A DNA stretch of 64,000 bases, taken from a bacterium. Lineage in GTDB: Bacteria; Orphanbacterota; Orphanbacteria; Orphanbacterales; Orphanbacteraceae. Below are positions 1 to 64,000 of the stretch, in pieces (position 1 is the stretch's first letter; every line of letters starts with the position of its first letter). The notes under the pieces were generated by a model. That model did no database searches and was not told the origin of the DNA. It was given only the letters and a program-made list of their open reading frames with translations. Location of the stretch: the NCBI GenBank assembly GCA_025782575.1, contig JALGYY010000046.1, positions 186,001 to 250,000 of the forward strand, in the 5' to 3' direction. The position numbers were made by a program, and so were the translations under genes.

Positions 1-1
1 C

Positions 2-976
2 GGTCCGCGCAATCTCTTCGGTCGCTTTCTCGACAGGATGAACCAGGGAGAGGAGATAGAAGATCGACTCGAGCTCCGCATCGACAAGAAGGAGGAGGAA
101 CCGCGGTGGATCGAATTGCGTACTTCCTGTCTGCGAGGCCGTGCCAGGCAGCCGGCCGGGATCACTTTTCTGCTTGACGAAATCACCGAGCGAAAGATGC
201 TGCGCCGCCAGGTGGAGCTCAAGAACCGTCTGGCGGCGATGGGAGAGGTCACCGCCGGACTTACTCATGAATTTCGGAATGCCATACACGCGATCAATGG
301 AATGGCGAAGCTCATCGCAAGACGGTCGGAAGGGGCCGATCGGATTGAGCCGCTCGCTCATGACATCCTGGATGAAACGGCACATCTCGAAGCGTCGCTC
401 AATCGGTTGCTGAACTTCGCGAAGCCTGAAGAAATTCACATGGAGCCGATCAATCTGCCCAACCTGCTCGATTCCGTCATCAGGCCCTTTAAAGAGAGCG
501 AGCACTATTCTGAAGTCCGATTCGAAGCAGTGGTCGAACCCGGCGTTCCCCCCCTGCTTGCCGATCGGGCCCTGATCAATCAGATACTCCGTAATCTGAT
601 CCAAAACGGCCTCGATGCCATGGGTGCGAGGGGGGATCTTCGACTTCACGGAACTTGTCTCCCCGCAATTCACAACAACGTCGACGGGATGGGTTCCGCA
701 TATGTGGTGATCCAGGTCGAAGACAGCGGACCTGGTATTCCGGAAACGGTTCGACAGAAGATTTTCACCCCATTCTTCACGACTAAGAAAGAAGGGACGG
801 GGCTCGGCCTTCCCCTGGTGCAGAAGCTGGTCTCCGCCCACGGCGGTAGCCTGGATGTGGAGTGCCCCCCCGGGGGGGGGACAACCATGTCGATCTACCT
901 GCCGGCGAAGGAGCGAAAGGCCGGGCGGCCCGGCGATCCGCCGGAGAGATCGAAGAGAAGGGCCAGGATGATCTGA
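2..976 (+). CDS. Sensor histidine kinase, 5' end outside the window
   Basis: The reading frame is already open at the left edge, so the protein is cut at its N-terminus. What remains is a histidine kinase core: a short PAS-like tail (ending in FLLDEITERK), the H-box LTHEFRNAIHAI with the phospho-accepting His encoded at 266-268, then an HATPase domain with N-box (NQILRNLIQNGLDAM), G1 (VEDSGPGIPE), F-box (FTPFFTTKKEGTGLGLPL) and a final G-rich motif. No membrane segment lies in the visible part. It is followed after 65 bp by a sigma-54 activator and is very probably its cognate kinase, by analogy with PilS/PilR, AtoS/AtoC or ZraS/ZraR; the specific subfamily cannot be decided. The last G-rich motif is encoded by a run of seven C and nine G (865-880). 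Confidence 0.9.
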   Translation, partial: GPRNLFGRFLDRMNQGEEIEDRLELRIDKKEEEPRWIELRTSCLRGRARQPAGITFLLDEITERKMLRRQVELKNRLAAMGEVTAGLTHEFRNAIHAINGMAKLIARRSEGADRIEPLAHDILDETAHLEASLNRLLNFAKPEEIHMEPINLPNLLDSVIRPFKESEHYSEVRFEAVVEPGVPPLLADRALINQILRNLIQNGLDAMGARGDLRLHGTCLPAIHNNVDGMGSAYVVIQVEDSGPGIPETVRQKIFTPFFTTKKEGTGLGLPLVQKLVSAHGGSLDVECPPGGGTTMSIYLPAKERKAGRPGDPPERSKRRARMI

Positions 977-1041
977 TTTCGATCTATCCTCATTGATTTT
1001 CCGTCCCTGTCCGATGATAGAAGAGAAGGGAAGGATCTCGG

Positions 1042-2391
1042 TTGACTCGAAGAAACATACTGATAGTTGAAGACCGCGCGGGAACGAGGCGCATGCTGGA
1101 AGAGACGCTTCGTGACGCCGGCTACGCCGTACTAGGCGTGGATGACGGGGGGAAGGCGATCGAATGTCTCCGAAAGGAGAGTTTCGATCTGATCGTCACG
1201 GATCTTGAGCTCCCGACTCGAGACGGTTTCGAGGTTCTGGCAGGAAGCAGAGAAAACGATCCCCTCGCTCCGGTCATCGTGATGACTGCCCACGGCACTG
1301 TGGAAAACGCGGTTCGTGCGATGAAAGAGGGTGCCTACGACTTCCTGACGAAACCGGTCGACACGGACCGGCTCATCCTGCTGGCTCAGCGGGCGCTCGA
1401 ACGAAGAGCTCTTGAAGTGCGAAGCCGGGTTCTGGAAGAGGGCGTTTCGCCGCCGATCATCGCGGGAACGAGCCGCGCCATGGAGCGTGTTCTTCGTCTC
1501 GCGGACAAGGTCGCGTCGAGTGATGCGGCCGTTCTGCTTCTCGGTGAGAGCGGGACAGGCAAAGAGCTCTTCGCCAGGCACATTCACTTCGCGAGCCGGC
1601 GATCACGAAACCAGCTTGTGGCACTCAATTGCGCCGCTATTCCGGCGACTCTCATAGAGTCGGAGTTATTCGGAGCGGAAAAGGGGGCGTACACGGGTGC
1701 CGATCGGCTGAGAGTCGGCAAGTTTGAACTGGCCGATGGGGGAACGCTTTTTTTTGATGAGATCGGCGATCTTGAAATCAGTCTGCAGTCCAAGCTGCTC
1801 CGCGTGCTCGAGGAAAAGACGGTCACCCGGGTGGGAGGGAACAGATCGATCCGAGTGGACGTCCGCCTCATTACGGCGACGAACCGGTCCCTCGAGGAAG
1901 CGATCGCTGCCGGAACATTCAGGGAAGATCTCTTCTACAGGCTCAATGTGTTCCCTATCCATCTTCCCCCTCTCCGGAAGAGGATGGAGGATGTTTCCAT
2001 TATCGCCAGACAGTTCCTTGGAGATCTGTCAGCTGAGATGAGACGGGGCGATCTCCGCCTTTCGCCCGGTGCGGAAGAAAAACTGCTGTCTTATGACTGG
2101 CCGGGGAATGTGCGTGAGCTCCGGAATATTCTGGAACGTGCTGTCATCCTTTCTGACGGAGATGAAGTGTCCGCGGATCTGATTTCCATTGATCAGGGGG
2201 GGGCGACCGTGGCCACCAGCGGCCGTGAGGATCTTCGTTCGGTCGTTCGTGAAGCGACGAAGCGGGCGGAGGTCGAGATTATCGCCCGCGTCCTTGACGA
2301 ATGCAGCGGAAACAAAAGCGAGGCGGCACGCCGGCTGAACGTGAGCTACCGGTCGCTCTGGTCAAAAGTAAAGGAATACGATCTCCGATGA
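1042..2391 (+). CDS. Sigma-54-dependent response regulator, NtrC/PilR type
   Basis: A 449-residue transcription activator of full NtrC architecture. The receiver domain (1-120) has the acidic pocket VEDR and phospho-acceptor Asp54 (IVTDLELP). The AAA+ domain (about 140-370) shows Walker A GESGTGKE (168-175) and the sigma-54 contact loop as GAYTGA (215-220), a tolerated variant of GAFTGA. The C-terminal Fis-type helix-turn-helix ends in SEAARRLNVSYRSLWSKV. The start is a TTG at 1042 with a GGGAAGGA ribosome site just upstream. It forms a two-component pair with the kinase before it and overlaps the following gene by ATGA. A sigma-54 promoter 1.5 kb downstream, in front of prepilin genes, is its most likely target (inference). 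Confidence 0.93.
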   Translation: MTRRNILIVEDRAGTRRMLEETLRDAGYAVLGVDDGGKAIECLRKESFDLIVTDLELPTRDGFEVLAGSRENDPLAPVIVMTAHGTVENAVRAMKEGAYDFLTKPVDTDRLILLAQRALERRALEVRSRVLEEGVSPPIIAGTSRAMERVLRLADKVASSDAAVLLLGESGTGKELFARHIHFASRRSRNQLVALNCAAIPATLIESELFGAEKGAYTGADRLRVGKFELADGGTLFFDEIGDLEISLQSKLLRVLEEKTVTRVGGNRSIRVDVRLITATNRSLEEAIAAGTFREDLFYRLNVFPIHLPPLRKRMEDVSIIARQFLGDLSAEMRRGDLRLSPGAEEKLLSYDWPGNVRELRNILERAVILSDGDEVSADLISIDQGGATVATSGREDLRSVVREATKRAEVEIIARVLDECSGNKSEAARRLNVSYRSLWSKVKEYDLR

Positions 2392-3773
2392 ATGGCCGCA
2401 TGATCCATCCGATCGCCTTCGCCCTTCTCATGCTTCATCTTGCGCCTGGTCTCGGGCTGAGTGACTGGCATGTGTTTGCTCCCGATACGATTATGGCCGG
2501 CGCCTGGCAGGTGCCTCTCTTTCTCCACACCGACCAACAGGTGGACGGCCCGGTAAGTGCGGTCATCCCCCTGGAGGGAGATACGCTTCGCATCCGTCTC
2601 CGGCCTCTTCCATCTGAACTTGGTGCGAGCCGGTTCGTAGTATTTCTGGATGATCCGCGAATCGCTTATCGTCCAGGCGCCCATGTCGCAATCCGATTGG
2701 TGTGTAACGGCGAGGAAGTGGCGGAACACGAGGTTTACATCGCCGCGGAATCGAACAGCCCCTGGATCCTGTCAGTGGAAGAAACCGGCGAAGCGATCCT
2801 GTGGCAGAGCGATGGGGGGGGAGGTCTCCTCCCGACCGACACGCTGGAGAGCGATGGGGGGGTCGAAGAAGCCCTGTTAGTCAGGAACGAGGCGGGCGGA
2901 GTCGACATCACCATCATCGATCACAGGGGAGAATTGGCGATCTTTCGAAAGGCAGGAACGCTCGAAGAGATCCATCGGATCTCACTCGGTGGCCTTGCAA
3001 GCGCGCTCGCCCCCATTCCCGGAAGCGGAGACTTTCTCGTCGGATTTCTTGACGGCCGAATCGTGCGGGTCACATCCGGGCGCGAAACGGTCGAAACTGT
3101 GGCCACGGTATCGGGAATTCCCACGAATATCGCCGTCGGTGATGCCAATGCTGACGGAACGAATGACCTGGTCGCAACGATTCTGGAAATGGACCGCTCG
3201 TTGATCGCAATCTGGTTCGGAAACGGGCTCGGCGGATATGACTCTGACCGTGGATCCCTGATCCCTCTCCCGGGTGTGGGGAGGGCGATCGAGTTCACAA
3301 ATGACCGGGATTCGTCAGGCGAAGATCTTCTCCTGCTTCTCGACGGAGGACGAGCCTCTCTTTCCGGCGTCATGATCTGGCGAACGGCGAACGCCGATCG
3401 CAGAGAATCCGCAACGAGCATCGATCTTCCCGGCATTGAAAGTGAAAATGTACATCGATTGTATCTGGGGGATTGGAATGCCGATGGTAAAGAAGACATC
3501 GGTCTCGTCTACGGGACGTCTGATCCGGTCGTCCAACTCTATGTGAGGGACGGGGAAACGAATCAGGTCGCCTGGTCTACCGATCTCGTTCCGTTGGGCG
3601 GCGTGGAGGTCGGAGTTGTTGTTTCCGACATCGATGGAAACGGTGCGGACGATCTGATCGTAGCGGAGGGGGAGTTTCAGATCTGGCTGAACGATGGGAC
3701 CGGCCGCCTGGTTCGGCACCCGGTACCCGCCGACGGGAATCCGGCGCGGCTCTATGTAGAGAGAAACGACTGA
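2388..3773 (+). CDS. Secreted VCBS/FG-GAP repeat protein
   Basis: A 461-residue exported protein of unknown function. The chosen ATG at 2388 overlaps the stop of the regulator (ATGA) and gives a clean signal peptide (hydrophobic stretch IAFALLMLHLAPGLGL); a longer upstream frame would bury it. Three FG-GAP/VCBS-type Asp-rich loops are visible (DANADGTNDLV near residue 252, WNADGKEDIG near 360, DIDGNGADDL near 412), as in calcium-binding beta-propellers of surface proteins. Translational coupling to the two-component regulator and position before the prepilin cluster suggest a surface or pilus-associated role, but no specific function can be assigned. Two poly-G tracts (2814-2821 and 2856-2862) encode Gly-Gly stretches. 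Confidence 0.8.
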   Translation: MNGRMIHPIAFALLMLHLAPGLGLSDWHVFAPDTIMAGAWQVPLFLHTDQQVDGPVSAVIPLEGDTLRIRLRPLPSELGASRFVVFLDDPRIAYRPGAHVAIRLVCNGEEVAEHEVYIAAESNSPWILSVEETGEAILWQSDGGGGLLPTDTLESDGGVEEALLVRNEAGGVDITIIDHRGELAIFRKAGTLEEIHRISLGGLASALAPIPGSGDFLVGFLDGRIVRVTSGRETVETVATVSGIPTNIAVGDANADGTNDLVATILEMDRSLIAIWFGNGLGGYDSDRGSLIPLPGVGRAIEFTNDRDSSGEDLLLLLDGGRASLSGVMIWRTANADRRESATSIDLPGIESENVHRLYLGDWNADGKEDIGLVYGTSDPVVQLYVRDGETNQVAWSTDLVPLGGVEVGVVVSDIDGNGADDLIVAEGEFQIWLNDGTGRLVRHPVPADGNPARLYVERND

Positions 3774-3818
3774 CGAGGCGGGTCTATAACCCCGAGAACA
3801 GGAAAACGATTTCATATG

Positions 3819-3840
3819 ATCCGGAATCCGTTTGCCGGAT
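3819..3840. promoter_or_regulatory. Dyad ATCCGG-N10-CCGGAT, possible activator site
   Basis: A 6-bp inverted repeat with a 10-bp spacer, centred about 128 bp upstream of the start predicted from the sigma-54 promoter at 3932-3947. That distance suits an upstream activating sequence for an NtrC-type regulator. It could equally be a weak hairpin at the end of the VCBS gene; there is no convincing T-tract. Confidence 0.3.
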
Positions 3841-3931
3841 TTCGGCGGCCCGGAACCGGGAGCCGGGTGACCGGTCCTCTCAATGTTATTGATTTCAATG
3901 AGATAGGGAGTTTTCCTGATGAACGTCAAGG

Positions 3932-3947
3932 TGGTATGGCCTTTGCA
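3932..3947 (+). promoter_or_regulatory. Sigma-54 (-24/-12) promoter of the minor-pilin cluster
   Basis: The sequence TGGTATGGCCTTTGCA has the invariant GG and GC exactly 10 bp apart and a full TTGCA at -12, close to the consensus TGGCACG-N4-TTGCA. Predicted start of transcription is about 3958, giving a short leader with GAGG at 3962-3965 before the ATG at 3974. An NtrC-family activator with a GAYTGA loop is encoded 1.5 kb upstream. In many bacteria PilS/PilR drives pilin genes through sigma-54, so the arrangement is coherent. Confidence 0.6.
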
Positions 3948-3973
3948 TTGACCAATGGATCGAGGTGGAAAAT

Positions 3974-4432
3974 ATGAAAATCCGTATGACAGATAGGGAT
4001 GGGTTCTCGCTCGTTGAGTTGATGATCTCGATGGTCATGATCAGCGTCGGTTTGCTGGCCATGAGTAACCTGTTTCTCGCTTCCATCGAGCACTCCAAGC
4101 AGGGGCGTCACGACATGGCGGCGCTCAATACGGCAAACGAGATCCTCGAGAGGATCCACGCGGTCCCCTATGACGAAGCTTTCGATCTGTTCAATGGGGT
4201 GGACACGACCGTTCCGGCATCCATTCCTGTCGAAGCGCGAAACTGGGCGGCCCACGTTTACGATGAACTCGGACCGACCGGAAGTATCAGAGTCAATTTC
4301 TACCGAAAGGCCGACAAGGTCTCAATTACCTCGAACGGAATCATGGAAGTCGAAGTACTTGCAAGGTGGACCGAGCGTGGCAGGCCGCGAACGATGAAGA
4401 CCAGCACGTATCTCGTTCGCATGGGTAGTTAG
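3974..4432 (+). CDS. Type IV minor pilin, PilV-like prepilin
   Basis: A 152-residue prepilin with the prepilin-peptidase site DRDG/FSLVELMISM: Gly at -1, a new N-terminal Phe and Glu at mature position 5, followed by a hydrophobic helix. The length and the first position among minor pilins suggest PilV-like. The start at ATG 3974 is preferred to a GTG at 3965 because GAGG lies eight bases before it. It is the first gene behind the sigma-54 promoter. Minor pilins sit at the pilus tip and prime assembly. Function is by family; the exact pilin class is inferred. Confidence 0.85.
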   Translation: MKIRMTDRDGFSLVELMISMVMISVGLLAMSNLFLASIEHSKQGRHDMAALNTANEILERIHAVPYDEAFDLFNGVDTTVPASIPVEARNWAAHVYDELGPTGSIRVNFYRKADKVSITSNGIMEVEVLARWTERGRPRTMKTSTYLVRMGS

Positions 4433-4462
4433 CGGTAAACAACCGGATGAAGGAATAAGCGA

Positions 4463-6010
4463 ATGATGCGGGGACTACGAAATCAAAGAGGTTCGAGCAT
4501 GGTGCTGGCTCTGCTGGTCCTTACCGGCATATCTCTCTTCGGGATGAGCCTGGCCATCATGACCATGACCGATCGAAACATTGCGAAGTATGAGCGTCAG
4601 AGCATGGAAGCACTGAATGCGGCCGAGGCGGGAATCGCCTACGCAAAGAGGGAGGTCCAGGACAGAAAGATCACCTTCGGAGATGAGGATGGCGACGGCT
4701 ATCCCGATTTCCGTATGGCGGACACGTTGGATTGGGGTGGGTCGTTCGAGGTGTTCGCAGAAGCCGATCTCCCGGCGAGCGGGGCGCTCAGTGCTTACTC
4801 GGCTGACCTGATTCGAATCGTAGCGGAAGGAAGGTCCAAGGGTGCTTTCCGGCGGGTACTCTCCGAAATCAAGCACGACAGCTTCTTGAAGTACGCACGT
4901 TTTGTTGAGGCTGCGGGAACCGGGTACGCGTGCGGCGCCGTGCTTACCGGAGAAGTCTACGTCGGGGGCACCCTTAGCCTTCCGTCCGGATGCAGTTCCG
5001 GCTATGAGGTGGAATTCCTGGAGATGGTAGCTGCCGTCGGCGGTATCACGAATGTTTCCGAAGCGGTATTCCACAAGGGGTACAACGACTCAGCCACGAC
5101 GGTCGACCTCCAGGCTTCCGTAGATTTCACCGGTATCAAGGCCAAGGCGGATGGTACCTGCTCAGAGTGTGAGTGTGACGGTACGGGCCGGATCGGTATC
5201 TACATGCCGAACAATCCTCTGGGCATCGGAACGAATGGAACGATCAACCTCTCTCTGTTCGATTTCGTATTTCCCGTTCCCGCGACGACAGATACCGTAG
5301 TGACCTATAGCGGCGCCTTTGTGGTGGATCCGACCACGGGGAATCCCCTCCTCTCGAAAGACTTTAACGGCATCATCTATTTCTTCGGCGACGGCTATGT
5401 ACGGGGCACGCTGGATGGGGTAAGCGGCCGGGGGCTCTCGATCTGGGCAACGGATGACATCTTCATCCAGGGGGATATCCAAACCGGCTATTCGGGTTAT
5501 GACGAAGTGACCCGTCTCCCTGACGGCTCCGGATTCCCGGTCAATATCGGGCTGATTGCCGCAGATTACATCTATATCGGAACAGTCGGTCAGGTCGCCT
5601 TCATCGATGCCGCTCTTGTTGCTGTCGGAGCTAACTGGAGAATCTGGGACACCAACATGGCTGCTCATGCAGCGCCGGCCACCGGGAACTACGATCTCGA
5701 TCGGGATGGCATTGTGGGCGAGTCGCCAGTCAATCATGATCCCAACCCCGGCGGGGGATGGGATGAATCCATCAACGCCGGTAACGCCGGTATTACATGG
5801 GTGCTGAACATTAACGGACCCATTATCACTTACAACGGCGGGTCCGCCTATCCATGGAACTCAGGAACCGTCCTCGGTAGTGCGAACGGACCGACCAGAC
5901 GGTACAACTATGATCTTGATATCAGTGATTTTCCGCCCCCCTGTTTCCCCATCCCGCTCAATCTCTGGGTGGATCACGCGTGGGCCGAGCTGTACGACGC
6001 GGAGGAATAG
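4463..6010 (+). CDS. PilX-like pilus assembly protein
   Basis: A 515-residue protein whose N-terminus resembles PilX: a short basic leader ending in QRG, then SSMVLALLVLTGISLFGM and the segment EALNAAEAGIAYAKREV, typical of the PilX N-terminal region. As usual in PilX, the Glu5 of major pilins is absent. The remainder is a long, Gly/Asp-rich beta-type region (including a Cys cluster CSECECDG) much larger than in proteobacterial PilX of about 200 residues, so it likely presents a bulky surface domain. A GAAGGA ribosome site precedes the ATG. It lies between PilV-like and FimT-like genes in one operon. Confidence 0.8.
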   Translation: MMRGLRNQRGSSMVLALLVLTGISLFGMSLAIMTMTDRNIAKYERQSMEALNAAEAGIAYAKREVQDRKITFGDEDGDGYPDFRMADTLDWGGSFEVFAEADLPASGALSAYSADLIRIVAEGRSKGAFRRVLSEIKHDSFLKYARFVEAAGTGYACGAVLTGEVYVGGTLSLPSGCSSGYEVEFLEMVAAVGGITNVSEAVFHKGYNDSATTVDLQASVDFTGIKAKADGTCSECECDGTGRIGIYMPNNPLGIGTNGTINLSLFDFVFPVPATTDTVVTYSGAFVVDPTTGNPLLSKDFNGIIYFFGDGYVRGTLDGVSGRGLSIWATDDIFIQGDIQTGYSGYDEVTRLPDGSGFPVNIGLIAADYIYIGTVGQVAFIDAALVAVGANWRIWDTNMAAHAAPATGNYDLDRDGIVGESPVNHDPNPGGGWDESINAGNAGITWVLNINGPIITYNGGSAYPWNSGTVLGSANGPTRRYNYDLDISDFPPPCFPIPLNLWVDHAWAELYDAEE

Positions 6011-6014
6011 AACG

Positions 6015-6503
6015 ATGAAAACACTCGGCAACAGAAAAGGATACACGTTGGCGGAACTGATGGTCGTCATGGTAATCGCAGGGATCGCCATGGTCGCCAT
6101 GGCTCCTCAGGCCGCCAAAATGTGGAAGCGGTCAGATCTGGAACTGGTAAGCACGGCTCTCGAGACGCGGCTTCGTGTTTGCCGGCAGAAGGCCGTTTTG
6201 AACCGGAAGCCCTATCGGCTCACGGTGGACAACGCTGACAACCTTTTCTACACGGAGAGAAGGGACTCAACGGGAATATGGAATATAGACCCGGCCGATA
6301 CAATCCATGTAAAGCGGGGAATCCAGTTCCGTGCTTTTCACAGCGTGTCCGGAACAGGCAACGCCGCTCTCTTTTTTGAAACCCGGGGCACGATCGCAGC
6401 GAGCGACGCTCCCACGACATTCCGATTCTGGAACGCCAAGGGAGAGACGTTGGATGTGAATATCGTGCGCACAGGCCGTGTGCGTGTTGCGAGAAAGGGA
6501 TAG
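6015..6503 (+). CDS. Type IV prepilin, FimT/GspH-like
   Basis: A 162-residue prepilin: cleavage motif NRKG/YTLAELMVVM with Glu5, hydrophobic N-terminal helix, and a short globular domain. The proportions fit FimT/GspH minor pilins, some of which bind DNA in natural transformation. The ATG at 6015 is chosen because GGAGG overlaps the end of the upstream gene at 6001-6005; the open frame extends further upstream without the prepilin signature. It is the third pilin of the cluster. Confidence 0.85.
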   Translation: MKTLGNRKGYTLAELMVVMVIAGIAMVAMAPQAAKMWKRSDLELVSTALETRLRVCRQKAVLNRKPYRLTVDNADNLFYTERRDSTGIWNIDPADTIHVKRGIQFRAFHSVSGTGNAALFFETRGTIAASDAPTTFRFWNAKGETLDVNIVRTGRVRVARKG

Positions 6504-6506
6504 GGT

Positions 6507-7172
6507 ATGCGTCGCTCCAAAGGATTCACACTGGTCGAGATCATGATCGCCATTGCTATTCTGAGTGTCATCGCCACGCTCGCATACAAGACGATGATTC
6601 ATACCCAGACGACCTATCGGACCCATCGTGACATGACGGAAGCGACGCAGAACGCGCGGATCGCGATGGAAACCGTCTCGAGCGATCTTCGGCAGGCCAG
6701 TTACGGGAAAGATGCTACTCAGGCATCGATTCTCTACGCCGGACTCGACTCCGTTTCGTTTATCGCCGACATGTATGATTCCATACCGGGCGCGGAAACC
6801 GTGTCGCTCTACCTGACTTCCCACCTGGACTCAGCGACACAGAACCCGAGTGACCGATTGATCTACCGCTCCATCGTAGATACTTCCGGAGTGATTATTG
6901 TAGAGGGCCCGGTGGCATATGGTGTTGCCGATAGCGGGCTCACATTCATCTACTTTGATCGTGACGGCGACCAGATGTCATTCCCGATCGTTCAGCCGGA
7001 GCATGTGGCCGAAATCGAGATCGCCGTGACCGCCCAGACAGCCCATCTCGAGAGTGGCATCGGATACCGGGACTCCGCCCATGGCCCGACCGAACTCACC
7101 CGGCTGTATCAATCTTACAAGTCCGAACTGCGGTTCTCTCACGGCAAAGTGGACAAGACCAACATTGAATGA
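6507..7172 (+). CDS. Type IV prepilin, PilW/GspJ-like
   Basis: A 221-residue prepilin with cleavage site RRSKG/FTLVEIMIAI (Glu5) followed by a hydrophobic helix and an alpha/beta globular domain; the motif ATQNARIAMETVSSDLRQA is characteristic of PilW/GspJ-type proteins. It starts three bases after the previous stop. Its last 119 bases overlap the next open frame, which encodes fibronectin III domains but has no signal peptide of its own. A fused prepilin-adhesin made through a +1 shift is therefore worth considering. Confidence 0.85.
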   Translation: MRRSKGFTLVEIMIAIAILSVIATLAYKTMIHTQTTYRTHRDMTEATQNARIAMETVSSDLRQASYGKDATQASILYAGLDSVSFIADMYDSIPGAETVSLYLTSHLDSATQNPSDRLIYRSIVDTSGVIIVEGPVAYGVADSGLTFIYFDRDGDQMSFPIVQPEHVAEIEIAVTAQTAHLESGIGYRDSAHGPTELTRLYQSYKSELRFSHGKVDKTNIE

Positions 7173-9333
7173 TGACGGGAGTGAATTGAAGTTCAACGAT
7201 ATTTCACATTTCTCTGTCTACTATGGCACCCATCTCGATTCCATGAATCTCGACACCAGGCTGGCGCGGAATATGGACGAGTGGACGGTTGCGAATCTGG
7301 TATCCGGAAAGACTTATAATATTATCGTGACTGTGACGACTCAGGCGGGCGTGGAAAGCGATCCCTGCCTTCGGATCGCGGCTGTGGGAACGACGGCCGA
7401 ACCGAAGGCGCCGGCCGGGGCCGCAGGGTTGGGCGGACCGACGGGGATCAACCTGGGCTGGTCTCCTGTGACGGAGGATACGGCGAGCGTCGCAATTACC
7501 GGGCTCGTTACCTATTCGATCTACAGAGGGAGCGCTCCGGGTTTCGTAATAGGTTCCGGTTCGCAGATCATTGTCAATCTGGCGGATACATCTTATTTCG
7601 ATCCGATCATCGATTCCTGCAACACGTATTATTACAAAATTGTAGCTAAGACCTGCGGGATTGAAGGTAGTCCCACAGCAGACATCGCGGTTACGACCAT
7701 TCCCGGGCCGGCATGCCCGAGCGGGATTGCGGCTACCGAAGGCTTGGCGAGCGGCGAGATTACAGTCTCCTGGACTGCGCCTACCGCTCGCGTCGATGGC
7801 TCGCCGCTGAACATATCGGAGATCCAAGGGTACTACGTATACTATTCGCTGCTGCCGGGTGTCTACACAGACTCGATCTATGTTGCCGGCGGCACTTCCA
7901 GCAGCCATGATCTCATAAGCCTGCTCTTCTGTGAGACTTACTACTGTAATGTCACCGCTGTCGACCAATGCGGCAACGGTGGGGCGATCTGTGTCGGGCT
8001 CGAAGCCGCCGCGCGGACCAAAGCGCCATGTAATGCCATGATTCCGATCGAGCCGATGAACATTGTGATTCTCGGCGGGCCGGAGCGCGTGGACCTCACC
8101 TGGACACCAAATCTATCCGACTGCGATCTTGACGGTTATCGAATCTACTATGGGACATCCCCAGGGGACATCGGAGGAACGGGTGCCAATCAGGGACCTT
8201 CGCCGGTCTTCGTCGACGCGGCTGCCGTTCAGGTCGATACGAATACCGCCAAATACAGCCTGACAGGTTTGATTCCCTGCGTGGAGTACTACGTCACTAT
8301 TGTCAGCGTGGATAACTGCTCACCGCCGAATGAAAGCGCCTGGCCTCTCGAGGTGAGCGACATGGTTGTATGCGGTACCTGTGATCTCGTCAAAGCGTGT
8401 GCCACTGAAGTAGCGGAGGGCTCCATGGCCGAGCGTGTTGTCTTTCAAATCGGAAATGAGGGTGGTTCGAATCTAACGATAAATGAGATCGAGCTGGCCT
8501 GGGGAAGTGGTGCCGAATTAACGGCAATCATGGTCGACGGCATGGCTGTCTGGACGCAGGACGGATCCTACGGCGCCGGGCCGAACGGTGTCCAAAGCTC
8601 CCCGATTCTGATCGACGTGGATGACTACATCGTCTATTCCAATGAAGATTTCGGTGATCCGGTCGAGATGACTCTCCTTTTCAACGGTTCCGCCAACGGT
8701 GATGTGATCGACCTGACATACAAAACGAACGACGGAAATTGCAACACTACTCTCTCGCCGTGCGGTGTCATGTTCAGCGACGGTTTTACCGGACCTAACG
8801 GGACCACGCCCCCCGGGTGGACGCCCCGCACGGGAAGTTGGAACCTCCAGGGGAATGAGTTGCATACGACCGGGAATGCCCGCATCACGCCCGACCCACT
8901 CGGTTTCGGGAACAGCGATTACACTGTAGAAGTCGATGTACGAACTACCGGCTCGAGCAGCACGAGGCGGGCAGGAGTCTACGTTCGCTACCTGGATACC
9001 GGAAACTACTATCTCATCCGGTACTATCCCAGTACCGGCCGGATTCAGTTTAGAAAGAAAGTGGGCAGCGGTAGCCTGCAACTCCTCGGAGAGACCTACA
9101 ATATGGCCATGCTGGGGCCAACGACGTACAGAATCAAGGTTTCCGCCTATGGGAGCCAATTCCGTGTTTGGGTGGATGACCAGATCGTCGATTGGGACGG
9201 GATCGGAACAATTATCAGCGATGGGGGGCTCCCAGTGGGCAATATCTCCATGTACGCGTGGAATACGGGAAATGTCTACTACGACGACGTAGTCGTGAGC
9301 CCCACCTGTGGATGTGGGGGCGTGATTCCGTAG
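7054..9333 (+). CDS. Multi-domain fibronectin III/lectin-like adhesin
   Basis: A 759-residue frame containing about four fibronectin III domains (roughly 17-120, 120-218, 219-325 and 325-440, with repeated YYGT/YRIYYG strands), a further beta-sandwich (445-570) and a C-terminal concanavalin-like jelly roll (about 575-755, with YYLIRYYPSTGRIQFRKK and VDDQIVDWDG). Several paired cysteines suggest an extracytoplasmic product. Candidate starts are GTG 7054 and ATG 7081; neither has a ribosome site or a signal peptide, and both lie inside the upstream prepilin gene. The first fibronectin strands are already readable within the overlap. It is probably the tip adhesin of the pilus, filling the place PilY1 has elsewhere (inference). 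Confidence 0.75.
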   Translation: MASDTGTPPMARPNSPGCINLTSPNCGSLTAKWTRPTLNDDGSELKFNDISHFSVYYGTHLDSMNLDTRLARNMDEWTVANLVSGKTYNIIVTVTTQAGVESDPCLRIAAVGTTAEPKAPAGAAGLGGPTGINLGWSPVTEDTASVAITGLVTYSIYRGSAPGFVIGSGSQIIVNLADTSYFDPIIDSCNTYYYKIVAKTCGIEGSPTADIAVTTIPGPACPSGIAATEGLASGEITVSWTAPTARVDGSPLNISEIQGYYVYYSLLPGVYTDSIYVAGGTSSSHDLISLLFCETYYCNVTAVDQCGNGGAICVGLEAAARTKAPCNAMIPIEPMNIVILGGPERVDLTWTPNLSDCDLDGYRIYYGTSPGDIGGTGANQGPSPVFVDAAAVQVDTNTAKYSLTGLIPCVEYYVTIVSVDNCSPPNESAWPLEVSDMVVCGTCDLVKACATEVAEGSMAERVVFQIGNEGGSNLTINEIELAWGSGAELTAIMVDGMAVWTQDGSYGAGPNGVQSSPILIDVDDYIVYSNEDFGDPVEMTLLFNGSANGDVIDLTYKTNDGNCNTTLSPCGVMFSDGFTGPNGTTPPGWTPRTGSWNLQGNELHTTGNARITPDPLGFGNSDYTVEVDVRTTGSSSTRRAGVYVRYLDTGNYYLIRYYPSTGRIQFRKKVGSGSLQLLGETYNMAMLGPTTYRIKVSAYGSQFRVWVDDQIVDWDGIGTIISDGGLPVGNISMYAWNTGNVYYDDVVVSPTCGCGGVIP

Positions 9334-9358
9334 TCTCCAAAACCGACCCGATCGAACC

Positions 9359-9390
9359 AAAAAGCTGCGGCACTTGTGTCGCAGCTTTTT
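9359..9390 (+). terminator. Rho-independent terminator of the minor-pilin operon
   Basis: Perfect 11-bp stem AAAAAGCTGCG / CGCAGCTTTTT around a 10-base loop (9370-9379), ending in five T. It lies 26 bp after the adhesin stop and separates the minor-pilin operon from pilM. The A-rich opposite side could make it work in both directions. Confidence 0.9.
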
Positions 9391-9463
9391 GCTGCCCGGC
9401 GGCGGACAGGAGTGACGTCGGGGCTCTGTCCAGATTAATAACTGGCTAGCCTGATTTCGCACA

Positions 9464-9494
9464 GGAATTCGGGTGCCGACGGGTCAAGAATTCC
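9464..9494. other. Inverted repeat GGAATTC-N17-GAATTCC before pilM
   Basis: A 7-bp dyad lies in the 223-bp gap between the minor-pilin terminator and pilM. It could be an operator or an mRNA hairpin; nothing else supports a function. I found no convincing sigma-70 or sigma-54 promoter in this gap. Confidence 0.3.
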
Positions 9495-9556
9495 CCTCCT
9501 GAGCCGAATAGAGGTAGGACGGGCTCCCGTGCCCTTAAGGAGAGGCAGACATCATA

Positions 9557-10603
9557 ATGGGTTTCCTTGACAAGTTCGTAAAGACAGAACCGACCGTTGT
9601 CGGCATCGATATCGGAAGCCACGCTGTCAAAGTGGTGGAAGTATCACGCAAGGGTGGGCGCGCCACCGTGGCCAATTACGGTATCGGACCGCTTCCGCTT
9701 GATGCGATCGTTGACGGCGAGGTCATGGACAGCGAAGTCGTCGTACAGTGCATCCAGGATCTTCTGGATGAAAGGGGGATCCGCACCCGGAACGTCGCAT
9801 CGGCTGTTTCAGGTCGCTCGGTCATCGTCAAAAGAATCACCATGGATTCCATGAGCGAGGAAGAGGCGAACGAGGCGATCTACTGGGAAGCGGAGCAGCA
9901 CGTTCCCTACGGGATCGACGAGATTTCCCTCGACTATGAAGTACTGGGAGAGGCCGAAGAGGGGCGGATGGAAGTTCTTCTGGTAGCCGCTAAACGCGAA
10001 ACCGTGGAGATGCACACCGCCATGCTTCGCGACGCCGGGCTCGTTCCATATGTAGTCGATGTTGATTCGTTTGCCGTTCAGAATTCATTCGAGGCGAACT
10101 ACGATGTCGAAGAGGGGGAGAAGGTACTTCTTCTGAACGTCGGGGCCTCTGTTACAAACGTAAACCTGCTGTGCGACGGCGCACCCCTTCTGACTCGCGA
10201 TCTTTCGATTGCAGGTGCCGCCTTTGCTGAAGAAGTTCAGCGAACACTCGAAGTCGACAGGGAAGAGGCTCTTCGTATCATCGAGAGTGGTGACGAAGAT
10301 GCGCGGGAGAAGATCGCGCCCATTCTCGAGACGGTCGGGCAGGATCTGCTGCTCGGTATCGAGCGTTCCCTTTCCTATCTCAAGGGAAGCGCCGGGTCGG
10401 CGGATGTATCCCGGGCGATTCTATCGGGTGGCGGATCGCTTCTGGATGGCCTGCAGAATTATCTTTCATCCCGGCTCGGCATACCTGTCGACGTGGCCGA
10501 TCCTTTCAAACAACTATCATACAATCCCTCCCTTTTCGGGGAGGACGAGTTGGACCGGGTCGGACCGTCTCTCATGGTCGCCGTCGGCCTGGCTCTGCGA
10601 TAG
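9557..10603 (+). CDS. pilM: Type IV pilus assembly protein PilM
   Basis: A 348-residue actin-like (FtsA-type) cytoplasmic protein of the pilus alignment complex. The opening GFLDKF and the nucleotide-binding phosphate-1 motif VGIDIGSHAVKVVEV (15-29) are characteristic; further hallmarks are YWEAEQHVPY and ILSGGGSLLDGL. PilM binds the cytoplasmic N-terminus of PilN. AAGGAGAGG lies upstream of the ATG. It opens the pilMNOPQ operon, which runs with short gaps or overlaps to 18046. Confidence 0.95.
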   Translation: MGFLDKFVKTEPTVVGIDIGSHAVKVVEVSRKGGRATVANYGIGPLPLDAIVDGEVMDSEVVVQCIQDLLDERGIRTRNVASAVSGRSVIVKRITMDSMSEEEANEAIYWEAEQHVPYGIDEISLDYEVLGEAEEGRMEVLLVAAKRETVEMHTAMLRDAGLVPYVVDVDSFAVQNSFEANYDVEEGEKVLLLNVGASVTNVNLLCDGAPLLTRDLSIAGAAFAEEVQRTLEVDREEALRIIESGDEDAREKIAPILETVGQDLLLGIERSLSYLKGSAGSADVSRAILSGGGSLLDGLQNYLSSRLGIPVDVADPFKQLSYNPSLFGEDELDRVGPSLMVAVGLALR

Positions 10604-10612
10604 GGGGCAGAC

Positions 10613-11239
10613 ATGATTCGCATCAATCTGATCCCACCTGAAGAGCGAATCGTCACTACGACTGCCGGCCCCAACTGGGCGCTCATTTCGGCCGTAGTGG
10701 CGCCCGTCTTCTATGGGTTGATTCTAGCTTCTGTCTGGTCTTACCAGAGTCACAAGGTGGCCGTCCTGGACGAGATGATCGATCAGGAAGAGGCGACCAT
10801 GGCGAGGTACAAACCGGCCGTGGCCATGCTCAGCCAGCTTCGACAGGAGCAGACTGAAATCCAGGCGAGGCTCGACGCTCTTGATGAAGTTGATCGCTAT
10901 CGCAACCTCCCGGTCAAGATCCTCGAGCAGATCAACCGGGCGGTTCCGCGCTATCTCTGGCTGGAAGCGGTCGAGGAAACCGGTGCTCCCGGTGTGGAGC
11001 TGGCGATCAAGGGAAGCACGTTTTCCAATCTGATCGTATCTGACTTTCTTGATCGTCTGGCCGGCTCGGATCTCTTTACGATTCCTGAGTTGAGTATTAC
11101 GCAGGAAAAGAAGATCGGCGACACGAAGGTCGTCTCATTCTCACTCGTCGCTCGCGGGGTACCCGCTGACGAGAGAGTCAGTGCGGATGGAGGAGACGGT
11201 GTTAAAACCGCCATGCTCTTGAACGAGGCGGGGCGCTAA
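10613..11239 (+). CDS. pilN: Type IV pilus assembly protein PilN
   Basis: A 208-residue inner-membrane protein. The conserved cytoplasmic start MIRINLIPPEER is the PilM-binding INLLP-type motif; one membrane helix follows (about 25-45), then a periplasmic coiled-coil and ferredoxin-like domain. It forms heterodimers with PilO. It starts ten bases after the pilM stop and is followed directly by pilO. Confidence 0.93.
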   Translation: MIRINLIPPEERIVTTTAGPNWALISAVVAPVFYGLILASVWSYQSHKVAVLDEMIDQEEATMARYKPAVAMLSQLRQEQTEIQARLDALDEVDRYRNLPVKILEQINRAVPRYLWLEAVEETGAPGVELAIKGSTFSNLIVSDFLDRLAGSDLFTIPELSITQEKKIGDTKVVSFSLVARGVPADERVSADGGDGVKTAMLLNEAGR

Positions 11240-11944
11240 ATGGATATCAAGGATCTTCAAATTAACATCCGTGACCCCAAAGTACAGAAGATCGCAGCGG
11301 CGATCATCCTTTTCGTGGGGGTCAACTATCTCTACTTCTTCTCTGACTATATGTCCTTCTTCTTTACACCGAAGAAAGAGGAGATCGCCGAAAAGCGGGG
11401 CAACTACCAGCGTCTGGCGATAAAAGTAGCGGAAGCGAAAAGGGCATCAGAAAACCTGAAAAAACTGGAAAAGGAACTCGACCTTCTTCATGAGGAGTGG
11501 GAGTACGCACTCTCGTCTTTACCTGAGAAGAAGGAAATCGCGTCCCTCCTGCGGCGGGTCACACTTGCCGGGGAGCGGTCGGGAGTCCGTTTTCAACTGT
11601 TCGAACCTCAATCTGTCGTATTTCACGGGGTTTATGACGAGCATCCGGTGAATGTGAAAGTGGAAGGGGGGTACCACGAAGTCGGTGCCTTCTTCAGCCG
11701 GTTGAACGAAATGGACCGCGTGGTGCACGTATCGGGTATCTCGCTGGGAGCCGAGAAGAATGACGACGATGAATCTGTCGTTCGTGGGGAGATGGTGATC
11801 TCCGCCTTTACGGTTCCTACTCAGCCGGCGGACTTGGATGACGATGCTGCAGGTGGGTCAAAGTCGAACGCGAAGCCGCAACGGGATCGCATAAAAGGTA
11901 GGGCGCATGGTGGCAAGGCTTCTCCAGACGATTCAGACGAATAA
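11240..11944 (+). CDS. pilO: Type IV pilus assembly protein PilO
   Basis: A 234-residue bitopic inner-membrane protein: one helix near the N-terminus (IAAAIILFVGVNYLYFF), a coiled-coil (about 50-90) and a periplasmic alpha/beta domain with the family-like SLPEKKEIASLLRRV segment. It partners PilN and PilP in the alignment complex. The start is the base immediately after the pilN stop. The charged C-terminal tail overlaps pilP by 38 bp. Confidence 0.92.
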   Translation: MDIKDLQINIRDPKVQKIAAAIILFVGVNYLYFFSDYMSFFFTPKKEEIAEKRGNYQRLAIKVAEAKRASENLKKLEKELDLLHEEWEYALSSLPEKKEIASLLRRVTLAGERSGVRFQLFEPQSVVFHGVYDEHPVNVKVEGGYHEVGAFFSRLNEMDRVVHVSGISLGAEKNDDDESVVRGEMVISAFTVPTQPADLDDDAAGGSKSNAKPQRDRIKGRAHGGKASPDDSDE

Positions 11945-12608
11945 GCGAGCTGTCCTCTTCGCGGGGTCCGGGTTTGTTGCTCTCGCAGTGGCCTTGATCT
12001 TCCAGGGGGACGCCATTTTCGGCGCAGCCGGCAAAGGCGGGTCATGGGTTGTGAGCAAGGTTGTTCACAAGGTCGCTTACAAAAGTACAGCTCCGGAAGC
12101 AGGTGAGCAGCAGATCGAGCTCGCACGTGCCTCCGTTCAGCCGAAGCAAGCGACGGACAGCGGGACGGCAGTGAACGAGATGACGCCGGTGGCGGAAGCC
12201 GTTCAGGTGGACGCTGAACCCGAGGAAATCCTGGAGCCGCTTCCACTCCGAACTCCCGTAACTGAGGAGCGTGAGAAGCTGACCAAGGGAAAATTCGAGC
12301 GTTACCGCTCCCTCGGGCTCCGTGACCCGATGGTCCCATTGGTGGTAGCCGGGAAAGCGGAAGACCTTGATGGACGATTCAGCATTTATAACCTCATTCT
12401 TGTCGGTTCGGCCTGGAAGAGCGGTGACCGTGTAGCCCTTCTGGAAGATCCGAGCGGCAAGAGTTTCCTTCTCCGAAAGGGAGATCTCACCGATGACGGC
12501 GCACGGGTCGTTGCGGTTACCAACGAAACGATCACATTTGCTCTAGTGAGATATGGGGAGACCACCCGTATCACCTTGAAGCTGGCCAAGAAGAAGGAGG
12601 ATAACTGA
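11907..12608 (+). CDS. pilP: Type IV pilus assembly protein PilP
   Basis: A 233-residue protein linking PilN/PilO to the secretin. The C-terminal half carries the PilP beta-sandwich signature (GLRDPMVPLVV, then NLILVGSAW, ALLEDPSGKSFLLRKGD). Unlike proteobacterial PilP it has no lipobox; it seems anchored by an N-terminal helix (about 17-34). A Pro/Glu-rich spacer (about 80-125) leads to the folded domain. It starts inside pilO and its stop overlaps the pilQ start (TGATG), suggesting translational coupling. Confidence 0.85.
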   Translation: MVARLLQTIQTNKRAVLFAGSGFVALAVALIFQGDAIFGAAGKGGSWVVSKVVHKVAYKSTAPEAGEQQIELARASVQPKQATDSGTAVNEMTPVAEAVQVDAEPEEILEPLPLRTPVTEEREKLTKGKFERYRSLGLRDPMVPLVVAGKAEDLDGRFSIYNLILVGSAWKSGDRVALLEDPSGKSFLLRKGDLTDDGARVVAVTNETITFALVRYGETTRITLKLAKKKEDN

Positions 12609-13936
12609 TGCGGTGCAATAGGGTGCCTGGCGGACGGCGTGTCAGAGGCGCCTGGCAGTGCATGGGACTATTGGGGATCCTTCTGATTCTCGCCCCCTCC
12701 ATTCATGCGGACAATGGGGATGAGACTGGTGAACTGATATCCATCGATGTACAGCGGGCGGAAATTCTGACGATTCTGCGTACGATTTCAAACTTGAGCA
12801 ACAAGAACATCGTTCCCGGTCCGGAAGTTCAGGGCGAGGTAACTGTTCGTATAATCGACGTACCATGGCAGAGTGCGCTCGATGTGGTACTCCGGGCTCA
12901 TAGTTTCGGTTGGAAGTATGACGAGTCGGGCATCATTAGAGTAACGACCATCAAGAACCTTCAAAATGAAGACTTGGAGCGGGAGGCGGCGGCACGGAAG
13001 AGAGAAGATCTCCTTCCTCTCGTTACCAAGATATTGCCGGTTAACTTTGCCAAGGCTACGGAGCTCGAAGAGACGATCCAGGCGGTTCTCTCCAAACGGG
13101 GCGATGTGCAGTCAGATGAGCGGACGAATTCGCTCGTGATCAAGGACATCCAGCAGAACGTTGATCGGGCGGCCGAGATGGTCGCCGATCTCGATCGGAT
13201 CACCAAGCAGGTTCGGATCGTGGCCAAACTGGTCGATGTGGATGCGAAAGTTTCGCAGGAACTCGGCATCAACTGGCTCGCTTCGGGGCTGAATAATGAC
13301 AATATCGACGGGATTGCCTCGGCAAGGGTCGATGCGCCGATCGCTACTCCCGCCGGTCAGTTCACAATAGGGACGATCGGCCCCGGCGGTTCAATCGACG
13401 CAACGATCCAGGCGCTTGCTCTGGAGAACGAAGCCGAGATCATCTCCAACCCGCGGGTTACAACCCTGGACAATCAGGAAGCGACGATTCTCGTAGGAAA
13501 GAAGATCCCGCTTATCGTATCCGACCCGTCAGGCAATCCGATCACGGAACTGACGACGATCGGGATCCAGATGCGGGTCATCCCCCATGTACATAAGAAC
13601 GGGAACGTCACTCTGGAACTGGAGACGGAAGTGAGTGATCTCTCTTCGCAGGCGACTGTGCAGGGGGGGATCATTATCGTAACAGCCCAGGCAAAAACCC
13701 GTGTCATGGTCAAGAGCGGCCACACGGCGGTGATCGGCGGGCTCGTCCGCATCAATGAGTCGATAACCGAGTCGGGCGTACCGCTTCTGCGGGACATCCC
13801 CCTGTTCGGCCACCTCTTCAAATCGACTTCTACTGTGGAGGAGAAGCGTGAGCTTCTGATATTCGTGACCCCGACGGTTATCGATATCGGAGATGTCTCA
13901 CTCTCTGTCGATTCCGAGGAGGGGATGGTACAATGA
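12608..13936 (+). CDS. pilQ: Type IV pilus secretin PilQ (short form)
   Basis: A 442-residue secretin with a signal peptide, an STN-like domain (about 43-110, ISIDVQRAEILTILRTISNLS), an N1/NolW domain (about 140-195, VQSDERTNSLVIKD) and the C-terminal secretin barrel (about 255-430, including NPRVTTLDNQEATILVGKK and GGLVRINESITESGVPLLRD). It is shorter than typical PilQ of about 700 residues because the AMIN domains that bind peptidoglycan are missing. It overlaps the next gene (ATGA). It forms the outer-membrane pore for the pilus. Confidence 0.93.
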   Translation: MRCNRVPGGRRVRGAWQCMGLLGILLILAPSIHADNGDETGELISIDVQRAEILTILRTISNLSNKNIVPGPEVQGEVTVRIIDVPWQSALDVVLRAHSFGWKYDESGIIRVTTIKNLQNEDLEREAAARKREDLLPLVTKILPVNFAKATELEETIQAVLSKRGDVQSDERTNSLVIKDIQQNVDRAAEMVADLDRITKQVRIVAKLVDVDAKVSQELGINWLASGLNNDNIDGIASARVDAPIATPAGQFTIGTIGPGGSIDATIQALALENEAEIISNPRVTTLDNQEATILVGKKIPLIVSDPSGNPITELTTIGIQMRVIPHVHKNGNVTLELETEVSDLSSQATVQGGIIIVTAQAKTRVMVKSGHTAVIGGLVRINESITESGVPLLRDIPLFGHLFKSTSTVEEKRELLIFVTPTVIDIGDVSLSVDSEEGMVQ

Positions 13937-16900
13937 AAACGCGCCGATTCCGGACATCTCTGCTGATCACGGTGGCGTCGTTCGCCGTGCTTCTGGCGAT
14001 CGTAGCCGGGTGCCGGGACGATGGGTCGATTACTCCCTTTGAACCGACCCCGCTTCCAAACGCTTTCCTGCATTCCTTCTCCGCATTCCCGACCACGTTG
14101 GGACTCGGGGGACGGGAGGCGGTGCTGACCGCCTATGTGGTCGATGCCGAGGGAAATCCTGTTGGAGGCGAGACAGTCCACTTCTCGAGCGATCTCGGTG
14201 AAGTAGAAGAGACCGCCGTCTCGGACTCACTCGGTGTGGCGATTGCAGTATTCAAGAGCGGTAGTCAAAAGGGGACGGCCAGTATTGTCGCTTCCATCGG
14301 TTCGATTCAGTTCAAAGCGTCCGTGCTGATCGGCGCGAATGAACTGATCATAGGGGAAACGACGGCATTGGCTGACGGCCGTACTGTCATCTCGGTCTCC
14401 GCTTCCGTGTTCCGGCCGGACGGTTCGGCCGCCCAGAGGGCGTTCGTCACTTTCTCGTCAACTGCCGGGACCATTCCGTCACAGGCGCTCACCGACTCTT
14501 CCGGATGGGTGTCAGTCAATCTGACGGCGCCGGCGAGCAGCGTCGATATTCAGGCGGAAATAGCGGCCTTCGTCAATGGGAGTGAACTCGATCCGACAGG
14601 TGCATTTGGCATTCCCCCCGACGAAGATCAGACGGTCGGCATCGGCGTGATCCAGTTCCGTGGAATCACGCTCACTCTTTCATCAGAAAAAGCGGAATTG
14701 GTCGCTTCCGGTTCCGACTCGACAGAAGTCTACTGCCTCGTTGCCGAGACGGTAAGCCGGATCCCCGTTCCCGGTATCGACGTCTTTTTCGGTACCGATC
14801 TCGGGTCGATCACCTCACCCATTCGGGCGAATGAGAGTGGAATCGCGATTGCGATGCTTCAAAGTGATATTTTCCCGGGTACGGCTGAGATCGTCTCATT
14901 TATTGAAACTCTTACCGATACCACCCGGATCGAGTTTACACCGCTCACGCTCACGGGGCTCAAAGCGGCACCACGAACGATCCTGACCGGCGGTGACCAA
15001 TCGGATATCTCGACTCGACTGCTGAACCAGAACAACAACCCGGTCGAAGGCATGACGATTCACTTCGAGACTACGATTGGTGTGATTCCTGGTGAAGGAA
15101 TCACGGATAGCCTCGGTCGTGTCGTCGTTCTGCTCACCAGTTCCGATACGGTAGGAACCGCACTCGTAACCGCCCGATTCGGATCACTTTCGGTCAGCAC
15201 GAATGTCAGCTTTGAAGATCCGATCAGCGATCCGATCCGGTTGACGGAAATATGGTGGGACCCGATTCCGGTGGCCGACGGCGAGAGCGGCACCTATGTC
15301 AGTACGAGATTGCTGAACCAGACGAACAACCCGGTAACGGGCAGAATTGTAGAATTCGCCACAGATCTGGGTGTGATCGTCGAAGTGGATACGACTGACT
15401 CCACCGGGACGGCGGCCGCCTGGCTGACAGCGATCGAAAGCGCTGACACAGCCTTCGCTTATGTCACCGCTTCCCACGGGAGCCTGTCAGTATCTACTAC
15501 GATTCCGTTCATGCCCCCCGCCTCGCAGACGCCGGTGGCGATGACGCTGGCGCCGGCGGTGAACTCGATCCAGGTAAGTGGCGCGGGAGCGCTCGAAAGC
15601 GTGGTGCTTACGGCTACCGCGTTCGACGCGGGAGGCGATACAGTCGCTGCCGGGTCAGATGTGACATTCCGTATCGTTTCCGGTCCGGGGGGAGGCGAGT
15701 ATCTTGTCTGGCCCGATTCCGGCTCGGGGGCCGAGGTTACCGTTCCTATCACGGAAGGGGCGGCCCGTATCACTTTGAACGCCGGAACACTGAACGGTGT
15801 AGTGGCGCTCCAGGCGGAGACATCAGGCGGTGTGTTGGCGTCGGCCTCCATCACGGTGGTATCCGGCCCGCCCGCATTCGCAACAATATCCATCGATTCG
15901 ACGGTAAGCGTTGCTTCCGGCGGCGGAATGTTCGCCTGGAAGATGGCGGTTCTCATCACCGACGCCTACTCGAACCCTGTCGTAGGTGAAACACCGGTGT
16001 TTGTCACGCTCCACGCGGACACCTGCGGTACAGGAATCGCACCTCTCGGACTTTCAATCTCCGGCGATGTCTATACAGAAAACGTCCCGTCCTGCCAGGC
16101 GCTCAAGCCTGAACCGGGATTGGCGTATGGCTGCATTGTTGGACCCTATATCAATTTCAGCGAATTTCCGAGCTTCGCAATCGAAGCACGGTCCGGTACG
16201 AATGAGCTGCTTGCCTGTCTGGTAATCAACCACGGCGCAACCAATTCGGAACCGACCACAATCCAGCTCGTGTCTGTCGAGGACAGTACGCTGTCGGTTG
16301 CTGGTGTGGGTGGTGACGAGACGGCTACTCTGGTCTGGGAAGTCAGAGACGCCCGAGGATTCCCTGTGGGTGTCTCGAACCAGGTCGACGTAGACTTTGA
16401 AATCGTGGCGTCGCCCGGCGGCGGGGTCTTGCTCACGCCGACCACCGCAACGACCGACGGCGAGGGTCTCGTCTACACCACGCTTCAGAGCGGTACGAAC
16501 GCCGGTGTTGTGAAGATCAAAGCACGTACCGGAACGATTGAGTCGAGTGCGGCATCGATCGCGATTCACGGCGGTCCTCCTGATGCGGCCCATTTCAGTC
16601 TGGCGGCGCAGCATGTGAATATCGCGGGGCTCCTGCTTCTGGGTATAGAAGATCCGATAACCGCGTTCGTCTTTGACAAGTTCTCCAATCCCGTTCCGCC
16701 GGGAACGGCGGTTTACTTCACGACGGACTTCGGTGGAATACTGGGTTCGGGGGTGACTGACGATGCCGGGCAGGCCGTAGCGACGCTCTATTCAGCGTTG
16801 CCGCTCCCGTCCTGTGCGGATAACGGCATGGTGAACGTAACCGCGCGCACATTCGGTGAGGGGGCACTCGAGATTTCAGCGACTGCGAACATACTGTTCA

Positions 16901-17241
16901 GCGGAGGGACGACCATCAGTTCGATCCCGAGTACGTTCACAATCGGGCCGGGCGGTTTCCAGGACATCTTCGTCACCGTCAGTGACCAGTGCGGAAACCC
17001 GCTGACCCAGGGAACCAGGGTCGATATTTCATCTTCCGGTGGTTCACTTGTCGGCGCACTCTCCACGACACTTCCCGACACGCGTAACCAGGCCAACACC
17101 CAGTTCTGGGTGCGGCTCTCGGATGACGAAGCGGCCGAACCGGACAGTGCGGCTCCTCCGCCTGAGAACCACTCAATTGAAGTGAAGGTAAACAGTGTGA
17201 ACGGCAATGCGACGTTCATCATCTTTGGAACGATTGACTAG
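13933..17241 (+). CDS. Giant Ig-like (Big_1/invasin-type) repeat lipoprotein
   Basis: An 1102-residue lipoprotein: signal peptide with lipobox IVAG/C (Cys27) followed by many bacterial Ig-like modules of about 90-110 residues. Repeated elements include VDAEGNPVGGETVHFSS, LLNQNNNPVEGMTIHFET, LLNQTNNPVTGRIVEFAT and VFDKFSNPVPPGTAVYFTT, each followed by a D-x-x-G-x-[AV] turn and a T-A-x-V-x-A strand, as in Big_1 domains of intimin/invasin. It overlaps pilQ by ATGA, so it is translationally coupled to the secretin. Possible roles are a secretin-associated stalk, a peptidoglycan or outer-membrane scaffold replacing the missing AMIN/TsaP function, or a surface adhesin; none is proved. Confidence 0.85.
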   Translation: MKTRRFRTSLLITVASFAVLLAIVAGCRDDGSITPFEPTPLPNAFLHSFSAFPTTLGLGGREAVLTAYVVDAEGNPVGGETVHFSSDLGEVEETAVSDSLGVAIAVFKSGSQKGTASIVASIGSIQFKASVLIGANELIIGETTALADGRTVISVSASVFRPDGSAAQRAFVTFSSTAGTIPSQALTDSSGWVSVNLTAPASSVDIQAEIAAFVNGSELDPTGAFGIPPDEDQTVGIGVIQFRGITLTLSSEKAELVASGSDSTEVYCLVAETVSRIPVPGIDVFFGTDLGSITSPIRANESGIAIAMLQSDIFPGTAEIVSFIETLTDTTRIEFTPLTLTGLKAAPRTILTGGDQSDISTRLLNQNNNPVEGMTIHFETTIGVIPGEGITDSLGRVVVLLTSSDTVGTALVTARFGSLSVSTNVSFEDPISDPIRLTEIWWDPIPVADGESGTYVSTRLLNQTNNPVTGRIVEFATDLGVIVEVDTTDSTGTAAAWLTAIESADTAFAYVTASHGSLSVSTTIPFMPPASQTPVAMTLAPAVNSIQVSGAGALESVVLTATAFDAGGDTVAAGSDVTFRIVSGPGGGEYLVWPDSGSGAEVTVPITEGAARITLNAGTLNGVVALQAETSGGVLASASITVVSGPPAFATISIDSTVSVASGGGMFAWKMAVLITDAYSNPVVGETPVFVTLHADTCGTGIAPLGLSISGDVYTENVPSCQALKPEPGLAYGCIVGPYINFSEFPSFAIEARSGTNELLACLVINHGATNSEPTTIQLVSVEDSTLSVAGVGGDETATLVWEVRDARGFPVGVSNQVDVDFEIVASPGGGVLLTPTTATTDGEGLVYTTLQSGTNAGVVKIKARTGTIESSAASIAIHGGPPDAAHFSLAAQHVNIAGLLLLGIEDPITAFVFDKFSNPVPPGTAVYFTTDFGGILGSGVTDDAGQAVATLYSALPLPSCADNGMVNVTARTFGEGALEISATANILFSGGTTISSIPSTFTIGPGGFQDIFVTVSDQCGNPLTQGTRVDISSSGGSLVGALSTTLPDTRNQANTQFWVRLSDDEAAEPDSAAPPPENHSIEVKVNSVNGNATFIIFGTID

Positions 17242-17284
17242 GACCCGCCCGGGTTTACCCGGAACGGGAAGGGGGATAAAGGAA

Positions 17285-18046
17285 ATGATTAACCGGTTGC
17301 TTGCCCGGATAGCGATTACGATCCTGGCCCTGCCGGCCGCCGCGGGAGCAACCAATCCGAATCTCCCGCTCTCGAACGCAGACGGCGGTCAGTACGTGGC
17401 CGGATTCGAGGTTGAATCGATGGCCGATGAGGTGGGGGGGGAGAAATTGACTGCGGTGCGCTATATGGCACGGCTCGGATGGAGGCCCGCCGAAAACTGG
17501 GCTCTCTCCTTACGGGCGGGTGGCAGCGAAATGACCGTGGAGTCGGTCGTGCACGGTACCCCTACCAATTTCGGCGGCCAGGCGAAACTGGCTATCGGCG
17601 GCGGCGGAACGTGGATGCGACCCCTCAGGGAGGATTTCTTGAGCTTCTGGGCTGACGGCCAGGTGCTATATACTCTCTCCTATGGGAACACGACGTTCGA
17701 GACCACGATTCAGTCGAGCACATTCGAAGAAAACTATGAGAATCGCTACGCCTGGAATGAATACCAGGGAGCGGCCGGAATCCAGGTGGAAATCCCCTGG
17801 GCCCGATTCTACTCGGGCGCTCTTGTCCGCTCAGTCGATGGTTCTGTTTCGAGAAAGACCTTCAAGGCGGACACCGGAGATCTGTTGCTGTCGAGCAAAG
17901 AAGACTTCTCGAAAGAAGCCCGGGCGTTCGGCCTTCTCGGGATGGACATCCCGGTGGGTGAACGAATGGTCTTTTCCATCAGCGGACACATGCGCAGTGA
18001 GGATCTCTATTCCTGGACGATCGCCATATCGGAGTTTTCCCACTAG
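17285..18046 (+). CDS. Putative outer-membrane beta-barrel protein
   Basis: A 253-residue exported protein with a signal peptide ending AAAGA. The rest alternates hydrophobic and polar residues with repeated aromatic ends (for example TAVRYMARLGWRPAENWALSLRAGG and IQVEIPWARFYSGALVRS), as in small outer-membrane barrels. No named family recognised. The ATG at 17285 is chosen over an upstream frame because it starts the signal peptide. It is the last gene before the terminator at 18082-18116 and likely belongs to the pil operon, possibly assisting the secretin or the Ig-repeat lipoprotein. Confidence 0.65.
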   Translation: MINRLLARIAITILALPAAAGATNPNLPLSNADGGQYVAGFEVESMADEVGGEKLTAVRYMARLGWRPAENWALSLRAGGSEMTVESVVHGTPTNFGGQAKLAIGGGGTWMRPLREDFLSFWADGQVLYTLSYGNTTFETTIQSSTFEENYENRYAWNEYQGAAGIQVEIPWARFYSGALVRSVDGSVSRKTFKADTGDLLLSSKEDFSKEARAFGLLGMDIPVGERMVFSISGHMRSEDLYSWTIAISEFSH

Positions 18047-18053
18047 ACGAATC

Positions 18054-18083
18054 TTGGCGTCGGCTCAGACCTGCAGATATCAA
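18054..18083 (+). promoter_or_regulatory. Weak sigma-70-like promoter before aroK
   Basis: TTGGCG and TATCAA are separated by 18 bp. A transcript starting near 18090 would lack most of the 5' arm of the hairpin that hides the aroK ribosome site. Only four of six bases match in each box. Confidence 0.25.
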
Positions 18084-18116
18084 GAGGGACCTTCCCAAGT
18101 GGAGGGTCCCTCTTTT
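18082..18116 (+). terminator. Terminator hairpin that contains the aroK ribosome site
   Basis: A 14-bp stem with one T:G wobble (18082-18095 with 18101-18114), loop CAAGT, then TTTT to 18116. It ends the pil operon. The 3' arm contains GGAGGG (18101-18106), the only Shine-Dalgarno-like sequence before the aroK start codon at 18115, so the structure may also control aroK translation. Confidence 0.75.
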
Positions 18117-18633
18117 GATTGACGTGAATATCGCTCTCACAGGAATGATGGGTGCAGGAAAATCCGTTGTCGCCGATCGACTGGCCGAGCTTCTGGGGAC
18201 GCCGGTTCTCGATCTCGACAGTGCAATTGAAGAACGGGAATCTACAACCATCCCCCTTCTATTCGAGTCCGAGGGAGAGGCCCGGTTCCGGGAGATCGAG
18301 AGCGATGTTTTGCAGGAGGTCTGCAGGACTCATCGCGGCGTTCTGGCGACTGGCGGGGGAACCGTGATCGATCCGGGCAACCGATCGGTTCTTCGGCGAT
18401 GGGGACGGGTTGTTTATCTCTACGCGGAACCTGAAGATCTGGCGGCGAGACTCGCGCTCTCCGATTGGTCCGTCAGGCCGCTCCTGGACGGCCACGGGAG
18501 CCTGGAGGCGCGGCTCCGGTCGCTGATCGACTCACGACGTGCCGCCTATGAAGCGGCCGATCATATAGTGGAAACAAAGGGTCTCACCCCCGGCGGGGTA
18601 GCCCGAAATCTGGTCTCCTGGCTCACCGCTTGA
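18115..18633 (+). CDS. aroK: Shikimate kinase
   Basis: A 172-residue enzyme that phosphorylates shikimate with ATP in the chorismate pathway (cytoplasm). It shows Walker A GMMGAGKS, the shikimate-binding LDLDSAIE, and the ATGGGTV motif, with usual length. Start: TTG 18115, eight bases after GGAGGG; an in-frame GTG at 18124 is the alternative. The ribosome site lies in a terminator stem. A run of small housekeeping genes follows. Confidence 0.92.
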   Translation: MIDVNIALTGMMGAGKSVVADRLAELLGTPVLDLDSAIEERESTTIPLLFESEGEARFREIESDVLQEVCRTHRGVLATGGGTVIDPGNRSVLRRWGRVVYLYAEPEDLAARLALSDWSVRPLLDGHGSLEARLRSLIDSRRAAYEAADHIVETKGLTPGGVARNLVSWLTA

Positions 18634-18679
18634 CGGGCCGCTCGGATCCCCCCTAATATCAATGGGTTGGAGCGAAATG

Positions 18680-19228
18680 ATGAGAATTGTTGCCGGGTCC
18701 AGAGGGGGAAGAAAGCTCCAGACACTCGATGTGAGGCATTTCCGACCCACATCCGACCGTGTCAGGGAGGCCGTGTTCTCTATTCTGGCCGGTCGGATTA
18801 TGGGAGCTCGCGTATTGGACCTGTTCGCCGGGTCAGGCGCACTCGGGTTCGAAGCGCTCTCTCGCGGGGCCGAAAAAGTGACATTCGTCGAGTCAGGTCG
18901 CAATCTGGCTAATCTCATTGAGCGAAACGGGAAGGCGCTCGGCTTCGAGGACCGGTACACTGTGATTCGCGCCGATGTGCGCCGCTTCATTGTCCGGGAA
19001 GCCGCCCGAGGGGATCATGATGTCTGGTTCGTCGATCCGCCCTATCGAGGCGGACTCGTACAGCCCGTTCTTGATGCCGCCGCCGGCGCGGTGGTTCTCC
19101 CACTCGTAATCGTCGAGAGGGACAAGCGCGAAGAGTGGTCCGCCCCTCTCTCCGAGTGGAGCCGAGCCCGCCGGTATGGAGATACTGTGGTCGAGTTCCT
19201 GATCCAGGAAACCGAGGAGGAAGCATGA
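18680..19228 (+). CDS. rsmD: 16S rRNA (guanine966-N2)-methyltransferase RsmD
   Basis: A 182-residue SAM-dependent methyltransferase: MRIVAGSRGGRKL start typical of RsmD, SAM-binding DLFAGSGALGFEALSRG and catalytic DPPY (VWFVDPPYRGG). It methylates G966 of 16S rRNA in the assembled small subunit. Of the candidate starts 18662, 18677 and 18680, the last has GGAG at a good distance. It overlaps coaD by ATGA, a widespread rsmD-coaD pairing. Confidence 0.92.
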   Translation: MRIVAGSRGGRKLQTLDVRHFRPTSDRVREAVFSILAGRIMGARVLDLFAGSGALGFEALSRGAEKVTFVESGRNLANLIERNGKALGFEDRYTVIRADVRRFIVREAARGDHDVWFVDPPYRGGLVQPVLDAAAGAVVLPLVIVERDKREEWSAPLSEWSRARRYGDTVVEFLIQETEEEA

Positions 19229-19716
19229 GGTCCGCCGTTTACCCCGGCACGTTTGATCCGATTCATAACGGACACAGGGATCTGATCGAACGGGCCCTCC
19301 GTCTCGTCGATCGCCTTGTGATCGGTGTGGCTGCCGGGCATCACAAGAATGCGCTCTTTTCTCTACCCGAAAGAATCGATCTTGTTCGTGAGGTCGTGAC
19401 CGATCTCGATGGAATCGAAGTGACTCCCTTCGAGGGGCTTCTCGTCGATTTCGCGCGCATCTCAAAGTCCCGTTTCGTGATCCGTGGTCTCCGGGCTCCT
19501 TCGGACTACGAGTTTGAAACGCAGATGGCATTCATGAATCGCCGGATGGATCCGGACCTTGACGTCCTGTTTCTGCCGGCTGATGAAAAATGCGCCTACT
19601 TGAACTCTTCGCTTGTGAAGGAAATTGCCCGCCTGGGAGGAGACATCTCCTCGTTCGTACCCGCAAGCGTTTTAGACCGGATTCTTGCCAAAGCCTCGGG
19701 GAGCGGGCCGGCATGA
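19225..19716 (+). CDS. coaD: Phosphopantetheine adenylyltransferase
   Basis: A 163-residue enzyme that joins 4'-phosphopantetheine to ATP, giving dephospho-CoA. The nucleotidyltransferase motif GTFDPIHNGH, the segment VIRGLRAPSDYEFETQMA and the C-terminal ISSFVPASV are diagnostic. The ATG overlaps the rsmD stop, and its own stop overlaps the Nudix start. Confidence 0.95.
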   Translation: MRSAVYPGTFDPIHNGHRDLIERALRLVDRLVIGVAAGHHKNALFSLPERIDLVREVVTDLDGIEVTPFEGLLVDFARISKSRFVIRGLRAPSDYEFETQMAFMNRRMDPDLDVLFLPADEKCAYLNSSLVKEIARLGGDISSFVPASVLDRILAKASGSGPA

Positions 19717-20285
19717 AGAAGTGGGAAACGCTGAGCCGCGAGACTCTTTTCGAGACTCCCTACTACTCTTTTGATCACCATCGCTACCGCATGCCGAGCG
19801 GGAAGGATGGCGACTACTATTTTCTGAACACGCCGGGTGCGGTGATGATCATCCCGATCGATAAGGACGGGCGGCCGGTACTGGTCAGGCAGTACCGTTA
19901 CCTGCTCGGTGAGGACTCGATCGAATTTCCCGCGGGAGGCGTTCCATCGGGAGCGGATCCGCTCGATCAGGCTAAGAAAGAACTCGCGGAAGAAACCGGC
20001 TATTCGGCGGAGGAGTGGGAGTACCTGGGCCGCTTCGCCTCCTGGAACGGGGCGACCAATGAAATCTGCCGAGTCTATCTTGCCAGGGAACTCCATCCGG
20101 TTAACGGAGAGCAGGATGAATCGGAAGAAATCGAGACGTTATCATTGACATGGTCCGAATTGAATTCCCGAATTGCGGGAAATGAAATCTTCGACGGCAT
20201 GACCCTCGCTTCGTTCGCGCTTGCCCGTAATCGGCTGCGAGCGGCTCCGGGCATTATGGATGTCGCCGATCACCCCGGAGGATAA
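19713..20285 (+). CDS. Nudix hydrolase, ADP-ribose pyrophosphatase-like
   Basis: A 190-residue Nudix protein. The Nudix box runs from AGGV through LDQAKKELAEETGY; the usual Arg of the REL motif is Lys here. EFPAGG before the box and the overall length fit the NudF/ADP-ribose diphosphatase group, which hydrolyses ADP-ribose to AMP and ribose 5-phosphate. The substrate is by family only. The start overlaps the coaD stop (ATGA). Confidence 0.85.
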   Translation: MKKWETLSRETLFETPYYSFDHHRYRMPSGKDGDYYFLNTPGAVMIIPIDKDGRPVLVRQYRYLLGEDSIEFPAGGVPSGADPLDQAKKELAEETGYSAEEWEYLGRFASWNGATNEICRVYLARELHPVNGEQDESEEIETLSLTWSELNSRIAGNEIFDGMTLASFALARNRLRAAPGIMDVADHPGG

Positions 20286-20292
20286 GCAGAGC

Positions 20293-20565
20293 ATGCCCAC
20301 GTATGAGTATGAATGTACCAATTGCGAATATCTTTTCGAACGGTTCCAGTCGATGACCGATGAACCGGTCAAGCGATGCCCGAGGTGCCGGCACAAGGTG
20401 CGGAAACTGTTGTCCGGCGGTGCCGGGATGATCTTCAAGGGATCAGGGTTTTACACGACCGACTACAGGAGCGAAAACTACAAGAAACGAGCAAAAGAGG
20501 ATTCGGAGGCTGCCAAGCCCAAGCCGGCTGAATCGAAGCCGGACAAGAAGAAATCGAAGGACTGA
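20293..20565 (+). CDS. FmdB-type zinc-ribbon protein
   Basis: A 90-residue protein starting MPTYEYEC, with two CxxC pairs (CTNC and CPRC) forming a zinc ribbon, a GSGFYTTDYRS segment and a Lys/Pro/Glu-rich tail, all typical of the FmdB/CxxC_CXXC_SSSS family. Function of the family is poorly known. GGAGG lies about 11 bases before the ATG. Confidence 0.85.
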   Translation: MPTYEYECTNCEYLFERFQSMTDEPVKRCPRCRHKVRKLLSGGAGMIFKGSGFYTTDYRSENYKKRAKEDSEAAKPKPAESKPDKKKSKD

Positions 20566-20580
20566 CCGACCGTCCGCCGA

Positions 20581-20610
20581 TTGACAGAGGAAACCCGCTC
20601 AGGCTACCAT
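20581..20610 (+). promoter_or_regulatory. Sigma-70-like promoter before icd
   Basis: TTGACA at 20581-20586 and TACCAT at 20605-20610, 18 bp apart. A second TTGACA stands at 20636-20641 without a good -10. Both lie in the 123-bp gap before icd. Confidence 0.45.
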
Positions 20611-20688
20611 TCATCCACTGCGGCCCGCGCGGCATTTGACACATCCCGGCCCGAGTTCACACTACGCAGGTAGAGGAGATTTTTCGAT

Positions 20689-21933
20689 ATGGCTTCGTAC
20701 GAAAACGTAACCGTCCCCGAGGGGGGAGAGAGGATCGAACGGACCGATTCCGGTCTCAAGGTCCCCGATCACCCGATCATTCCCGTGATTGAGGGAGATG
20801 GGATCGGTCCTGATATCATGCGGGCAACGCGGAAGGTGCTCGATGCCGCCGCGGAAAAGTCGTCTGACGGCGGGAGGAAGATTGCCTGGATGGATATCTA
20901 TTGCGGAGACTCCGCGATGGGGCGTTACGGCGACGTTCTCCCCGATGAGTCGATCGAGGCCATTCGGGAATTCATCGTCGCCCTGAAGGGGCCGCTCACA
21001 ACACCAGTCGGCGGCGGTTTTCGTTCATTGAATGTCTCCCTCCGACAGATTCTGAATCTTTATGCGTGCGTCCGACCGGTAAAATACTTTCCCGGTGTTC
21101 CCGCTCCCGTCCGGGAACCGCAGAAGATGAACATGATCATCTTTCGCGAGAATACCGAGGACGTTTACGCCGGAATCGAATGGGAATCCGGTTCGGAAGA
21201 AGTCAAACGGCTCCTTTCATTCCTGCAGGAGACGATGGGGAAGGAAATCCGGCCTGACTCGGGGATCGGAATCAAACCGATCAGTCCGACCGGCACCAAG
21301 CAGCTCGTTCGGATGGCCATCCGGTATGGTCTCGAGCATAAGAAGAGGAGCGTTACCCTCGTCCACAAGGGAAACATCATGAAGTTCACCGAGGGGGCAT
21401 TCCGGGACTGGGGCTATGAACTGGCTGCAGAGGAATTCGGCGACAGCACGATCAGTGAAAATGAAATCTGGGAGAAGCATGACGGCCGTGCCCCGAAGGG
21501 CCGGTTGGTGATGAAGGATCGGATCGCGGACAGTATGTTCCAGCAGATCCTGACCAGGACGGAAGATTACGATATTCTTGCGACCCCCAATCTGAACGGG
21601 GATTACCTTTCAGATGCCTGCGCGGCGCAGGTGGGGGGACTCGGGATGGCGCCGGGGGCCAATATCGGCGATGAATCGGCGCTGTTCGAGGCGACTCATG
21701 GGACCGCTCCCAAGTATGCGAACCAGGACAAAGTGAATCCGGGCTCGCTCATTCTTTCGGGTGTAATGATGCTTCGTCATCTCGGATGGGAACAAGCGGC
21801 AGACCTCGTTGAGAAGGGGATCGGCCAGGCGATTCTGGACAAGCAGGTTACTTATGACCTGGCGAGACAGATGGAAAACGTGACCCCCATCAAGACATCT
21901 GAATTCGGCCAGGCGATCATTGATCGAATGTAA
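20689..21933 (+). CDS. icd: Isocitrate dehydrogenase (NADP-type)
   Basis: A 414-residue TCA-cycle enzyme converting isocitrate to 2-oxoglutarate. It has [10 protein letters not shown] at the N-terminus, the regulatory/substrate Ser region [13 protein letters not shown], and [15 protein letters not shown]. The closely matching length and the motif around the phosphorylatable Ser point to the bacterial NADP-dependent class (E. coli Icd type). A promoter with TTGACA precedes it. It ends 15 bases before the apparent obg start, in the same reading frame. Confidence 0.93.
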
Positions 21934-21935
21934 GC

Positions 21936-21944
21936 GGGGGGAAG
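21936..21944 (+). promoter_or_regulatory. Ribosome site supporting an ATT start for obg
   Basis: A strong purine-rich GGGGGGAAG lies just before ATT at 21949. The frame is closed upstream by the icd stop (TAA 21931-21933), and there is no ATG, GTG or TTG between that stop and the conserved N-terminus of Obg. Confidence 0.6.
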
Positions 21945-21948
21945 AACA

Positions 21949-22938
21949 ATTCGCTTTGTCGATCGGGTAACGATCCATGTTGAGTCGGGCCGCGGAGGGG
22001 ACGGCTGTGTCGCCTTCCGGCGTGAGAAGTTTGTCCCCAAGGGGGGACCTGACGGCGGTGACGGCGGGAAGGGAGGGGATATCTTTCTTGTCGTCGATGC
22101 CGGCAAGCGGACACTTCTCGATTTCCAATATAAGAGCCGCTTTCATGCGAAGAAAGGGGTTCACGGAAGCGGTCAGAACAAGACCGGACGGGATGGTGAA
22201 GTATTCATCATCCCAGTCCCGCCCGGCACGCTCGTCTACGACAAAGAGACCGGGGAGAGGCTGGCCGATCTGATCGAAACGGGTGACCGTTATCTCGCGG
22301 CCCGGGGGGGTCGGGGGGGACGGGGAAACTCGCAGTTCGCCACGCCGACGAACCGGGCCCCCCGCCGTGCCGATCCAGGCGGACCGGGAACGGCCCATAC
22401 TTTCCTGCTCGAACTGAAACTGCTCGCCGATGCGGGGCTTGTAGGACATCCGAACGCGGGTAAGTCGACCTTGCTCTCCCGTGTTTCGGCCGCCCGGCCG
22501 AAGATCGCTGCGTACCCCTTTACTACTCTTTCACCCAATCTGGGACTCGTTCGTGCCGGCGATTTTCGCAATTTCCTGTTGGCGGATATTCCGGGTCTGA
22601 TTGAAGGGGCGAGCAAGGGGAAGGGACTGGGGTTCGACTTTCTTCGGCACATCGAACGTTGCCGGGTTCTCATCTATCTGGTGGATGCGACATCGGCTGA
22701 CCCCGCCGGTGACCTGGTCATTTTGAGACAGGAACTCTCGGCGTACAAATCAGAACTGATGGACAGACGCTCCATGGTGGTCTGGAACAAAATGGATTCG
22801 GTGCCGGACCGGGACACACTTCCCGACCTCGGTGAGCCGGTCTCCTATGTATCGGCAGTGACTGGCGAAGGTCTGGACGCATTGATTTACAAGATCGATT
22901 CCCTGATAGCGGAAGAGGAGGAGGAGGATGACGGGTAG
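21949..22938 (+). CDS. obg: GTPase Obg, apparent ATT start codon
   Basis: A 329-residue ribosome-associated GTPase involved in 50S maturation and stress control. Reading from ATT 21949 gives (M)RFVDRVTIHVESGRGGDG, then VAFRREKFVPKGGPDGGDGG, a textbook Obg fold start. The G domain has G1 GHPNAGKSTLL (about residue 166), G3 ADIPGLIEGA and G4 NKMD, and an acidic tail EEEEEDDG. The start is unusual: the codon at the expected first position is ATT, and no standard start exists between the in-frame TAA of icd and the conserved domain. An alternative is a sequence error. It overlaps dprA by 11 bp. Confidence 0.9.
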   Translation: MRFVDRVTIHVESGRGGDGCVAFRREKFVPKGGPDGGDGGKGGDIFLVVDAGKRTLLDFQYKSRFHAKKGVHGSGQNKTGRDGEVFIIPVPPGTLVYDKETGERLADLIETGDRYLAARGGRGGRGNSQFATPTNRAPRRADPGGPGTAHTFLLELKLLADAGLVGHPNAGKSTLLSRVSAARPKIAAYPFTTLSPNLGLVRAGDFRNFLLADIPGLIEGASKGKGLGFDFLRHIERCRVLIYLVDATSADPAGDLVILRQELSAYKSELMDRRSMVVWNKMDSVPDRDTLPDLGEPVSYVSAVTGEGLDALIYKIDSLIAEEEEEDDG

Positions 22939-24025
22939 GGAGAGAGAGGCGTGGATTCGATTTCATCTCGCGCCCCTTCGTGAGGATGTAAAGAAACGAT
23001 TGCTGAATGATCACGAATCACCCAGGGAAATTCTGGAACTCTCCGGGCGTGATCTGGAAAGAGCGGGAATCCTCGTAGCTTCGCGATGGCGGAAGTTCCT
23101 GAATTGCGAAATTGATCCGGATGAGGTGGCTTGCAAGCTCGATCGAGTGCAGGCATGGTGTGTGACCTACCATGACGATGCTTACCCCGCTCCCCTCAGG
23201 GAGATTGTCGATCCTCCGGCGCTCCTGTTCGGACTAGGAGACAAAACGCTTCTCAAGCAACGGACAGTGGCAATTGTCGGTTCCAGAAAATCGGATCATC
23301 ACGCGGCTGACTGGACTGCGAAGGTCGCTGGCAGCGCGGCGGCGAACGGGTTTACGGTTGCAAGCGGCATGGCGCTCGGAATTGACGGTGCCGCCCATCG
23401 AGGGGCGCTCGCCGTCGGCGGAGGGACGGTAGCGGTTCTCGGCACCGGAGTCGATCTCCCCAGTCCACGCTTCCACGCCAGGCTCTACCAGGAAATCGTT
23501 GATCGAGGTGCTGTGATCAGCGAATACCCTCCCGGTGAGCCGGGACACAAGAGTCACTTCCCCAAGCGGAATCGAATTATCGCCGGTCTGTCGGAGGCGG
23601 TACTGATCGCCCAGGCGGCGGAGAAGAGCGGGGCGGCGATTACCGCACGATTGGCGCTCGATTCAGGACGTGATGTATTTGTCATGGCGGCTAACCCATG
23701 GGATGCTCGCTTCGCCGGCAACAAACGCTTCGCCCGGGAGGGGGCGCCTGTCATTTACGATGGTGATGACCTCGTCCTTCTGCTTGGAGGGACGCCTCTG
23801 CCGATATGTGAGAGCGGGATCTCTCTCGACGGACTTCCGGGTGACGAACAGACTGTCGCGAGTGCTCTGGGGGAAGCGCCTTCCAGAGTGGATGAGATCA
23901 GCAGGTCGCTCGGTATGTCGACAGCGGAAGTGGCCGGCCTGCTTCTTCGTCTTGAGCTTCGTGGCGTTGCAGTGGAAGGTCCCGGCAAAGTCTATGAGCT
24001 CGCTCGCCCAGGAATCGTACGGTGA
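22928..24025 (+). CDS. dprA: DNA processing protein DprA
   Basis: A 365-residue protein that loads RecA on incoming single-stranded DNA during natural transformation. It has an N-terminal helical region, the Rossmann-like DprA core (AIVGSRKSD, ASGMALGIDGAAHRGAL, FPKRNRIIAGLSEAV) and a C-terminal winged-helix (about 300-360). Its presence together with a type IV pilus is compatible with competence. GAGGAGG precedes the ATG inside the end of obg. The stop overlaps the next start (GTGA). Confidence 0.93.
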   Translation: MTGREREAWIRFHLAPLREDVKKRLLNDHESPREILELSGRDLERAGILVASRWRKFLNCEIDPDEVACKLDRVQAWCVTYHDDAYPAPLREIVDPPALLFGLGDKTLLKQRTVAIVGSRKSDHHAADWTAKVAGSAAANGFTVASGMALGIDGAAHRGALAVGGGTVAVLGTGVDLPSPRFHARLYQEIVDRGAVISEYPPGEPGHKSHFPKRNRIIAGLSEAVLIAQAAEKSGAAITARLALDSGRDVFVMAANPWDARFAGNKRFAREGAPVIYDGDDLVLLLGGTPLPICESGISLDGLPGDEQTVASALGEAPSRVDEISRSLGMSTAEVAGLLLRLELRGVAVEGPGKVYELARPGIVR

Positions 24026-24954
24026 AAAAATACCGGAAGGCGCGATGGAAGCACAAACTGGAAGACGCCGCAGTTGCCGTTATTATTGCGATGTTGTGGC
24101 CGCTCGGCTACAAAGGCGCCCAGAGGTTCGGCTCATTTCTGGGATCGGTATGGTTTTACGTCTACAAACGTCGAATCGATGTGGCGGGAGCGAACATCCG
24201 GCGCGCCCTCGGCGAGGGAATGTCTGACGAGGAAGTCTCCGAACTGATCCTCAAATCCTATCAGAATCTGGGAAAGACCTTTCTGGAGTTCGCCCGTTTT
24301 CCTTACATGAAAGCCGAGGATGCTTCGAAGCTTGTGCGATGGGAGAGGTGGGAGGTCTTCGAAGAGGTGCTGGCCGCGGGGAAGGGTGGGGTTCTGGTGG
24401 CAGGTCACTATGGGAACTGGGAACTATTCGGTGCGGCGGCGGCCGGAAGAGGGCTTCCGATCTCATTCCTGGTCGGCCGGCAGCACAACGCGATCGTTGA
24501 TAAACGAATCAACGGTTACCGGGCACGAATGGGCGTCGGAATCATCAGGCGGGGAGCGGCCGTGAGAGAGATTCCTCGTGCCATGGAACGTAACAAGTTC
24601 GTGGCGATTCTTGCGGATCAGGACGCACACCGGCAGGGGGTGTTTGTGAACTTTCTGGGAACGCCCGCATCGACGCCCCGGGGCCCCGCCCACTTTTCCT
24701 ATCATACCGGGGCACCGATCCTGTTCGGGAGCATAGAACGCTTGGAGGACGGCACTCATCTTTCCCGAATGACAGAGCCGATCTGGCCTCGAACGGATGC
24801 TGACGAGGAGGAAGAGATTCAGCGCCTTACGCAGGCGTTTACCGATCATCTCGCAGATGCTGTGCGGCGGAGACCGGACCAGTACTTCTGGCCTCACCGG
24901 CGTTGGAAGACCGCGCCGCCTGAACTGGTGAGCAGGACAGGAGAAGAGCGTTGA
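24022..24954 (+). CDS. Lipid A biosynthesis acyltransferase, LpxL/HtrB-like
   Basis: A 310-residue inner-membrane acyltransferase with an N-terminal hydrophobic segment and the catalytic HxxxxE motif GHYGNWELFG, followed by FLVGRQHN and the ADQDAHRQGVFVNFLG region. Members add secondary acyl chains to lipid A at the cytoplasmic face. The exact acyl position cannot be told. The start GTG overlaps the dprA stop. With rfaE1/rfaE2 downstream this indicates lipopolysaccharide. Confidence 0.88.
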   Translation: MKKYRKARWKHKLEDAAVAVIIAMLWPLGYKGAQRFGSFLGSVWFYVYKRRIDVAGANIRRALGEGMSDEEVSELILKSYQNLGKTFLEFARFPYMKAEDASKLVRWERWEVFEEVLAAGKGGVLVAGHYGNWELFGAAAAGRGLPISFLVGRQHNAIVDKRINGYRARMGVGIIRRGAAVREIPRAMERNKFVAILADQDAHRQGVFVNFLGTPASTPRGPAHFSYHTGAPILFGSIERLEDGTHLSRMTEPIWPRTDADEEEEIQRLTQAFTDHLADAVRRRPDQYFWPHRRWKTAPPELVSRTGEER

Positions 24955-25943
24955 AGAAATCAGTTTCGATCATAGGAACGGTGAACTACGACCGGATTCT
25001 GCTTCCCCATGGGGCGAGCACCCAGGGGCTCGGCGGCATTCTCTATAACGTCTTTTCACTCGCCCCCCATCTTACCGATGATGAGTCGATCATGCCGATC
25101 GCGCGAATGGGAGCGGAACGACAGCGTGAGGTGGAGCGCTTTGCTTCGCCCTATCCCGGCCTGGATCTCAGTCATATGATCTGGGGGAGCGAGGGGACGA
25201 ACGAGACGGTTCTCACCTATATCAGTGCCGATGAGAGGGAGGAGTCCCTGATTGAACGAGTCCCGCCGCTCGACTGGAATGACATCGCCCCTGCGGTTCA
25301 GGCGGACTGGATCATGGTCAATCTGATTTCCGGTAAAGAGCTGACACCGGAACTGATGAATCGTCTTGTGTCTGAGACGAATGGAAAGGTGATTCTCGAC
25401 CTGCAAAGTTTGACACTTACTTTTGGTGAAAAATCGGAACGAAATTACAGGAACATTCCTTCCTGGCGGGATTGGCTAACCGGACTGACTGTGGTGAAGG
25501 GGAACGAAGAGGAGATTCGCTGGATGCTCGGTGAAGGGGATCGACGGAATGAAAGCCCGATCGAAGAGCTATTGATCCAATTGCTGGACGCCGGTCCCGG
25601 AGTCGCGATTGTAACGCGCGGTACGGAAGGGCATGTGATCGGATGGCGGGCGCGCCGACTCCTCCGATGGGCATCGGTTCCCGCGATCCCCCTCGATCCG
25701 GGGGCCGTGGTGGATACCACAGGGAGCGGCGACGCTTTCACTTCCGGTTATCTGCTCGGCATGTTTCGGGGGGAGACACCCTTCAAGTCTTCGCTTCTTG
25801 CCGCCTCTCTCGCCGCTTCCGCCTGCATGTGTGCCGGACTCGCTCCGCTCGGTGATCTGACCGATCCGGCCGCTTTCCGAGAAAAAGCCTACACCCCGCT
25901 TCTCAAACGAATCGGTTCAGGTTGGAGCGGCGATAAACTGTAA
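24951..25943 (+). CDS. PfkB-family carbohydrate or nucleoside kinase
   Basis: A 330-residue ribokinase-fold enzyme. The C-terminal PfkB signature VDTTGSGDAFTSGYLLG contains the catalytic Asp (about residue 260). The N-terminal part (VSIIGTVNYDRIL, GGILYNV) is divergent, and the substrate cannot be assigned. The TTG start overlaps the preceding stop (TTGA). It is the last + strand gene before a convergent pair. Confidence 0.82.
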   Translation: MKKSVSIIGTVNYDRILLPHGASTQGLGGILYNVFSLAPHLTDDESIMPIARMGAERQREVERFASPYPGLDLSHMIWGSEGTNETVLTYISADEREESLIERVPPLDWNDIAPAVQADWIMVNLISGKELTPELMNRLVSETNGKVILDLQSLTLTFGEKSERNYRNIPSWRDWLTGLTVVKGNEEEIRWMLGEGDRRNESPIEELLIQLLDAGPGVAIVTRGTEGHVIGWRARRLLRWASVPAIPLDPGAVVDTTGSGDAFTSGYLLGMFRGETPFKSSLLAASLAASACMCAGLAPLGDLTDPAAFREKAYTPLLKRIGSGWSGDKL

Positions 25944-25988
25944 GGATAAGAGAATCGGAATCGAATTCCCCCCGAGTGTCACCAGCTC

Positions 25989-26297
25989 CTACGCCTCAGG
26001 TCCCTGTTTGAATCCGATGCCTCCGGTATCATCGCTTCGTCCTGCCAGTTTGACCTTACCGTGTTTTTCTTCGTACATCTTGACGTTCCTGTCGAGAGTC
26101 TCGAGGAGCGCCTTGGCGTTCGGCGGTGTCATGACAATGCGGGAAAATATCTTTGCTTTCGGAGCTCCCGGCATGACGCGGGCGAAATCAATGATGAACT
26201 CGGAAGGGCTATGCGAGATGAGAACCATGTTAGAATAAATCCCCTCCGCCTCTTTCTCTCCCAGTTCAACGTTCAGTTTCTGCTTCGGTTGTTCCAT
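25989..26297 (-). CDS. DUF3467 domain protein
   Basis: A 102-residue cytoplasmic protein matching the DUF3467 pattern: EGIYSNMVLISHSPSEFIID, FARVMPG and SRIVMTPPNAKALLETL. Family function is unknown. It sits 14 bp downstream of the M6 protease gene on the same strand, so the two are probably co-transcribed. Upstream of its start is an AGGAGAGAAAC-like ribosome site. Confidence 0.85.
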   Translation of the reverse strand: MEQPKQKLNVELGEKEAEGIYSNMVLISHSPSEFIIDFARVMPGAPKAKIFSRIVMTPPNAKALLETLDRNVKMYEEKHGKVKLAGRSDDTGGIGFKQGPEA

Positions 26298-26311
26298 TGT
26301 TTCTCTCCTGG

Positions 26312-28183
26312 CTATCGAAGGAGCGCGATCTTCCCGGTAACGGTTTCGCCCCCTCCGTGGATTACATAAAGATAAACGCCTGAGGCGACATTTCGGGCGC
26401 CTTTATTCATTCCGTCCCAGCTCATCAGCCAGTCCGCCGGAATCCCGCCGGGGGAGGAGGTGGTAAGCGTACGAACAAGATTCCCTGTGAGATCATAGAT
26501 TTCCATATGAAGGGACTCCGGGCCGGCCGAGTCATCGCCCGGCTGGAAGATGAACGTGATGCGACCACCCTTCTCAGGCCGATACGGATTGGGTGAGACG
26601 ATCGCGCGGCCCTCCCGTGGAACGCGAATATCAAGATCGAGCGTGATGCGTTCGGGCGATACCCGAATGTCCTCAACCCAGAGCTGAGAAAACGAGCTCC
26701 CATAAAACGCCGTGGACGGTGATGTCTCCGGTGTCCACTCGCGCCGATTCGCCCCACCCCAGAAGTCAGAGGGTCTCCCCAGATCGGTGAATCCAATTGC
26801 AGAGTCGCCGTCACCGTTATCGGCTTCGACGACACCGACCACTCTCTCAGCCGGTGTGCCGGCGTTATTGTCTTCTTTGCTTTCATTGATATGCCAGATG
26901 AGAAGTCCTTCACCAGGCAGGTACTCATCGAAATCGAGTTGCTTCCTGTACTCCAGAAAGAAGTATTCACCATTCTGGCTGTTCCGCTCAAGCCAGTCGT
27001 TCCCGCCCGGGTTGGAGAGTAGCCGAATCGCTTCGGCCGATTCTATGATGGGAGGGAGCTCGATTCCCTCGATACGGCTCGAGTCACCGATACCCTGTTC
27101 GAAAGCGGTAGGCTCGAGCCAGCCGAGCCATTCCTTGAAAAATGGATTGAAATGGGACGGCATCGATCCGGTCCGTGTGCCGCCGCCCGTGTTCGAGAGA
27201 GGGAGCAGGCTACCGGCGTCCATCACGCAGAACGAACCGACGAGGGACTGCTGAACCGTCTGGCCGTTTTCGACAAAGGTCCCATAAAGATCAGGCAGTC
27301 CCAGAATGTGGCCGAACTCATGGACGTAGACCCCCAGCTCACCCAATTCGGGAACCAGTATGTATGGGCCGATTCGAACACCGTCTATCGTTGTCGCTCC
27401 CATGAGGTCGAGGATTGCGGGATCGCTGAGATCCGACTTGTGGGACCAGATCTGGCTCGCGCTCAGAGATCCGTTCAGTACTCCCTCGGCGCCGAGACCG
27501 GCGTGAATGATAATGACGGCGTCCACAATTCCGTCGTCATCTCCCGACGAGGGAATCCCGTCGGGACCGTCATTATCGAAACGGGAGAAATCGACGCCCG
27601 CCTGGTCAGCTAGAATAGCCGCTTCCCGTACCATCCCCCAGTTGTTGGTCGGATAGGGAAGGGCCTGGAAGGCCTGGGTGGAAGTGTTGAAACCGAAATC
27701 GTCGATCGTTCCGGGAATCCCGTCACTATTGACATAGTAATCGAATGATTGAGTCGATCGGAGCCACACTGTAACTCCGCCCCCCAATCGGAAGCGATCC
27801 TGCGAAACTTCTCTATAGTAGTCCCGCATGGTTGCTCCGCCGAACGGGGAGTCGGAAAAGAGAAACCGATCGATACTGGCGGGTGTGTTTGTCTCGCGCC
27901 TTGCCTGGAGGTCCTGCCATTCGATTAGAATGACCGGGACCGCCATGGAATCGGGAGCGGTTCCCCTCGGCGTTTCTTTCAATGCGGGGAAAATCGCGAT
28001 GCCGGCGATAACCGAGCGGGCACCTCGCTTGGCGGCGCTCTCTCCCGGCTCCGGAATCTTACGGTAAAGGCATGAAATCGGAAGGGGCCGGCCTTCTTCT
28101 GCACGGAGTTCGGGAACTGTCAGGATACTGACGACCACCCATGCGATCAGGAAAAAGGCTGCAGTGGAAATCGAGCGCTTCAA
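26312..28183 (-). CDS. Secreted M6-family metalloprotease with FlgD/type-A-like C-terminus
   Basis: A 623-residue exported zinc protease: signal peptide ending ELRAEE, then an M6 (immune inhibitor A-type) catalytic domain with HEFGHILGLPD (HExxHxxGxxD) encoded near 27303-27323, a downstream Met region VMDAGSL, and a C-terminal domain of about 90 residues starting SPNPYRPEKG and ending GVYLYVIHGGGETVTGKIAL. That tail looks like FlgD Ig-like or type A sorting domains found on type IX substrates. The protein presumably acts outside the cell. Its promoter is the divergent one at 28289-28317. Confidence 0.88.
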   Translation of the reverse strand: MKRSISTAAFFLIAWVVVSILTVPELRAEEGRPLPISCLYRKIPEPGESAAKRGARSVIAGIAIFPALKETPRGTAPDSMAVPVILIEWQDLQARRETNTPASIDRFLFSDSPFGGATMRDYYREVSQDRFRLGGGVTVWLRSTQSFDYYVNSDGIPGTIDDFGFNTSTQAFQALPYPTNNWGMVREAAILADQAGVDFSRFDNDGPDGIPSSGDDDGIVDAVIIIHAGLGAEGVLNGSLSASQIWSHKSDLSDPAILDLMGATTIDGVRIGPYILVPELGELGVYVHEFGHILGLPDLYGTFVENGQTVQQSLVGSFCVMDAGSLLPLSNTGGGTRTGSMPSHFNPFFKEWLGWLEPTAFEQGIGDSSRIEGIELPPIIESAEAIRLLSNPGGNDWLERNSQNGEYFFLEYRKQLDFDEYLPGEGLLIWHINESKEDNNAGTPAERVVGVVEADNGDGDSAIGFTDLGRPSDFWGGANRREWTPETSPSTAFYGSSFSQLWVEDIRVSPERITLDLDIRVPREGRAIVSPNPYRPEKGGRITFIFQPGDDSAGPESLHMEIYDLTGNLVRTLTTSSPGGIPADWLMSWDGMNKGARNVASGVYLYVIHGGGETVTGKIALLR

Positions 28184-28288
28184 TACAATACCCTTCTCGA
28201 ATCAGAGATAGGAAGCGTTGGAGGACCGGCTAGGGCGGCCGCTGCCAGGGAGAGACCATACTTTTCACCCCTCCATGGCGGTTTCGGT

Positions 28289-28317
28289 ACTATACGCTTG
28301 CTATCGCGGTGCCGCAA
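28289..28317 (-). promoter_or_regulatory. Minus-strand promoter of the M6 protease
   Basis: Read on the minus strand: TTGCGG, 17 bp, TATAGT. The -10 matches five of six bases; the -35 is weak. It lies about 105 bp before the protease start. Confidence 0.45.
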
Positions 28318-28341
28318 GAGACCGATCGAACGCTCACCCGA

Positions 28342-28370
28342 TTGACTCCCCCTGTTCAGGCTGATACGGT
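28342..28370 (+). promoter_or_regulatory. Promoter of rfaE1
   Basis: TTGACT, 17 bp, TACGGT, 27 bp before the ATG. The same -10 variant TACGGT occurs with TTGACA before the TPR gene (50719-50748), which gives some support. AGGAGG follows at 28383-28388. Confidence 0.45.
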
Positions 28371-28396
28371 CCATCTGCCAATAGGAGGATCGACTG

Positions 28397-29389
28397 ATGT
28401 CCCAAAGAATCTCACCGGAACGTGCAGCGGAAGTGATGGAGCAGTTCCGAAATCGCCGATTTCTGGTCCTGGGTGACATCATGCTCGATCAGTATGTCCA
28501 CGGCGCCGTCTCCCGCATTTCGCCGGAAGCACCCGTGCCTGTCGTTCATGTGGAGCGGTCGGAAGAACGACTCGGTGGTGCGGCAAACGTAGCGAACAAC
28601 CTGGCTGCACTCGGCGCAGAGGTTTGGCTCTGCGGCCTCGTCGGGGACGATGTCCACGGCAGCTCCCTTCGGGAAAAGCTGGAAGCCCGATCCATTCGGA
28701 CTGAGCATCTCATTCAGCACCCGACGAGACCGACCACTCGCAAAGTCCGGATCATCGCTCATCAGCAACAGATCGTCCGTGTGGATCACGAAGTCGATGA
28801 GCCTATCGAAGAGGATGTGGAGCAGCAGATCGGCGCACTGGCGCGACGGATCGTACCCACCATAGATGGCGTGATTCTTTCGGACTACGGCAAGGGGATC
28901 GTAACGGAGAACCTGATACGCCAGGTGGTGGCTGCTTCGGTCGGCGGGCAGTTCGTGGCTGTTGATCCCAAAGTGAAGCATTTCTCGCTCTACCGGGGAG
29001 TCTCGCTTGTCACTCCGAATGTGCTCGAAGCGGGACAGGCGGCTGGGGAGAAGGTAACGGATGACGAGTCGCTCGAACGAGTGGCCCGGCGACTGCTGGA
29101 ACTCCTCCCCGGGACGTCCCTCCTGATCACAAGGGGAGAGCAGGGGATGTCTCTCTTTGAACCGGCACGGGAGTCCACCCATATTCCGACCGTGGCGAGA
29201 CACGTCTATGATGTGACCGGTGCAGGCGACACGGTGATCGCCACATACGCACTTGCATTTACAGCCGGGTCGACCAGCCGAGAGGCGGCCGTTCTCGCCA
29301 ATCATGCGGCGGGAGAGGTGATCGAAGAAGTGGGTGCTGCGCCGATTACTGTCGATCGTCTCCGCCGATCTCTCTCGGGGAGTGATTGA
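28397..29389 (+). CDS. rfaE1: D-glycero-beta-D-manno-heptose-7-phosphate kinase
   Basis: A 330-residue PfkB-fold kinase corresponding to the N-terminal half of HldE. Motifs include LGDIMLDQYVHGAVSRISPE, GGAANVANNLAALGA and DVTGAGDTVIATYALA with the catalytic Asp. It makes heptose 1,7-bisphosphate in ADP-heptose synthesis for the inner core of lipopolysaccharide. The partner adenylyltransferase is the next gene, so this organism uses the split form. Confidence 0.93.
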   Translation: MSQRISPERAAEVMEQFRNRRFLVLGDIMLDQYVHGAVSRISPEAPVPVVHVERSEERLGGAANVANNLAALGAEVWLCGLVGDDVHGSSLREKLEARSIRTEHLIQHPTRPTTRKVRIIAHQQQIVRVDHEVDEPIEEDVEQQIGALARRIVPTIDGVILSDYGKGIVTENLIRQVVAASVGGQFVAVDPKVKHFSLYRGVSLVTPNVLEAGQAAGEKVTDDESLERVARRLLELLPGTSLLITRGEQGMSLFEPARESTHIPTVARHVYDVTGAGDTVIATYALAFTAGSTSREAAVLANHAAGEVIEEVGAAPITVDRLRRSLSGSD

Positions 29390-29883
29390 TTTTGGGACGG
29401 GTGCTGGAAGAAACGGAGCTTCTTGAGGTCCGTGAAGATGCGCGAAGGAATGGAATCCGATTTGTACTCACAAACGGATGCTTCGATCTCCTCCACGCCG
29501 GACATCTTGCCGTTTTCGAAGAGGCCCGAAAGATGGGGAATCTGCTTCTGGTGGCAATGAACGGGGATGATTCGGTTAGGCGACTGAAAGGGGAAGGGCG
29601 GCCTCTCGTCAGAGAGGACTATCGTGCCCGGCTGGTAGCGGCACTCGATCCGGTCGACTACGTCGTACTGTTTCACGAAGAGACCCCCGCCCGTCTCATT
29701 CGGCTGCTTCTTCCGGATGTCCTCGTCAAGGGAGGGGACTATGACGCCGATACGATTGTCGGCGCGGAGGATGTTCGATCCGCCGGTGGAGAGGTCGTTA
29801 TCGTCCCTCTGCTTCCCGGACTCTCGACGAGCGGTCTGATCGAACGAATTGCGAAGCGGTACGGTAGCGATGAAAGCCCCTAG
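29386..29883 (+). CDS. rfaE2: D-glycero-beta-D-manno-heptose 1-phosphate adenylyltransferase
   Basis: A 165-residue nucleotidyltransferase equal to the C-terminal half of HldE: VLTNGCFDLLHAGHL holds the GxFDxxHxGH signature, followed by MNGDDSVRRLKGEGRP and VLVKGGDYD. The start is taken as TTG 29386 overlapping the rfaE1 stop (TTGA); TTG 29392 is possible. It makes ADP-heptose. Confidence 0.92.
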   Translation: MILGRVLEETELLEVREDARRNGIRFVLTNGCFDLLHAGHLAVFEEARKMGNLLLVAMNGDDSVRRLKGEGRPLVREDYRARLVAALDPVDYVVLFHEETPARLIRLLLPDVLVKGGDYDADTIVGAEDVRSAGGEVVIVPLLPGLSTSGLIERIAKRYGSDESP

Positions 29884-31036
29884 CTCCCCTCAGATTCCGC
29901 TCATCCCGATCATCATCCTGACAGCCCTCCTGATCTTGTTCGTGGGGAATGCACTGCTCGTGTCACTCGACCGTCCCTGGCGTCCGGCGGCGTCCCGCTG
30001 GGCCGAACCGGTTACGGAATGGACCGGCGTCATTCATGTGCACACCCGCTACTCCGACGGCTCGGGAACGGTGGAGAGCGTCGCTCTTGCAGCAGAGAAG
30101 GCGGGTGCCGACTTCGTCATCATTACGGACCATAACGACGAACGCTCGTATGCAGAGGCCGGCTATCGCCATGGTGTTCTCGTTCTGGCAGGGGATGAGC
30201 GTTCGACCGAAAAGGGGCACATGCTTGTAATCGGTGCGCCTGGCATTGAAGGGCGGGACGCCGATCGCGTTGCTGAAGAGGCGGATCGAGCGGGGGGGAT
30301 CGCCATCGTGTCTCATCCCTTCGGCAGGCGATCCTGGGAGGGGGCTGTCCCCCCTTTCGCAAGGGGCTATGAGATCATCAACGCCGATTCCGAATGGAGA
30401 GACGATTCGCCGCTCGAGCTCATCTCATCGCTTTTGGCTCTCCCCGTTCTCCCCCGGGCTCCGTGGAACCGGCTGATCGATCGTCCGACCCGAAACCTGA
30501 CGGAGTTCGATTTCCTCTCGCTCCTCCGTCCGATCGTCCCGATCGCCTCCGTCGATGCCCATGCCGCAATCGAAATCTTCAAGGGGAAGCTGCTGCCATT
30601 TCCATCATACGAAGCGATCTTTTCCGGGCCACGAACTCACGTTCTTCTCGATCGTCCTCCCACGGGGGATGGAACAGTTGACACCCGCCTCGTGATCGAG
30701 GCCCTCCGTGCGGGCCGGGTCTTTCTGGGACATGACGGGCTGGGGGAGTCACGCGGGTTCCTGTTCCAGGTGTCCGCCGGCGATATCGTTGCCGGCCCGG
30801 GAGAGTCGATAACGGCTGAATCGGCCGAAATAATCGTCCAAATCCCCCTTCCCGGCGAAACAAGGATCCGGGTCTTCCGTGACGGTCTGCTCTGGAAGGA
30901 GGGGCGTGGTCCACGGTATCGGACGAGCGCGGGCCCGGGGGTCTATCGGGTCGAGATCGTGCAAGTGAGACGGACCGATCGGCCCTGGATTTTCTCGGCT
31001 CCCATACGGATCATCTCGGAACTGTCCTCTGACTGA
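29870..31036 (+). CDS. Membrane-anchored PHP-domain metallohydrolase
   Basis: A 388-residue protein with one N-terminal membrane helix (IPLIPIIILTALLILFVGNA) and a PHP domain: HVHTRYSDGSGTV, ITDHND, a GDE motif, IVSHPFG and SVDAHA supply the metal ligands. It resembles the CehA/McbA family of metallohydrolases. Substrate unknown; a phosphoester hydrolase acting outside the cytoplasmic membrane is likely. The ATG at 29870 lies inside the end of rfaE2. Confidence 0.8.
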   Translation: MKAPSSPQIPLIPIIILTALLILFVGNALLVSLDRPWRPAASRWAEPVTEWTGVIHVHTRYSDGSGTVESVALAAEKAGADFVIITDHNDERSYAEAGYRHGVLVLAGDERSTEKGHMLVIGAPGIEGRDADRVAEEADRAGGIAIVSHPFGRRSWEGAVPPFARGYEIINADSEWRDDSPLELISSLLALPVLPRAPWNRLIDRPTRNLTEFDFLSLLRPIVPIASVDAHAAIEIFKGKLLPFPSYEAIFSGPRTHVLLDRPPTGDGTVDTRLVIEALRAGRVFLGHDGLGESRGFLFQVSAGDIVAGPGESITAESAEIIVQIPLPGETRIRVFRDGLLWKEGRGPRYRTSAGPGVYRVEIVQVRRTDRPWIFSAPIRIISELSSD

Positions 31037-31120
31037 CCCGTCTCGTAAACCCGCCCAATCCGCTTCCCCCGGAGGTTGCGAGGCGGAAGGATTCTAGCGA
31101 TACTATGATCTGGAACAGAG

Positions 31121-31150
31121 TGGTCTCACCTACGTTCTGGGTGTTATAAT
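31121..31150 (+). promoter_or_regulatory. Promoter of the COG2403-sucCD-ndk operon
   Basis: A perfect -10 TATAAT at 31145-31150 with a poor -35 (TGGTCT, 18 bp upstream). A GG-N10-GC pair (31139-31152) overlaps it, but the -12 side lacks TTGC, so sigma-54 is unlikely. The 218-bp gap before the operon holds nothing else I recognise. Confidence 0.45.
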
Positions 31151-31254
31151 GCCTGATTGCGTTGAGCTAAAGCTGGAATCAAAAAAGGGGAACCGGGCCT
31201 CATTCGGTTCGGCCGGTACGATCCCCCACACTTTGGAACCGAAAAGGTAATTAC

Positions 31255-32616
31255 ATGGCAACGAGGAAAAAGCGTGTCCTGATTATGGGAGCGGCCGGCA
31301 GAGATTTCCACAATTTCAACACGGTCTTCAGGCAGGATCCGACGGTTGAAGTCGTCGCTTTCACTGCGACCCAGATTCCGGACATTGACGGGCGCGGTTA
31401 TCCCGCGAAACTCGCAGGCCCCTATTATGAGAAGGCGATTCCCATTCTGCCGGAGTCGGATCTCATTGATATCATCAAGAAGAAAAAAGTAGATGAGGTC
31501 GTGTTTGCCTATAGCGACATTCCCCACCAATACGTGATGAATCGTGCGTCATCCGTGCTTGCCGCCGGCGCTGATTTCAAGCTGTTGGGGCTTGCCCATA
31601 CCGCGCTTCCCAGCACGAAGCCCGTTATTTCGATCTGCGCGGCTCGAACCGGAGCCGGCAAGAGCCAGACGACCCGACGGGTCTGCGACATTTTGAGGGA
31701 ACTCGGTGCCAAGATTGCCGTAGCGCGCCATCCGATGCCATATGGTGATCTCGTTAAGCAGGAAGTGCAGCGTTTCAAGACGCTCGCCGATTTGGACAAA
31801 CATAAGTGCACGATCGAAGAGCGCGAAGAGTACGAGCCACACATTCAGAACAAGACCGTCGTGTATGCGGGTGTGGACTACGAAAAAATTCTGCGGCGCT
31901 TGGAAAAAGAGGCGGATGTCGTGATCTGGGACGGTGGCAATAATGATATGCCGTTTTTCGATCCCGATCTTGCGATCGTCGTCGTCGATCCGCATCGGCC
32001 GGGGCATGAGGTTACCTATCATCCTGGAGACACGAACGTCAGGCATGCCGATGTAATCGTGATCAACAAAGTTGACACCGCCGATATGGAAGATGTCGAA
32101 GACGTGAGAGAAAATATTTCGATCGTCAATCCGGGTGCTATCGTGATCGAAGCAGCCTCGCCGCTTACGGTTGAAAACCCCGAGCTGATTCGCGGCAAAG
32201 TGGCTCTTGTCGTGGAAGATGGGCCGACCTTGACGCACGGCGAAATGGAGTACGGTGCCGGAATGGTGGCGGCCAAGCGTTTCGGAGCAGTCGATGTGCT
32301 CGATCCGCGCGAGTTCGCCAAGGGGAAGATCGTTGATGTATTCGAGAAGTATCCGGAAATCGGGCCGCTCCTTCCTGCAATGGGTTACGGCGATCGCCAG
32401 GTGAAGGATCTAGAGCGAACCATTCGCGCTTCGGGCGCCGAGGTGGTTATCATCGGTACGCCGATTGACCTCTCCAAGCTGATCAAGATCAACATCCCCA
32501 CGGTTCGCGTGGAGTACAGCCTCCAGGAAATCGGGAAGCCCGATTTCGACGACATTCTGGGGGCGTTCTGGAAAAAGCACGGCAAGAAGGCCGGCCGAAA
32601 GGGAAAGAAGGCATGA
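31255..32616 (+). CDS. Cyclic 2,3-diphosphoglycerate synthetase-like P-loop protein (COG2403)
   Basis: A 453-residue cytoplasmic protein. The N-terminal Rossmann part opens with VLIMGAAGRDFHNFNTVFR, typical of COG2403, and a central P-loop ARTGAGKSQTTR (about 128-139) is followed by NKVDTADM. Homologues include archaeal cyclic 2,3-diphosphoglycerate synthetase, but bacterial members are mostly uncharacterised. The stop overlaps the sucC start by 4 bp, so its product is made together with succinyl-CoA synthetase. Name is by family; true reaction unknown. Confidence 0.8.
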   Translation: MATRKKRVLIMGAAGRDFHNFNTVFRQDPTVEVVAFTATQIPDIDGRGYPAKLAGPYYEKAIPILPESDLIDIIKKKKVDEVVFAYSDIPHQYVMNRASSVLAAGADFKLLGLAHTALPSTKPVISICAARTGAGKSQTTRRVCDILRELGAKIAVARHPMPYGDLVKQEVQRFKTLADLDKHKCTIEEREEYEPHIQNKTVVYAGVDYEKILRRLEKEADVVIWDGGNNDMPFFDPDLAIVVVDPHRPGHEVTYHPGDTNVRHADVIVINKVDTADMEDVEDVRENISIVNPGAIVIEAASPLTVENPELIRGKVALVVEDGPTLTHGEMEYGAGMVAAKRFGAVDVLDPREFAKGKIVDVFEKYPEIGPLLPAMGYGDRQVKDLERTIRASGAEVVIIGTPIDLSKLIKINIPTVRVEYSLQEIGKPDFDDILGAFWKKHGKKAGRKGKKA

Positions 32617-33752
32617 AGGTCCACGAGTATCAAGCGAAGGACATCTTCGCCGCTCATGGGATCCCGGTTCCTGAAGGGGTGATGGTGGAGACGGTGGAAG
32701 AAGCTGTCGCCGTAGCCAAGCGGATTGGCGTACCTGTGGTGCTCAAATCGCAAGTTCACGTCGGTGGCCGGGGCAAAGCGGGTGGTATCAAGCTCGTGAG
32801 CAAGCTGGAAGATGTGCCGAAAGTGGCGGGTGATATTCTAGGGATGGAAATCAAGGGCCTTACGGTCAAAAAGCTTCTGGTGGCCAAGGGCGTAGAAATC
32901 GAAACAGAGTGCTATGTGGGCCTCCTCCTCGACCGGGCCAAAAAACGGATCACCTGGATCGTGAGCGCGGCGGGCGGTGTGGACATTGAAGAGGTCGCGG
33001 CGAACGAACCGGAAAAGATCGTAAAGCTTACGGTCGATCCGACGATCGGTTTTCGTAACTATCAGGCACGCTGGCTCGCTACCAAACTTTACAGTGATCC
33101 CGCCCAGGTGAAAGCGGCGGCTTCGATCATCTTGAAGCTCTACCAGGCTTTTCTTGACAGCGATTCGTCACTGGCGGAAATCAACCCGCTGATCACGACG
33201 CCCGAGGGAGAAGTGCTTGCGATCGATGCGAAACTGAACATCGATGACAGCGCTCTCTACAGGCGGCAGGCGATTGCCGAAATGCGCGACCTCGATGCGG
33301 AGACGCCGGCGGAAATCCTCGCGAGGGAGCAGTCGCTTTCCTATGTCCCGCTCGACGGGGAAATCGGTTGTGTGGTGAACGGCGCGGGCCTCGCGATGGC
33401 GACGATGGACGTGATTCAGCACTATGGCGGCTCTCCGGCGAACTTCCTCGATATCGGGGGGAGCTCGAATCCGGAGAAGGTGATCGCCGCCCTCGACATC
33501 ATCACATCCGACCCGAAGGTGAAGGCAATTCTTTTTAACATCTTCGGTGGAATCACCCGCTGCGATGATGTGGCCATGGGGATCAAGACCGCATTTGAAA
33601 GAAAGCCTCCGACGATACCCATCGTTATTCGACTCACCGGTACGAACGAAGAAAAGGCAAGTGAGATTCTGGAAGAGGCCGGTTACACGGCGCTTACCGT
33701 GATGGATGAAGCGGTGATCGCGGCGGTCGAAGCCGCGCGGGGAGGAAAGTAA
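32613..33752 (+). CDS. sucC: Succinyl-CoA synthetase beta subunit
   Basis: A 379-residue ATP-grasp subunit: [20 protein letters not shown] start, [29 protein letters not shown] and [14 protein letters not shown] near the C-terminus. With SucD it interconverts succinyl-CoA and succinate with phosphorylation of a nucleoside diphosphate in the TCA cycle. It overlaps the COG2403 gene (ATGA) and is followed by sucD after one base. Confidence 0.95.
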
Positions 33753-33753
33753 A

Positions 33754-34629
33754 ATGAGTATTCTTCTCGATGAGAAGAGCCGCGTGGTCGTGCAGGGAAT
33801 CACAGGGCGGGACGGATCGTTTCACACGCGAAGCATGATCGAGTACGGCACGAATGTCGTTGCAGGCGTTACGCCCGGCAAGGGAAGTACGACCTTTGAC
33901 GGTGTGCCTGTATTCGACACCGTTCGAGATGCGGTGGAGGAGCAGAAGGCGGATGTCTCTGTGATCTTCGTTCCCCCGGCGTTCACCACAGACGCTCTCT
34001 ATGAGGCGATCGAGTCGGGGGTCAGGCTGATCGTGGCGATCACGGAAGGGGTCCCCGCGCTCGACATGGTCGGCGTCTACGATGCGGTTCAGCGTGAAGG
34101 GGTACGATTGATCGGTCCCAACTGTCCGGGGCTTATTTCACCCGGCAAGGCCAAGGTGGGGATTCTTCCCGGGCCGATTCATGTGAAGGGACCGGTGGGT
34201 GTGATCTCCCGGAGCGGGACATTGACATATGAAGTGGTGGCCGCGCTCACGGCCCGCGATGTGGGCCAGTCGACCTGTATCGGTATCGGCGGCGATCCGA
34301 TTGTCGGCTCGAATTATATGAGCCTCCTGCCGTTGTTCGAGAAAGATCCGGAGACAAAGGGAATCGTTCTGATCGGCGAGATCGGCGGAACCGAAGAAGA
34401 AGAGGCGGCCGAGTATATTCAATCGAATATGAGCAAGCCGGTCGTTTCGTTTATAGCCGGTCGGACGGCGCCTCCCGGGAAGAGGATGGGCCATGCGGGC
34501 GCTATCATCGCGGGCGGAAAGGGGACGGCGGAGGAGAAGATCGCCGCCCTTGGAAAAGCGGGCGTGCCCGTGGCGAGGATTCCGTCGGAGATCGGTGACC
34601 TCATGGCAGAGGCCCTGAAAAGTAACTGA
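33754..34629 (+). CDS. sucD: Succinyl-CoA synthetase alpha subunit
   Basis: A 291-residue CoA-binding subunit: [35 protein letters not shown], and the catalytic phospho-His in [19 protein letters not shown] (about His247). GGAGG precedes the ATG. ndk follows, and nucleoside diphosphate kinase can use the nucleoside triphosphate made by this enzyme. Confidence 0.95.
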
Positions 34630-34664
34630 ACGGTACTATCGAAATAGAGGAGATTGTAAAAGGA

Positions 34665-35081
34665 ATGAAAGAGAAAACACTTCTCATGGTCAAGCCGGAT
34701 GCAACGGGCAATGGCAATACCGGCGCGATCATTCGCCGGCTGGAGATGGAAGGGTTCCGGCTTCTCGGTCTTCGGTCGTTGAAACTTGCCAGGGCTGAGG
34801 CTGAGGCGTTCTATGGTGTGCACAAGGATCGCCCGTTCTTTCCCGATCTGGTGGATTACATTACTTCGGGCATGGTCGTCCCCATGGTACTCGAAAGAGA
34901 GAACGCCATTCTTTCGCTTCGCGAATTTATTGGAGCGACCAATCCGGCGGAAGCACGTGAGGGTTCGATTCGAAAGGACTTCGGTGCCGATATCCAGCAC
35001 AATGCGGTGCATTCCTCGGATGCACCGGAAACGGCTGTAAGAGAGATCGGGTTCTTCTTCACTGAAAAGGACCTGGTCTGA
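34665..35081 (+). CDS. ndk: Nucleoside diphosphate kinase
   Basis: A 138-residue enzyme exchanging the terminal phosphate between nucleotides. TLLMVKPDAT opens the fold, and the active-site His116 lies in NAVHSSD. Length and motifs are standard. It belongs to the sucCD operon by position (35-bp gap). Confidence 0.95.
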   Translation: MKEKTLLMVKPDATGNGNTGAIIRRLEMEGFRLLGLRSLKLARAEAEAFYGVHKDRPFFPDLVDYITSGMVVPMVLERENAILSLREFIGATNPAEAREGSIRKDFGADIQHNAVHSSDAPETAVREIGFFFTEKDLV

Positions 35082-35097
35082 TTCACGGGGGGGGAGT

Positions 35098-36426
35098 ATG
35101 ACGAAACGAAAGATCCTGCTCGTTTCGTATTACTTCCCCCCACTTGGTGGTGTCGGCACGTTCCGTGCCATGAAGCTTTGCCGGCATTTTCCTGATCTTG
35201 GGTGGGATACCCAGGTCCTCACTCCCCATCCCTCCCAGTATTATTGCGTCGATCACTCCCTCCTGGATCAGATTCCTGCAGCGACGAAAGTTCATCGAAC
35301 GGAATCACTCGATCCATTTCGTATCTATAGAAAGCTGAAAGGGGAGCCCCGCGTCGAACGGGGGACGCCGGAAGCTCAGGATTCCACGCGGTCTGATCCT
35401 TTCTTCGGCCGGATTACGCGCTTCGGTAAGGCACTGAACACATGGCTGTTCGTGCCGGACAATAAGATCGGATGGTATCCCTTCGGGGCTCGGGCCGGTA
35501 TCCGCATCGTGAAGGAAGAGAAAATCGATCTAGTCTACACGATCAATGTGCCTCAGACATGCCATCTGATCGGCCGGGCGATCGGCCGGGCGACCGGGAT
35601 ACCATGGGTCGCGGATTTTCGGGATGCATGGACCGCCAATCCCGATCTCGAACCTCCCACTCCGATACACAAGTCAATTACATCTGCGCAGGAGCGATCG
35701 GTCCTGCGGGAGGCGGCTGCCGTGATCGCTGTGAATGACACGATCCGGGATATTCTGCGGAAGGCGGGAGGGGGGGATCCGAATAAGTATGTGACGATTC
35801 ATAACGGCTATGAACCGGGGGACTTTGAATCCCATGTCCCGATTGACCTGGATCGATTCACTATGGTTTTTGTCGGAACATTTCATCGCCGAACTGATCC
35901 GGCTCTCCTGTTCGGCCCTTATGCCGAAGCACTCTCCGCAGGCGAAATCCCACGGGGAAAAACGGAGATTGTAGTAGTCGGAGCGCAGACGGCGCGTGCG
36001 ATGGAGACGGTACGTCGATTGAAAATCGAGTCAGAGGTTCGGTTCACCGGGTTTCTCTCCCATCCGGAAAGTTTACGCTGGATGAGTTCGGCCGACCTGT
36101 TGCTCCAACTGATTGCATCTGGTCCGGGGAGCGACCAGATCGTCTCGGGCAAGCTCTATGAATACATGGGTGCCGGCCGGCCGGTTCTTACGATCGGTCC
36201 TCCGGGGGAGGCGCGGAGCCTTGTAGAGCGCCTGAGGGTCGGCTGGAGCGCCGATGTCACTTCCCCCCGTTCGGTGCGGAAAGCGCTGGTCCAGGCATGG
36301 TCGGAACATGACGGGGGGGGAATACCCTTCGATCCTGACCGTAATGGGGTAGCTTTTCTCAGCTTCCCAAGGCAGACAGAGCTTCTCGCCGAGCGTCTCT
36401 CCGGGATCGTCCCGTTGTCCGATTGA
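35098..36426 (+). CDS. Glycosyltransferase family 4-like
   Basis: A 442-residue GT-B glycosyltransferase: SYYFPPLGGVGTFRAMKL is the N-terminal glycine-rich loop of GT4-like enzymes, and the C-terminal part has FVGTFHRRTDP, VRFTGFLSHPESLRWM and SGKLYEYMGAGRPVL with the nucleotide-sugar site. It probably builds a surface polysaccharide or glycoconjugate. Its ribosome site is in an 8-G run (35087-35094), and another G8 tract lies inside the gene (36313-36320), so slippage could affect expression. Confidence 0.85.
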   Translation: MTKRKILLVSYYFPPLGGVGTFRAMKLCRHFPDLGWDTQVLTPHPSQYYCVDHSLLDQIPAATKVHRTESLDPFRIYRKLKGEPRVERGTPEAQDSTRSDPFFGRITRFGKALNTWLFVPDNKIGWYPFGARAGIRIVKEEKIDLVYTINVPQTCHLIGRAIGRATGIPWVADFRDAWTANPDLEPPTPIHKSITSAQERSVLREAAAVIAVNDTIRDILRKAGGGDPNKYVTIHNGYEPGDFESHVPIDLDRFTMVFVGTFHRRTDPALLFGPYAEALSAGEIPRGKTEIVVVGAQTARAMETVRRLKIESEVRFTGFLSHPESLRWMSSADLLLQLIASGPGSDQIVSGKLYEYMGAGRPVLTIGPPGEARSLVERLRVGWSADVTSPRSVRKALVQAWSEHDGGGIPFDPDRNGVAFLSFPRQTELLAERLSGIVPLSD

Positions 36427-36744
36427 CCGCATTGCACTCCTCTCGAGGGTTCTCCCGGCCGCAAGGTTTCTGACCACCGTTGAGAGGCTGGAGTGGTCAA
36501 AATTTTACCAGCTAAGTGACCGATTGCATTGCCCCGGGAAACCGCGAGAAAGCCGATCCCTAACATAAGCACATTCAATGAGTTAAGAGTTTGATTTTCC
36601 TCCTGGTCCTGACTCTGTTTGGCATCCCTTTTGCGGTTACAAATGCCCGCTTAGCAAAATTGCCCGAAATGGGAAGAAAAAGCGGTGTAGTTGATGGTCC
36701 GCTCATCTTCTTCGGGCTAAACCTCGAAAGGGTGGAAAAGAAGA
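36427..36744 (+). other. 318-bp gap before the divergent HU gene
   Basis: No gene or RNA recognised. It holds a dyad TGACCAC-N15-GTGGTCA (36471-36499) followed by AAAATTTT, which may be a weak terminator of the glycosyltransferase or a regulator site, and a sigma-54-like promoter at 36620-36634. The composition is more A/T-rich than in the neighbouring genes. Confidence 0.5.
36620..36634 (+). promoter_or_regulatory. Sigma-54-like promoter of the divergent HU gene
   Basis: TGGCATCCCTTTTGC: TGGCA at -24 and TTGC at -12 with GG and GC exactly 10 bp apart. Transcription would start near 36646, about 99 bases before the HU start codon. No good sigma-70 promoter was seen in this gap. Confidence 0.5.
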
Positions 36745-37017
36745 ATGAATAAGACCCAGCTGATCAACTACGTCTCCCGTTGCAGCAAGATCAATCGCAA
36801 AGAGTCCACGGCGGTCGTGAATTGGACCCTCGAAGGGATTATGAAGGGGACGAAGAGCCGTGACGGTATGCGTCTGGCCGGTTTTGGGAATTTCAAATGT
36901 GTTACCACCGGCCGGGAGAAGAAGTACAACCGGCGGACTAGGCGGTATAACTGGACCAAGGGTAGCAAGCAGATCCAGTTCAACGCGAACAAGGCATACA
37001 AGACCTACGTTTCGTAG
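36745..37017 (+). CDS. Divergent HU-family DNA-binding protein
   Basis: A 90-residue HU/IHF-fold protein: the N-terminal dimerisation part (MNKTQLINYVSRCSKINRKE) and RLAGFGNFKCV are recognisable, but the DNA-clasping arm is changed. The usual GRNPxTG with the intercalating proline is replaced by the basic/aromatic KKYNRRTRRYNW. It probably still binds DNA but with a different mode. GGGTGGAAAAG lies before the ATG; a terminator follows immediately. Confidence 0.82.
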   Translation: MNKTQLINYVSRCSKINRKESTAVVNWTLEGIMKGTKSRDGMRLAGFGNFKCVTTGREKKYNRRTRRYNWTKGSKQIQFNANKAYKTYVS

Positions 37018-37033
37018 GTAAACCTTAATCGAT

Positions 37034-37066
37034 AAAGGGCGTCCCGAATGGGGCGCCCTTTTTTTA
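37034..37066 (+). terminator. Terminator after the divergent HU gene
   Basis: AAAGGGCG and CGCCCTTT form a stem with an inner TCCC/GGGG pairing and GAAT loop, followed by a run of seven T (37059-37065). Confidence 0.88.
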
Positions 37067-37206
37067 TTCGCACTACCGCATTGGCAACAGCCCCTCGATC
37101 CGTCGACTATTGTGCCCCGATATATGATATGATCAGCATCTATTCGTTTGTCTGGGATTGGCTTGGAGCCATTCAGTGGGTGACCATCTGACAGGAGGGG
37201 CGACTG

Positions 37207-37758
37207 ATGATCAAGGCGATTGCTGCTGTTCTCGTAAGCGCGCTTTTCCCCGGATTCGCAGCTGCTCAGCTATCCGTTGAGCTTGATCTCGACGGTGTAG
37301 TTGGCAACGGGCCGGACGTAAACTGTGCAGACGTTAGTGATTACATCAACGTAGATATCTGGATTACTGGTACCCCGCTCTCTCTCTTGTCCGCCAGCGT
37401 GAGCATCTGTAACAATGACGGATCCCTTGAGTTCCAGGGGTACCAGGACGCCATCGGTTCACCATGGACAATCACACCTCCGCAGTTTGGTCCGTGCCTG
37501 GTGATACAGGCAACCGACTTCACCTTCAGCGCTCCGAAGACTGTCCCCTTCCTTTACGGGACAGCTACGTATCATGCGGCGGCCGATGGGACCCTCGGCG
37601 AACTTACAGTCGACGACAATAACTCCGGTTGGTTTTCCGCCAATGGTGGTGGTACTGGTTTCTTTACCAATAATATAGGCGTCCTCTTTCTCATCGGGGG
37701 GTGCGATACCGCCACCGAAGAATCGAGCTGGGGAGCGGTGAAGGGCCTGTTCCGATAA
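37207..37758 (+). CDS. Secreted protein of a tandem family, copy 1
   Basis: A 183-residue exported protein of unrecognised family. A signal peptide ends FAAAQ; the mature start SVELDLDGVVGNGPD is shared by all copies. The body is predicted mostly beta (VSDYINVDIWITG, DGSLEFQGYQDAIG, ATYHAAADGTLGELT), reminiscent of cohesin-like or other small beta-sandwich modules, but this is only a shape argument. The C-terminus ends in ESSWGAVKGLFR, a motif kept in every copy. ACAGGAGGGG precedes the ATG. It leads the array; the promoter region has overlapping TATGAT boxes (37123-37133) but no clear -35. Confidence 0.8.
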   Translation: MIKAIAAVLVSALFPGFAAAQLSVELDLDGVVGNGPDVNCADVSDYINVDIWITGTPLSLLSASVSICNNDGSLEFQGYQDAIGSPWTITPPQFGPCLVIQATDFTFSAPKTVPFLYGTATYHAAADGTLGELTVDDNNSGWFSANGGGTGFFTNNIGVLFLIGGCDTATEESSWGAVKGLFR

Positions 37759-37821
37759 AGATCAGATCATATCGCTCAATGGCAACCAAGCAACTACGGG
37801 CATTGGAGAGGAGGAGATATC

Positions 37822-38373
37822 GTGAGCAAGGCTATTCCTGTTATTCTGGCTAGTGCGCTGTTTGGAGGATTTGCTGCGGCCCAGCCATCCGTTGAGCTCG
37901 ACCTCGATGGTGTGACCGGCAACGGGCCGGACATGTACTGCGTAGAGGTTAGTAACTACATAAGCGTTGATATCTGGATCACCGGTGCCCCGATTTCTCT
38001 CTTTTCCGCCCACGTCAGTATCTGTAACCTCGACGGGGCCCTCGAGTTCCAGGGGTTCCAGGATGCCATCGGTGCACCGTGGACGATCACCCCACCCCAG
38101 ATCAATGGCTCATGCGCGCTCTTTCAGGCAACGGATTTGACATTCTCCGCGCCGAAGGCTCTCCCACTGCTGTACGGGAGAATCACATATCACGCGGCTG
38201 TCGATTTTTCCTTTGGTGATCTCACTGTTGACGCCAACTCCGGTTAGTTTTCTGCGTATGGCGCGACCGGCCAGTTTTCCAACAATATCGATGCTGCCTT
38301 TTACATCTCGGTGACATGCGGTCATGCCACCGAAGAATCAAGCTGGGGTGGCGTGAAGGGCCTGTTCCGGTAG
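37822..38373 (+). pseudogene. Tandem family copy 2, interrupted by one amber codon
   Basis: Homologous to its neighbours over the full length, but the codon at 38245-38247 is TAG where copy 1 has TGG (Trp in NSGWFSA). Reading on gives the rest of the domain and the shared ending ESSWGGVKGLFR with stop at 38371-38373. The start is GTG 37822 behind GAGGAGGAG. As it stands it would give a 141-residue product without the conserved C-terminal motif. The rest of the frame is intact, so the change is recent, or the stop is read through, or it is a sequence error. Confidence 0.8.
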
Positions 38374-38433
38374 AGAGCGGACTGTAACAATAGATGCTTC
38401 CCGGCAGACGTGCACTCAGCGAGAGGATCCATC

Positions 38434-38985
38434 ATGAAAAAGGCGATCACTGTTGCGCTCTTGGGCATGGTCTTCGCGGGGTTCGCTGCTGCACAGAATC
38501 AATCATCAGTTGAACTCGATCTTGATGGTGTAGTCGGCAATGGTCCGGATAACGTTTTCGTGAGTGTCAGTGATTATATAGATGTGGACGTTTGGCTTAC
38601 GGGTGATCCGCACCCCCTAGTGGTTGTCAGTATTGGTATTTGCAATGTCGACGGATCCCTGGAATTCCAGGGATTCCAATATGCGTTCGGTCTGCCATGG
38701 ACCGTGTACCCGCCGGAGATCGATGGCTCTTGCGCTTGGATTTGGGCATTTGATCCCTCATTCATGTCGGGGACGATGACCCCGATCCTGTTCGGAACGG
38801 CTACCTATCATGCGGCGGTCGATGGGTCACTCGACGATCTCACGATCAGCAGTGACTCCGCCTGGCTCGGATTTTATGGTTATACCTACTTTTTTACTGA
38901 CAATGTCGGTGCTTCCATTCAGATCGGTGGGGTGACTTCCGCTGAAGAGTCGAGCTGGGGTGGGGTGAAGAGCCTGTTCAGGTAG
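38434..38985 (+). CDS. Secreted protein of a tandem family, copy 3
   Basis: A 183-residue paralogue. Signal peptide ending FAAAQ, mature SSVELDLDGVVGNGPD, then VSDYIDVDVWLTGDPHPL, DGSLEFQGFQYAFGLPWTVYPPEI and the end ESSWGGVKSLFR. It is closest to copy 5 (shared DPHPL and YAFGLPWT segments), while copies 1 and 4 resemble each other in the DAIGS region. Start ATG 38434 follows GAGAGGA; an upstream GTG at 38410 would spoil the signal peptide. Function unknown. Confidence 0.8.
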   Translation: MKKAITVALLGMVFAGFAAAQNQSSVELDLDGVVGNGPDNVFVSVSDYIDVDVWLTGDPHPLVVVSIGICNVDGSLEFQGFQYAFGLPWTVYPPEIDGSCAWIWAFDPSFMSGTMTPILFGTATYHAAVDGSLDDLTISSDSAWLGFYGYTYFFTDNVGASIQIGGVTSAEESSWGGVKSLFR

Positions 38986-39048
38986 AGATCGACTCCGACA
39001 ATTCGAGTGCGCCCCGGCTTTCATGTGCGTTTCACAGGATGGTCGATC

Positions 39049-39603
39049 ATGGTGAAGACGATTACAGTTGCGCTCTTAGGTTCGCTTTTCGCGGGTTTCG
39101 CCGTAGCCCAATTTGAGCTGTCTGTTGAACTCGATCTCGATGGTGTAGTTGGCAATGGTCCGGACGTGATCGCGGCGAACATGAGTGATTACATCAGTGT
39201 GGACGTCTGGATTATTGGGGACCCTACCTCTGTTTCGTACGTGGGTGTTACTTTTTGCAATCTTGATGGATCCCTCGAATTCCAGGGTTATTCGGACGCG
39301 ATCGGTTCAGGGTGGACGATTACTCCGCCGCAGGTCACGGGATCCTGTGTGCTCGTTCAGGCAACCGATTTCTCGTTTTCAGCGCCGAAGATTGCCCCGT
39401 TCCTGCATGGTACGGCTACCTATCACGCAGCAGTCGATGCATCCATCGACGATCTTACGATCGATGCCAGACAATCCGGTTGGTTTACTGCGTTTGGCCC
39501 CTACCTGTTTTCAGACAATGTAGGGGCTGTGGTAATCGTTTCAGGAGAGCCCGCAGCCACCGAAGAGTCGAGCTGGGGTGGCGTGAAGGGCCTGTTTCGC
39601 TAG
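39049..39603 (+). CDS. Secreted protein of a tandem family, copy 4
   Basis: A 184-residue paralogue with signal peptide ending FAVAQ and the shared SVELDLDGVVGNGPD start, MSDYISVDVWIIGDP, DGSLEFQGYSDAIGSGWTITPP and ESSWGGVKGLFR at the end. The ATG at 39049 is preceded by ACAGGAT. It is complete. Function unknown; export to the periplasm or surface is inferred from the signal peptide. Confidence 0.8.
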   Translation: MVKTITVALLGSLFAGFAVAQFELSVELDLDGVVGNGPDVIAANMSDYISVDVWIIGDPTSVSYVGVTFCNLDGSLEFQGYSDAIGSGWTITPPQVTGSCVLVQATDFSFSAPKIAPFLHGTATYHAAVDASIDDLTIDARQSGWFTAFGPYLFSDNVGAVVIVSGEPAATEESSWGGVKGLFR

Positions 39604-39666
39604 AGAATGGATTCCAAACTTCAGATGCTCCCCGGCTAGCATGTGCAATCGACAGGAGGGTTTGTC

Positions 39667-40221
39667 ATGATGAAGGCGATCGCTGTTGTGCTCCTAGGGA
39701 CGCTCTCCGCGGGGTTCGCCGTAGCCCAGATTCAGACTTCCGTTGAATTCGACCTCGATGGTGTAGTCGGGAACGGGCCGGATATTATTGCTGTCACTGT
39801 GAGCGACTACATTGCCGTTGATGTCTGGATTACGGGTGATCCGCACCCTCTATTATTTGTCGCTATAACGATGTGCAATCTGGACGGATCACTCGAATTC
39901 CAGGGATTTCAGTATGCTTTCGGCTTGCCGTGGACCGCTTACCCACCGGATATCAATGGCCCTTGCGTGCTCCTGCGAACAGTTGACTTCTCGTTCACGA
40001 ACTGGAAAATGACCCCGGTCCTGTTCGGAACGGCTATGTACCATGCGGCGGTCGATGCTTCCCTCGACGACCTAGCGATCGACGCCGATAACTCTGCGTG
40101 GTTTTCTCTCTATGGCATCACCGGCATCTTCACCGACAACGTTGGCGCCTCCGTGCAAATCGGTGGGGTGACATCCACTGAAGAATCGAGCTGGGGTGGC
40201 GTGAAGAGCCTGTTCCGATAG
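39667..40221 (+). CDS. Secreted protein of a tandem family, copy 5
   Basis: A 184-residue paralogue, last of the array: signal peptide ending FAVAQ, SVEFDLDGVVGNGPD, VSDYIAVDVWITGDPHPL, YAFGLPWTAYPPDI and ESSWGGVKSLFR. GACAGGAGGG precedes the ATG. No terminator is seen behind it; the next clear signal is the strong promoter of the Tol genes. Confidence 0.8.
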   Translation: MMKAIAVVLLGTLSAGFAVAQIQTSVEFDLDGVVGNGPDIIAVTVSDYIAVDVWITGDPHPLLFVAITMCNLDGSLEFQGFQYAFGLPWTAYPPDINGPCVLLRTVDFSFTNWKMTPVLFGTAMYHAAVDASLDDLAIDADNSAWFSLYGITGIFTDNVGASVQIGGVTSTEESSWGGVKSLFR

Positions 40222-40262
40222 AGCAGGACTCCCAACCCTCCGGAACCCAACCCCTCTCCCCG

Positions 40263-40291
40263 TTGACACCTGCCATACCCTTCCCTATACT
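40263..40291 (+). promoter_or_regulatory. Strong sigma-70 promoter of the tol-pal operon
   Basis: TTGACA, 17 bp, TATACT: perfect -35, ideal spacing, five of six bases in the -10. About 75 bp before the tolQ start. Confidence 0.8.
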
Positions 40292-40365
40292 GCGCGTGAT
40301 TTCTGAAGAAGAACCTCCGGGCGCTCCGGCGCCGTTCAACTGCCCCTCGAGTTCAGGAAAGATAG

Positions 40366-41103
40366 ATGCCGATTTCCAATTTTCTCCTTTCCGGGGAAAC
40401 TGAACGGAGCATTGTGGGAATTGTCCTCAGCTCCGGGCCGGTTGCCAAGAGTATCCTGCTCATTCTGCTGTTCCTCTCCATCATCTCCTGGTCGGTCATT
40501 CTCCAGAAGTGGTTCCGATTTCATCGGTTGAACCGGGCTTCCCGTCAATTCTGGAAGAACTACCGCAAGAAGCACTTCGACCAGGCGCTCCATGACTGCG
40601 CTTCCGGTCGGTTTCAAAGCACTCCTCTCCAGCACCTTCTCCTGACCGGTATCGAGCGGGGGTACGGGATCCGGAATCCGACCGCCGGCGACTGGCAGGC
40701 GATCGGAGAGAGCGGCCGACTTTCCCACGAGAAAGCGGAGCGCATCGAACGGGCGATCGATCGAGCCGCCCTCCTCGAACTCGAGAGCCTCGAGAACCAC
40801 CTGACCATTCTGGCGACTACGGCCAACGTATCCCCGTTTCTCGGCCTGTTCGGAACTGTATGGGGTGTTATGGGGTCCTTTCTGGCAATGGGATCAAAAG
40901 GATCTGCCAACCTCGCCGTCGTAGGACCCGGTATTGCGGAGGCACTGATTACCACGCTCGCCGGCCTCGCCGCAGCGATTCCGGCGGTAATCGGCTACAA
41001 TCATTTTCTCGGCCAGATCCGCCTCGTTTCGACCGATCTCGAGCGTTTCCGGTCCTCACTCACCGATCGCCTGACACGGGGTTCTGACCGTGCAGCGTCT
41101 TGA
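40366..41103 (+). CDS. tolQ: TolQ/ExbB-type proton channel protein
   Basis: A 245-residue inner-membrane protein with three membrane segments (about 28-48, 148-170 and 190-215) and the conserved TTANVSPFLGLFGTVWGVMGSF and EALITTLAGLAAAIPAVIGYN regions of the MotA/TolQ/ExbB family. With TolR it turns proton flow into movement of TolA. The context with tolB, pal and ybgF favours TolQ over ExbB. It overlaps tolR by 14 bp. Confidence 0.92.
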   Translation: MPISNFLLSGETERSIVGIVLSSGPVAKSILLILLFLSIISWSVILQKWFRFHRLNRASRQFWKNYRKKHFDQALHDCASGRFQSTPLQHLLLTGIERGYGIRNPTAGDWQAIGESGRLSHEKAERIERAIDRAALLELESLENHLTILATTANVSPFLGLFGTVWGVMGSFLAMGSKGSANLAVVGPGIAEALITTLAGLAAAIPAVIGYNHFLGQIRLVSTDLERFRSSLTDRLTRGSDRAAS

Positions 41104-41503
41104 GTACCAGCCACTCGCACAGGTAAACGTCACCTCCCTTGTGGACGTCACTCTCGTGCTTCTCATCGTCTTCATGCTGACGGCCCCCCTCCTGCAGGAG
41201 GGGATGGAGATCGACCTGCCGGAAGCGGAAGTCAAAGGGATCGATATGAGCAGTTCGATCGTGATCACGATCAACGAAAAGGGGGAAGTCTTCCTGAATG
41301 AAGGGCGGATCACGCTCCAAGATCTACCTACCGCCATCGATGCCATCAAGCTCGCCCGGCCTCAGGATGATGTCTTTATCCGGGGAGATTCGAAGGTGAA
41401 CTACGGGATCGTTGTGCGTGTGATCGGAATACTGAAAGGCGCGGGGATCGAGAACGTCGGCCTTGTCGCCCGATCCGAGGAGCTTGCCGGTGAAGCTCCA
41501 TGA
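41090..41503 (+). CDS. tolR: TolR/ExbD-type protein
   Basis: A 137-residue protein with one N-terminal membrane helix carrying the essential Asp (VTSLVDVTLVLLIVFML) and a periplasmic domain. Start GTG 41090 inside the end of tolQ. It forms the stator with TolQ. TolR and ExbD are alike in sequence; the operon decides for TolR. Confidence 0.92.
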   Translation: MQRLEYQPLAQVNVTSLVDVTLVLLIVFMLTAPLLQEGMEIDLPEAEVKGIDMSSSIVITINEKGEVFLNEGRITLQDLPTAIDAIKLARPQDDVFIRGDSKVNYGIVVRVIGILKGAGIENVGLVARSEELAGEAP

Positions 41504-42182
41504 CCGTATCACTCCCTTCGTGGGGGCTTCGCTCGCCATTCACGTAGTCGCATCGATCTGGTACGTTGTCGCGTTTGACCGGGAACCCCGTCCGATCCCG
41601 ATGCGTCCGGTAGTCCACAGGGTGAATCTGGTCGAGCAGATTCCCACGCCGAAGCCGAAAGCGAAACCGCCGCCGGTTGTTCAGCCGAAGCCGCGTGAAA
41701 AGGAAAAGGCGCCGCCGAAGAAGATCCCCGAGACGATCCGTCCCCAGGAACAGAAAAAGATCGAGAAAGTAGAACCGAAGAAAGAGCCGGCACCGGAGAA
41801 GGCAAAGGCCAAGGATAAGCGGCCTGAGGTTATCGACCCGGAACCGGAATCACCGCCGCAATCGAGTGGACCGGTTACAGTAGAGGCGGAGGACTTTCCG
41901 TTCGGGTACTATCTGTCGCTCATCCAGAGCCGTGTAGGACAGTACTGGTCCCCCCCCTCGGGGCTCGTGGGAGGTGGGGAGGCGCCTCAGGTAACGGTTC
42001 GTTTCGAGATTGACCGGAATGGAAAGATCATTGATCCGAAAGTGGTCGAGTCCTCCGGAATCTCTTTCTTCGACCTGTCGGCCATGCGGGCTGTGCAGAA
42101 AGCGGGGCCGTTTCCTCCGCTTCCGGCCGGTTTCAAAGAGAGTCGTATCGGAATTAATTTCATTTTTCACTATGAAGGTTGA
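41490..42182 (+). CDS. TolA/TonB-like energy transducer
   Basis: A 230-residue protein: one N-terminal helix (FVGASLAIHVVASIWYVVAF), a Pro/Lys/Glu-rich spacer (about 45-125) and a TonB C-terminal domain (FGYYLSLIQSRVGQYW, then DRNGKIIDPKVVESSG). GTG 41490 is chosen because GAGGAG lies seven bases before it. In the Tol cluster it takes the place of TolA, although the domain is TonB-like. Confidence 0.87.
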   Translation: MKLHDRITPFVGASLAIHVVASIWYVVAFDREPRPIPMRPVVHRVNLVEQIPTPKPKAKPPPVVQPKPREKEKAPPKKIPETIRPQEQKKIEKVEPKKEPAPEKAKAKDKRPEVIDPEPESPPQSSGPVTVEAEDFPFGYYLSLIQSRVGQYWSPPSGLVGGGEAPQVTVRFEIDRNGKIIDPKVVESSGISFFDLSAMRAVQKAGPFPPLPAGFKESRIGINFIFHYEG

Positions 42183-42186
42183 CCCT

Positions 42187-43416
42187 ATGCCTTTCCTGAT
42201 CCTGCTTCTGATTTTTCTGACAGCAGTGCCCGGTTACAGTCAGAAAGACAACTTCTATACAGTGGAAACGTATCGATACTCAGTCACGAGCCTTCCTATT
42301 ATTCTGGTGCCCTTCGAAGGGGCGCCGGGGCTGGCGGAAATGGCAGGCAAAACAGTAGGGCGGGATCTCCAGATCTCCGGTTTCTTCGAAATCTATACAC
42401 CGGGGAGCGACGGATCGGAACGTGCGTGGGCACGGGTGAGCGCGATTCTTGATGACTCTACCGGAGTGCTGGAGGGTCGGATCGACAATCCCGCGAACGA
42501 CATGGAAATCGCAACGTATCGTTACGACTTGGATTCGTTCGGCCCCCGCGATGCGGCTCACCGTTTTTCCGATGACATCATTCGTCAGCTCTCGGGTGAG
42601 AGGGGCATATCCCGAACACGTATTCTATTCAGCAGGCGAAGTGGTGAGAACAAAGACCTGTACGCCGTGGACTGGGACGGAGCGAACATCCGCAAGGTCC
42701 TCGGCAACAGCTCTCTCAATCTACTTCCCGCCTGGGCCCCTTCAGGAAGCAAAGTGCTCTATACGACTTATCTGAATGGAAACCCTGATCTCCACTGGCT
42801 CGATGTGGACACGCGAGAAGGGGGGATGGTGAGCAATTATCCGGGGCTGAATACAGCGGCCGCGTGGTCGCCGGACGGTACGGAAATCGCGTTCGTCCTC
42901 TCGAAGGGGAAGAATTCCGATATTTACGTCATGAAAAGGGACGGGTCGAAGCTTCGGCGCATCACCCACCACCCGGCCATCGATACGGACCCGACCTGGG
43001 CGCCGGGGGGGAGACAGATCTCCTTCGTTTCCGATCGATCCGGCTCCCCCCAGCTCTACCGGATGAATTCGGATGGTTCTGATGTGACGAGAATGACATT
43101 TGAAAAGGGTTACTGCGCCTCTCCCGACTGGTCTCCCCAGGGAGACCGGATCGTGTTCGTCACGAGGGAGGAGGGGGGGTTCCAGATCCGCGTTCTTGAC
43201 CTTGCCGATCAGGAGTCGTATCTTTTGACGGTTCAAAGCGGGAACAACGAAAATCCGGAATGGTCTCCGGACGGGCGGCATATCGTTTTTGCCTCGACTC
43301 GCGGAGGCCGAAGCCAAATTTACGTGATGGGGGCGGACGGCAGCAATACGCGACTGCTCGTTCCCGGTAATCACGAGGACTACACACCTTCCTGGTCACC
43401 GAGACCGGGGTCCTGA
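42187..43416 (+). CDS. tolB: Tol-Pal system beta-propeller protein TolB
   Basis: A 409-residue periplasmic protein: signal peptide (MPFLILLLIFLTAVPGYSQ), an N-terminal alpha/beta domain and a six-bladed propeller with repeated AWSPDG, DPTWAPGG, PDWSPQGD and PEWSPDGR elements (WD40-like/PD40). It docks with Pal and TolA. ATG 42187 has AAGG eight bases upstream; an ATG at 42172 lacks a site. Confidence 0.93.
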   Translation: MPFLILLLIFLTAVPGYSQKDNFYTVETYRYSVTSLPIILVPFEGAPGLAEMAGKTVGRDLQISGFFEIYTPGSDGSERAWARVSAILDDSTGVLEGRIDNPANDMEIATYRYDLDSFGPRDAAHRFSDDIIRQLSGERGISRTRILFSRRSGENKDLYAVDWDGANIRKVLGNSSLNLLPAWAPSGSKVLYTTYLNGNPDLHWLDVDTREGGMVSNYPGLNTAAAWSPDGTEIAFVLSKGKNSDIYVMKRDGSKLRRITHHPAIDTDPTWAPGGRQISFVSDRSGSPQLYRMNSDGSDVTRMTFEKGYCASPDWSPQGDRIVFVTREEGGFQIRVLDLADQESYLLTVQSGNNENPEWSPDGRHIVFASTRGGRSQIYVMGADGSNTRLLVPGNHEDYTPSWSPRPGS

Positions 43417-43448
43417 CCCGGGGTGACGAACAGAAGGAGATCGCGGAT

Positions 43449-43997
43449 ATGAAGATGCAGAAGATGGTTCCACTCGTCCTTGGGGTTTTCCTGGTCGGCG
43501 CCATGCTCATGGGGTGTGGTTCATCAGAAGAGCTACCGACTGGAGACATCACAGATGAGAGCGGAAGTTCAGCTCCCGGGGCCGGTAGCGGGGTCGGCGA
43601 GACCGGCGGAATTCCGGGCGACAGTGATACAGACACTCAGACGATCGGGCAGACCGATGCGGACTATGTCTTCGCCAATATCCAGTATGAGTTCGATAAG
43701 TACCGGATTACATCCGGTAGCCGGGGAACATTGACCGAGCATGGAAAGGTCCTCCTCAATAACCCTGATTGGACTCTACGGATCGAAGGGCATTGCGATG
43801 AGCGGGGTACGGTGGAATACAACCTTAGCCTTGGCGAAAAGCGGGCGGACGCGGCCAAGGAATTCCTGGTTCAGTATGGCATTGACAAGAGCCGGATCAC
43901 GACGATCTCCTATGGCAAAGAGCGCCCGCTCGATCCCTCCAGCAGTGAGGCTGCATGGGCGAAGAACCGGCGGGGTGAGTTCCGGGTCAATCGATAG
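43449..43997 (+). CDS. pal: Peptidoglycan-associated lipoprotein Pal
   Basis: A 182-residue lipoprotein (lipobox LMG/C) with a Gly/Ser/Asp-rich spacer and an OmpA-like peptidoglycan-binding domain: IQYEFDKYRIT, LRIEGHCDERGTVEYNLSLGEKRADA and NRRGEFRV. It anchors the outer membrane to the cell wall and binds TolB. Confidence 0.95.
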   Translation: MKMQKMVPLVLGVFLVGAMLMGCGSSEELPTGDITDESGSSAPGAGSGVGETGGIPGDSDTDTQTIGQTDADYVFANIQYEFDKYRITSGSRGTLTEHGKVLLNNPDWTLRIEGHCDERGTVEYNLSLGEKRADAAKEFLVQYGIDKSRITTISYGKERPLDPSSSEAAWAKNRRGEFRVNR

Positions 43998-44005
43998 AGA
44001 TAGTA

Positions 44006-44785
44006 ATGATTAAATCAAAAATTACCGGCCTGATCCTGCTAGCTCCGATTCTCCTCAGTGGGTGCTGGGCGGCGCAGTGGGCCCGCGGGCCCGGTCTGGT
44101 CGAGGATAACGCTGATCAACTCGAGCGGGTCCGGCACAAGCAGTCCGAGCTGGAAGAACGGATGAACCGTCTGGAGGCGCTGACTAGCGAACAGACGGAG
44201 ATCCTTCGCTCACTCCGTGCGGAAAACACTCAGTTTACATCGGAAATGGAAGCGCAGATGTTTGCGATCCAGGACCTGTTCGCCGCGAATCGGGATCAGC
44301 TGGATCGGGTTTCGAGCCAGGTGGAAAGCGTGATACATAAGCAATCTCGTCAAAATGCCTCATCGGCGGCCACCGATTCCACTCTTGAAAGCGAGGGGCT
44401 GGCGCAGGCCATCGATCCTCAACCGCTCTATAGCGCCGCCTATCTTGATCTCATCCGTGGAAATTATGACACCGCCCTCATGGGATTCCGCGCTTATCTG
44501 GAAACCTACCAGGATGGTGCTCAATCGGATGATGCGCAGTACTGGGTGGGTGAGTGTTACTTTGCGGAAGGAAAGCTGGAAGAGGCGATCGTACAGTTTC
44601 GCAGGGTAGAGGATGATTTTCCGAATTCCGATCGGGTAGCGCCGTCGCTTCTCAAGCTGGGGAGCAGCTATGCCGGGCTCGGCCGGAACGACGAGGCGCG
44701 AAAAGTGCTGACCCGTTTGATCGAGAAGCATCCGACCTCGGTAGAGGCGCCTCTCGCCGAGGACATACTGAAGGATCTCGGTTAG
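44006..44785 (+). CDS. ybgF: Tol-Pal system protein YbgF/CpoB
   Basis: A 259-residue protein with lipobox LLSG/C, a coiled-coil segment (about 30-115, Leu/Glu-rich heptads) and C-terminal TPR repeats (YSAAYLDLIRGNYDTALMGF, YWVGECYFAEGKLEEAIVQF, LLKLGSSYAGLGRNDEARKV). YbgF binds TolA and coordinates cell-wall synthesis with outer-membrane constriction. A lipoprotein version is less usual; E. coli CpoB is soluble. Confidence 0.9.
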   Translation: MIKSKITGLILLAPILLSGCWAAQWARGPGLVEDNADQLERVRHKQSELEERMNRLEALTSEQTEILRSLRAENTQFTSEMEAQMFAIQDLFAANRDQLDRVSSQVESVIHKQSRQNASSAATDSTLESEGLAQAIDPQPLYSAAYLDLIRGNYDTALMGFRAYLETYQDGAQSDDAQYWVGECYFAEGKLEEAIVQFRRVEDDFPNSDRVAPSLLKLGSSYAGLGRNDEARKVLTRLIEKHPTSVEAPLAEDILKDLG

Positions 44786-44788
44786 AGT

Positions 44789-45742
44789 GTGATCGAAGTA
44801 TCAGGCCTTACGAAGACGTTTTCCGGCTCGCCGGTCGTAAACGATCTCTCCTTTCAGATCGATATGGGAGAGATCGTCGGCTTTCTGGGACCGAACGGGG
44901 CCGGCAAGACGACGACTCTCCGTATTCTCACAGGTTATCTCCCTCCTACAACGGGCCAGGTTCTCATCGCCGGCTTCGATGTCACGAAATATCCGACCGA
45001 GGTGCGCCGGCGGATCGGTTATCTGCCCGAACGGATTCCCCTTTATGAAGAGATGAAGGTCCGCGGTTATCTCCGATTCGTCGCCGAAATGAAGGGCGTG
45101 GAAAGGAGAAGGCGATCGGATGAGGTGGAGCGAGTCACCCGGTGGAGTGGAGCGAGCGAGGTCTCCGACCGTCTCATTAAGCGGCTTTCCCACGGATTCA
45201 GGCAGAGGGTCGGCCTCGCTCAGGCGATGATCGGCGACCCGGACGTCATCCTGCTCGACGAGCCGACCTCCGGTCTCGATCCGGAGCAGGCGGCCGGTTT
45301 TCGAGATCGCATACAGTCGCTCCGCGGCAACAAGACCGTCCTTCTTTCGACTCACGTTCTTTCTGAAGCTTCACAGATCTGTGACCGAGTGATGATCATG
45401 AACCGGGGGAAGCTCGTGGTAGTGGATACGCCCGCTAATCTTGATCGTAACTTCGGTGGTTCTTCCATCGTTTCAATTACGGTGAAAGAGGGGAGTGAAT
45501 CGGAACTGCTCGCCGGCTTGAGGGCTCTTTCCGGTGTGGGGAGCGTGGAAGAAATTAAAAGTTCCGGCGGGGAGCGGACCTATCGGATCATGTGCGATTC
45601 CGGAATCGATCCCCGGAGCGGGATCGTACGGGCGATTTCCGTTTCGGGGGCGGAACTGATGGAACTTCGCCGGGAATCCCTCAGCCTGGAAGAAATATTT
45701 CTGGAACTGACCTCTGACCGAAAAGACCGGGGGGAGGATTGA
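44789..45742 (+). CDS. ABC transporter ATPase, GldA-like
   Basis: A 317-residue ATPase with Walker A GPNGAGKTTT, the signature LSHGFRQRVGLAQAMIG, Walker B VILLDEPTSGLD and a C-terminal extension ending LEEIFLELTSD. Together with the next genes it matches the gldA-gldF-gldG arrangement known from Bacteroidota gliding motility and widespread as a putative exporter in other phyla. GTG start three bases after ybgF. Confidence 0.87.
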   Translation: MIEVSGLTKTFSGSPVVNDLSFQIDMGEIVGFLGPNGAGKTTTLRILTGYLPPTTGQVLIAGFDVTKYPTEVRRRIGYLPERIPLYEEMKVRGYLRFVAEMKGVERRRRSDEVERVTRWSGASEVSDRLIKRLSHGFRQRVGLAQAMIGDPDVILLDEPTSGLDPEQAAGFRDRIQSLRGNKTVLLSTHVLSEASQICDRVMIMNRGKLVVVDTPANLDRNFGGSSIVSITVKEGSESELLAGLRALSGVGSVEEIKSSGGERTYRIMCDSGIDPRSGIVRAISVSGAELMELRRESLSLEEIFLELTSDRKDRGED

Positions 45743-46512
45743 TGAACCGGGTCTGGGCCATCGCCAAACGAGAGCTGGCCGACTACTTTCATTCCCCTGT
45801 CGCTTATGCGGTGGCAGTCGTGTTTCTGATTCTCGGTGGCTATTTCTTCTACAACTTCGTCTCGTTTTATCATCTCCTCTCTCTCCAACCGGCCGCTTCC
45901 CGACCCCCAGGTGAGTATCTCACCATTGCCGAAGGTGTCTTACGCCCCCTCTTTGAGAATCTGGCCTTTCTGTCGATGCTGATTATTCCGTTTCTGACCA
46001 TGCGGCTTATTGCCGAGGAGAAGAGGCGACGCTCCCATGAACTGCTGATGACCTACCCTGTGAGCGACGCCGAGTTGATAGGTGGTAAGTTTCTCGCTTC
46101 CGCGCTATTTTATGTCGCCTTGCTGATTCTCAGCACGGCCTATCCGATATTGCTCGCGGGTATGACCGAGGTTGACCCCGGTCCCCTGCTTGCCGGCTAT
46201 CTCGGTCTCATCCTCACCGGGGCATCGTTCCTTGCTATCGGCCTGCTTGTTTCGTGTACCACCGAAAGCCCGATCGCCGCGGCCGTCGGTACGTTCGGTG
46301 CCCTGCTTCTTGTTTGGACGATCGGATGGAGCACCTCCGTCGCCGGTCCCCGGTGGACTCCACTCTTCGAGTCTCTGTCGTTCCTTCATCGATTCGGAAG
46401 ATTCGCGGAAGGAATCGTCGATCTGGGGGACGTCGTCTTCTTTGTAGCGGCTACATTTGCTCTGACTGTCTGCTCCATCATGATCATATCCGCCCGAAAG
46501 TGGAGGGGATGA
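45742..46512 (+). CDS. ABC transporter permease, GldF-like
   Basis: A 256-residue membrane protein with six predicted helices; the opening NRVWAIAKRELADYFHSPVAY and ERRRSHELLMTYPVSD-like segment (EEKRRRSHELLMTYPVSD) are typical of GldF/ABC-2 type permeases. Start ATG 45742 follows GGGGAGG and overlaps the ATPase stop. Partner of the ATPase upstream and the GldG-like protein downstream. Confidence 0.87.
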   Translation: MNRVWAIAKRELADYFHSPVAYAVAVVFLILGGYFFYNFVSFYHLLSLQPAASRPPGEYLTIAEGVLRPLFENLAFLSMLIIPFLTMRLIAEEKRRRSHELLMTYPVSDAELIGGKFLASALFYVALLILSTAYPILLAGMTEVDPGPLLAGYLGLILTGASFLAIGLLVSCTTESPIAAAVGTFGALLLVWTIGWSTSVAGPRWTPLFESLSFLHRFGRFAEGIVDLGDVVFFVAATFALTVCSIMIISARKWRG

Positions 46513-47846
46513 TGAAGGGGGTCACTTCGATCATTCTCATGCTAGTCATTGTCGTACTCGTTGTGGGTCTCGCCGATCGATCGGCCCCTCGCTTTGACCT
46601 CACCAGGGAAGCTACTAACAGTCTTGCTCCGCAGACTCTCGCCATTCTCGCCGCTCTGGATACCGACGTGGCGGCGACGGCGCTTTATCGGCCGGAGGAC
46701 ATGGCCGCAGAGCCGATTCGGAAATTACTCGATCGGTTTGCCGCCGCTACGCCACGGTTTTCCTACGAGATCGTCGATCCGGATCGCTATCCCGGCCGGG
46801 TTCAGGAGCTTGGCGTCTCGACGTACGGTGCAACAGTGGTCGAAAGAAACGGGCAGCGGGCGGCGATTTTCAACTACGGCGAGAATGATCTCGCTGTCGC
46901 CATTCGGCGTCTTGTGAGGGAGAAGAGTCCGGTCGTTCGCTTCACCACCGGGTTCGGCGAGAAAGGGATCGGGGATGCGGGGCCGGATGGTTATTCCGTG
47001 ATCACAGAAAAGATTCGAGCCGATGGCCTGGTTGTCGAAGAACTACTCATGCCGAGCGTTTCGGCAATTCCTGAATCGACTGATCTCATCGTCGTGGCGG
47101 GCCCCACCCTGCCGTTCACGGACAGAGAAACCGATCTGCTCGAGGCCTATATTCGAGGGGGGGGGCGAGTACTCAGTCTGATCGATCCATTTGCACCTGC
47201 AGTGTTCGAGGTCCTGCCGGGGCGATTCGGCATGGAACTGGGACGAAACGTGGTTGTCGACCGCTCGAGCCGTCTCTACGGCGCTGATATTCAGATGCCA
47301 GTGGTGATTTCCTATGATCTTCATGAAGCGACGCGGGGTATTCGGGGGACGACGCTTTTCCCTCATGCTCGCTCCGTCGGGCTGGCGCCGGGGGGAGGGG
47401 GGGCGGACGAAATCCGATCGCTTCTTACAACAAGCAACGAGGCATGGGGAGAAACGAATCTAGCCCTTCTGAAGACGGGGAAGGCCGTATTCGATGAGGG
47501 CGTCGATCAGCCCGGGCCCCTCTCGCTCGGTATGATCGCCTCGGTAAACTCGGGGCCGGACTTGTCGGCCAGGCGGGGCAGGCTCGCTGTTTTCGGCGAC
47601 TCTGATTTCCCTCGGAACCGGTCCATATCCCACGGCGCCAACGCTGATCTCTTCCTGAATCTGGTGAACTGGATGGCATCCGAAGAGGCGCCTCTCGGCA
47701 TTCGATCGCCAGGAAGAGAGGACGAACTGCTTCTTCTGACCGTGAGCCAGGGGAGACGTCTCTTCTGGATCTCCGTCGTCATGCTTCCCGGTCTCGTCGC
47801 TCTCGCCGGAATCATTCTCGTCGGCCGCTGGCGGTGGGGCGCGTGA
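46512..47846 (+). CDS. GldG-like membrane protein
   Basis: A 444-residue protein: N-terminal helix (SIILMLVIVVLVVGLADRS), a large periplasmic domain with FDLTREATNSLAPQT and VRFTTGFGEKG typical of GldG/ABC-type uncharacterised proteins, and a C-terminal helix. ATG 46512 overlaps the permease stop; the open frame extends far upstream but inside the permease gene. A 9-G tract (47157-47165) encodes Gly-Gly-Gly. Confidence 0.85.
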   Translation: MKGVTSIILMLVIVVLVVGLADRSAPRFDLTREATNSLAPQTLAILAALDTDVAATALYRPEDMAAEPIRKLLDRFAAATPRFSYEIVDPDRYPGRVQELGVSTYGATVVERNGQRAAIFNYGENDLAVAIRRLVREKSPVVRFTTGFGEKGIGDAGPDGYSVITEKIRADGLVVEELLMPSVSAIPESTDLIVVAGPTLPFTDRETDLLEAYIRGGGRVLSLIDPFAPAVFEVLPGRFGMELGRNVVVDRSSRLYGADIQMPVVISYDLHEATRGIRGTTLFPHARSVGLAPGGGGADEIRSLLTTSNEAWGETNLALLKTGKAVFDEGVDQPGPLSLGMIASVNSGPDLSARRGRLAVFGDSDFPRNRSISHGANADLFLNLVNWMASEEAPLGIRSPGREDELLLLTVSQGRRLFWISVVMLPGLVALAGIILVGRWRWGA

Positions 47847-49135
47847 AGAGAATTTCCCTTCTTCTGGCGCTGATCATTCTTCTATCGGTTGCCTATTTTG
47901 TTGCTCGATCGAACGAGCCTGCCCCAGCCTCCGAGGATGATCCCATTTTCGGCGGCCTGGAAAAAGAGGTCGACTCCCTTCGTATTGCGAACGACTCTCT
48001 CAACCTCCTCGCCGTCCGGAGGGGGGACAACTGGTTTCTCGTGTTACCTGTCAAGGATCGGGCCTCCAGAGATCTTGCCGATGTGGTGGAGTTTCTCCGA
48101 GCATCACTCGTAGCCCGTGTGGTAGAGCGTGATGCTCCTGATCTCTCACCCTACGGCTTGCAGGTTCCGAGGGCGACAGTAAGTCTCGATGGGCGGGAAG
48201 TGACGATCGGGTCGTTCAATCCTACGGGTGACGGGATCTATCTTTGCCGGGGGGGCGGCTCGCGGGATGTTCTCCTGGCGGGCAAGGGTTTCGACGCGAT
48301 TCCCCGATTAGGAGCCGGACGCCTTCGAGATCGCACGCCCCTCCTGTTTCCAATCAGGGACATTCTCCATATCGGTCTGGACGGCGAACTTCAGGGGGAT
48401 GCCACAAGAAAGGGAAAAATCTGGAGCCTCACACGATCGGGAGTGCGCGCGTCCGCATCGGACGTCTGGCGCCTGGCTGCCGCGATCCGGGAGAGCCGGA
48501 TTCACCGGTTTCTGGATGAGAAGAGGCCGGCAATGAGCGATGCCTCTCTACTTGTTGTCGTTCAGGGGGACCTGTTTGCGGATACGCTTGCAATCGGCGA
48601 TCCGGTCCCGGGAGCAGCGCTGCGCCAGGCATGGGCATCCGATCGGTCCATGATGTTCCTCGTACCAGTGAGACTTGTTGACTCTCTGAATGTACATGTT
48701 GACTCAATCCTGGACTCGCGACTATTCCTGGCCGATCCGCGGATGGCGGAGCGTGTGGTCGTTGAGAGAAGCGGGGTTCGCCAAACGCTCGTCAGGCGGG
48801 AGCAGGAGCCACTTGCCGGGGGGGGCGAGCCGGTCCCCTTCTGGCTGATCGACGGCGACCCCAAGCGTCCCGCGTCACGCACGAAGGTGATCGCTTTCCT
48901 GGAGAATCTATCGTCGCGGCGGGTGGTCGGGGCTTTCCCCCCTTCAATCGGAAGCGAAGGGTTCCACCCTGTTCTTATGATTGAAGTAGATGGTGAGCGG
49001 ATCGAGTTTGATCTGAGAGACAGGGATTCCTCTCTCGGCCGGCGGGTGGGTGAGGAGGGTGTTCTACTTCTGGGGGAAGGACTCTACTTCGCTCTTCAAA
49101 CGGATCCGGCGGATCTGGAATCTCCAGCAAAATAA
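47843..49135 (+). CDS. DUF4340 domain protein
   Basis: A 430-residue membrane-anchored protein with one N-terminal helix (ISLLLALIILLSVAYFVA) and the DUF4340 pattern: LRIANDSLNLLAVRRGDNWFL and repeats of that module. DUF4340 genes commonly follow GldG-like genes. The GTG start overlaps the GldG stop (GTGA). Function unknown, probably part of the same envelope complex. Confidence 0.83.
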   Translation: MKRISLLLALIILLSVAYFVARSNEPAPASEDDPIFGGLEKEVDSLRIANDSLNLLAVRRGDNWFLVLPVKDRASRDLADVVEFLRASLVARVVERDAPDLSPYGLQVPRATVSLDGREVTIGSFNPTGDGIYLCRGGGSRDVLLAGKGFDAIPRLGAGRLRDRTPLLFPIRDILHIGLDGELQGDATRKGKIWSLTRSGVRASASDVWRLAAAIRESRIHRFLDEKRPAMSDASLLVVVQGDLFADTLAIGDPVPGAALRQAWASDRSMMFLVPVRLVDSLNVHVDSILDSRLFLADPRMAERVVVERSGVRQTLVRREQEPLAGGGEPVPFWLIDGDPKRPASRTKVIAFLENLSSRRVVGAFPPSIGSEGFHPVLMIEVDGERIEFDLRDRDSSLGRRVGEEGVLLLGEGLYFALQTDPADLESPAK

Positions 49136-49167
49136 GGGGTGGCCCCCGATGTGCCGGCAGCCACCCC
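49128..49167 (-). terminator. Terminator of the minus-strand HU gene
   Basis: On the minus strand GGGGTGGC pairs with GCCACCCC (49136-49143 with 49160-49167) and is followed by TTATTTT. It lies directly behind the HU stop codon. Confidence 0.75.
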
Positions 49168-49182
49168 CGATGTGGTGCGTTC

Positions 49183-49452
49183 CTACAGCATGCCCTTAAA
49201 GGCTTTTCCGGCCTTGAAGCGCACGTTCCTCGAAGCCTTGATCTTGATGGCCTCGCCGGTCTGCGGATTCCGGCCCATGCGAGCTTTACGCTTGCTCACC
49301 GAAAAGCTGCCGAAGCCGGCGAGCTGCACACCGTTACGTTTCTTGGTGTGCTTCTTGATGGTGTCAAACGTGCAGTCGATAATCGAGCGCGCCTGGCGCT
49401 GCGAAATCTTGGACTGCTTTGATACGCTGAGAATCAGCTCACCTTTGTTCAC
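49183..49452 (-). CDS. HU-family DNA-binding protein (canonical)
   Basis: An 89-residue histone-like protein with VQLAGFGSFSVSKRKARMGRNPQTGEAIKI: the arm with the intercalating proline of GRNPQTGE is present. It compacts and bends DNA. Its promoter is at 49499-49527 and its terminator follows the stop. One of three HU-type genes in this window. Confidence 0.93.
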   Translation of the reverse strand: MNKGELILSVSKQSKISQRQARSIIDCTFDTIKKHTKKRNGVQLAGFGSFSVSKRKARMGRNPQTGEAIKIKASRNVRFKAGKAFKGML

Positions 49453-49498
49453 GGTTCACCCCCTGGGTGGTTTAGGTTAAAGGCTCAAAACCGGGGAA

Positions 49499-49527
49499 AA
49501 AATAGCTCCCACCGAGGGGGGTGTCAA
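49499..49527 (-). promoter_or_regulatory. Promoter of the minus-strand HU gene
   Basis: On the minus strand TTGACA, 17 bp, TATTTT. Perfect -35 and spacing. The -35 box starts directly after the T-run of the upstream terminator. Confidence 0.65.
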
Positions 49528-49528
49528 C

Positions 49529-49557
49529 AAAAAAACGCGGAAAAACCGCGTTTTTTT
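49529..49557 (-). terminator. Terminator of the TPR gene, symmetrical
   Basis: A perfect 12-bp stem AAAAAAACGCGG / CCGCGTTTTTTT with a five-A loop. It has T-runs on both strands and lies 117 bp behind the TPR stop. It may act in both directions. Confidence 0.88.
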
Positions 49558-49673
49558 AACCTTATTTGCCCCTTCCGATCCGATGGGCGAGCCGGGAATG
49601 GGCATATCAGGTGTCAAGTCTCTCGAAACCCCCTAGGGCAGGGGCTCGTGAGAGATGCGATATAATAGAACTT

Positions 49674-50678
49674 TTAGCGGGATGCCTCAGCAGCCGCCAC
49701 ATCGGCGAGGTACTTTTCGATCGCCGCCGCGGACTGACGGGCTTGCGATGCCTGCTTGAATCCCTTTGCACGTGAAGCGGATTTATAGTGATTTACGGCC
49801 TTTTCCCAGTTTTCCCGCTGCTGATAGATGATGGCCAGTTTCCAATGGGAATCGCCGTGAGAACTTTTTCTCTTCAGGACTTCCTGATACTCCGCTTCGG
49901 CCATGGATGTTTTCCCTTGAGCTCGAAATATTTCAGCGGAATAGTAGTAGGGACGGTAGTCATCGGAGTTCACGTCCTTAGCAAGGTCATAGTGCTCTAG
50001 CGATTTTGCGTACTTCTTCTGGCTCCGGTAGATCGTCCCGAGATCGAGATGAACGGCGAACAGTATCGAGGAATCATCACCGTTCTTAATGTACTTGTTG
50101 TAGTTCTCGATCGCCTTGCCATAACTCTTCTTCGCTTTTCCCGCCTTGAAATCGTATCGTCCGAGACGGTAATAGACGATCGCGTCGGCTTTCGGATTGA
50201 TCTTGATCGCCTTATTGTACTCACCCTTCGCTTTTGCGCTGTTCCCTTGCTTGTGATACATATGGCCGAGGGCATACCGCGCTTCCGCGCCGCTTGACTT
50301 CGCCTTGATCGCCGCAACCAGATGTTTTTTGGCGTCCTTGAACTCTTCTGCTTTCGTGAAATACTTGCCCAGTCCGAGATTCGCCTCGTAGCTCTTGTCG
50401 TCGATAAACTCGATCACGGTCAAATAGCAGCGTTTCACCTCAGGCCAGTTCTGCATTTTTTCGTACGTCTGGCCCGCACCGATCCACGCGCCCGCGAATT
50501 CTCCATCCTCTTCTATCGCAGCATTGAATTTGGCGAGAGCGGCATCGTAGTCGGCTTTGCCGAGGAGAGCCTGGCCTTCACCCGTTAAAACCTTTGCGCT
50601 CCCGAATGCTGTGGGGACAAACGATACGCTCATCGCGAAAAGAAGCGCCCCAAGCGCCAATTCATGTGATCGTCTCAT
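49674..50678 (-). CDS. Exported TPR-repeat protein
   Basis: A 334-residue protein with signal peptide (ELALGALLFAMSVSFVPTAFG) and about seven to eight TPR motifs (for example GKADYDAALAKFNAAIEE, GNSAKAKGEYNKAIKIN, GKTSMAEAEYQEVLKR). TPRs hold protein complexes; the partner is unknown. The start at 50678 is chosen for the signal peptide and a GGAGG about 11 bases before it. It is divergent from the PorV-like gene. Confidence 0.85.
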   Translation of the reverse strand: MRRSHELALGALLFAMSVSFVPTAFGSAKVLTGEGQALLGKADYDAALAKFNAAIEEDGEFAGAWIGAGQTYEKMQNWPEVKRCYLTVIEFIDDKSYEANLGLGKYFTKAEEFKDAKKHLVAAIKAKSSGAEARYALGHMYHKQGNSAKAKGEYNKAIKINPKADAIVYYRLGRYDFKAGKAKKSYGKAIENYNKYIKNGDDSSILFAVHLDLGTIYRSQKKYAKSLEHYDLAKDVNSDDYRPYYYSAEIFRAQGKTSMAEAEYQEVLKRKSSHGDSHWKLAIIYQQRENWEKAVNHYKSASRAKGFKQASQARQSAAAIEKYLADVAAAEASR

Positions 50679-50718
50679 AGTGAAAGGGTCCTCCGAAAGA
50701 TGGTATTGGTCTGGCGGC

Positions 50719-50748
50719 ACCGTATCAATCACACACCAATCCTGTCAA
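50719..50748 (-). promoter_or_regulatory. Promoter of the TPR gene
   Basis: On the minus strand TTGACA, 18 bp, TACGGT. The -10 is the same variant as before rfaE1. Confidence 0.5.
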
Positions 50749-50765
50749 GGAGGGTCCGGGCGAGA

Positions 50766-50794
50766 TTGACACAGTTGGAGCCGTTTGGTATAGG
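50766..50794 (+). promoter_or_regulatory. Promoter of the PorV-like gene
   Basis: TTGACA, 17 bp, TATAGG, 29 bp before the TTG start. The divergent TPR promoter is next to it, the two -35 boxes being 17 bp apart. Confidence 0.68.
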
Positions 50795-50823
50795 AAACGT
50801 AGAACCCTTCGAAGGAGAAAGAC

Positions 50824-51777
50824 TTGCGGCTCTCAAACAGAACACTGATTCCTCTGATTTTATGGACCCTCTCAGCGTCATCCGTGATAGCTGGAGATCA
50901 GCAAGGAACGCGGGCATATCCGTTCCTTCGGATAGGTACTGATGCCCGTGCCATGGGGATCGGCAGCGCGTACACAGCGATTGCCGTAGGGCCGGGGGGG
51001 ATGGATTGGAACGTAGCCGGCATAGCCGGATTGAACCGGCCGGCGGTTACCACCAGTTTTCTCGACTACGGTCTTAGCGGTGTCGGCGCCGGTTCGATCG
51101 CATTCGTACAGCCCATGGGGACGCGAGGTTCCGTCGGCGTGGGTGTTCGCTATTTTCGTGTCGGGGATATTCCGACGACCACCGAGGCGAACCCGACAGG
51201 AGAGGGGCTGGGAAATTTCTCTTCAACCGATATTGCCGCGAGACTGGCGTTCGCCTATCGGCTGACACCCGGGTTGCACGCTGGGATCAGCGGATCGGTG
51301 ATCTCCGGTTCGATCGATGACCGCGGAAGTTTCGGCCTGTCGAGCGACTATGGACTCCTGTGGAACCGCGCACCCGCCGGGCTCCGGCTCGGTGCGGCCC
51401 TCCGAAACGTAGGGACGCAGACTTCAGCTTACTTTGAGATCGTTGACCCGATGCCGACCGAGTTGTCATTCGGCGCCTCCCGCCCGTTCCCGGGGAGCGG
51501 ACTCCTGATCGGCATCGATTATAATTGGTCTGTCGATTGGGAAGGGACAGTTGATCTCGGGGTGGAGTGGACACCGGTTACCGACTTCTTCCTTCGTGCC
51601 GGCTATAACGGGCGGGGAGCGGAGCTCCGAGATTCGAGCGAAGAAGCCGGAATAGCGGGCTACACGTTCGGTCTCGGTTTTCGAAAAGTCAGGGCATTCG
51701 CCATCGATTACGCGTATGCCTCGCTGGCTGACCTCGGCGGCACGAACCGGGTCTCGTTCACGTGGGAATTCCAATGA
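50824..51777 (+). CDS. PorV/PorQ-family outer-membrane protein
   Basis: A 317-residue outer-membrane barrel protein with signal peptide and the family opening YPFLRIGTDARAMGIGSAYT, then PGGMDWNVAGIAGL. The rest shows alternating beta strands (FLDYGLSGVGAGSIAFVQP, VGVGVRYFRVGD) and an aromatic end FTWEFQ. In Bacteroidota PorV is part of the type IX machinery; homologues occur across the FCB group. TTG start behind GAAGGAGA. Confidence 0.85.
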   Translation: MRLSNRTLIPLILWTLSASSVIAGDQQGTRAYPFLRIGTDARAMGIGSAYTAIAVGPGGMDWNVAGIAGLNRPAVTTSFLDYGLSGVGAGSIAFVQPMGTRGSVGVGVRYFRVGDIPTTTEANPTGEGLGNFSSTDIAARLAFAYRLTPGLHAGISGSVISGSIDDRGSFGLSSDYGLLWNRAPAGLRLGAALRNVGTQTSAYFEIVDPMPTELSFGASRPFPGSGLLIGIDYNWSVDWEGTVDLGVEWTPVTDFFLRAGYNGRGAELRDSSEEAGIAGYTFGLGFRKVRAFAIDYAYASLADLGGTNRVSFTWEFQ

Positions 51778-51841
51778 GCCGTTTTGCCCGGTCTCAGCGC
51801 AATTGGATCAATCGATTTCGATAGTACGCGGGGGGAAACCC

Positions 51842-53107
51842 ATGAAAGTTCTGGTTGTCGGAAGCGGCGGGCGAGAGCATGCGCTCGTACGCCGGCTCTC
51901 CCGATCTCCCGGTGCTGAAGTATACGCTTATCCCGGTCGGGCCGGCTTCAAGGATGACTGCACGGTTCTGGGCGGGGACGACATTTCACCGAAAGCCATT
52001 TTGAATACGGCCAGCCGCCTTCACGCCGATCTTACTCTGATCGGGCCGGAAGGACCTCTCGTGCTGGGTGCTGCCGATCTCCTTCGTGAGCAGGGAATGC
52101 CGGTCTTCGGTCCCTCTCAGGCGGCGGCCGCGCTCGAAGGCAGCAAGCATTTTACCAAGGTCATTCTTACCGAGGCGGGTGTTCCCACTGCGGACTACCG
52201 GTCCGTTCGCACGATGGAAGAGTTTGAGTCGGCCCTGATCTCGATCGGCCTTCCTGCGGCGATCAAAGCTGACGGCCTGGCGGCGGGAAAAGGGGTCGTC
52301 CTCGTGCGGAACGAGGGGGAAGCGCGAAGTTGCGCGACACGGTTTCTCGTGGATCGGGAACTGGGGGCCGCTGGCCGACACCTGATCTATGAAGAATATC
52401 TGGAGGGTGAGGAACTGTCGCTCTTTGCCATCGTATCCGGTGAGAATTATGCCCTGTTCCCCGCGGCCAGGGACTACAAGAGGATCGGTGATGGCGGAAC
52501 GGGGCCGAACACAGGTGGGATGGGAGCGATCGTCCCGGTTCCCGGGATTTCGGGAGGGACGATCGAGTCGTATGGCAGGCTGGTATTCCCTCCTGTCCTT
52601 GCCGAGTTGAGCCGACGGGACATTCCTTACCGCGGGATCCTGTACGCCGGGCTCATGCTGACAGACAACGGGCCGAAGGTACTCGAGTTCAACTGCCGCC
52701 TGGGCGATCCGGAGGCACAGGCGTTGCTCCCCCTCGTCAACGAGGATCTCCTTTCCCGGATGTATGAGGCGGCGACAGGTGGTTGGATCGAGGGCCCGGT
52801 GAGCGTGAAACGGGGCGCTTCCGTTTGCCTGGTGCTTGCCGCGGAAGGATATCCCTCCGCACCGGTAAAAGGGGAGACCTTACCTGGCCTGGATTTAGTA
52901 CCGGCCGAGGGGGTCGACGTTTTCCATGCGGGAACGGCGAGGGCGGGTGAAAACTGGATAGCGGCGGGGGGAAGAGTTTTAAACGTCGCCGCCGGGGGAG
53001 AGGATATCGAGGATGCCCGGGCGAGGGCTTACGAGGCTGCCGGTCGGTACCGGTTTCCCGGTTCGCAGATTCGCAAGGATATCGGTATGCCGGGGGTAAG
53101 AGGTTGA
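51842..53107 (+). CDS. purD: Phosphoribosylamine-glycine ligase
   Basis: A 421-residue ATP-grasp enzyme of purine synthesis, adding glycine to phosphoribosylamine. MKVLVVGSGGREHALV at the N-terminus, KADGLAAGKGVV, PNTGGMGA and EFNCRLGDPEAQ are diagnostic. GGGGGGAAA precedes the ATG. purE follows after three bases. Confidence 0.96.
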   Translation: MKVLVVGSGGREHALVRRLSRSPGAEVYAYPGRAGFKDDCTVLGGDDISPKAILNTASRLHADLTLIGPEGPLVLGAADLLREQGMPVFGPSQAAAALEGSKHFTKVILTEAGVPTADYRSVRTMEEFESALISIGLPAAIKADGLAAGKGVVLVRNEGEARSCATRFLVDRELGAAGRHLIYEEYLEGEELSLFAIVSGENYALFPAARDYKRIGDGGTGPNTGGMGAIVPVPGISGGTIESYGRLVFPPVLAELSRRDIPYRGILYAGLMLTDNGPKVLEFNCRLGDPEAQALLPLVNEDLLSRMYEAATGGWIEGPVSVKRGASVCLVLAAEGYPSAPVKGETLPGLDLVPAEGVDVFHAGTARAGENWIAAGGRVLNVAAGGEDIEDARARAYEAAGRYRFPGSQIRKDIGMPGVRG

Positions 53108-53110
53108 GCG

Positions 53111-53587
53111 ATGCGTGCTAGACCTTTGATCGGCGTTCTTGTGGGGAGCGATTCCGATCGCATGATTGCGGATGCCGTTCAGTCGATCTTGGATGATCTG
53201 TCCATACCTCACGAGATTCTCGTTGCTTCGGCACATCGCGATCCGGATAAAGTGAGGAGCTATTCGAAAGGGGCGGAACGGCGGGGAATTCGAGTGTTGA
53301 TCGGAATCGCCGGACTGGCCGCCGCGCTTCCCGGTGTCATGAGCAGCCATACGAAGCTCCCGGTCATAGGGATACCTGTGGCCACGGGGCCGCTCCAGGG
53401 GATTGACGCCCTTCTCTCCATTGCCCAGCTTCCTTCGGGCGTTCCGGCCGCTACGATGGGGCTCGGAAGTTCAGGCGCAAAAAACGGCGCACTTCTCGCC
53501 GCCCGGATTCTCGCACTCCAGGACGACGGCCTTCGAAAGCGGCTCAGTCGCTACAGGCCAGGGAAAAAGCCCAGGAAAGCGGTCTGA
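53111..53587 (+). CDS. purE: N5-carboxyaminoimidazole ribonucleotide mutase
   Basis: A 158-residue enzyme: GVLVGSDSDRMI, VASAHRDPDKV and IGIAGLAAALPGVMSSHT are typical PurE motifs. It moves the carboxyl group to form CAIR in purine synthesis. I cannot tell from sequence alone whether it uses N5-CAIR (class I) or CO2 and AIR (class II). Next to purD in one operon. Confidence 0.94.
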   Translation: MRARPLIGVLVGSDSDRMIADAVQSILDDLSIPHEILVASAHRDPDKVRSYSKGAERRGIRVLIGIAGLAAALPGVMSSHTKLPVIGIPVATGPLQGIDALLSIAQLPSGVPAATMGLGSSGAKNGALLAARILALQDDGLRKRLSRYRPGKKPRKAV

Positions 53588-53593
53588 CCCGTC

Positions 53594-54199
53594 TTGATTT
53601 TTACTCTTGATCAATGCCTTCCAAGCGGAGAGAAGTTCGATGACTTAATTCGGGTGCTCTCCGCCGGAGGGATCGTCGCCTATCCTGCCGAGACAATGTA
53701 CGGCCTCGGCGGCAACGGCCTGGACACCCGGGTGACCGAATCGATCAATCAGATCAAGGGGCGGCCCGTCGATACGCCACTGCTGATGCTCGTCGATAAT
53801 ACGAGTGAGGCCCGCCGGCTTTCTGCCTCGTGGACTCTCGATGCGGAACGTCTGGCGGAAAAACACTGGCCCGGGCCCCTGACACTGATCGTCCCCGCTG
53901 CCCCGGCGATCCGCTCGAGCGATGGGACTGTTGCAATCAGAGTCCCCGCCTCCGAATACCTTCGGACCTGGGTGAGAGAGGCGGGATTCCCTCTGTCGTC
54001 GACATCCGCCAATCGGTCGGGAGAATCACCCGTTCGCAGGGCGTCGGAAATCATCTCCCGATACGGTCCGGTTGTCGATCTGGTGGTCGCCGGACCTCGG
54101 TACGAAAGGGATGCCCCGCCGTCGACGTTGGTCGACGTAACGGGTGCCGCTCCGGTAGTCGTCCGCGAAGGGGCGATTCCCGCCGTTGATTGCCGATAA
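53594..54199 (+). CDS. Threonylcarbamoyl-AMP synthase (Sua5/YrdC/YciO family)
   Basis: A 201-residue protein with the YrdC fold: GGIVAYPAETMYGLGGN, IKGRPVDTPLLMLV, WPGPLTLIVPA and STSANRSGESPV. The KGR(P) motif supports an active TsaC/Sua5-type enzyme for the t6A37 modification of tRNA. TTG 53594 is the assumed start; no good ribosome site is visible, so the first ten residues are uncertain. Confidence 0.88.
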   Translation: MIFTLDQCLPSGEKFDDLIRVLSAGGIVAYPAETMYGLGGNGLDTRVTESINQIKGRPVDTPLLMLVDNTSEARRLSASWTLDAERLAEKHWPGPLTLIVPAAPAIRSSDGTVAIRVPASEYLRTWVREAGFPLSSTSANRSGESPVRRASEIISRYGPVVDLVVAGPRYERDAPPSTLVDVTGAAPVVVREGAIPAVDCR

Positions 54200-54297
54200 T
54201 CCTTTGCGCTTCTGCCGTTTAGCCGGTGGCAATCACCCGGGCCTACCTTGACACCGAGGTCCCTCTCGGATACGCTTCGGACCATCAGGAGGGCGGT

Positions 54298-54807
54298 ATG
54301 GGGAATCGCATAAGGCGGCGCATAGTATTGGTTTGCACCGGCAACACATGTCGGAGCCCTCTCGCTGAGGGGATTCTGAAGAAGCTACTTCCCCAGTCGT
54401 GGAAGGATCGTCTCCAGATCACATCCGCCGGAATTGCAGCTGTTGAGGGGAGATCCGTGTCCACCAATTCCCTCATGGTAGCAGCGGAAAACGGGATCGA
54501 TCTCAGCGAAAAGAAATCCAATCGTCTGACCTTTGATTTCGTAGAGGATTCTGATCTTGTCATTGTGATGGAAAACTCCCAGCGCATTGCGCTTCTGGCG
54601 ACTTCAACCGGGTCATCGGATCGCATCGTCACTCTGAGAGGCCTGGCGCCGAGTGGAGAAGATAGTGCCGGGGATGACATATCCGATCCGTTCGGCGGCT
54701 CGATCGAGCAGTACCGCGAGACCTTTCACCAGATTCAAGCCGCGCTCGAGAAGGGCTGGCCTGAAATAGAGAAGCGCTTGCGAGGCAAGTCGCTTTCCAC
54801 CGATTAG
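54298..54807 (+). CDS. Low-molecular-weight protein-tyrosine phosphatase
   Basis: A 169-residue enzyme with the catalytic P-loop VCTGNTCRSPLAEGIL (CxxxxCRS, nucleophile Cys first) near the N-terminus and the general-acid Asp in DISDPFGGSIEQYRET. Such enzymes often control surface polysaccharide kinases or act as Rpi-linked phosphatases; the substrate is unknown. GGAGG precedes the ATG 54298. It lies among purine, isoleucine and sugar genes. Confidence 0.88.
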   Translation: MGNRIRRRIVLVCTGNTCRSPLAEGILKKLLPQSWKDRLQITSAGIAAVEGRSVSTNSLMVAAENGIDLSEKKSNRLTFDFVEDSDLVIVMENSQRIALLATSTGSSDRIVTLRGLAPSGEDSAGDDISDPFGGSIEQYRETFHQIQAALEKGWPEIEKRLRGKSLSTD

Positions 54808-54821
54808 CAAGGAGCAAATCG

Positions 54822-55757
54822 ATGCCATTTACAAAAAGTGACAAAATATGGATGAACGGCGAATTCGTGCCGTGGGACGAGGCAAAGGTCCACGTCCTGG
54901 TCCATGCCCTTCACTACGGGTCGAGCGTATTCGAAGGAATGCGCTGCTACGATACCGTAAACGGACCGGCGATTCTCCGGCTGCGGGACCACATGAAGCG
55001 GCTGGTTAATTCGGCGAAAATCTATCGCATGGAGCTGAATTATACTGCTGATGAGTTGAGTGAGGTCGCAAAAGAAGCGGTCCGCATAAACAACCTGGAC
55101 GAGTGCTATGTGCGGCCTCTCGCCTATCGTGGCCTCGGGGATGTCGGCGTAAACCCGAGACCATGTCCTGTGGAAATGATGATCGCTGCCTGGGGATGGG
55201 GTGCCTATCTCGGGAAAGGAGCGGTTGAACAGGGTGTGGACGTCATGGTATCAAGCTGGACCAGGTTCGCGCCGAACACCCTCCCTGCCATGTCGAAAAG
55301 CGGCGCCAACTACATGAACGGGCAGCTCGTCAAGATGGAGGCGATCGACAACGGATTCGTCGAGGGGATCATTATCAACACGGCGGGCCATGTCTCTGAG
55401 GGGAGTGGGGAGAATCTGTTCATCGTACTGAACGGCCGCCTCATGACCCCGCCGATCTCCGCCTCCATACTCCCTGGTTTGACTCGGGATTGCGTGATGA
55501 AGCTCGCGAAAGATAAAGGGTACGAAGTCGTCGAGCAGGATATTCCCCGCGAGGCTCTCTATACGTGTGAAGAGGTCTTTCTGACGGGAAGCGCAGCGGA
55601 GATTACGCCGGTCCGATCTGTCGATCGTGTTCAGGTAGGAGAGGGGGGGCGTGGGCCGATAACGAAAGATCTGCAGGAGCACTACGCCGGAATTACGTCG
55701 GGCCGGATCGAGGACACTTACGGCTGGCTCGAGTACGTTTCGCAGGTTGCTGTATGA
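54822..55757 (+). CDS. ilvE: Branched-chain amino acid aminotransferase
   Basis: A 311-residue fold-type IV PLP enzyme: [31 protein letters not shown], the PLP-lysine segment [13 protein letters not shown] and EGSGENLF. It makes leucine, isoleucine and valine from their keto acids. GCAAGGAG precedes the ATG. Stop and the next start overlap (ATGA). Confidence 0.95.
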
Positions 55758-57466
55758 GAGTAGCCGTCGCCTCCGATCATGCCGGTTTCGAACTGAAGGA
55801 GCGATTGACGAAGCTCCTCGGTCGGCTCGATCATGAGGTTGTCGACATCGGCCCATCCACAGGGGAAGAGTCGACCGACTACCCTGTTTACGCTTATCTT
55901 CTCTCCCAGTCGATTCGTTCGGGAGATGTGGAGAGAGGTGTTCTCGTATGCGGAAGCGGCGTTGGTATGTCCATGGCCGCCAATCGGAACATGGGGATCA
56001 GGGCCGCGCTCGTGGCCGATGAGAAGACCGCGAAACTGTCGCGTGCCCATAACGATGCCAATGTTCTCGTCCTGGCCGGACGCTCTCTTGAATCCGATCG
56101 TACTCAGGAAATCCTCGAATCATGGTTATCAGAACCATTCGAGGGGGGGAGGCACGAAAGGCGAGTGACCGCCGTCGATGCGCCTGAACTTCCCGTTTCT
56201 GACAGGTTGCCGCCTCCGGGCCATGGCCGCCAGACCATTCTTGCTGCAACCGATCCTGAGATAACGGAGACGATTCGCGCCGAGCAGCAACGGCAGGAGA
56301 GCCAGCTGGAATTAATCGCCTCCGAAAACTTTACGAGTGAATCGGTCCTCGAGGCGCTCGCTTCCGTGATGAACAACAAGTATGCCGAGGGTTATCCGGG
56401 GAAAAGATATTACGGCGGATGTGAGCACGTGGATGTCGCTGAGGATCTGGCTCGGGAGCGGGTAAAAGCGCTCTTTGGTGCGGATCACGCGAATGTGCAA
56501 CCCCACTCGGGGTCCTCGGCGAATCTGGTCGCGTATTTTGCCCTGCTTGATCACGGTGACAGGATCCTCGGAATGAACCTGTCACATGGAGGCCATTTGA
56601 CACACGGCCACCCCGTTAACTTTTCGGGGAGGTTTTTCGATGTGGCCCATTACGGAGTATCCAAAGAGACAGAGCGGATCGATTACGACGAACTCCGAAA
56701 GCAGGCGCGAGATACCAGGCCCCGGATGATCGTGGCGGGAGCTTCCGCCTATTCCCGGGAGCTCGACTTCGAGGCTTTTCGATCGATCGCTGACGAAGTG
56801 GGCGCCTATCTCATGGTCGACATGGCCCATATTGCAGGCCTCGTTGCTACAGGCCACCATCCGAATCCGGTCCCCTACTCCGACATCGTAACGAGCACGA
56901 CTCACAAGACCCTTCGGGGGCCGCGGGGAGGATTCATACTCTGCAAAGAGGAGCATGCGGCGGCGATCGACAAATGTAACTTCCCTGGCATGCAGGGAGG
57001 CCCGCTCATGCATTGCATCGCAGCCAAAGCGGTCTGCTTCCTGGAGGCGTCAAAACCGGCGTTTCGGGATTACCAGAAACGGGTGAAAGAGAACGCCGCA
57101 GCTCTCGCCGCCGCGCTCAAGGAGATCGGCCTTAGAATCGTCTCCGGGGGAACGGATAATCATGTCTTTCTCGTTGACTTGACATCCAAAGGGATATCCG
57201 GAAAAAAAACGGAGAAGGCTCTCGATATCGCCGGCATCACTGTGAACAAGAATACGATTCCCTTCGACGAGAGATCGCCGTTCATCACGAGCGGAATCCG
57301 AATCGGCACGCCTGCAGTTACGACACGCGCCATGGGAACGGGCGAAATGAAGCAAATCGCCTCGCTCATCGGCAGGGTTGTGGATTCGCCGAAGGAAGAA
57401 GACGTGTTGAAGGAAGTTCGTCGGCAGGTTGCCGCGCTTTGTGGCGCGTTTCCACTTTACCGCTAA
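55754..57466 (+). CDS. Fused ribose-5-phosphate isomerase B and serine hydroxymethyltransferase
   Basis: A single 570-residue frame. Residues 1-145 are Rpi[15 protein letters not shown], then [15 protein letters not shown] with the catalytic Cys. A linker (about 145-165, Pro-rich) leads to residues about 168-570, a full Gly[34 protein letters not shown] and the PLP-lysine in [13 protein letters not shown] (about Lys385). No stop or frameshift separates the two. RpiB converts ribulose and ribose 5-phosphate; GlyA makes glycine and a one-carbon unit. The two genes often stand side by side, so the fusion is natural. Confidence 0.92.
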
Positions 57467-57478
57467 GAGGAGTCGGAC

Positions 57479-57928
57479 ATGCGTTGCCCTGTTTGCGGTG
57501 ACGATCAGGATCGTGTCGTGGACTCCCGTTCCGTCAAGGATGGCCGTGCAGTCAGACGGCGGCGTCAGTGCTCCGTTTGTGAACATCGCTACACGACTTA
57601 CGAGTATATCGAGCCCTCCGCGTCCAGCGTGATCAAGCGTGACGGAAGTCGCGAGCCGTATGACCGGGAAAAACTGACCCGGGGGATTGTGATTGCCTGT
57701 GAAAAAAGGCCCGTCTCCACCGATGAGATAAACGCGCTTGTGGATCGTGTGGAATCGATGATCGGGGAAAACGGGGAGCGGGAGGTTCCGAGTGAGCGAA
57801 TCGGAATGGCGGTGATGAGGGAGATTCAAGATCTCGACCAGGTAGCCTATGTGCGATTCGCATCAGTCTACCGCCATTTTAAAAACGTAAACGAGTTTCT
57901 CGATGAAATCCGGGGCATGCTGAAATGA
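57479..57928 (+). CDS. nrdR: Transcriptional repressor NrdR
   Basis: A 149-residue regulator with an N-terminal zinc ribbon (MRCPVCG and CSVC) and an ATP-cone domain (VIKRDGSREPYDREKLTRGI). NrdR senses dATP/ATP and represses ribonucleotide reductase genes. Standard size, often next to glyA. AGAGGAG precedes the ATG. Confidence 0.95.
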   Translation: MRCPVCGDDQDRVVDSRSVKDGRAVRRRRQCSVCEHRYTTYEYIEPSASSVIKRDGSREPYDREKLTRGIVIACEKRPVSTDEINALVDRVESMIGENGEREVPSERIGMAVMREIQDLDQVAYVRFASVYRHFKNVNEFLDEIRGMLK

Positions 57929-57962
57929 GTGATAGAGTGCCTGGCTCACCCCGGGGCTTCGC

Positions 57963-58754
57963 ATGACGACCGAGCCCGCCGCAGCGAAAACATCCGAGGA
58001 CCGGAAGGGCAAGAGTTCCGGCAAGGATATGCCGTTCCTCGAGCATTTGGAAGAGCTGCGCCGCGTTCTCATACAGAGTTCGCTTGTAGTTGTAGTCCTC
58101 GCAATCGGAGCATGGTTCATCTCGAAACCGGTGCTCGAGATCATCACGAAACCGGCCGGCCAGCTCGTATTCCTCGGACCGACAGAAGCGTTCACACTTC
58201 GTATCAAGGTCGCTCTCCTCACCGGTTTCTTCATCGCCTTTCCGTTCATCTTCTATAAGATCTGGACCTTTGTCGCACCGGGCTTGTTCAAGGACGAGCG
58301 GTACATTCTCGCTATCGTGGTCGTCGGTTCGAGCTTTCTGTTCACGGTGGGCGCCTGCTTCGGCTATTTCATCCTGATCCCGATCGCTCTCAAGTTTCTG
58401 CTCGGATTTGGAACGGACTTTCTTGAGCCCATGATATCGGCCGGAAATTACTTCGGGTTCGCCACGCGGATCTGCATCGCCCTCGGGGTCGTATTCCAGC
58501 TCCCTCTGGTAGTATCGCTCTCGACCTGGGCCGGCTTTGTCGATCCCCGCTGGCTCCTTCGGAACTGGCGTTACGCAATACTCGGCATCGCTCTCACTTC
58601 GGCATTGCTGACCCCTCCGGATATCGCATCTCAGGCACTGATGGGCCTCCCCATTCTGGGCCTCTACTTTCTGTCAGCGTTTCTCTCGCTGTTCATTGAA
58701 AAGAAGAAGAAGGCCAAGGACAGGTCAGCCAAAAAAGAAAGCGAAGCGGAATGA
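57963..58754 (+). CDS. tatC: Twin-arginine translocase subunit TatC
   Basis: A 263-residue membrane protein with six helices and the conserved PFLEHLEELRRVLI N-terminus and FITKPAGQ-like periplasmic loop (LEIITKPAGQLVFLGPTEAF). It recognises the twin-arginine signal for export of folded proteins. Its last bases overlap the next start. Confidence 0.93.
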   Translation: MTTEPAAAKTSEDRKGKSSGKDMPFLEHLEELRRVLIQSSLVVVVLAIGAWFISKPVLEIITKPAGQLVFLGPTEAFTLRIKVALLTGFFIAFPFIFYKIWTFVAPGLFKDERYILAIVVVGSSFLFTVGACFGYFILIPIALKFLLGFGTDFLEPMISAGNYFGFATRICIALGVVFQLPLVVSLSTWAGFVDPRWLLRNWRYAILGIALTSALLTPPDIASQALMGLPILGLYFLSAFLSLFIEKKKKAKDRSAKKESEAE

Positions 58755-59548
58755 TGGAATTCGTGCAGTCCGTTGCGAGGGAAGCGGGGGCGTTACTCCT
58801 CGATTACTTCGGAGGACTCGGGTCCGGGGACATAGCTTATAAGGATATCAAGGATCCGGTCACGGCCGCCGATCGTGCTTCTCAGGCATTGATCATCGAA
58901 CGGCTGCAGGATCGATTCCCTGGTGACAGGATCGTCGCCGAGGAAGAAGGGGGCGTGCTCGGTGAGGGGGAAGCGGTCTGGTACATCGATCCGCTTGACG
59001 GAACAACCAACTTTGTCCATGGCTTCCCCTTTTTTTCCGTCTCGATTGCACGTGTCCGCGGCGAACGAATCGAGTTGGGAGTTGTATACAATCCTGTTTC
59101 CGATGACCTCTTTGCGGCGGAATCGGGGGGGGGCGCTTTCAGAAACGGCGAGCCCATGAGCGTAAGCGACGTGAGCGATCCGCTTCGTGCCCTCGTGGCT
59201 ACCGGCTTCGCCTGTGTGCGTTCGAACCGTGTCCCTGACACTGTCCCTTTTTTCGACGGCATTGTGCGGGAAGTCCAGGGCATCCGGCGCCCCGGATCAG
59301 CCGCCCTCGATCTCGCGTTTACCGCAAGTGGTGTTTTTGACGGCTTCTGGGAGTTGAACCTGAACCGGTGGGATCTCGCCGCCGGGCTCCTTCTCGTTCA
59401 GGAAGCGGGGGGCAAAATGAGCGACTTTGCCGGTGGAAATGAGATTTTTTCCCGGCGGGAAGTGATCGCCGGTAATCCCGCGATTCACGCCTATCTTGCC
59501 GGCCGCATCGAGACCATTGCCGGGGAGCTTGGCTGGGACCTGGCTTGA
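58751..59548 (+). CDS. Inositol monophosphatase family protein
   Basis: A 265-residue Mg-dependent phosphatase: IVAEEEGG, DPLDGTTNFVHGFPFFSVSI and ELNLNRWDLAAGLLLVQEAGG hold the metal and substrate residues. It may act on inositol 1-phosphate, fructose 1,6-bisphosphate or as SuhB; not decidable. ATG 58751 overlaps the tatC stop. Confidence 0.9.
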   Translation: MMEFVQSVAREAGALLLDYFGGLGSGDIAYKDIKDPVTAADRASQALIIERLQDRFPGDRIVAEEEGGVLGEGEAVWYIDPLDGTTNFVHGFPFFSVSIARVRGERIELGVVYNPVSDDLFAAESGGGAFRNGEPMSVSDVSDPLRALVATGFACVRSNRVPDTVPFFDGIVREVQGIRRPGSAALDLAFTASGVFDGFWELNLNRWDLAAGLLLVQEAGGKMSDFAGGNEIFSRREVIAGNPAIHAYLAGRIETIAGELGWDLA

Positions 59549-60237
59549 CGGAGGCTCTTGTTCTTCTTGGATGCCTGACTCTCTTCGCGGCTGCCGGCAT
59601 TCGCCTGGGTTCCATGGATCGGGCAGGGGCGATCGCCGGGTGGGTACTCGGAATTCCGATCGTTCTCGCCTGGAGCTGGCCCGGATTTTCGCTGCTCGCC
59701 GGTTTTGTCGTTGCCGGATCGGCCGCATCTCGTTGCTTTCAACCAGGTTTTCGAAGGAATGGCCGGTCGAGTCGTCACGCGATCGCCAATATTATGGTCG
59801 CCTCTCTCCTGAGCGGGGTGGCCTGTTTCTTCGGCGGTGATCTTCTTGCCGCCCCGTTCGCCGGGGCTCTAGCCGCGGCACTCGCTGATACACTTTCGAG
59901 CGAAGTCGGAATCTGTTCGTCGAGTCCGCCCCGTCTCATTTTGTCCGGCCGCGTTGTGCCGCCGGGGACCGATGGAGGCGTCACCATACTCGGAACCGCT
60001 GCCGGACTTGCCGGCGCATGCGCCATCGGGATCGCGGGGGTCGGGATGAATCTATTCGAATACCGTGCTGGTCTTTTCGTCGTCCTTGCAGGTCTGACCG
60101 GTACTCTAGTCGATAGCTTCATCGGGGCATTGCTCGAGAGAGAGGGGTGTCTGAATAATGAGCATGTAAACTTTCTTGCTACACTGGCGGGAGCGGCTGT
60201 GGCGGGGGTTTCGCTTCTGCCGACGGGCGCCCCCTGA
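59545..60237 (+). CDS. DUF92 (TIGR00297) membrane protein
   Basis: A 230-residue integral membrane protein with about six helices and the DUF92 motif AAALADTLSSEVGIC, then PPGTDGGVTILGTAAGLAG. Function of the family is uncertain; plant homologues act in phytyl phosphate metabolism. TTG start overlaps the preceding stop (TTGA). Confidence 0.87.
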   Translation: MTEALVLLGCLTLFAAAGIRLGSMDRAGAIAGWVLGIPIVLAWSWPGFSLLAGFVVAGSAASRCFQPGFRRNGRSSRHAIANIMVASLLSGVACFFGGDLLAAPFAGALAAALADTLSSEVGICSSSPPRLILSGRVVPPGTDGGVTILGTAAGLAGACAIGIAGVGMNLFEYRAGLFVVLAGLTGTLVDSFIGALLEREGCLNNEHVNFLATLAGAAVAGVSLLPTGAP

Positions 60238-60359
60238 CAGAAACCGGTTTAGCGGTGGAACTGACTATAATTCAACGGTTTTCGCTTGACAGTGGCTCCG
60301 TTCATTGACACCATGAGAAACAATAGATCATTCCCGTTCCCGAGAGAAGGAGTGACGCG

Positions 60360-60644
60360 ATGACCAAAGCAGACCTGGTGGAGCAGATCTCCAACAATAC
60401 CGGCCTGACGAAAAAAGACACTGCCGAAACAGTGGATGAATTTCTGAAGGCGATCAAGGGCGCACTGCAGCAGGGAAGCCATATCGAGATTCGTGGCTTC
60501 GGGACGTTCAAGGTGAAGGAACGTAAGGCCCGCACGGCACGAAATCCGCGCACCGGTGATCCTGTCCCTTTGCCATCCCGGAAGGTGCCGGTCTTCAAGG
60601 TCTCGAAAGAGCTGAAGACCAGAGTCAACCAGCAGGGCGAGTAA
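60360..60644 (+). CDS. HU/IHF-family DNA-binding protein
   Basis: A 94-residue HU/IHF-type protein: MTKADLVEQISNNTGLTKKD, HIEIRGFGTFKVKERKARTA and RNPRTGDPVPLPSRKVPVFK with the intercalating proline. IRGFGTF and the longer arm are IHF-like. TTGACA occurs twice upstream (60286-60291, 60305-60310) but without a good -10. It is the third HU-type gene in the window. Confidence 0.92.
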   Translation: MTKADLVEQISNNTGLTKKDTAETVDEFLKAIKGALQQGSHIEIRGFGTFKVKERKARTARNPRTGDPVPLPSRKVPVFKVSKELKTRVNQQGE

Positions 60645-60668
60645 CCGCCTGCAGCCCGATCGGTACCG

Positions 60669-60709
60669 GGGCCGAATCAGTATTCGGACGGGCTTCTGGG
60701 GTTCGGCCC
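60669..60709 (+). other. Alternative hairpins between the HU gene and tmk
   Basis: GGGCCGAA (60669-60676) can pair with TTCGGCCC (60702-60709), or its CCGAAT part with ATTCGG (60682-60687) around CAGT. The two pairings exclude each other. There is no T-run. Confidence 0.4.
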
Positions 60710-60749
60710 GATCGACCATCGTCTACCCCGGGCGGGAGCATCGAAACCG

Positions 60750-61499
60750 ATGGGACTGTTCATTGCGTTCGAGGGACTCGACGGTGCAGGGACGACCACT
60801 CAGGCTCGTCTTCTGGCCGACCGACTCGAGGAGGACGGACTCACTGTTCATCTGACGAAAGAACCGTCCGAGGGGCCTGTCGGCAGCCTTATTTCGCTCG
60901 TCCTCAAGCGGCGCCTGGTATCTCCCCGCGTGGGTCGCCCGCTGGACCCGTTTCCGGACGATCTTCTTGCACTTCTATTTGCCGCGGACCGGATCGATCA
61001 TCTTCAGGCCGAAATCCTTCCCAAGCTCCACGAGGGAATTGTCGTCATCAGCGATCGCTATCTTCTCTCTTCCTATGCGTATCAATCTCTTGGTTGCGAT
61101 CTGTCGTGGCTTCGGGAAATCAACCAGAGAGCCGGCCTGCCGGACATTACATTTCTGATAGACGTTCCGGCCCCGGTCTGTCTTCGTCGCATAGAAAAGG
61201 AACGGTGGCAGACAGAACTGTTTGAGGGAATTGAAAAGCTCTCCGTCGTCAGAAAGAACTACCTCCGTCTTGCGACAAGTCGTTTCGGCGAGGCGATGAA
61301 CATCCGCACCGTGGACGGCGAGCGAGAGATCAGCGCCGTTCATCGTGAGATCTGCAAACTGGTGAATCAGTCCTCCGTACTTGACGGCCAGGGGGCTGAA
61401 CCGGCATCCACAGGATCTGATACGCATTTCAGGCTCAGCTCTGCCCGTCCCCCTGACACGAGGGGACCGGGGCTGCCATTCGAGGAGGAGGACTCGTGA
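60750..61499 (+). CDS. tmk: Thymidylate kinase with altered P-loop
   Basis: A 249-residue dTMP kinase-like protein, making dTDP. IAFEGLDGAGTTTQARLLADRL is the P-loop region, where the usual Lys of GxGKT is Thr; the LTKEPSEGPVG, ISDRYLLSSYAYQSL and PDITFLIDVP segments are otherwise typical. The C-terminus has an extra tail of about 30 residues. The stop overlaps the ROK start (GTGA). Confidence 0.85.
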   Translation: MGLFIAFEGLDGAGTTTQARLLADRLEEDGLTVHLTKEPSEGPVGSLISLVLKRRLVSPRVGRPLDPFPDDLLALLFAADRIDHLQAEILPKLHEGIVVISDRYLLSSYAYQSLGCDLSWLREINQRAGLPDITFLIDVPAPVCLRRIEKERWQTELFEGIEKLSVVRKNYLRLATSRFGEAMNIRTVDGEREISAVHREICKLVNQSSVLDGQGAEPASTGSDTHFRLSSARPPDTRGPGLPFEEEDS

Positions 61500-62416
61500 C
61501 CTCGGCCGGAGTGATCGGTATCGACCTGGGCGCGACTAACTGCCGCGCCGGTTTTTTTGTGGGGAATGAGCCTCCGTCGCTTCGAGAGGAGATCCCTTCG
61601 GTCGGACAGTTTCCTGTGGAGGAGGGCGTCTCACGATTGGTGGACCTCGTTGATTCAATTCGTCGACAAGAGGGTGTCGGGAGCGTTGAGGCTCTCGGAA
61701 TCGGCTCCCCAGGACCGATCGATCCGACTCGAAGCGTGATCCGTGAAGCGCCCAACATGCCCGCCTGGCATGATGTTCCGCTGCGTGATCTCTTGCAGGA
61801 CCGGCTTGGCCTGCCTGTCTTTCTGGAGAATGATGCCAACCTGGCCGTTCTTGGCGAGTGCAGAAGAGGCGCGGGGGTTGGTGCCGAGAGCGTTCTCGGC
61901 CTCACCCTCGGGACAGGAGTGGGGGGGGGATTCGTTCAAGGGGGCCGTCTCTGGACCGGAGCGAACGGAATGGCGCTCGAGGTCGGCCATATCTATGTGG
62001 GGGGAGAAGGAATTCGCTGCGCTTGCGGCGCGCTCGATTGCCTGGAGCTCTATTGCTCCGCCGAGGGGATCAAGCGCTGGTATACACGGCGGACAGGCAA
62101 CACTGATCCATCATCCCACAGGATTTTTGAAGCCGCCCGCAAGGGGGAGAAAGCGGCTCTGGAGGTGGTACAAGGGGCATCCCTTCTGCTTGGCCGTGCG
62201 ATCGCGAGCCTCCAGAAAACATTGGATCCTGAGCGGATTCTTGTGAGCGGCGGACTCTCCCGTGAATGGGATCTTCTGGTCGGGCCAGCTGCCGAGGAGG
62301 CGAAACGGGGCCTCTTTCGTGGAGTGGCAGAGCACTTTGATCTTCGGCCGGCTGCGCTCGGGACGGACGCAGGCCTTTACGGCGCCGCCGAACTTGCACT
62401 TTCCTCGGTCTCCTGA
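61496..62416 (+). CDS. ROK-family sugar kinase (glucokinase-like)
   Basis: A 306-residue kinase: GIDLGATNCRAGFF phosphate loop, GIGSPGPID, LENDANLAVLGE, TLGTGVGGGFVQGG and the zinc motif EVGHIYV...CACGALDCLE. Glucose is the likely substrate, but other hexoses are possible. GTG start overlaps tmk stop. A 9-G tract lies at 61921-61929. Confidence 0.88.
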   Translation: MTSAGVIGIDLGATNCRAGFFVGNEPPSLREEIPSVGQFPVEEGVSRLVDLVDSIRRQEGVGSVEALGIGSPGPIDPTRSVIREAPNMPAWHDVPLRDLLQDRLGLPVFLENDANLAVLGECRRGAGVGAESVLGLTLGTGVGGGFVQGGRLWTGANGMALEVGHIYVGGEGIRCACGALDCLELYCSAEGIKRWYTRRTGNTDPSSHRIFEAARKGEKAALEVVQGASLLLGRAIASLQKTLDPERILVSGGLSREWDLLVGPAAEEAKRGLFRGVAEHFDLRPAALGTDAGLYGAAELALSSVS

Positions 62417-62522
62417 AGGGGCCTCGATCGGGGTATATTCCCCAAAATCTGTCCGAATTCAATACAGCGCCCTGTCTCAAGCCCCTCCGAATACCGCCGA
62501 TCAGAAGAGTGAGGGGTTAGTC

Positions 62523-63104
62523 ATGCCGTCAGAACATACAAAACTGAGAGAACTCGAGCGACGATTCGCCCACATGAATCGTACCGAGTTAGGTGAGTCT
62601 GTGATCTATAAGACTCGCTCCGGGCGGGAGCTGTTTCGTCTCGAAGGTCAGGGGACAAGGCTTCGCGTGCCTGTTTCTCTCGAAGTTCTGCAAAGCCTTT
62701 TCGGTAACCTTCCGTTTGCGGTAGAGCCTTTCGGAGATAGTTGCGTCATTCCCCTCGGCCAGATTCGAGATGAGGTCCTGCTCTGGACATTGCTCGAAGC
62801 AATCGGGGAGCAGACCGTGGATACACCGGATGAGATCAGGAAGCAGAACCCGATCGATGTGATTGAGCAGCAGATGAATCTCGTCCGGGAGGGACGGACG
62901 ACTCCTCTGAAACGGGGCACGGGGGTAACCGAAAAATCGGAGATCGCCGGTGCCATGCGGCATCTTCCCGTACAGTTCATTGTCCGGGTGGTCGCTGTCG
63001 GTGTCGTCCTCATGCTCGCCGCGTTTCTCGCTCTATCCTATATCCTGGGTTCGAATGACATGAAGAGTGACAGGCAGATCCAGGTGGAAGAGCTCCTCCG
63101 CTAG
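62523..63104 (+). CDS. Uncharacterised protein with C-terminal membrane helix
   Basis: A 193-residue protein I do not recognise. The N-terminal 150 residues are soluble (LRELERRFAHMNRTELGESV, LEVLQSLFGNLPFAVEPF, an acidic/Gln-rich middle) and are followed by one membrane helix (FIVRVVAVGVVLMLAAFLAL) and a short charged tail. The ATG 62523 is taken after GAGGGG; the frame is open further upstream inside the ROK gene. Between tmk/ROK and meaB. Confidence 0.65.
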   Translation: MPSEHTKLRELERRFAHMNRTELGESVIYKTRSGRELFRLEGQGTRLRVPVSLEVLQSLFGNLPFAVEPFGDSCVIPLGQIRDEVLLWTLLEAIGEQTVDTPDEIRKQNPIDVIEQQMNLVREGRTTPLKRGTGVTEKSEIAGAMRHLPVQFIVRVVAVGVVLMLAAFLALSYILGSNDMKSDRQIQVEELLR

Positions 63105-63220
63105 CCCTGACCGTTCGACCCCTCTCGTTCCTGAATCCCGCTCTCTACAAACAAATCCCGCCACTCCCGTATGTCTCCCGATTAGCCCCGATTTACCCGC
63201 GCTTCACCCACCCGGTCCGG

Positions 63221-63249
63221 TTGACAGAAGGGAGGCAAAAACCTATTCT
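63221..63249 (+). promoter_or_regulatory. Promoter of meaB
   Basis: TTGACA, 17 bp, TATTCT, about 100 bp before the assumed start. The 244-bp gap holds no other recognised signal. Confidence 0.6.
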
Positions 63250-63348
63250 TATCCAAGACAGGACTGACCTAAATCTTGATTCCATTTCCTCTTAGCGGGA
63301 CTTGAGTCTCTATTGCACACTGATGGCGTCCAGTTGGCGGATGGGTTG

Positions 63349-64000
63349 ATGGGGGGGGACCGCGTGGCGCTCGCCCGGGCCATGACGCTTGTCGAAAACG
63401 GGAGTCCCGGCGCCGCCGACCTTCTTGACCGTGTATATCCCAGAACCGGGCATGCTTACCGGATCGGGATTACCGGCCCACCGGGTGCCGGCAAGAGCAC
63501 ACTTGTCAGCCGACTCGTCGGGGAACTATGGAAGGGAGGCAGCAAGGTCGGTGTCGTCGCTGTCGATCCATCGAGTCCATTCACGAGAGGGGCTCTGCTT
63601 GGGGACCGCGTCCGCTTTCAGGATCTGCCCGATAATTCGGATGTCTTTGTACGAAGCATGGCATCACGCGGGAGTTCGGGCGGGCTGGCGTTCAAGACCG
63701 GCGAGGTCTGCGACCTTCTGGACGCCGCCGGAATGGACACCGTAATCGTGGAGACTGTAGGCGTCGGTCAATCGGAACTCGATGTCGCTGCAGCCGTACA
63801 CACGACGATTGTCGTGCTCGTTCCTGAATCGGGTGACGAGGTGCAGGCGATGAAGGCCGGTCTCATGGAAATTGGCGATCTGTTCGTCGTTAACAAGTCG
63901 GATCGGCTGGGGGCGGAACGGATGGCGCGGGGGATCGAAGATATGCTTCGGCTCAGCCCGGCCAGGCACGACTGGATCCCGACTGTGGTTCTGCTCTCGG
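63349..64000 (+). CDS. meaB: Methylmalonyl-CoA mutase-associated GTPase MeaB, 3' end outside the window
   Basis: The frame is open to the right edge. It reads GDRVALARAMTLVENG, then GITGPPGAGKSTLVSRLVGE (Walker A), VGVVAVDPSSPFTRGALLGD, RSMASRGSSGG, VETVGVGQSEL and VVNKSD: all MeaB/ArgK-type. It is a GTPase chaperone of the B12-dependent methylmalonyl-CoA mutase. The start is not certain: ATG 63349 is followed by a G8 run, and TTG codons at 63313, 63334 and 63346 are in frame. The mutase genes probably follow beyond the window. Confidence 0.88.
   Translation, partial: MGGDRVALARAMTLVENGSPGAADLLDRVYPRTGHAYRIGITGPPGAGKSTLVSRLVGELWKGGSKVGVVAVDPSSPFTRGALLGDRVRFQDLPDNSDVFVRSMASRGSSGGLAFKTGEVCDLLDAAGMDTVIVETVGVGQSELDVAAAVHTTIVVLVPESGDEVQAMKAGLMEIGDLFVVNKSDRLGAERMARGIEDMLRLSPARHDWIPTVVLLS

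Follow-up and report, generated by a model that had tools for sequence, protein, structure and literature searches.

The window analyzed here, a stretch of 64,000 nucleotides, contains at positions 37207-40221 five homologous genes of ~184 codons each, arranged in tandem on the forward strand with a pitch of 612-621 bp and spacers of 60-66 bp. Copy 1 (37207..37758, 183 amino acids) encodes a signal peptide, a cohesin-like domain and a C-terminal WG tag, as judged from its open reading frame, its family match and the family fold. The same architecture is found by reading frame and family match in copy 3 (38434..38985), copy 4 (39049..39603), whose product was also modeled, and copy 5 (39670, or 39667, to 40221). 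Copy 2 (37822..38373), assigned on reading frame and family match, starts with GTG and is interrupted by an in-frame TAG at 38245..38247 (context NSG*FS), where copies 1 and 4 have tryptophan, with its WG tag still in frame downstream. It is therefore a broken gene, or one that is read through, so that the five copies of the original prediction are present with the expected positions and spacing pattern but only four are intact.

All copies do share, as first described, the signal peptide, the N-terminal sequence (S)VE(L/F)DLDGV.GNGPD and the end ESSWG(G/A)VK(G/S)LFR followed directly by the stop codon. The tag of copy 1 occupies the last 16 codons and the stop (37708..37758; motif match C21:223729-223758, and logo), and genome motif matches place the others at 38323..38373 (copy 2), 38935..38985 (copy 3), 39553..39603 (copy 4) and 40171..40221 (copy 5), all on the forward strand. 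Upstream of the array lies an HU-family gene (36745-37017, by family match), separated from it by a terminator-like hairpin on the forward strand (37034..37061, by consensus match), and the other flank is a tolQ/exbB-like gene that begins a tol-pal region. Adjoining this region is a forward-strand open reading frame (46254-47846) with a weak match, far below the cut-off, to the gliding ABC component GldG. An M6-family metalloprotease-domain protein (TIGR03296, 141 bits) is encoded on the reverse strand at 26312-28183.

The family had been described as unrecognized, and this holds at the level of sequence models, as no Pfam or NCBIfam model matches it, including the Pfam cohesin, and no relatives were found in viral contigs; its fold, however, is recognizable by structure prediction. 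An AlphaFold model of the copy 4 protein, built with 30 family members, has a pLDDT of 90 overall and about 97 within the domain, and predicts a cohesin-like β-sandwich, a flexible low-confidence linker and one short terminal helix (residues 176-182) that corresponds to the C-terminal motif. When this predicted model was searched against the PDB, cohesin modules made up nearly all of the top 44 matches, the best being 6kgc (E 3.9e-9, TM 0.76 on the target, about 10% identity). On this modeling the mature domain of the array proteins is a cohesin-like fold. The likeness to the cohesin domains of cellulosomes goes no further than the predicted fold, given the ~10% identity, the lack of a Pfam cohesin match and the scarcity of dockerins, which number only 1-3 matches per genome; a cellulosome was rejected on the last of these grounds. 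Each of the seven genomes sampled from the phylum contains the cohesin-like family, with 5-30 matches per genome. In one relative, G002, the same tagged family forms tandem arrays of five copies (C8:333809-336501) and four copies (C2:1222289-1224636).

The tag itself extends well beyond the array. Its consensus, E-x-x-S/T-WG-x-V/I-K-x-L/M-F-R at the very end of the protein, was searched for at the DNA level with a pattern covering WG..K..[FY]R and the stop codon, the same pattern reversed serving as control. The 4.88 Mb genome holds 38 matches to tag plus stop and none to the reversed pattern, while a frame-shifted version of the pattern had no matches in seven genomes. Once their last 25 residues are trimmed off, the 37 tagged open reading frames that could be read fall into 18 unrelated families that include β-helix proteins, X25/choice-anchor-like proteins, lipoproteins and many orphans. 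By a simple heuristic, a signal peptide is present in 34 of the 37, compared with 266 of 669 neighboring open reading frames; since the heuristic is lenient, the contrast weighs more than the raw numbers. In 1.36 Mb of loci, overlaps included, 193 of the 199 occurrences of the motif are C-terminal and six are internal, and the reversed motif occurs once. The suggestion that the array proteins end in a sorting or anchoring signal would have been refuted by a motif confined to the array; instead the motif closes many unrelated exported proteins, whose presumed location would be the cell surface.

Several positions outside the search pattern are also conserved, namely T-A-T at -16 to -14, E at -13 (31/37) and S/T at -10 (30/37), and the last 16 residues are polar except for W, V/I, L/M and F. 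The codons for Gly, Lys, Phe, Arg and stop are drawn freely from the alternatives, which indicates that selection acts on the protein, and an origin of the tag as a repeat-DNA artefact was rejected because the codons vary freely from copy to copy. No Pfam or NCBIfam model (June 2026) matches the tag, none of the NCBIfam CTERM models matches the tagged proteins, and PDB sequences gave no convincing match to the tag or to the FN3-like carrier described below. The literal peptide strings occur in none of 5.39 million papers, and no description of the tag was found in the largely open-access literature searched. In 18 of the 37 tagged proteins, array members among them, a loose pattern finds signal peptides with A-x-A followed by Q. 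This resembles the "Q-rule" of Bacteroidota, which PMC5837995 reports to be missing throughout the FCB group at large.

The tag is present in each of the seven genomes sampled from the window's phylum, with 21-62 matches per genome and 0-1 in the controls, and other many-tag genomes have 9-77. Among the matches listed in a scan of a genome collection are Eisenbacteria, Krumholzibacteriota, KSB1, Latescibacterota and Calditrichota, as well as Kapabacteria, Ignavibacteria, Thermochlorobacter and Hymenobacter; these groups belong to the FCB superphylum, and a few MAGs with odd labels were listed besides. The number of tags per genome is bimodal: Eisenbacteria-like lineages have many, up to 77, and genomes of Bacteroidota, Ignavibacteria, KSB1 and Kapabacteria have one or two each. 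In KSB1, Kapabacteria, Ignavibacteria and Hymenobacter the tag is mostly found on a single exported FN3-like protein of ~140 residues that ends in R-[TS]-WG-[STM]-IK-[AES]-[ML]-FR, with W, G, I, K, F and R invariant across 13 sequences. Its predicted structure, a β-sandwich followed by a linker and a terminal helix, has the same anatomy as the window protein. The FN3-like gene adjoins genes for an MXAN_6640-type putative metalloprotease and an ABC ATPase at three Ignavibacteria/Kapabacteria loci (L114, L139 and L104). One Kapabacterium (G010:C1:94841-96841) has an identical tag DNA string twice, 2 kb apart, where it is usually single.

The distribution of the tag is nested within that of the type IX secretion system (T9SS). 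A sample of 395 genomes was taken from the phylum Bacteroidota, in which SprA was scored by SprA_N (PF14349) and strict tags were filtered by eye among the matches listed. SprA_N was present in 96 of 96 strict-tagged genomes and the tag in none of 92 SprA-less genomes, a nesting with a Fisher p of 2e-13 that takes no account of shared ancestry. A further 207 genomes bear SprA and no tag, which shows the tag to be dispensable to the T9SS. Each of the seven genomes of the window's phylum also has SprA_N (in this genome at C21:307573-308742). Of 30 tagged genomes examined for it, 28 have a match and two, G016 and G028, gave none, and PF18962 tails occur in 24 of 24 tagged genomes and above the cut-off in none of 14 control genomes. 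On these genomic data the tag apparently occurs only in T9SS-bearing bacteria, although the link may partly reflect shared FCB ancestry. The tagged proteins combine a Sec signal peptide with a C-terminal tag in genomes that possess the SprA translocon, a combination typical of T9SS substrates in general, and we infer that the tag is a signal for passage through this system.

The strongest argument that the tag and the T9SS domain serve similar functions comes from homologous proteins that end in one of two ways. The cohesin-like domain occurs in proteins of ~180 residues that carry the tag, and in proteins of ~800-1120 residues, subtilases and SBBP/DUF7948 proteins, that carry a C-terminal domain of the FlgD_ig/T9SS-type-A-like kind. 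At the loci examined the type-A-like domain is found in 0 of 120 tagged open reading frames and the tag in 0 of 50 domain-bearing ones, while 47 tagged open reading frames have a homologue among 15 that bear the domain. The exchange of tag for domain on homologous cargos is seen in at least three families, the cohesin-like, the β-helix and at least one more, and two of the large β-helix proteins pass the cut-off of TIGR04183, the NCBI model for T9SS type A. The median sizes are 232 amino acids for tagged and 722 for domain-bearing proteins. At four loci (L269, L270, L274 and L275) a large domain-bearing gene and a small tagged gene are adjacent or overlapping, and the order domain-then-tag was observed eight times against an expected 3.6, a difference that is not taken as a preference because the loci were selected.

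Known T9SS signals are domains of type A, B or C (PMC10202324), and types A and B each have their own shuttle (PMC12618676). Like the tag, the type A domain (PF18962, TIGR04183; PorV shuttle) is C-terminal on varied Sec-exported proteins, in the same genomes and on the same cargo families, and has a basic/hydrophobic end. It differs in being an Ig-like domain of ~75-100 residues that ends in a strand, where the tag is a predicted helix of ~14-16 residues on a linker. No match to type A (PF18962/TIGR04183) or type B (PF13585/TIGR04131) models was found in four array and ten other tagged proteins at E-values up to 1-10, and the copy 4 model, with its cohesin-like domain, linker and one short helix, lacks an Ig-like seven-strand C-terminal domain. 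In these genomes the type-A-like domain ends in [RK]-K-M-V-L-[LVI]-R, and KxxxK is a conserved terminal motif of type A ends (PMC11285876, PMC5445135); the resemblance of the K-x-[LM]-F-R end of the tag to KxxxK is suggestive only. Types B (PorP/SprF shuttles) and C (ChiA) are likewise alternative C-terminal signals, and with their alternative shuttles they imply that the T9SS reads more than one signal, but they are ~100-residue regions with other motifs and gave no match here. The T9SS signal of Porphyromonas gingivalis HBP35 has been mapped to its last 22 residues, and removal of two C-terminal residues from RgpB blocks export (PMC11285876, PMC5445135), which together make it plausible that a T9SS-linked signal could be a short C-terminal peptide whose last residue is fixed. 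Outside the T9SS, the PEP-CTERM/exosortase, GlyGly-CTERM/rhombosortase and MYXO-CTERM/myxosortase signals resemble the tag in being short and in having a basic end, and each genome has them on dozens of exported proteins that are unrelated to one another, but they contain a membrane-spanning helix and a signature or cleavage motif, whereas the tag lacks a membrane segment. The general kind of signal, a short C-terminal tag shared by many exported proteins, is known; one that has no membrane segment and is exchanged with T9SS domains is, to our knowledge, new.

The reading that we favor, at even odds, is that the tag is a short sorting or surface-docking signal linked to the T9SS. In the mechanism that we propose, the signal peptide would be cleaved and the folded cargo, here the cohesin-like domain, would present a flexible linker with an amphipathic helix, W-G-x-[VI]-K-x-[LM]-F-R-COOH, at its end. 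The free C-terminus would be bound by an outer membrane protein that works with the T9SS, the most plausible candidate being a PorV/PorQ-family barrel, and this protein would move the cargo across the outer membrane, keep it at the surface, or both. The tag would in this way do for small proteins what the type A domain does for the large multidomain proteins that it terminates in the same genomes. This genome encodes 13 PorV/PorQ-family barrels, one of them inside the window on the forward strand (50824..51777; NF033709, 145.6 bits against a cut-off of 90), about 10.6 kb downstream of the array. Such a barrel is possibly the type of receptor that reads the tag; no receptor family recurs enough beside tagged genes, one PorV-family gene lying at three loci. 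Passage through the T9SS, surface location and the identity of the receptor are alike the conditional parts of this mechanism. The wider claim is a tentative one, falling just short of an even chance: that this is a superphylum-wide peptide signal, namely a helix of ~14 residues whose free carboxyl end is fixed and which the T9SS, or a PorV-like barrel serving it, reads instead of a folded domain, and that it is kept on a single conserved carrier in many Bacteroidota and Ignavibacteria and has spread to dozens of cargos in lineages of the Eisenbacteria-like and Krumholzibacteria-like kinds.

In whole phyla, the surface proteome is defined by C-terminal sorting signals. If the tag is such a signal, it identifies hundreds of proteins of uncultured lineages as surface proteins, extends the known T9SS signals, which have the size of domains, by a short peptide, and provides a minimal means of displaying proteins on T9SS bacteria. 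It also raises the testable question of how little C-terminus the T9SS needs, and can be converted at once to a profile model and counted in any genome.

Several observations count against a T9SS-linked signal, among them the many SprA-bearing genomes that have no tag, the two tagged genomes with no SprA_N match and the possible effect of shared FCB ancestry. Moreover, the known T9SS signals are folded domains. The signal of RemZ buries ~1,850 Å2 in the translocon, binding via a large folded surface (PMC10994853), and a 12-residue helix cannot reproduce this; and about ten tagged proteins look like lipoproteins, which would already have an anchor without surface docking. In the main alternative, which is less likely but substantial, the tag is a docking helix that acts within the periplasm or on the inner side of the outer membrane, independently of the T9SS, and ties exported proteins to a conserved envelope partner such as a chaperone, an assembly machine or a peptidoglycan- or membrane-bound scaffold. 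A short helix with a fixed free carboxyl end would suit such a role, as would the lipoprotein-like cargos, and the FN3-like carrier of Bacteroidota, one per genome, need not be secreted at all. A general envelope partner would not predict the absence of the tag from all 92 SprA-less genomes, and the exchange of the tag with a type-A-like domain on homologous cargos also counts against this alternative.

It is improbable that the tag is instead a processing or quality-control signal, whereby a protease reads the F-R end and either cuts off the tail or breaks the protein down. Fixed terminal residues carried on a flexible linker do suit recognition of a free C-terminus, and an MXAN_6640-type metalloprotease gene is next to the FN3-like gene at the three loci given above, but no protease family is consistently adjacent to tagged genes, and degradation is hard to reconcile with a tag that 18 families have retained and that conserved single-copy proteins also carry. 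Shared ancestry alone, with one duplicated family whose ends are alike without sorting function, is very improbable: the array and a 14-member family of this genome are each paralogous, yet the 18 families are unrelated, their folds differ (cohesin, β-helix, FN3, X25-like) and identity over the last codons exceeds that of most of the gene.

A variable surface antigen or matrix protein system diversified by recombination, as originally suggested for the array, is equally improbable, since the tandem paralogues with their mosaic blocks, and the further arrays of the family in G002, are set against dN/dS values of 0.15-0.26, dS of about 1-2 and a lack of near-identical tracts among the copies. 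With pairwise amino acid identities of 55-72%, these values describe old duplications under purifying selection. The blocks shared in alternation by copies 1/4 and 3/5, taken at first as a trace of recombination, fit a history of two older pairs, 1/2 and 3/5, which are the closest, plus copy 4.
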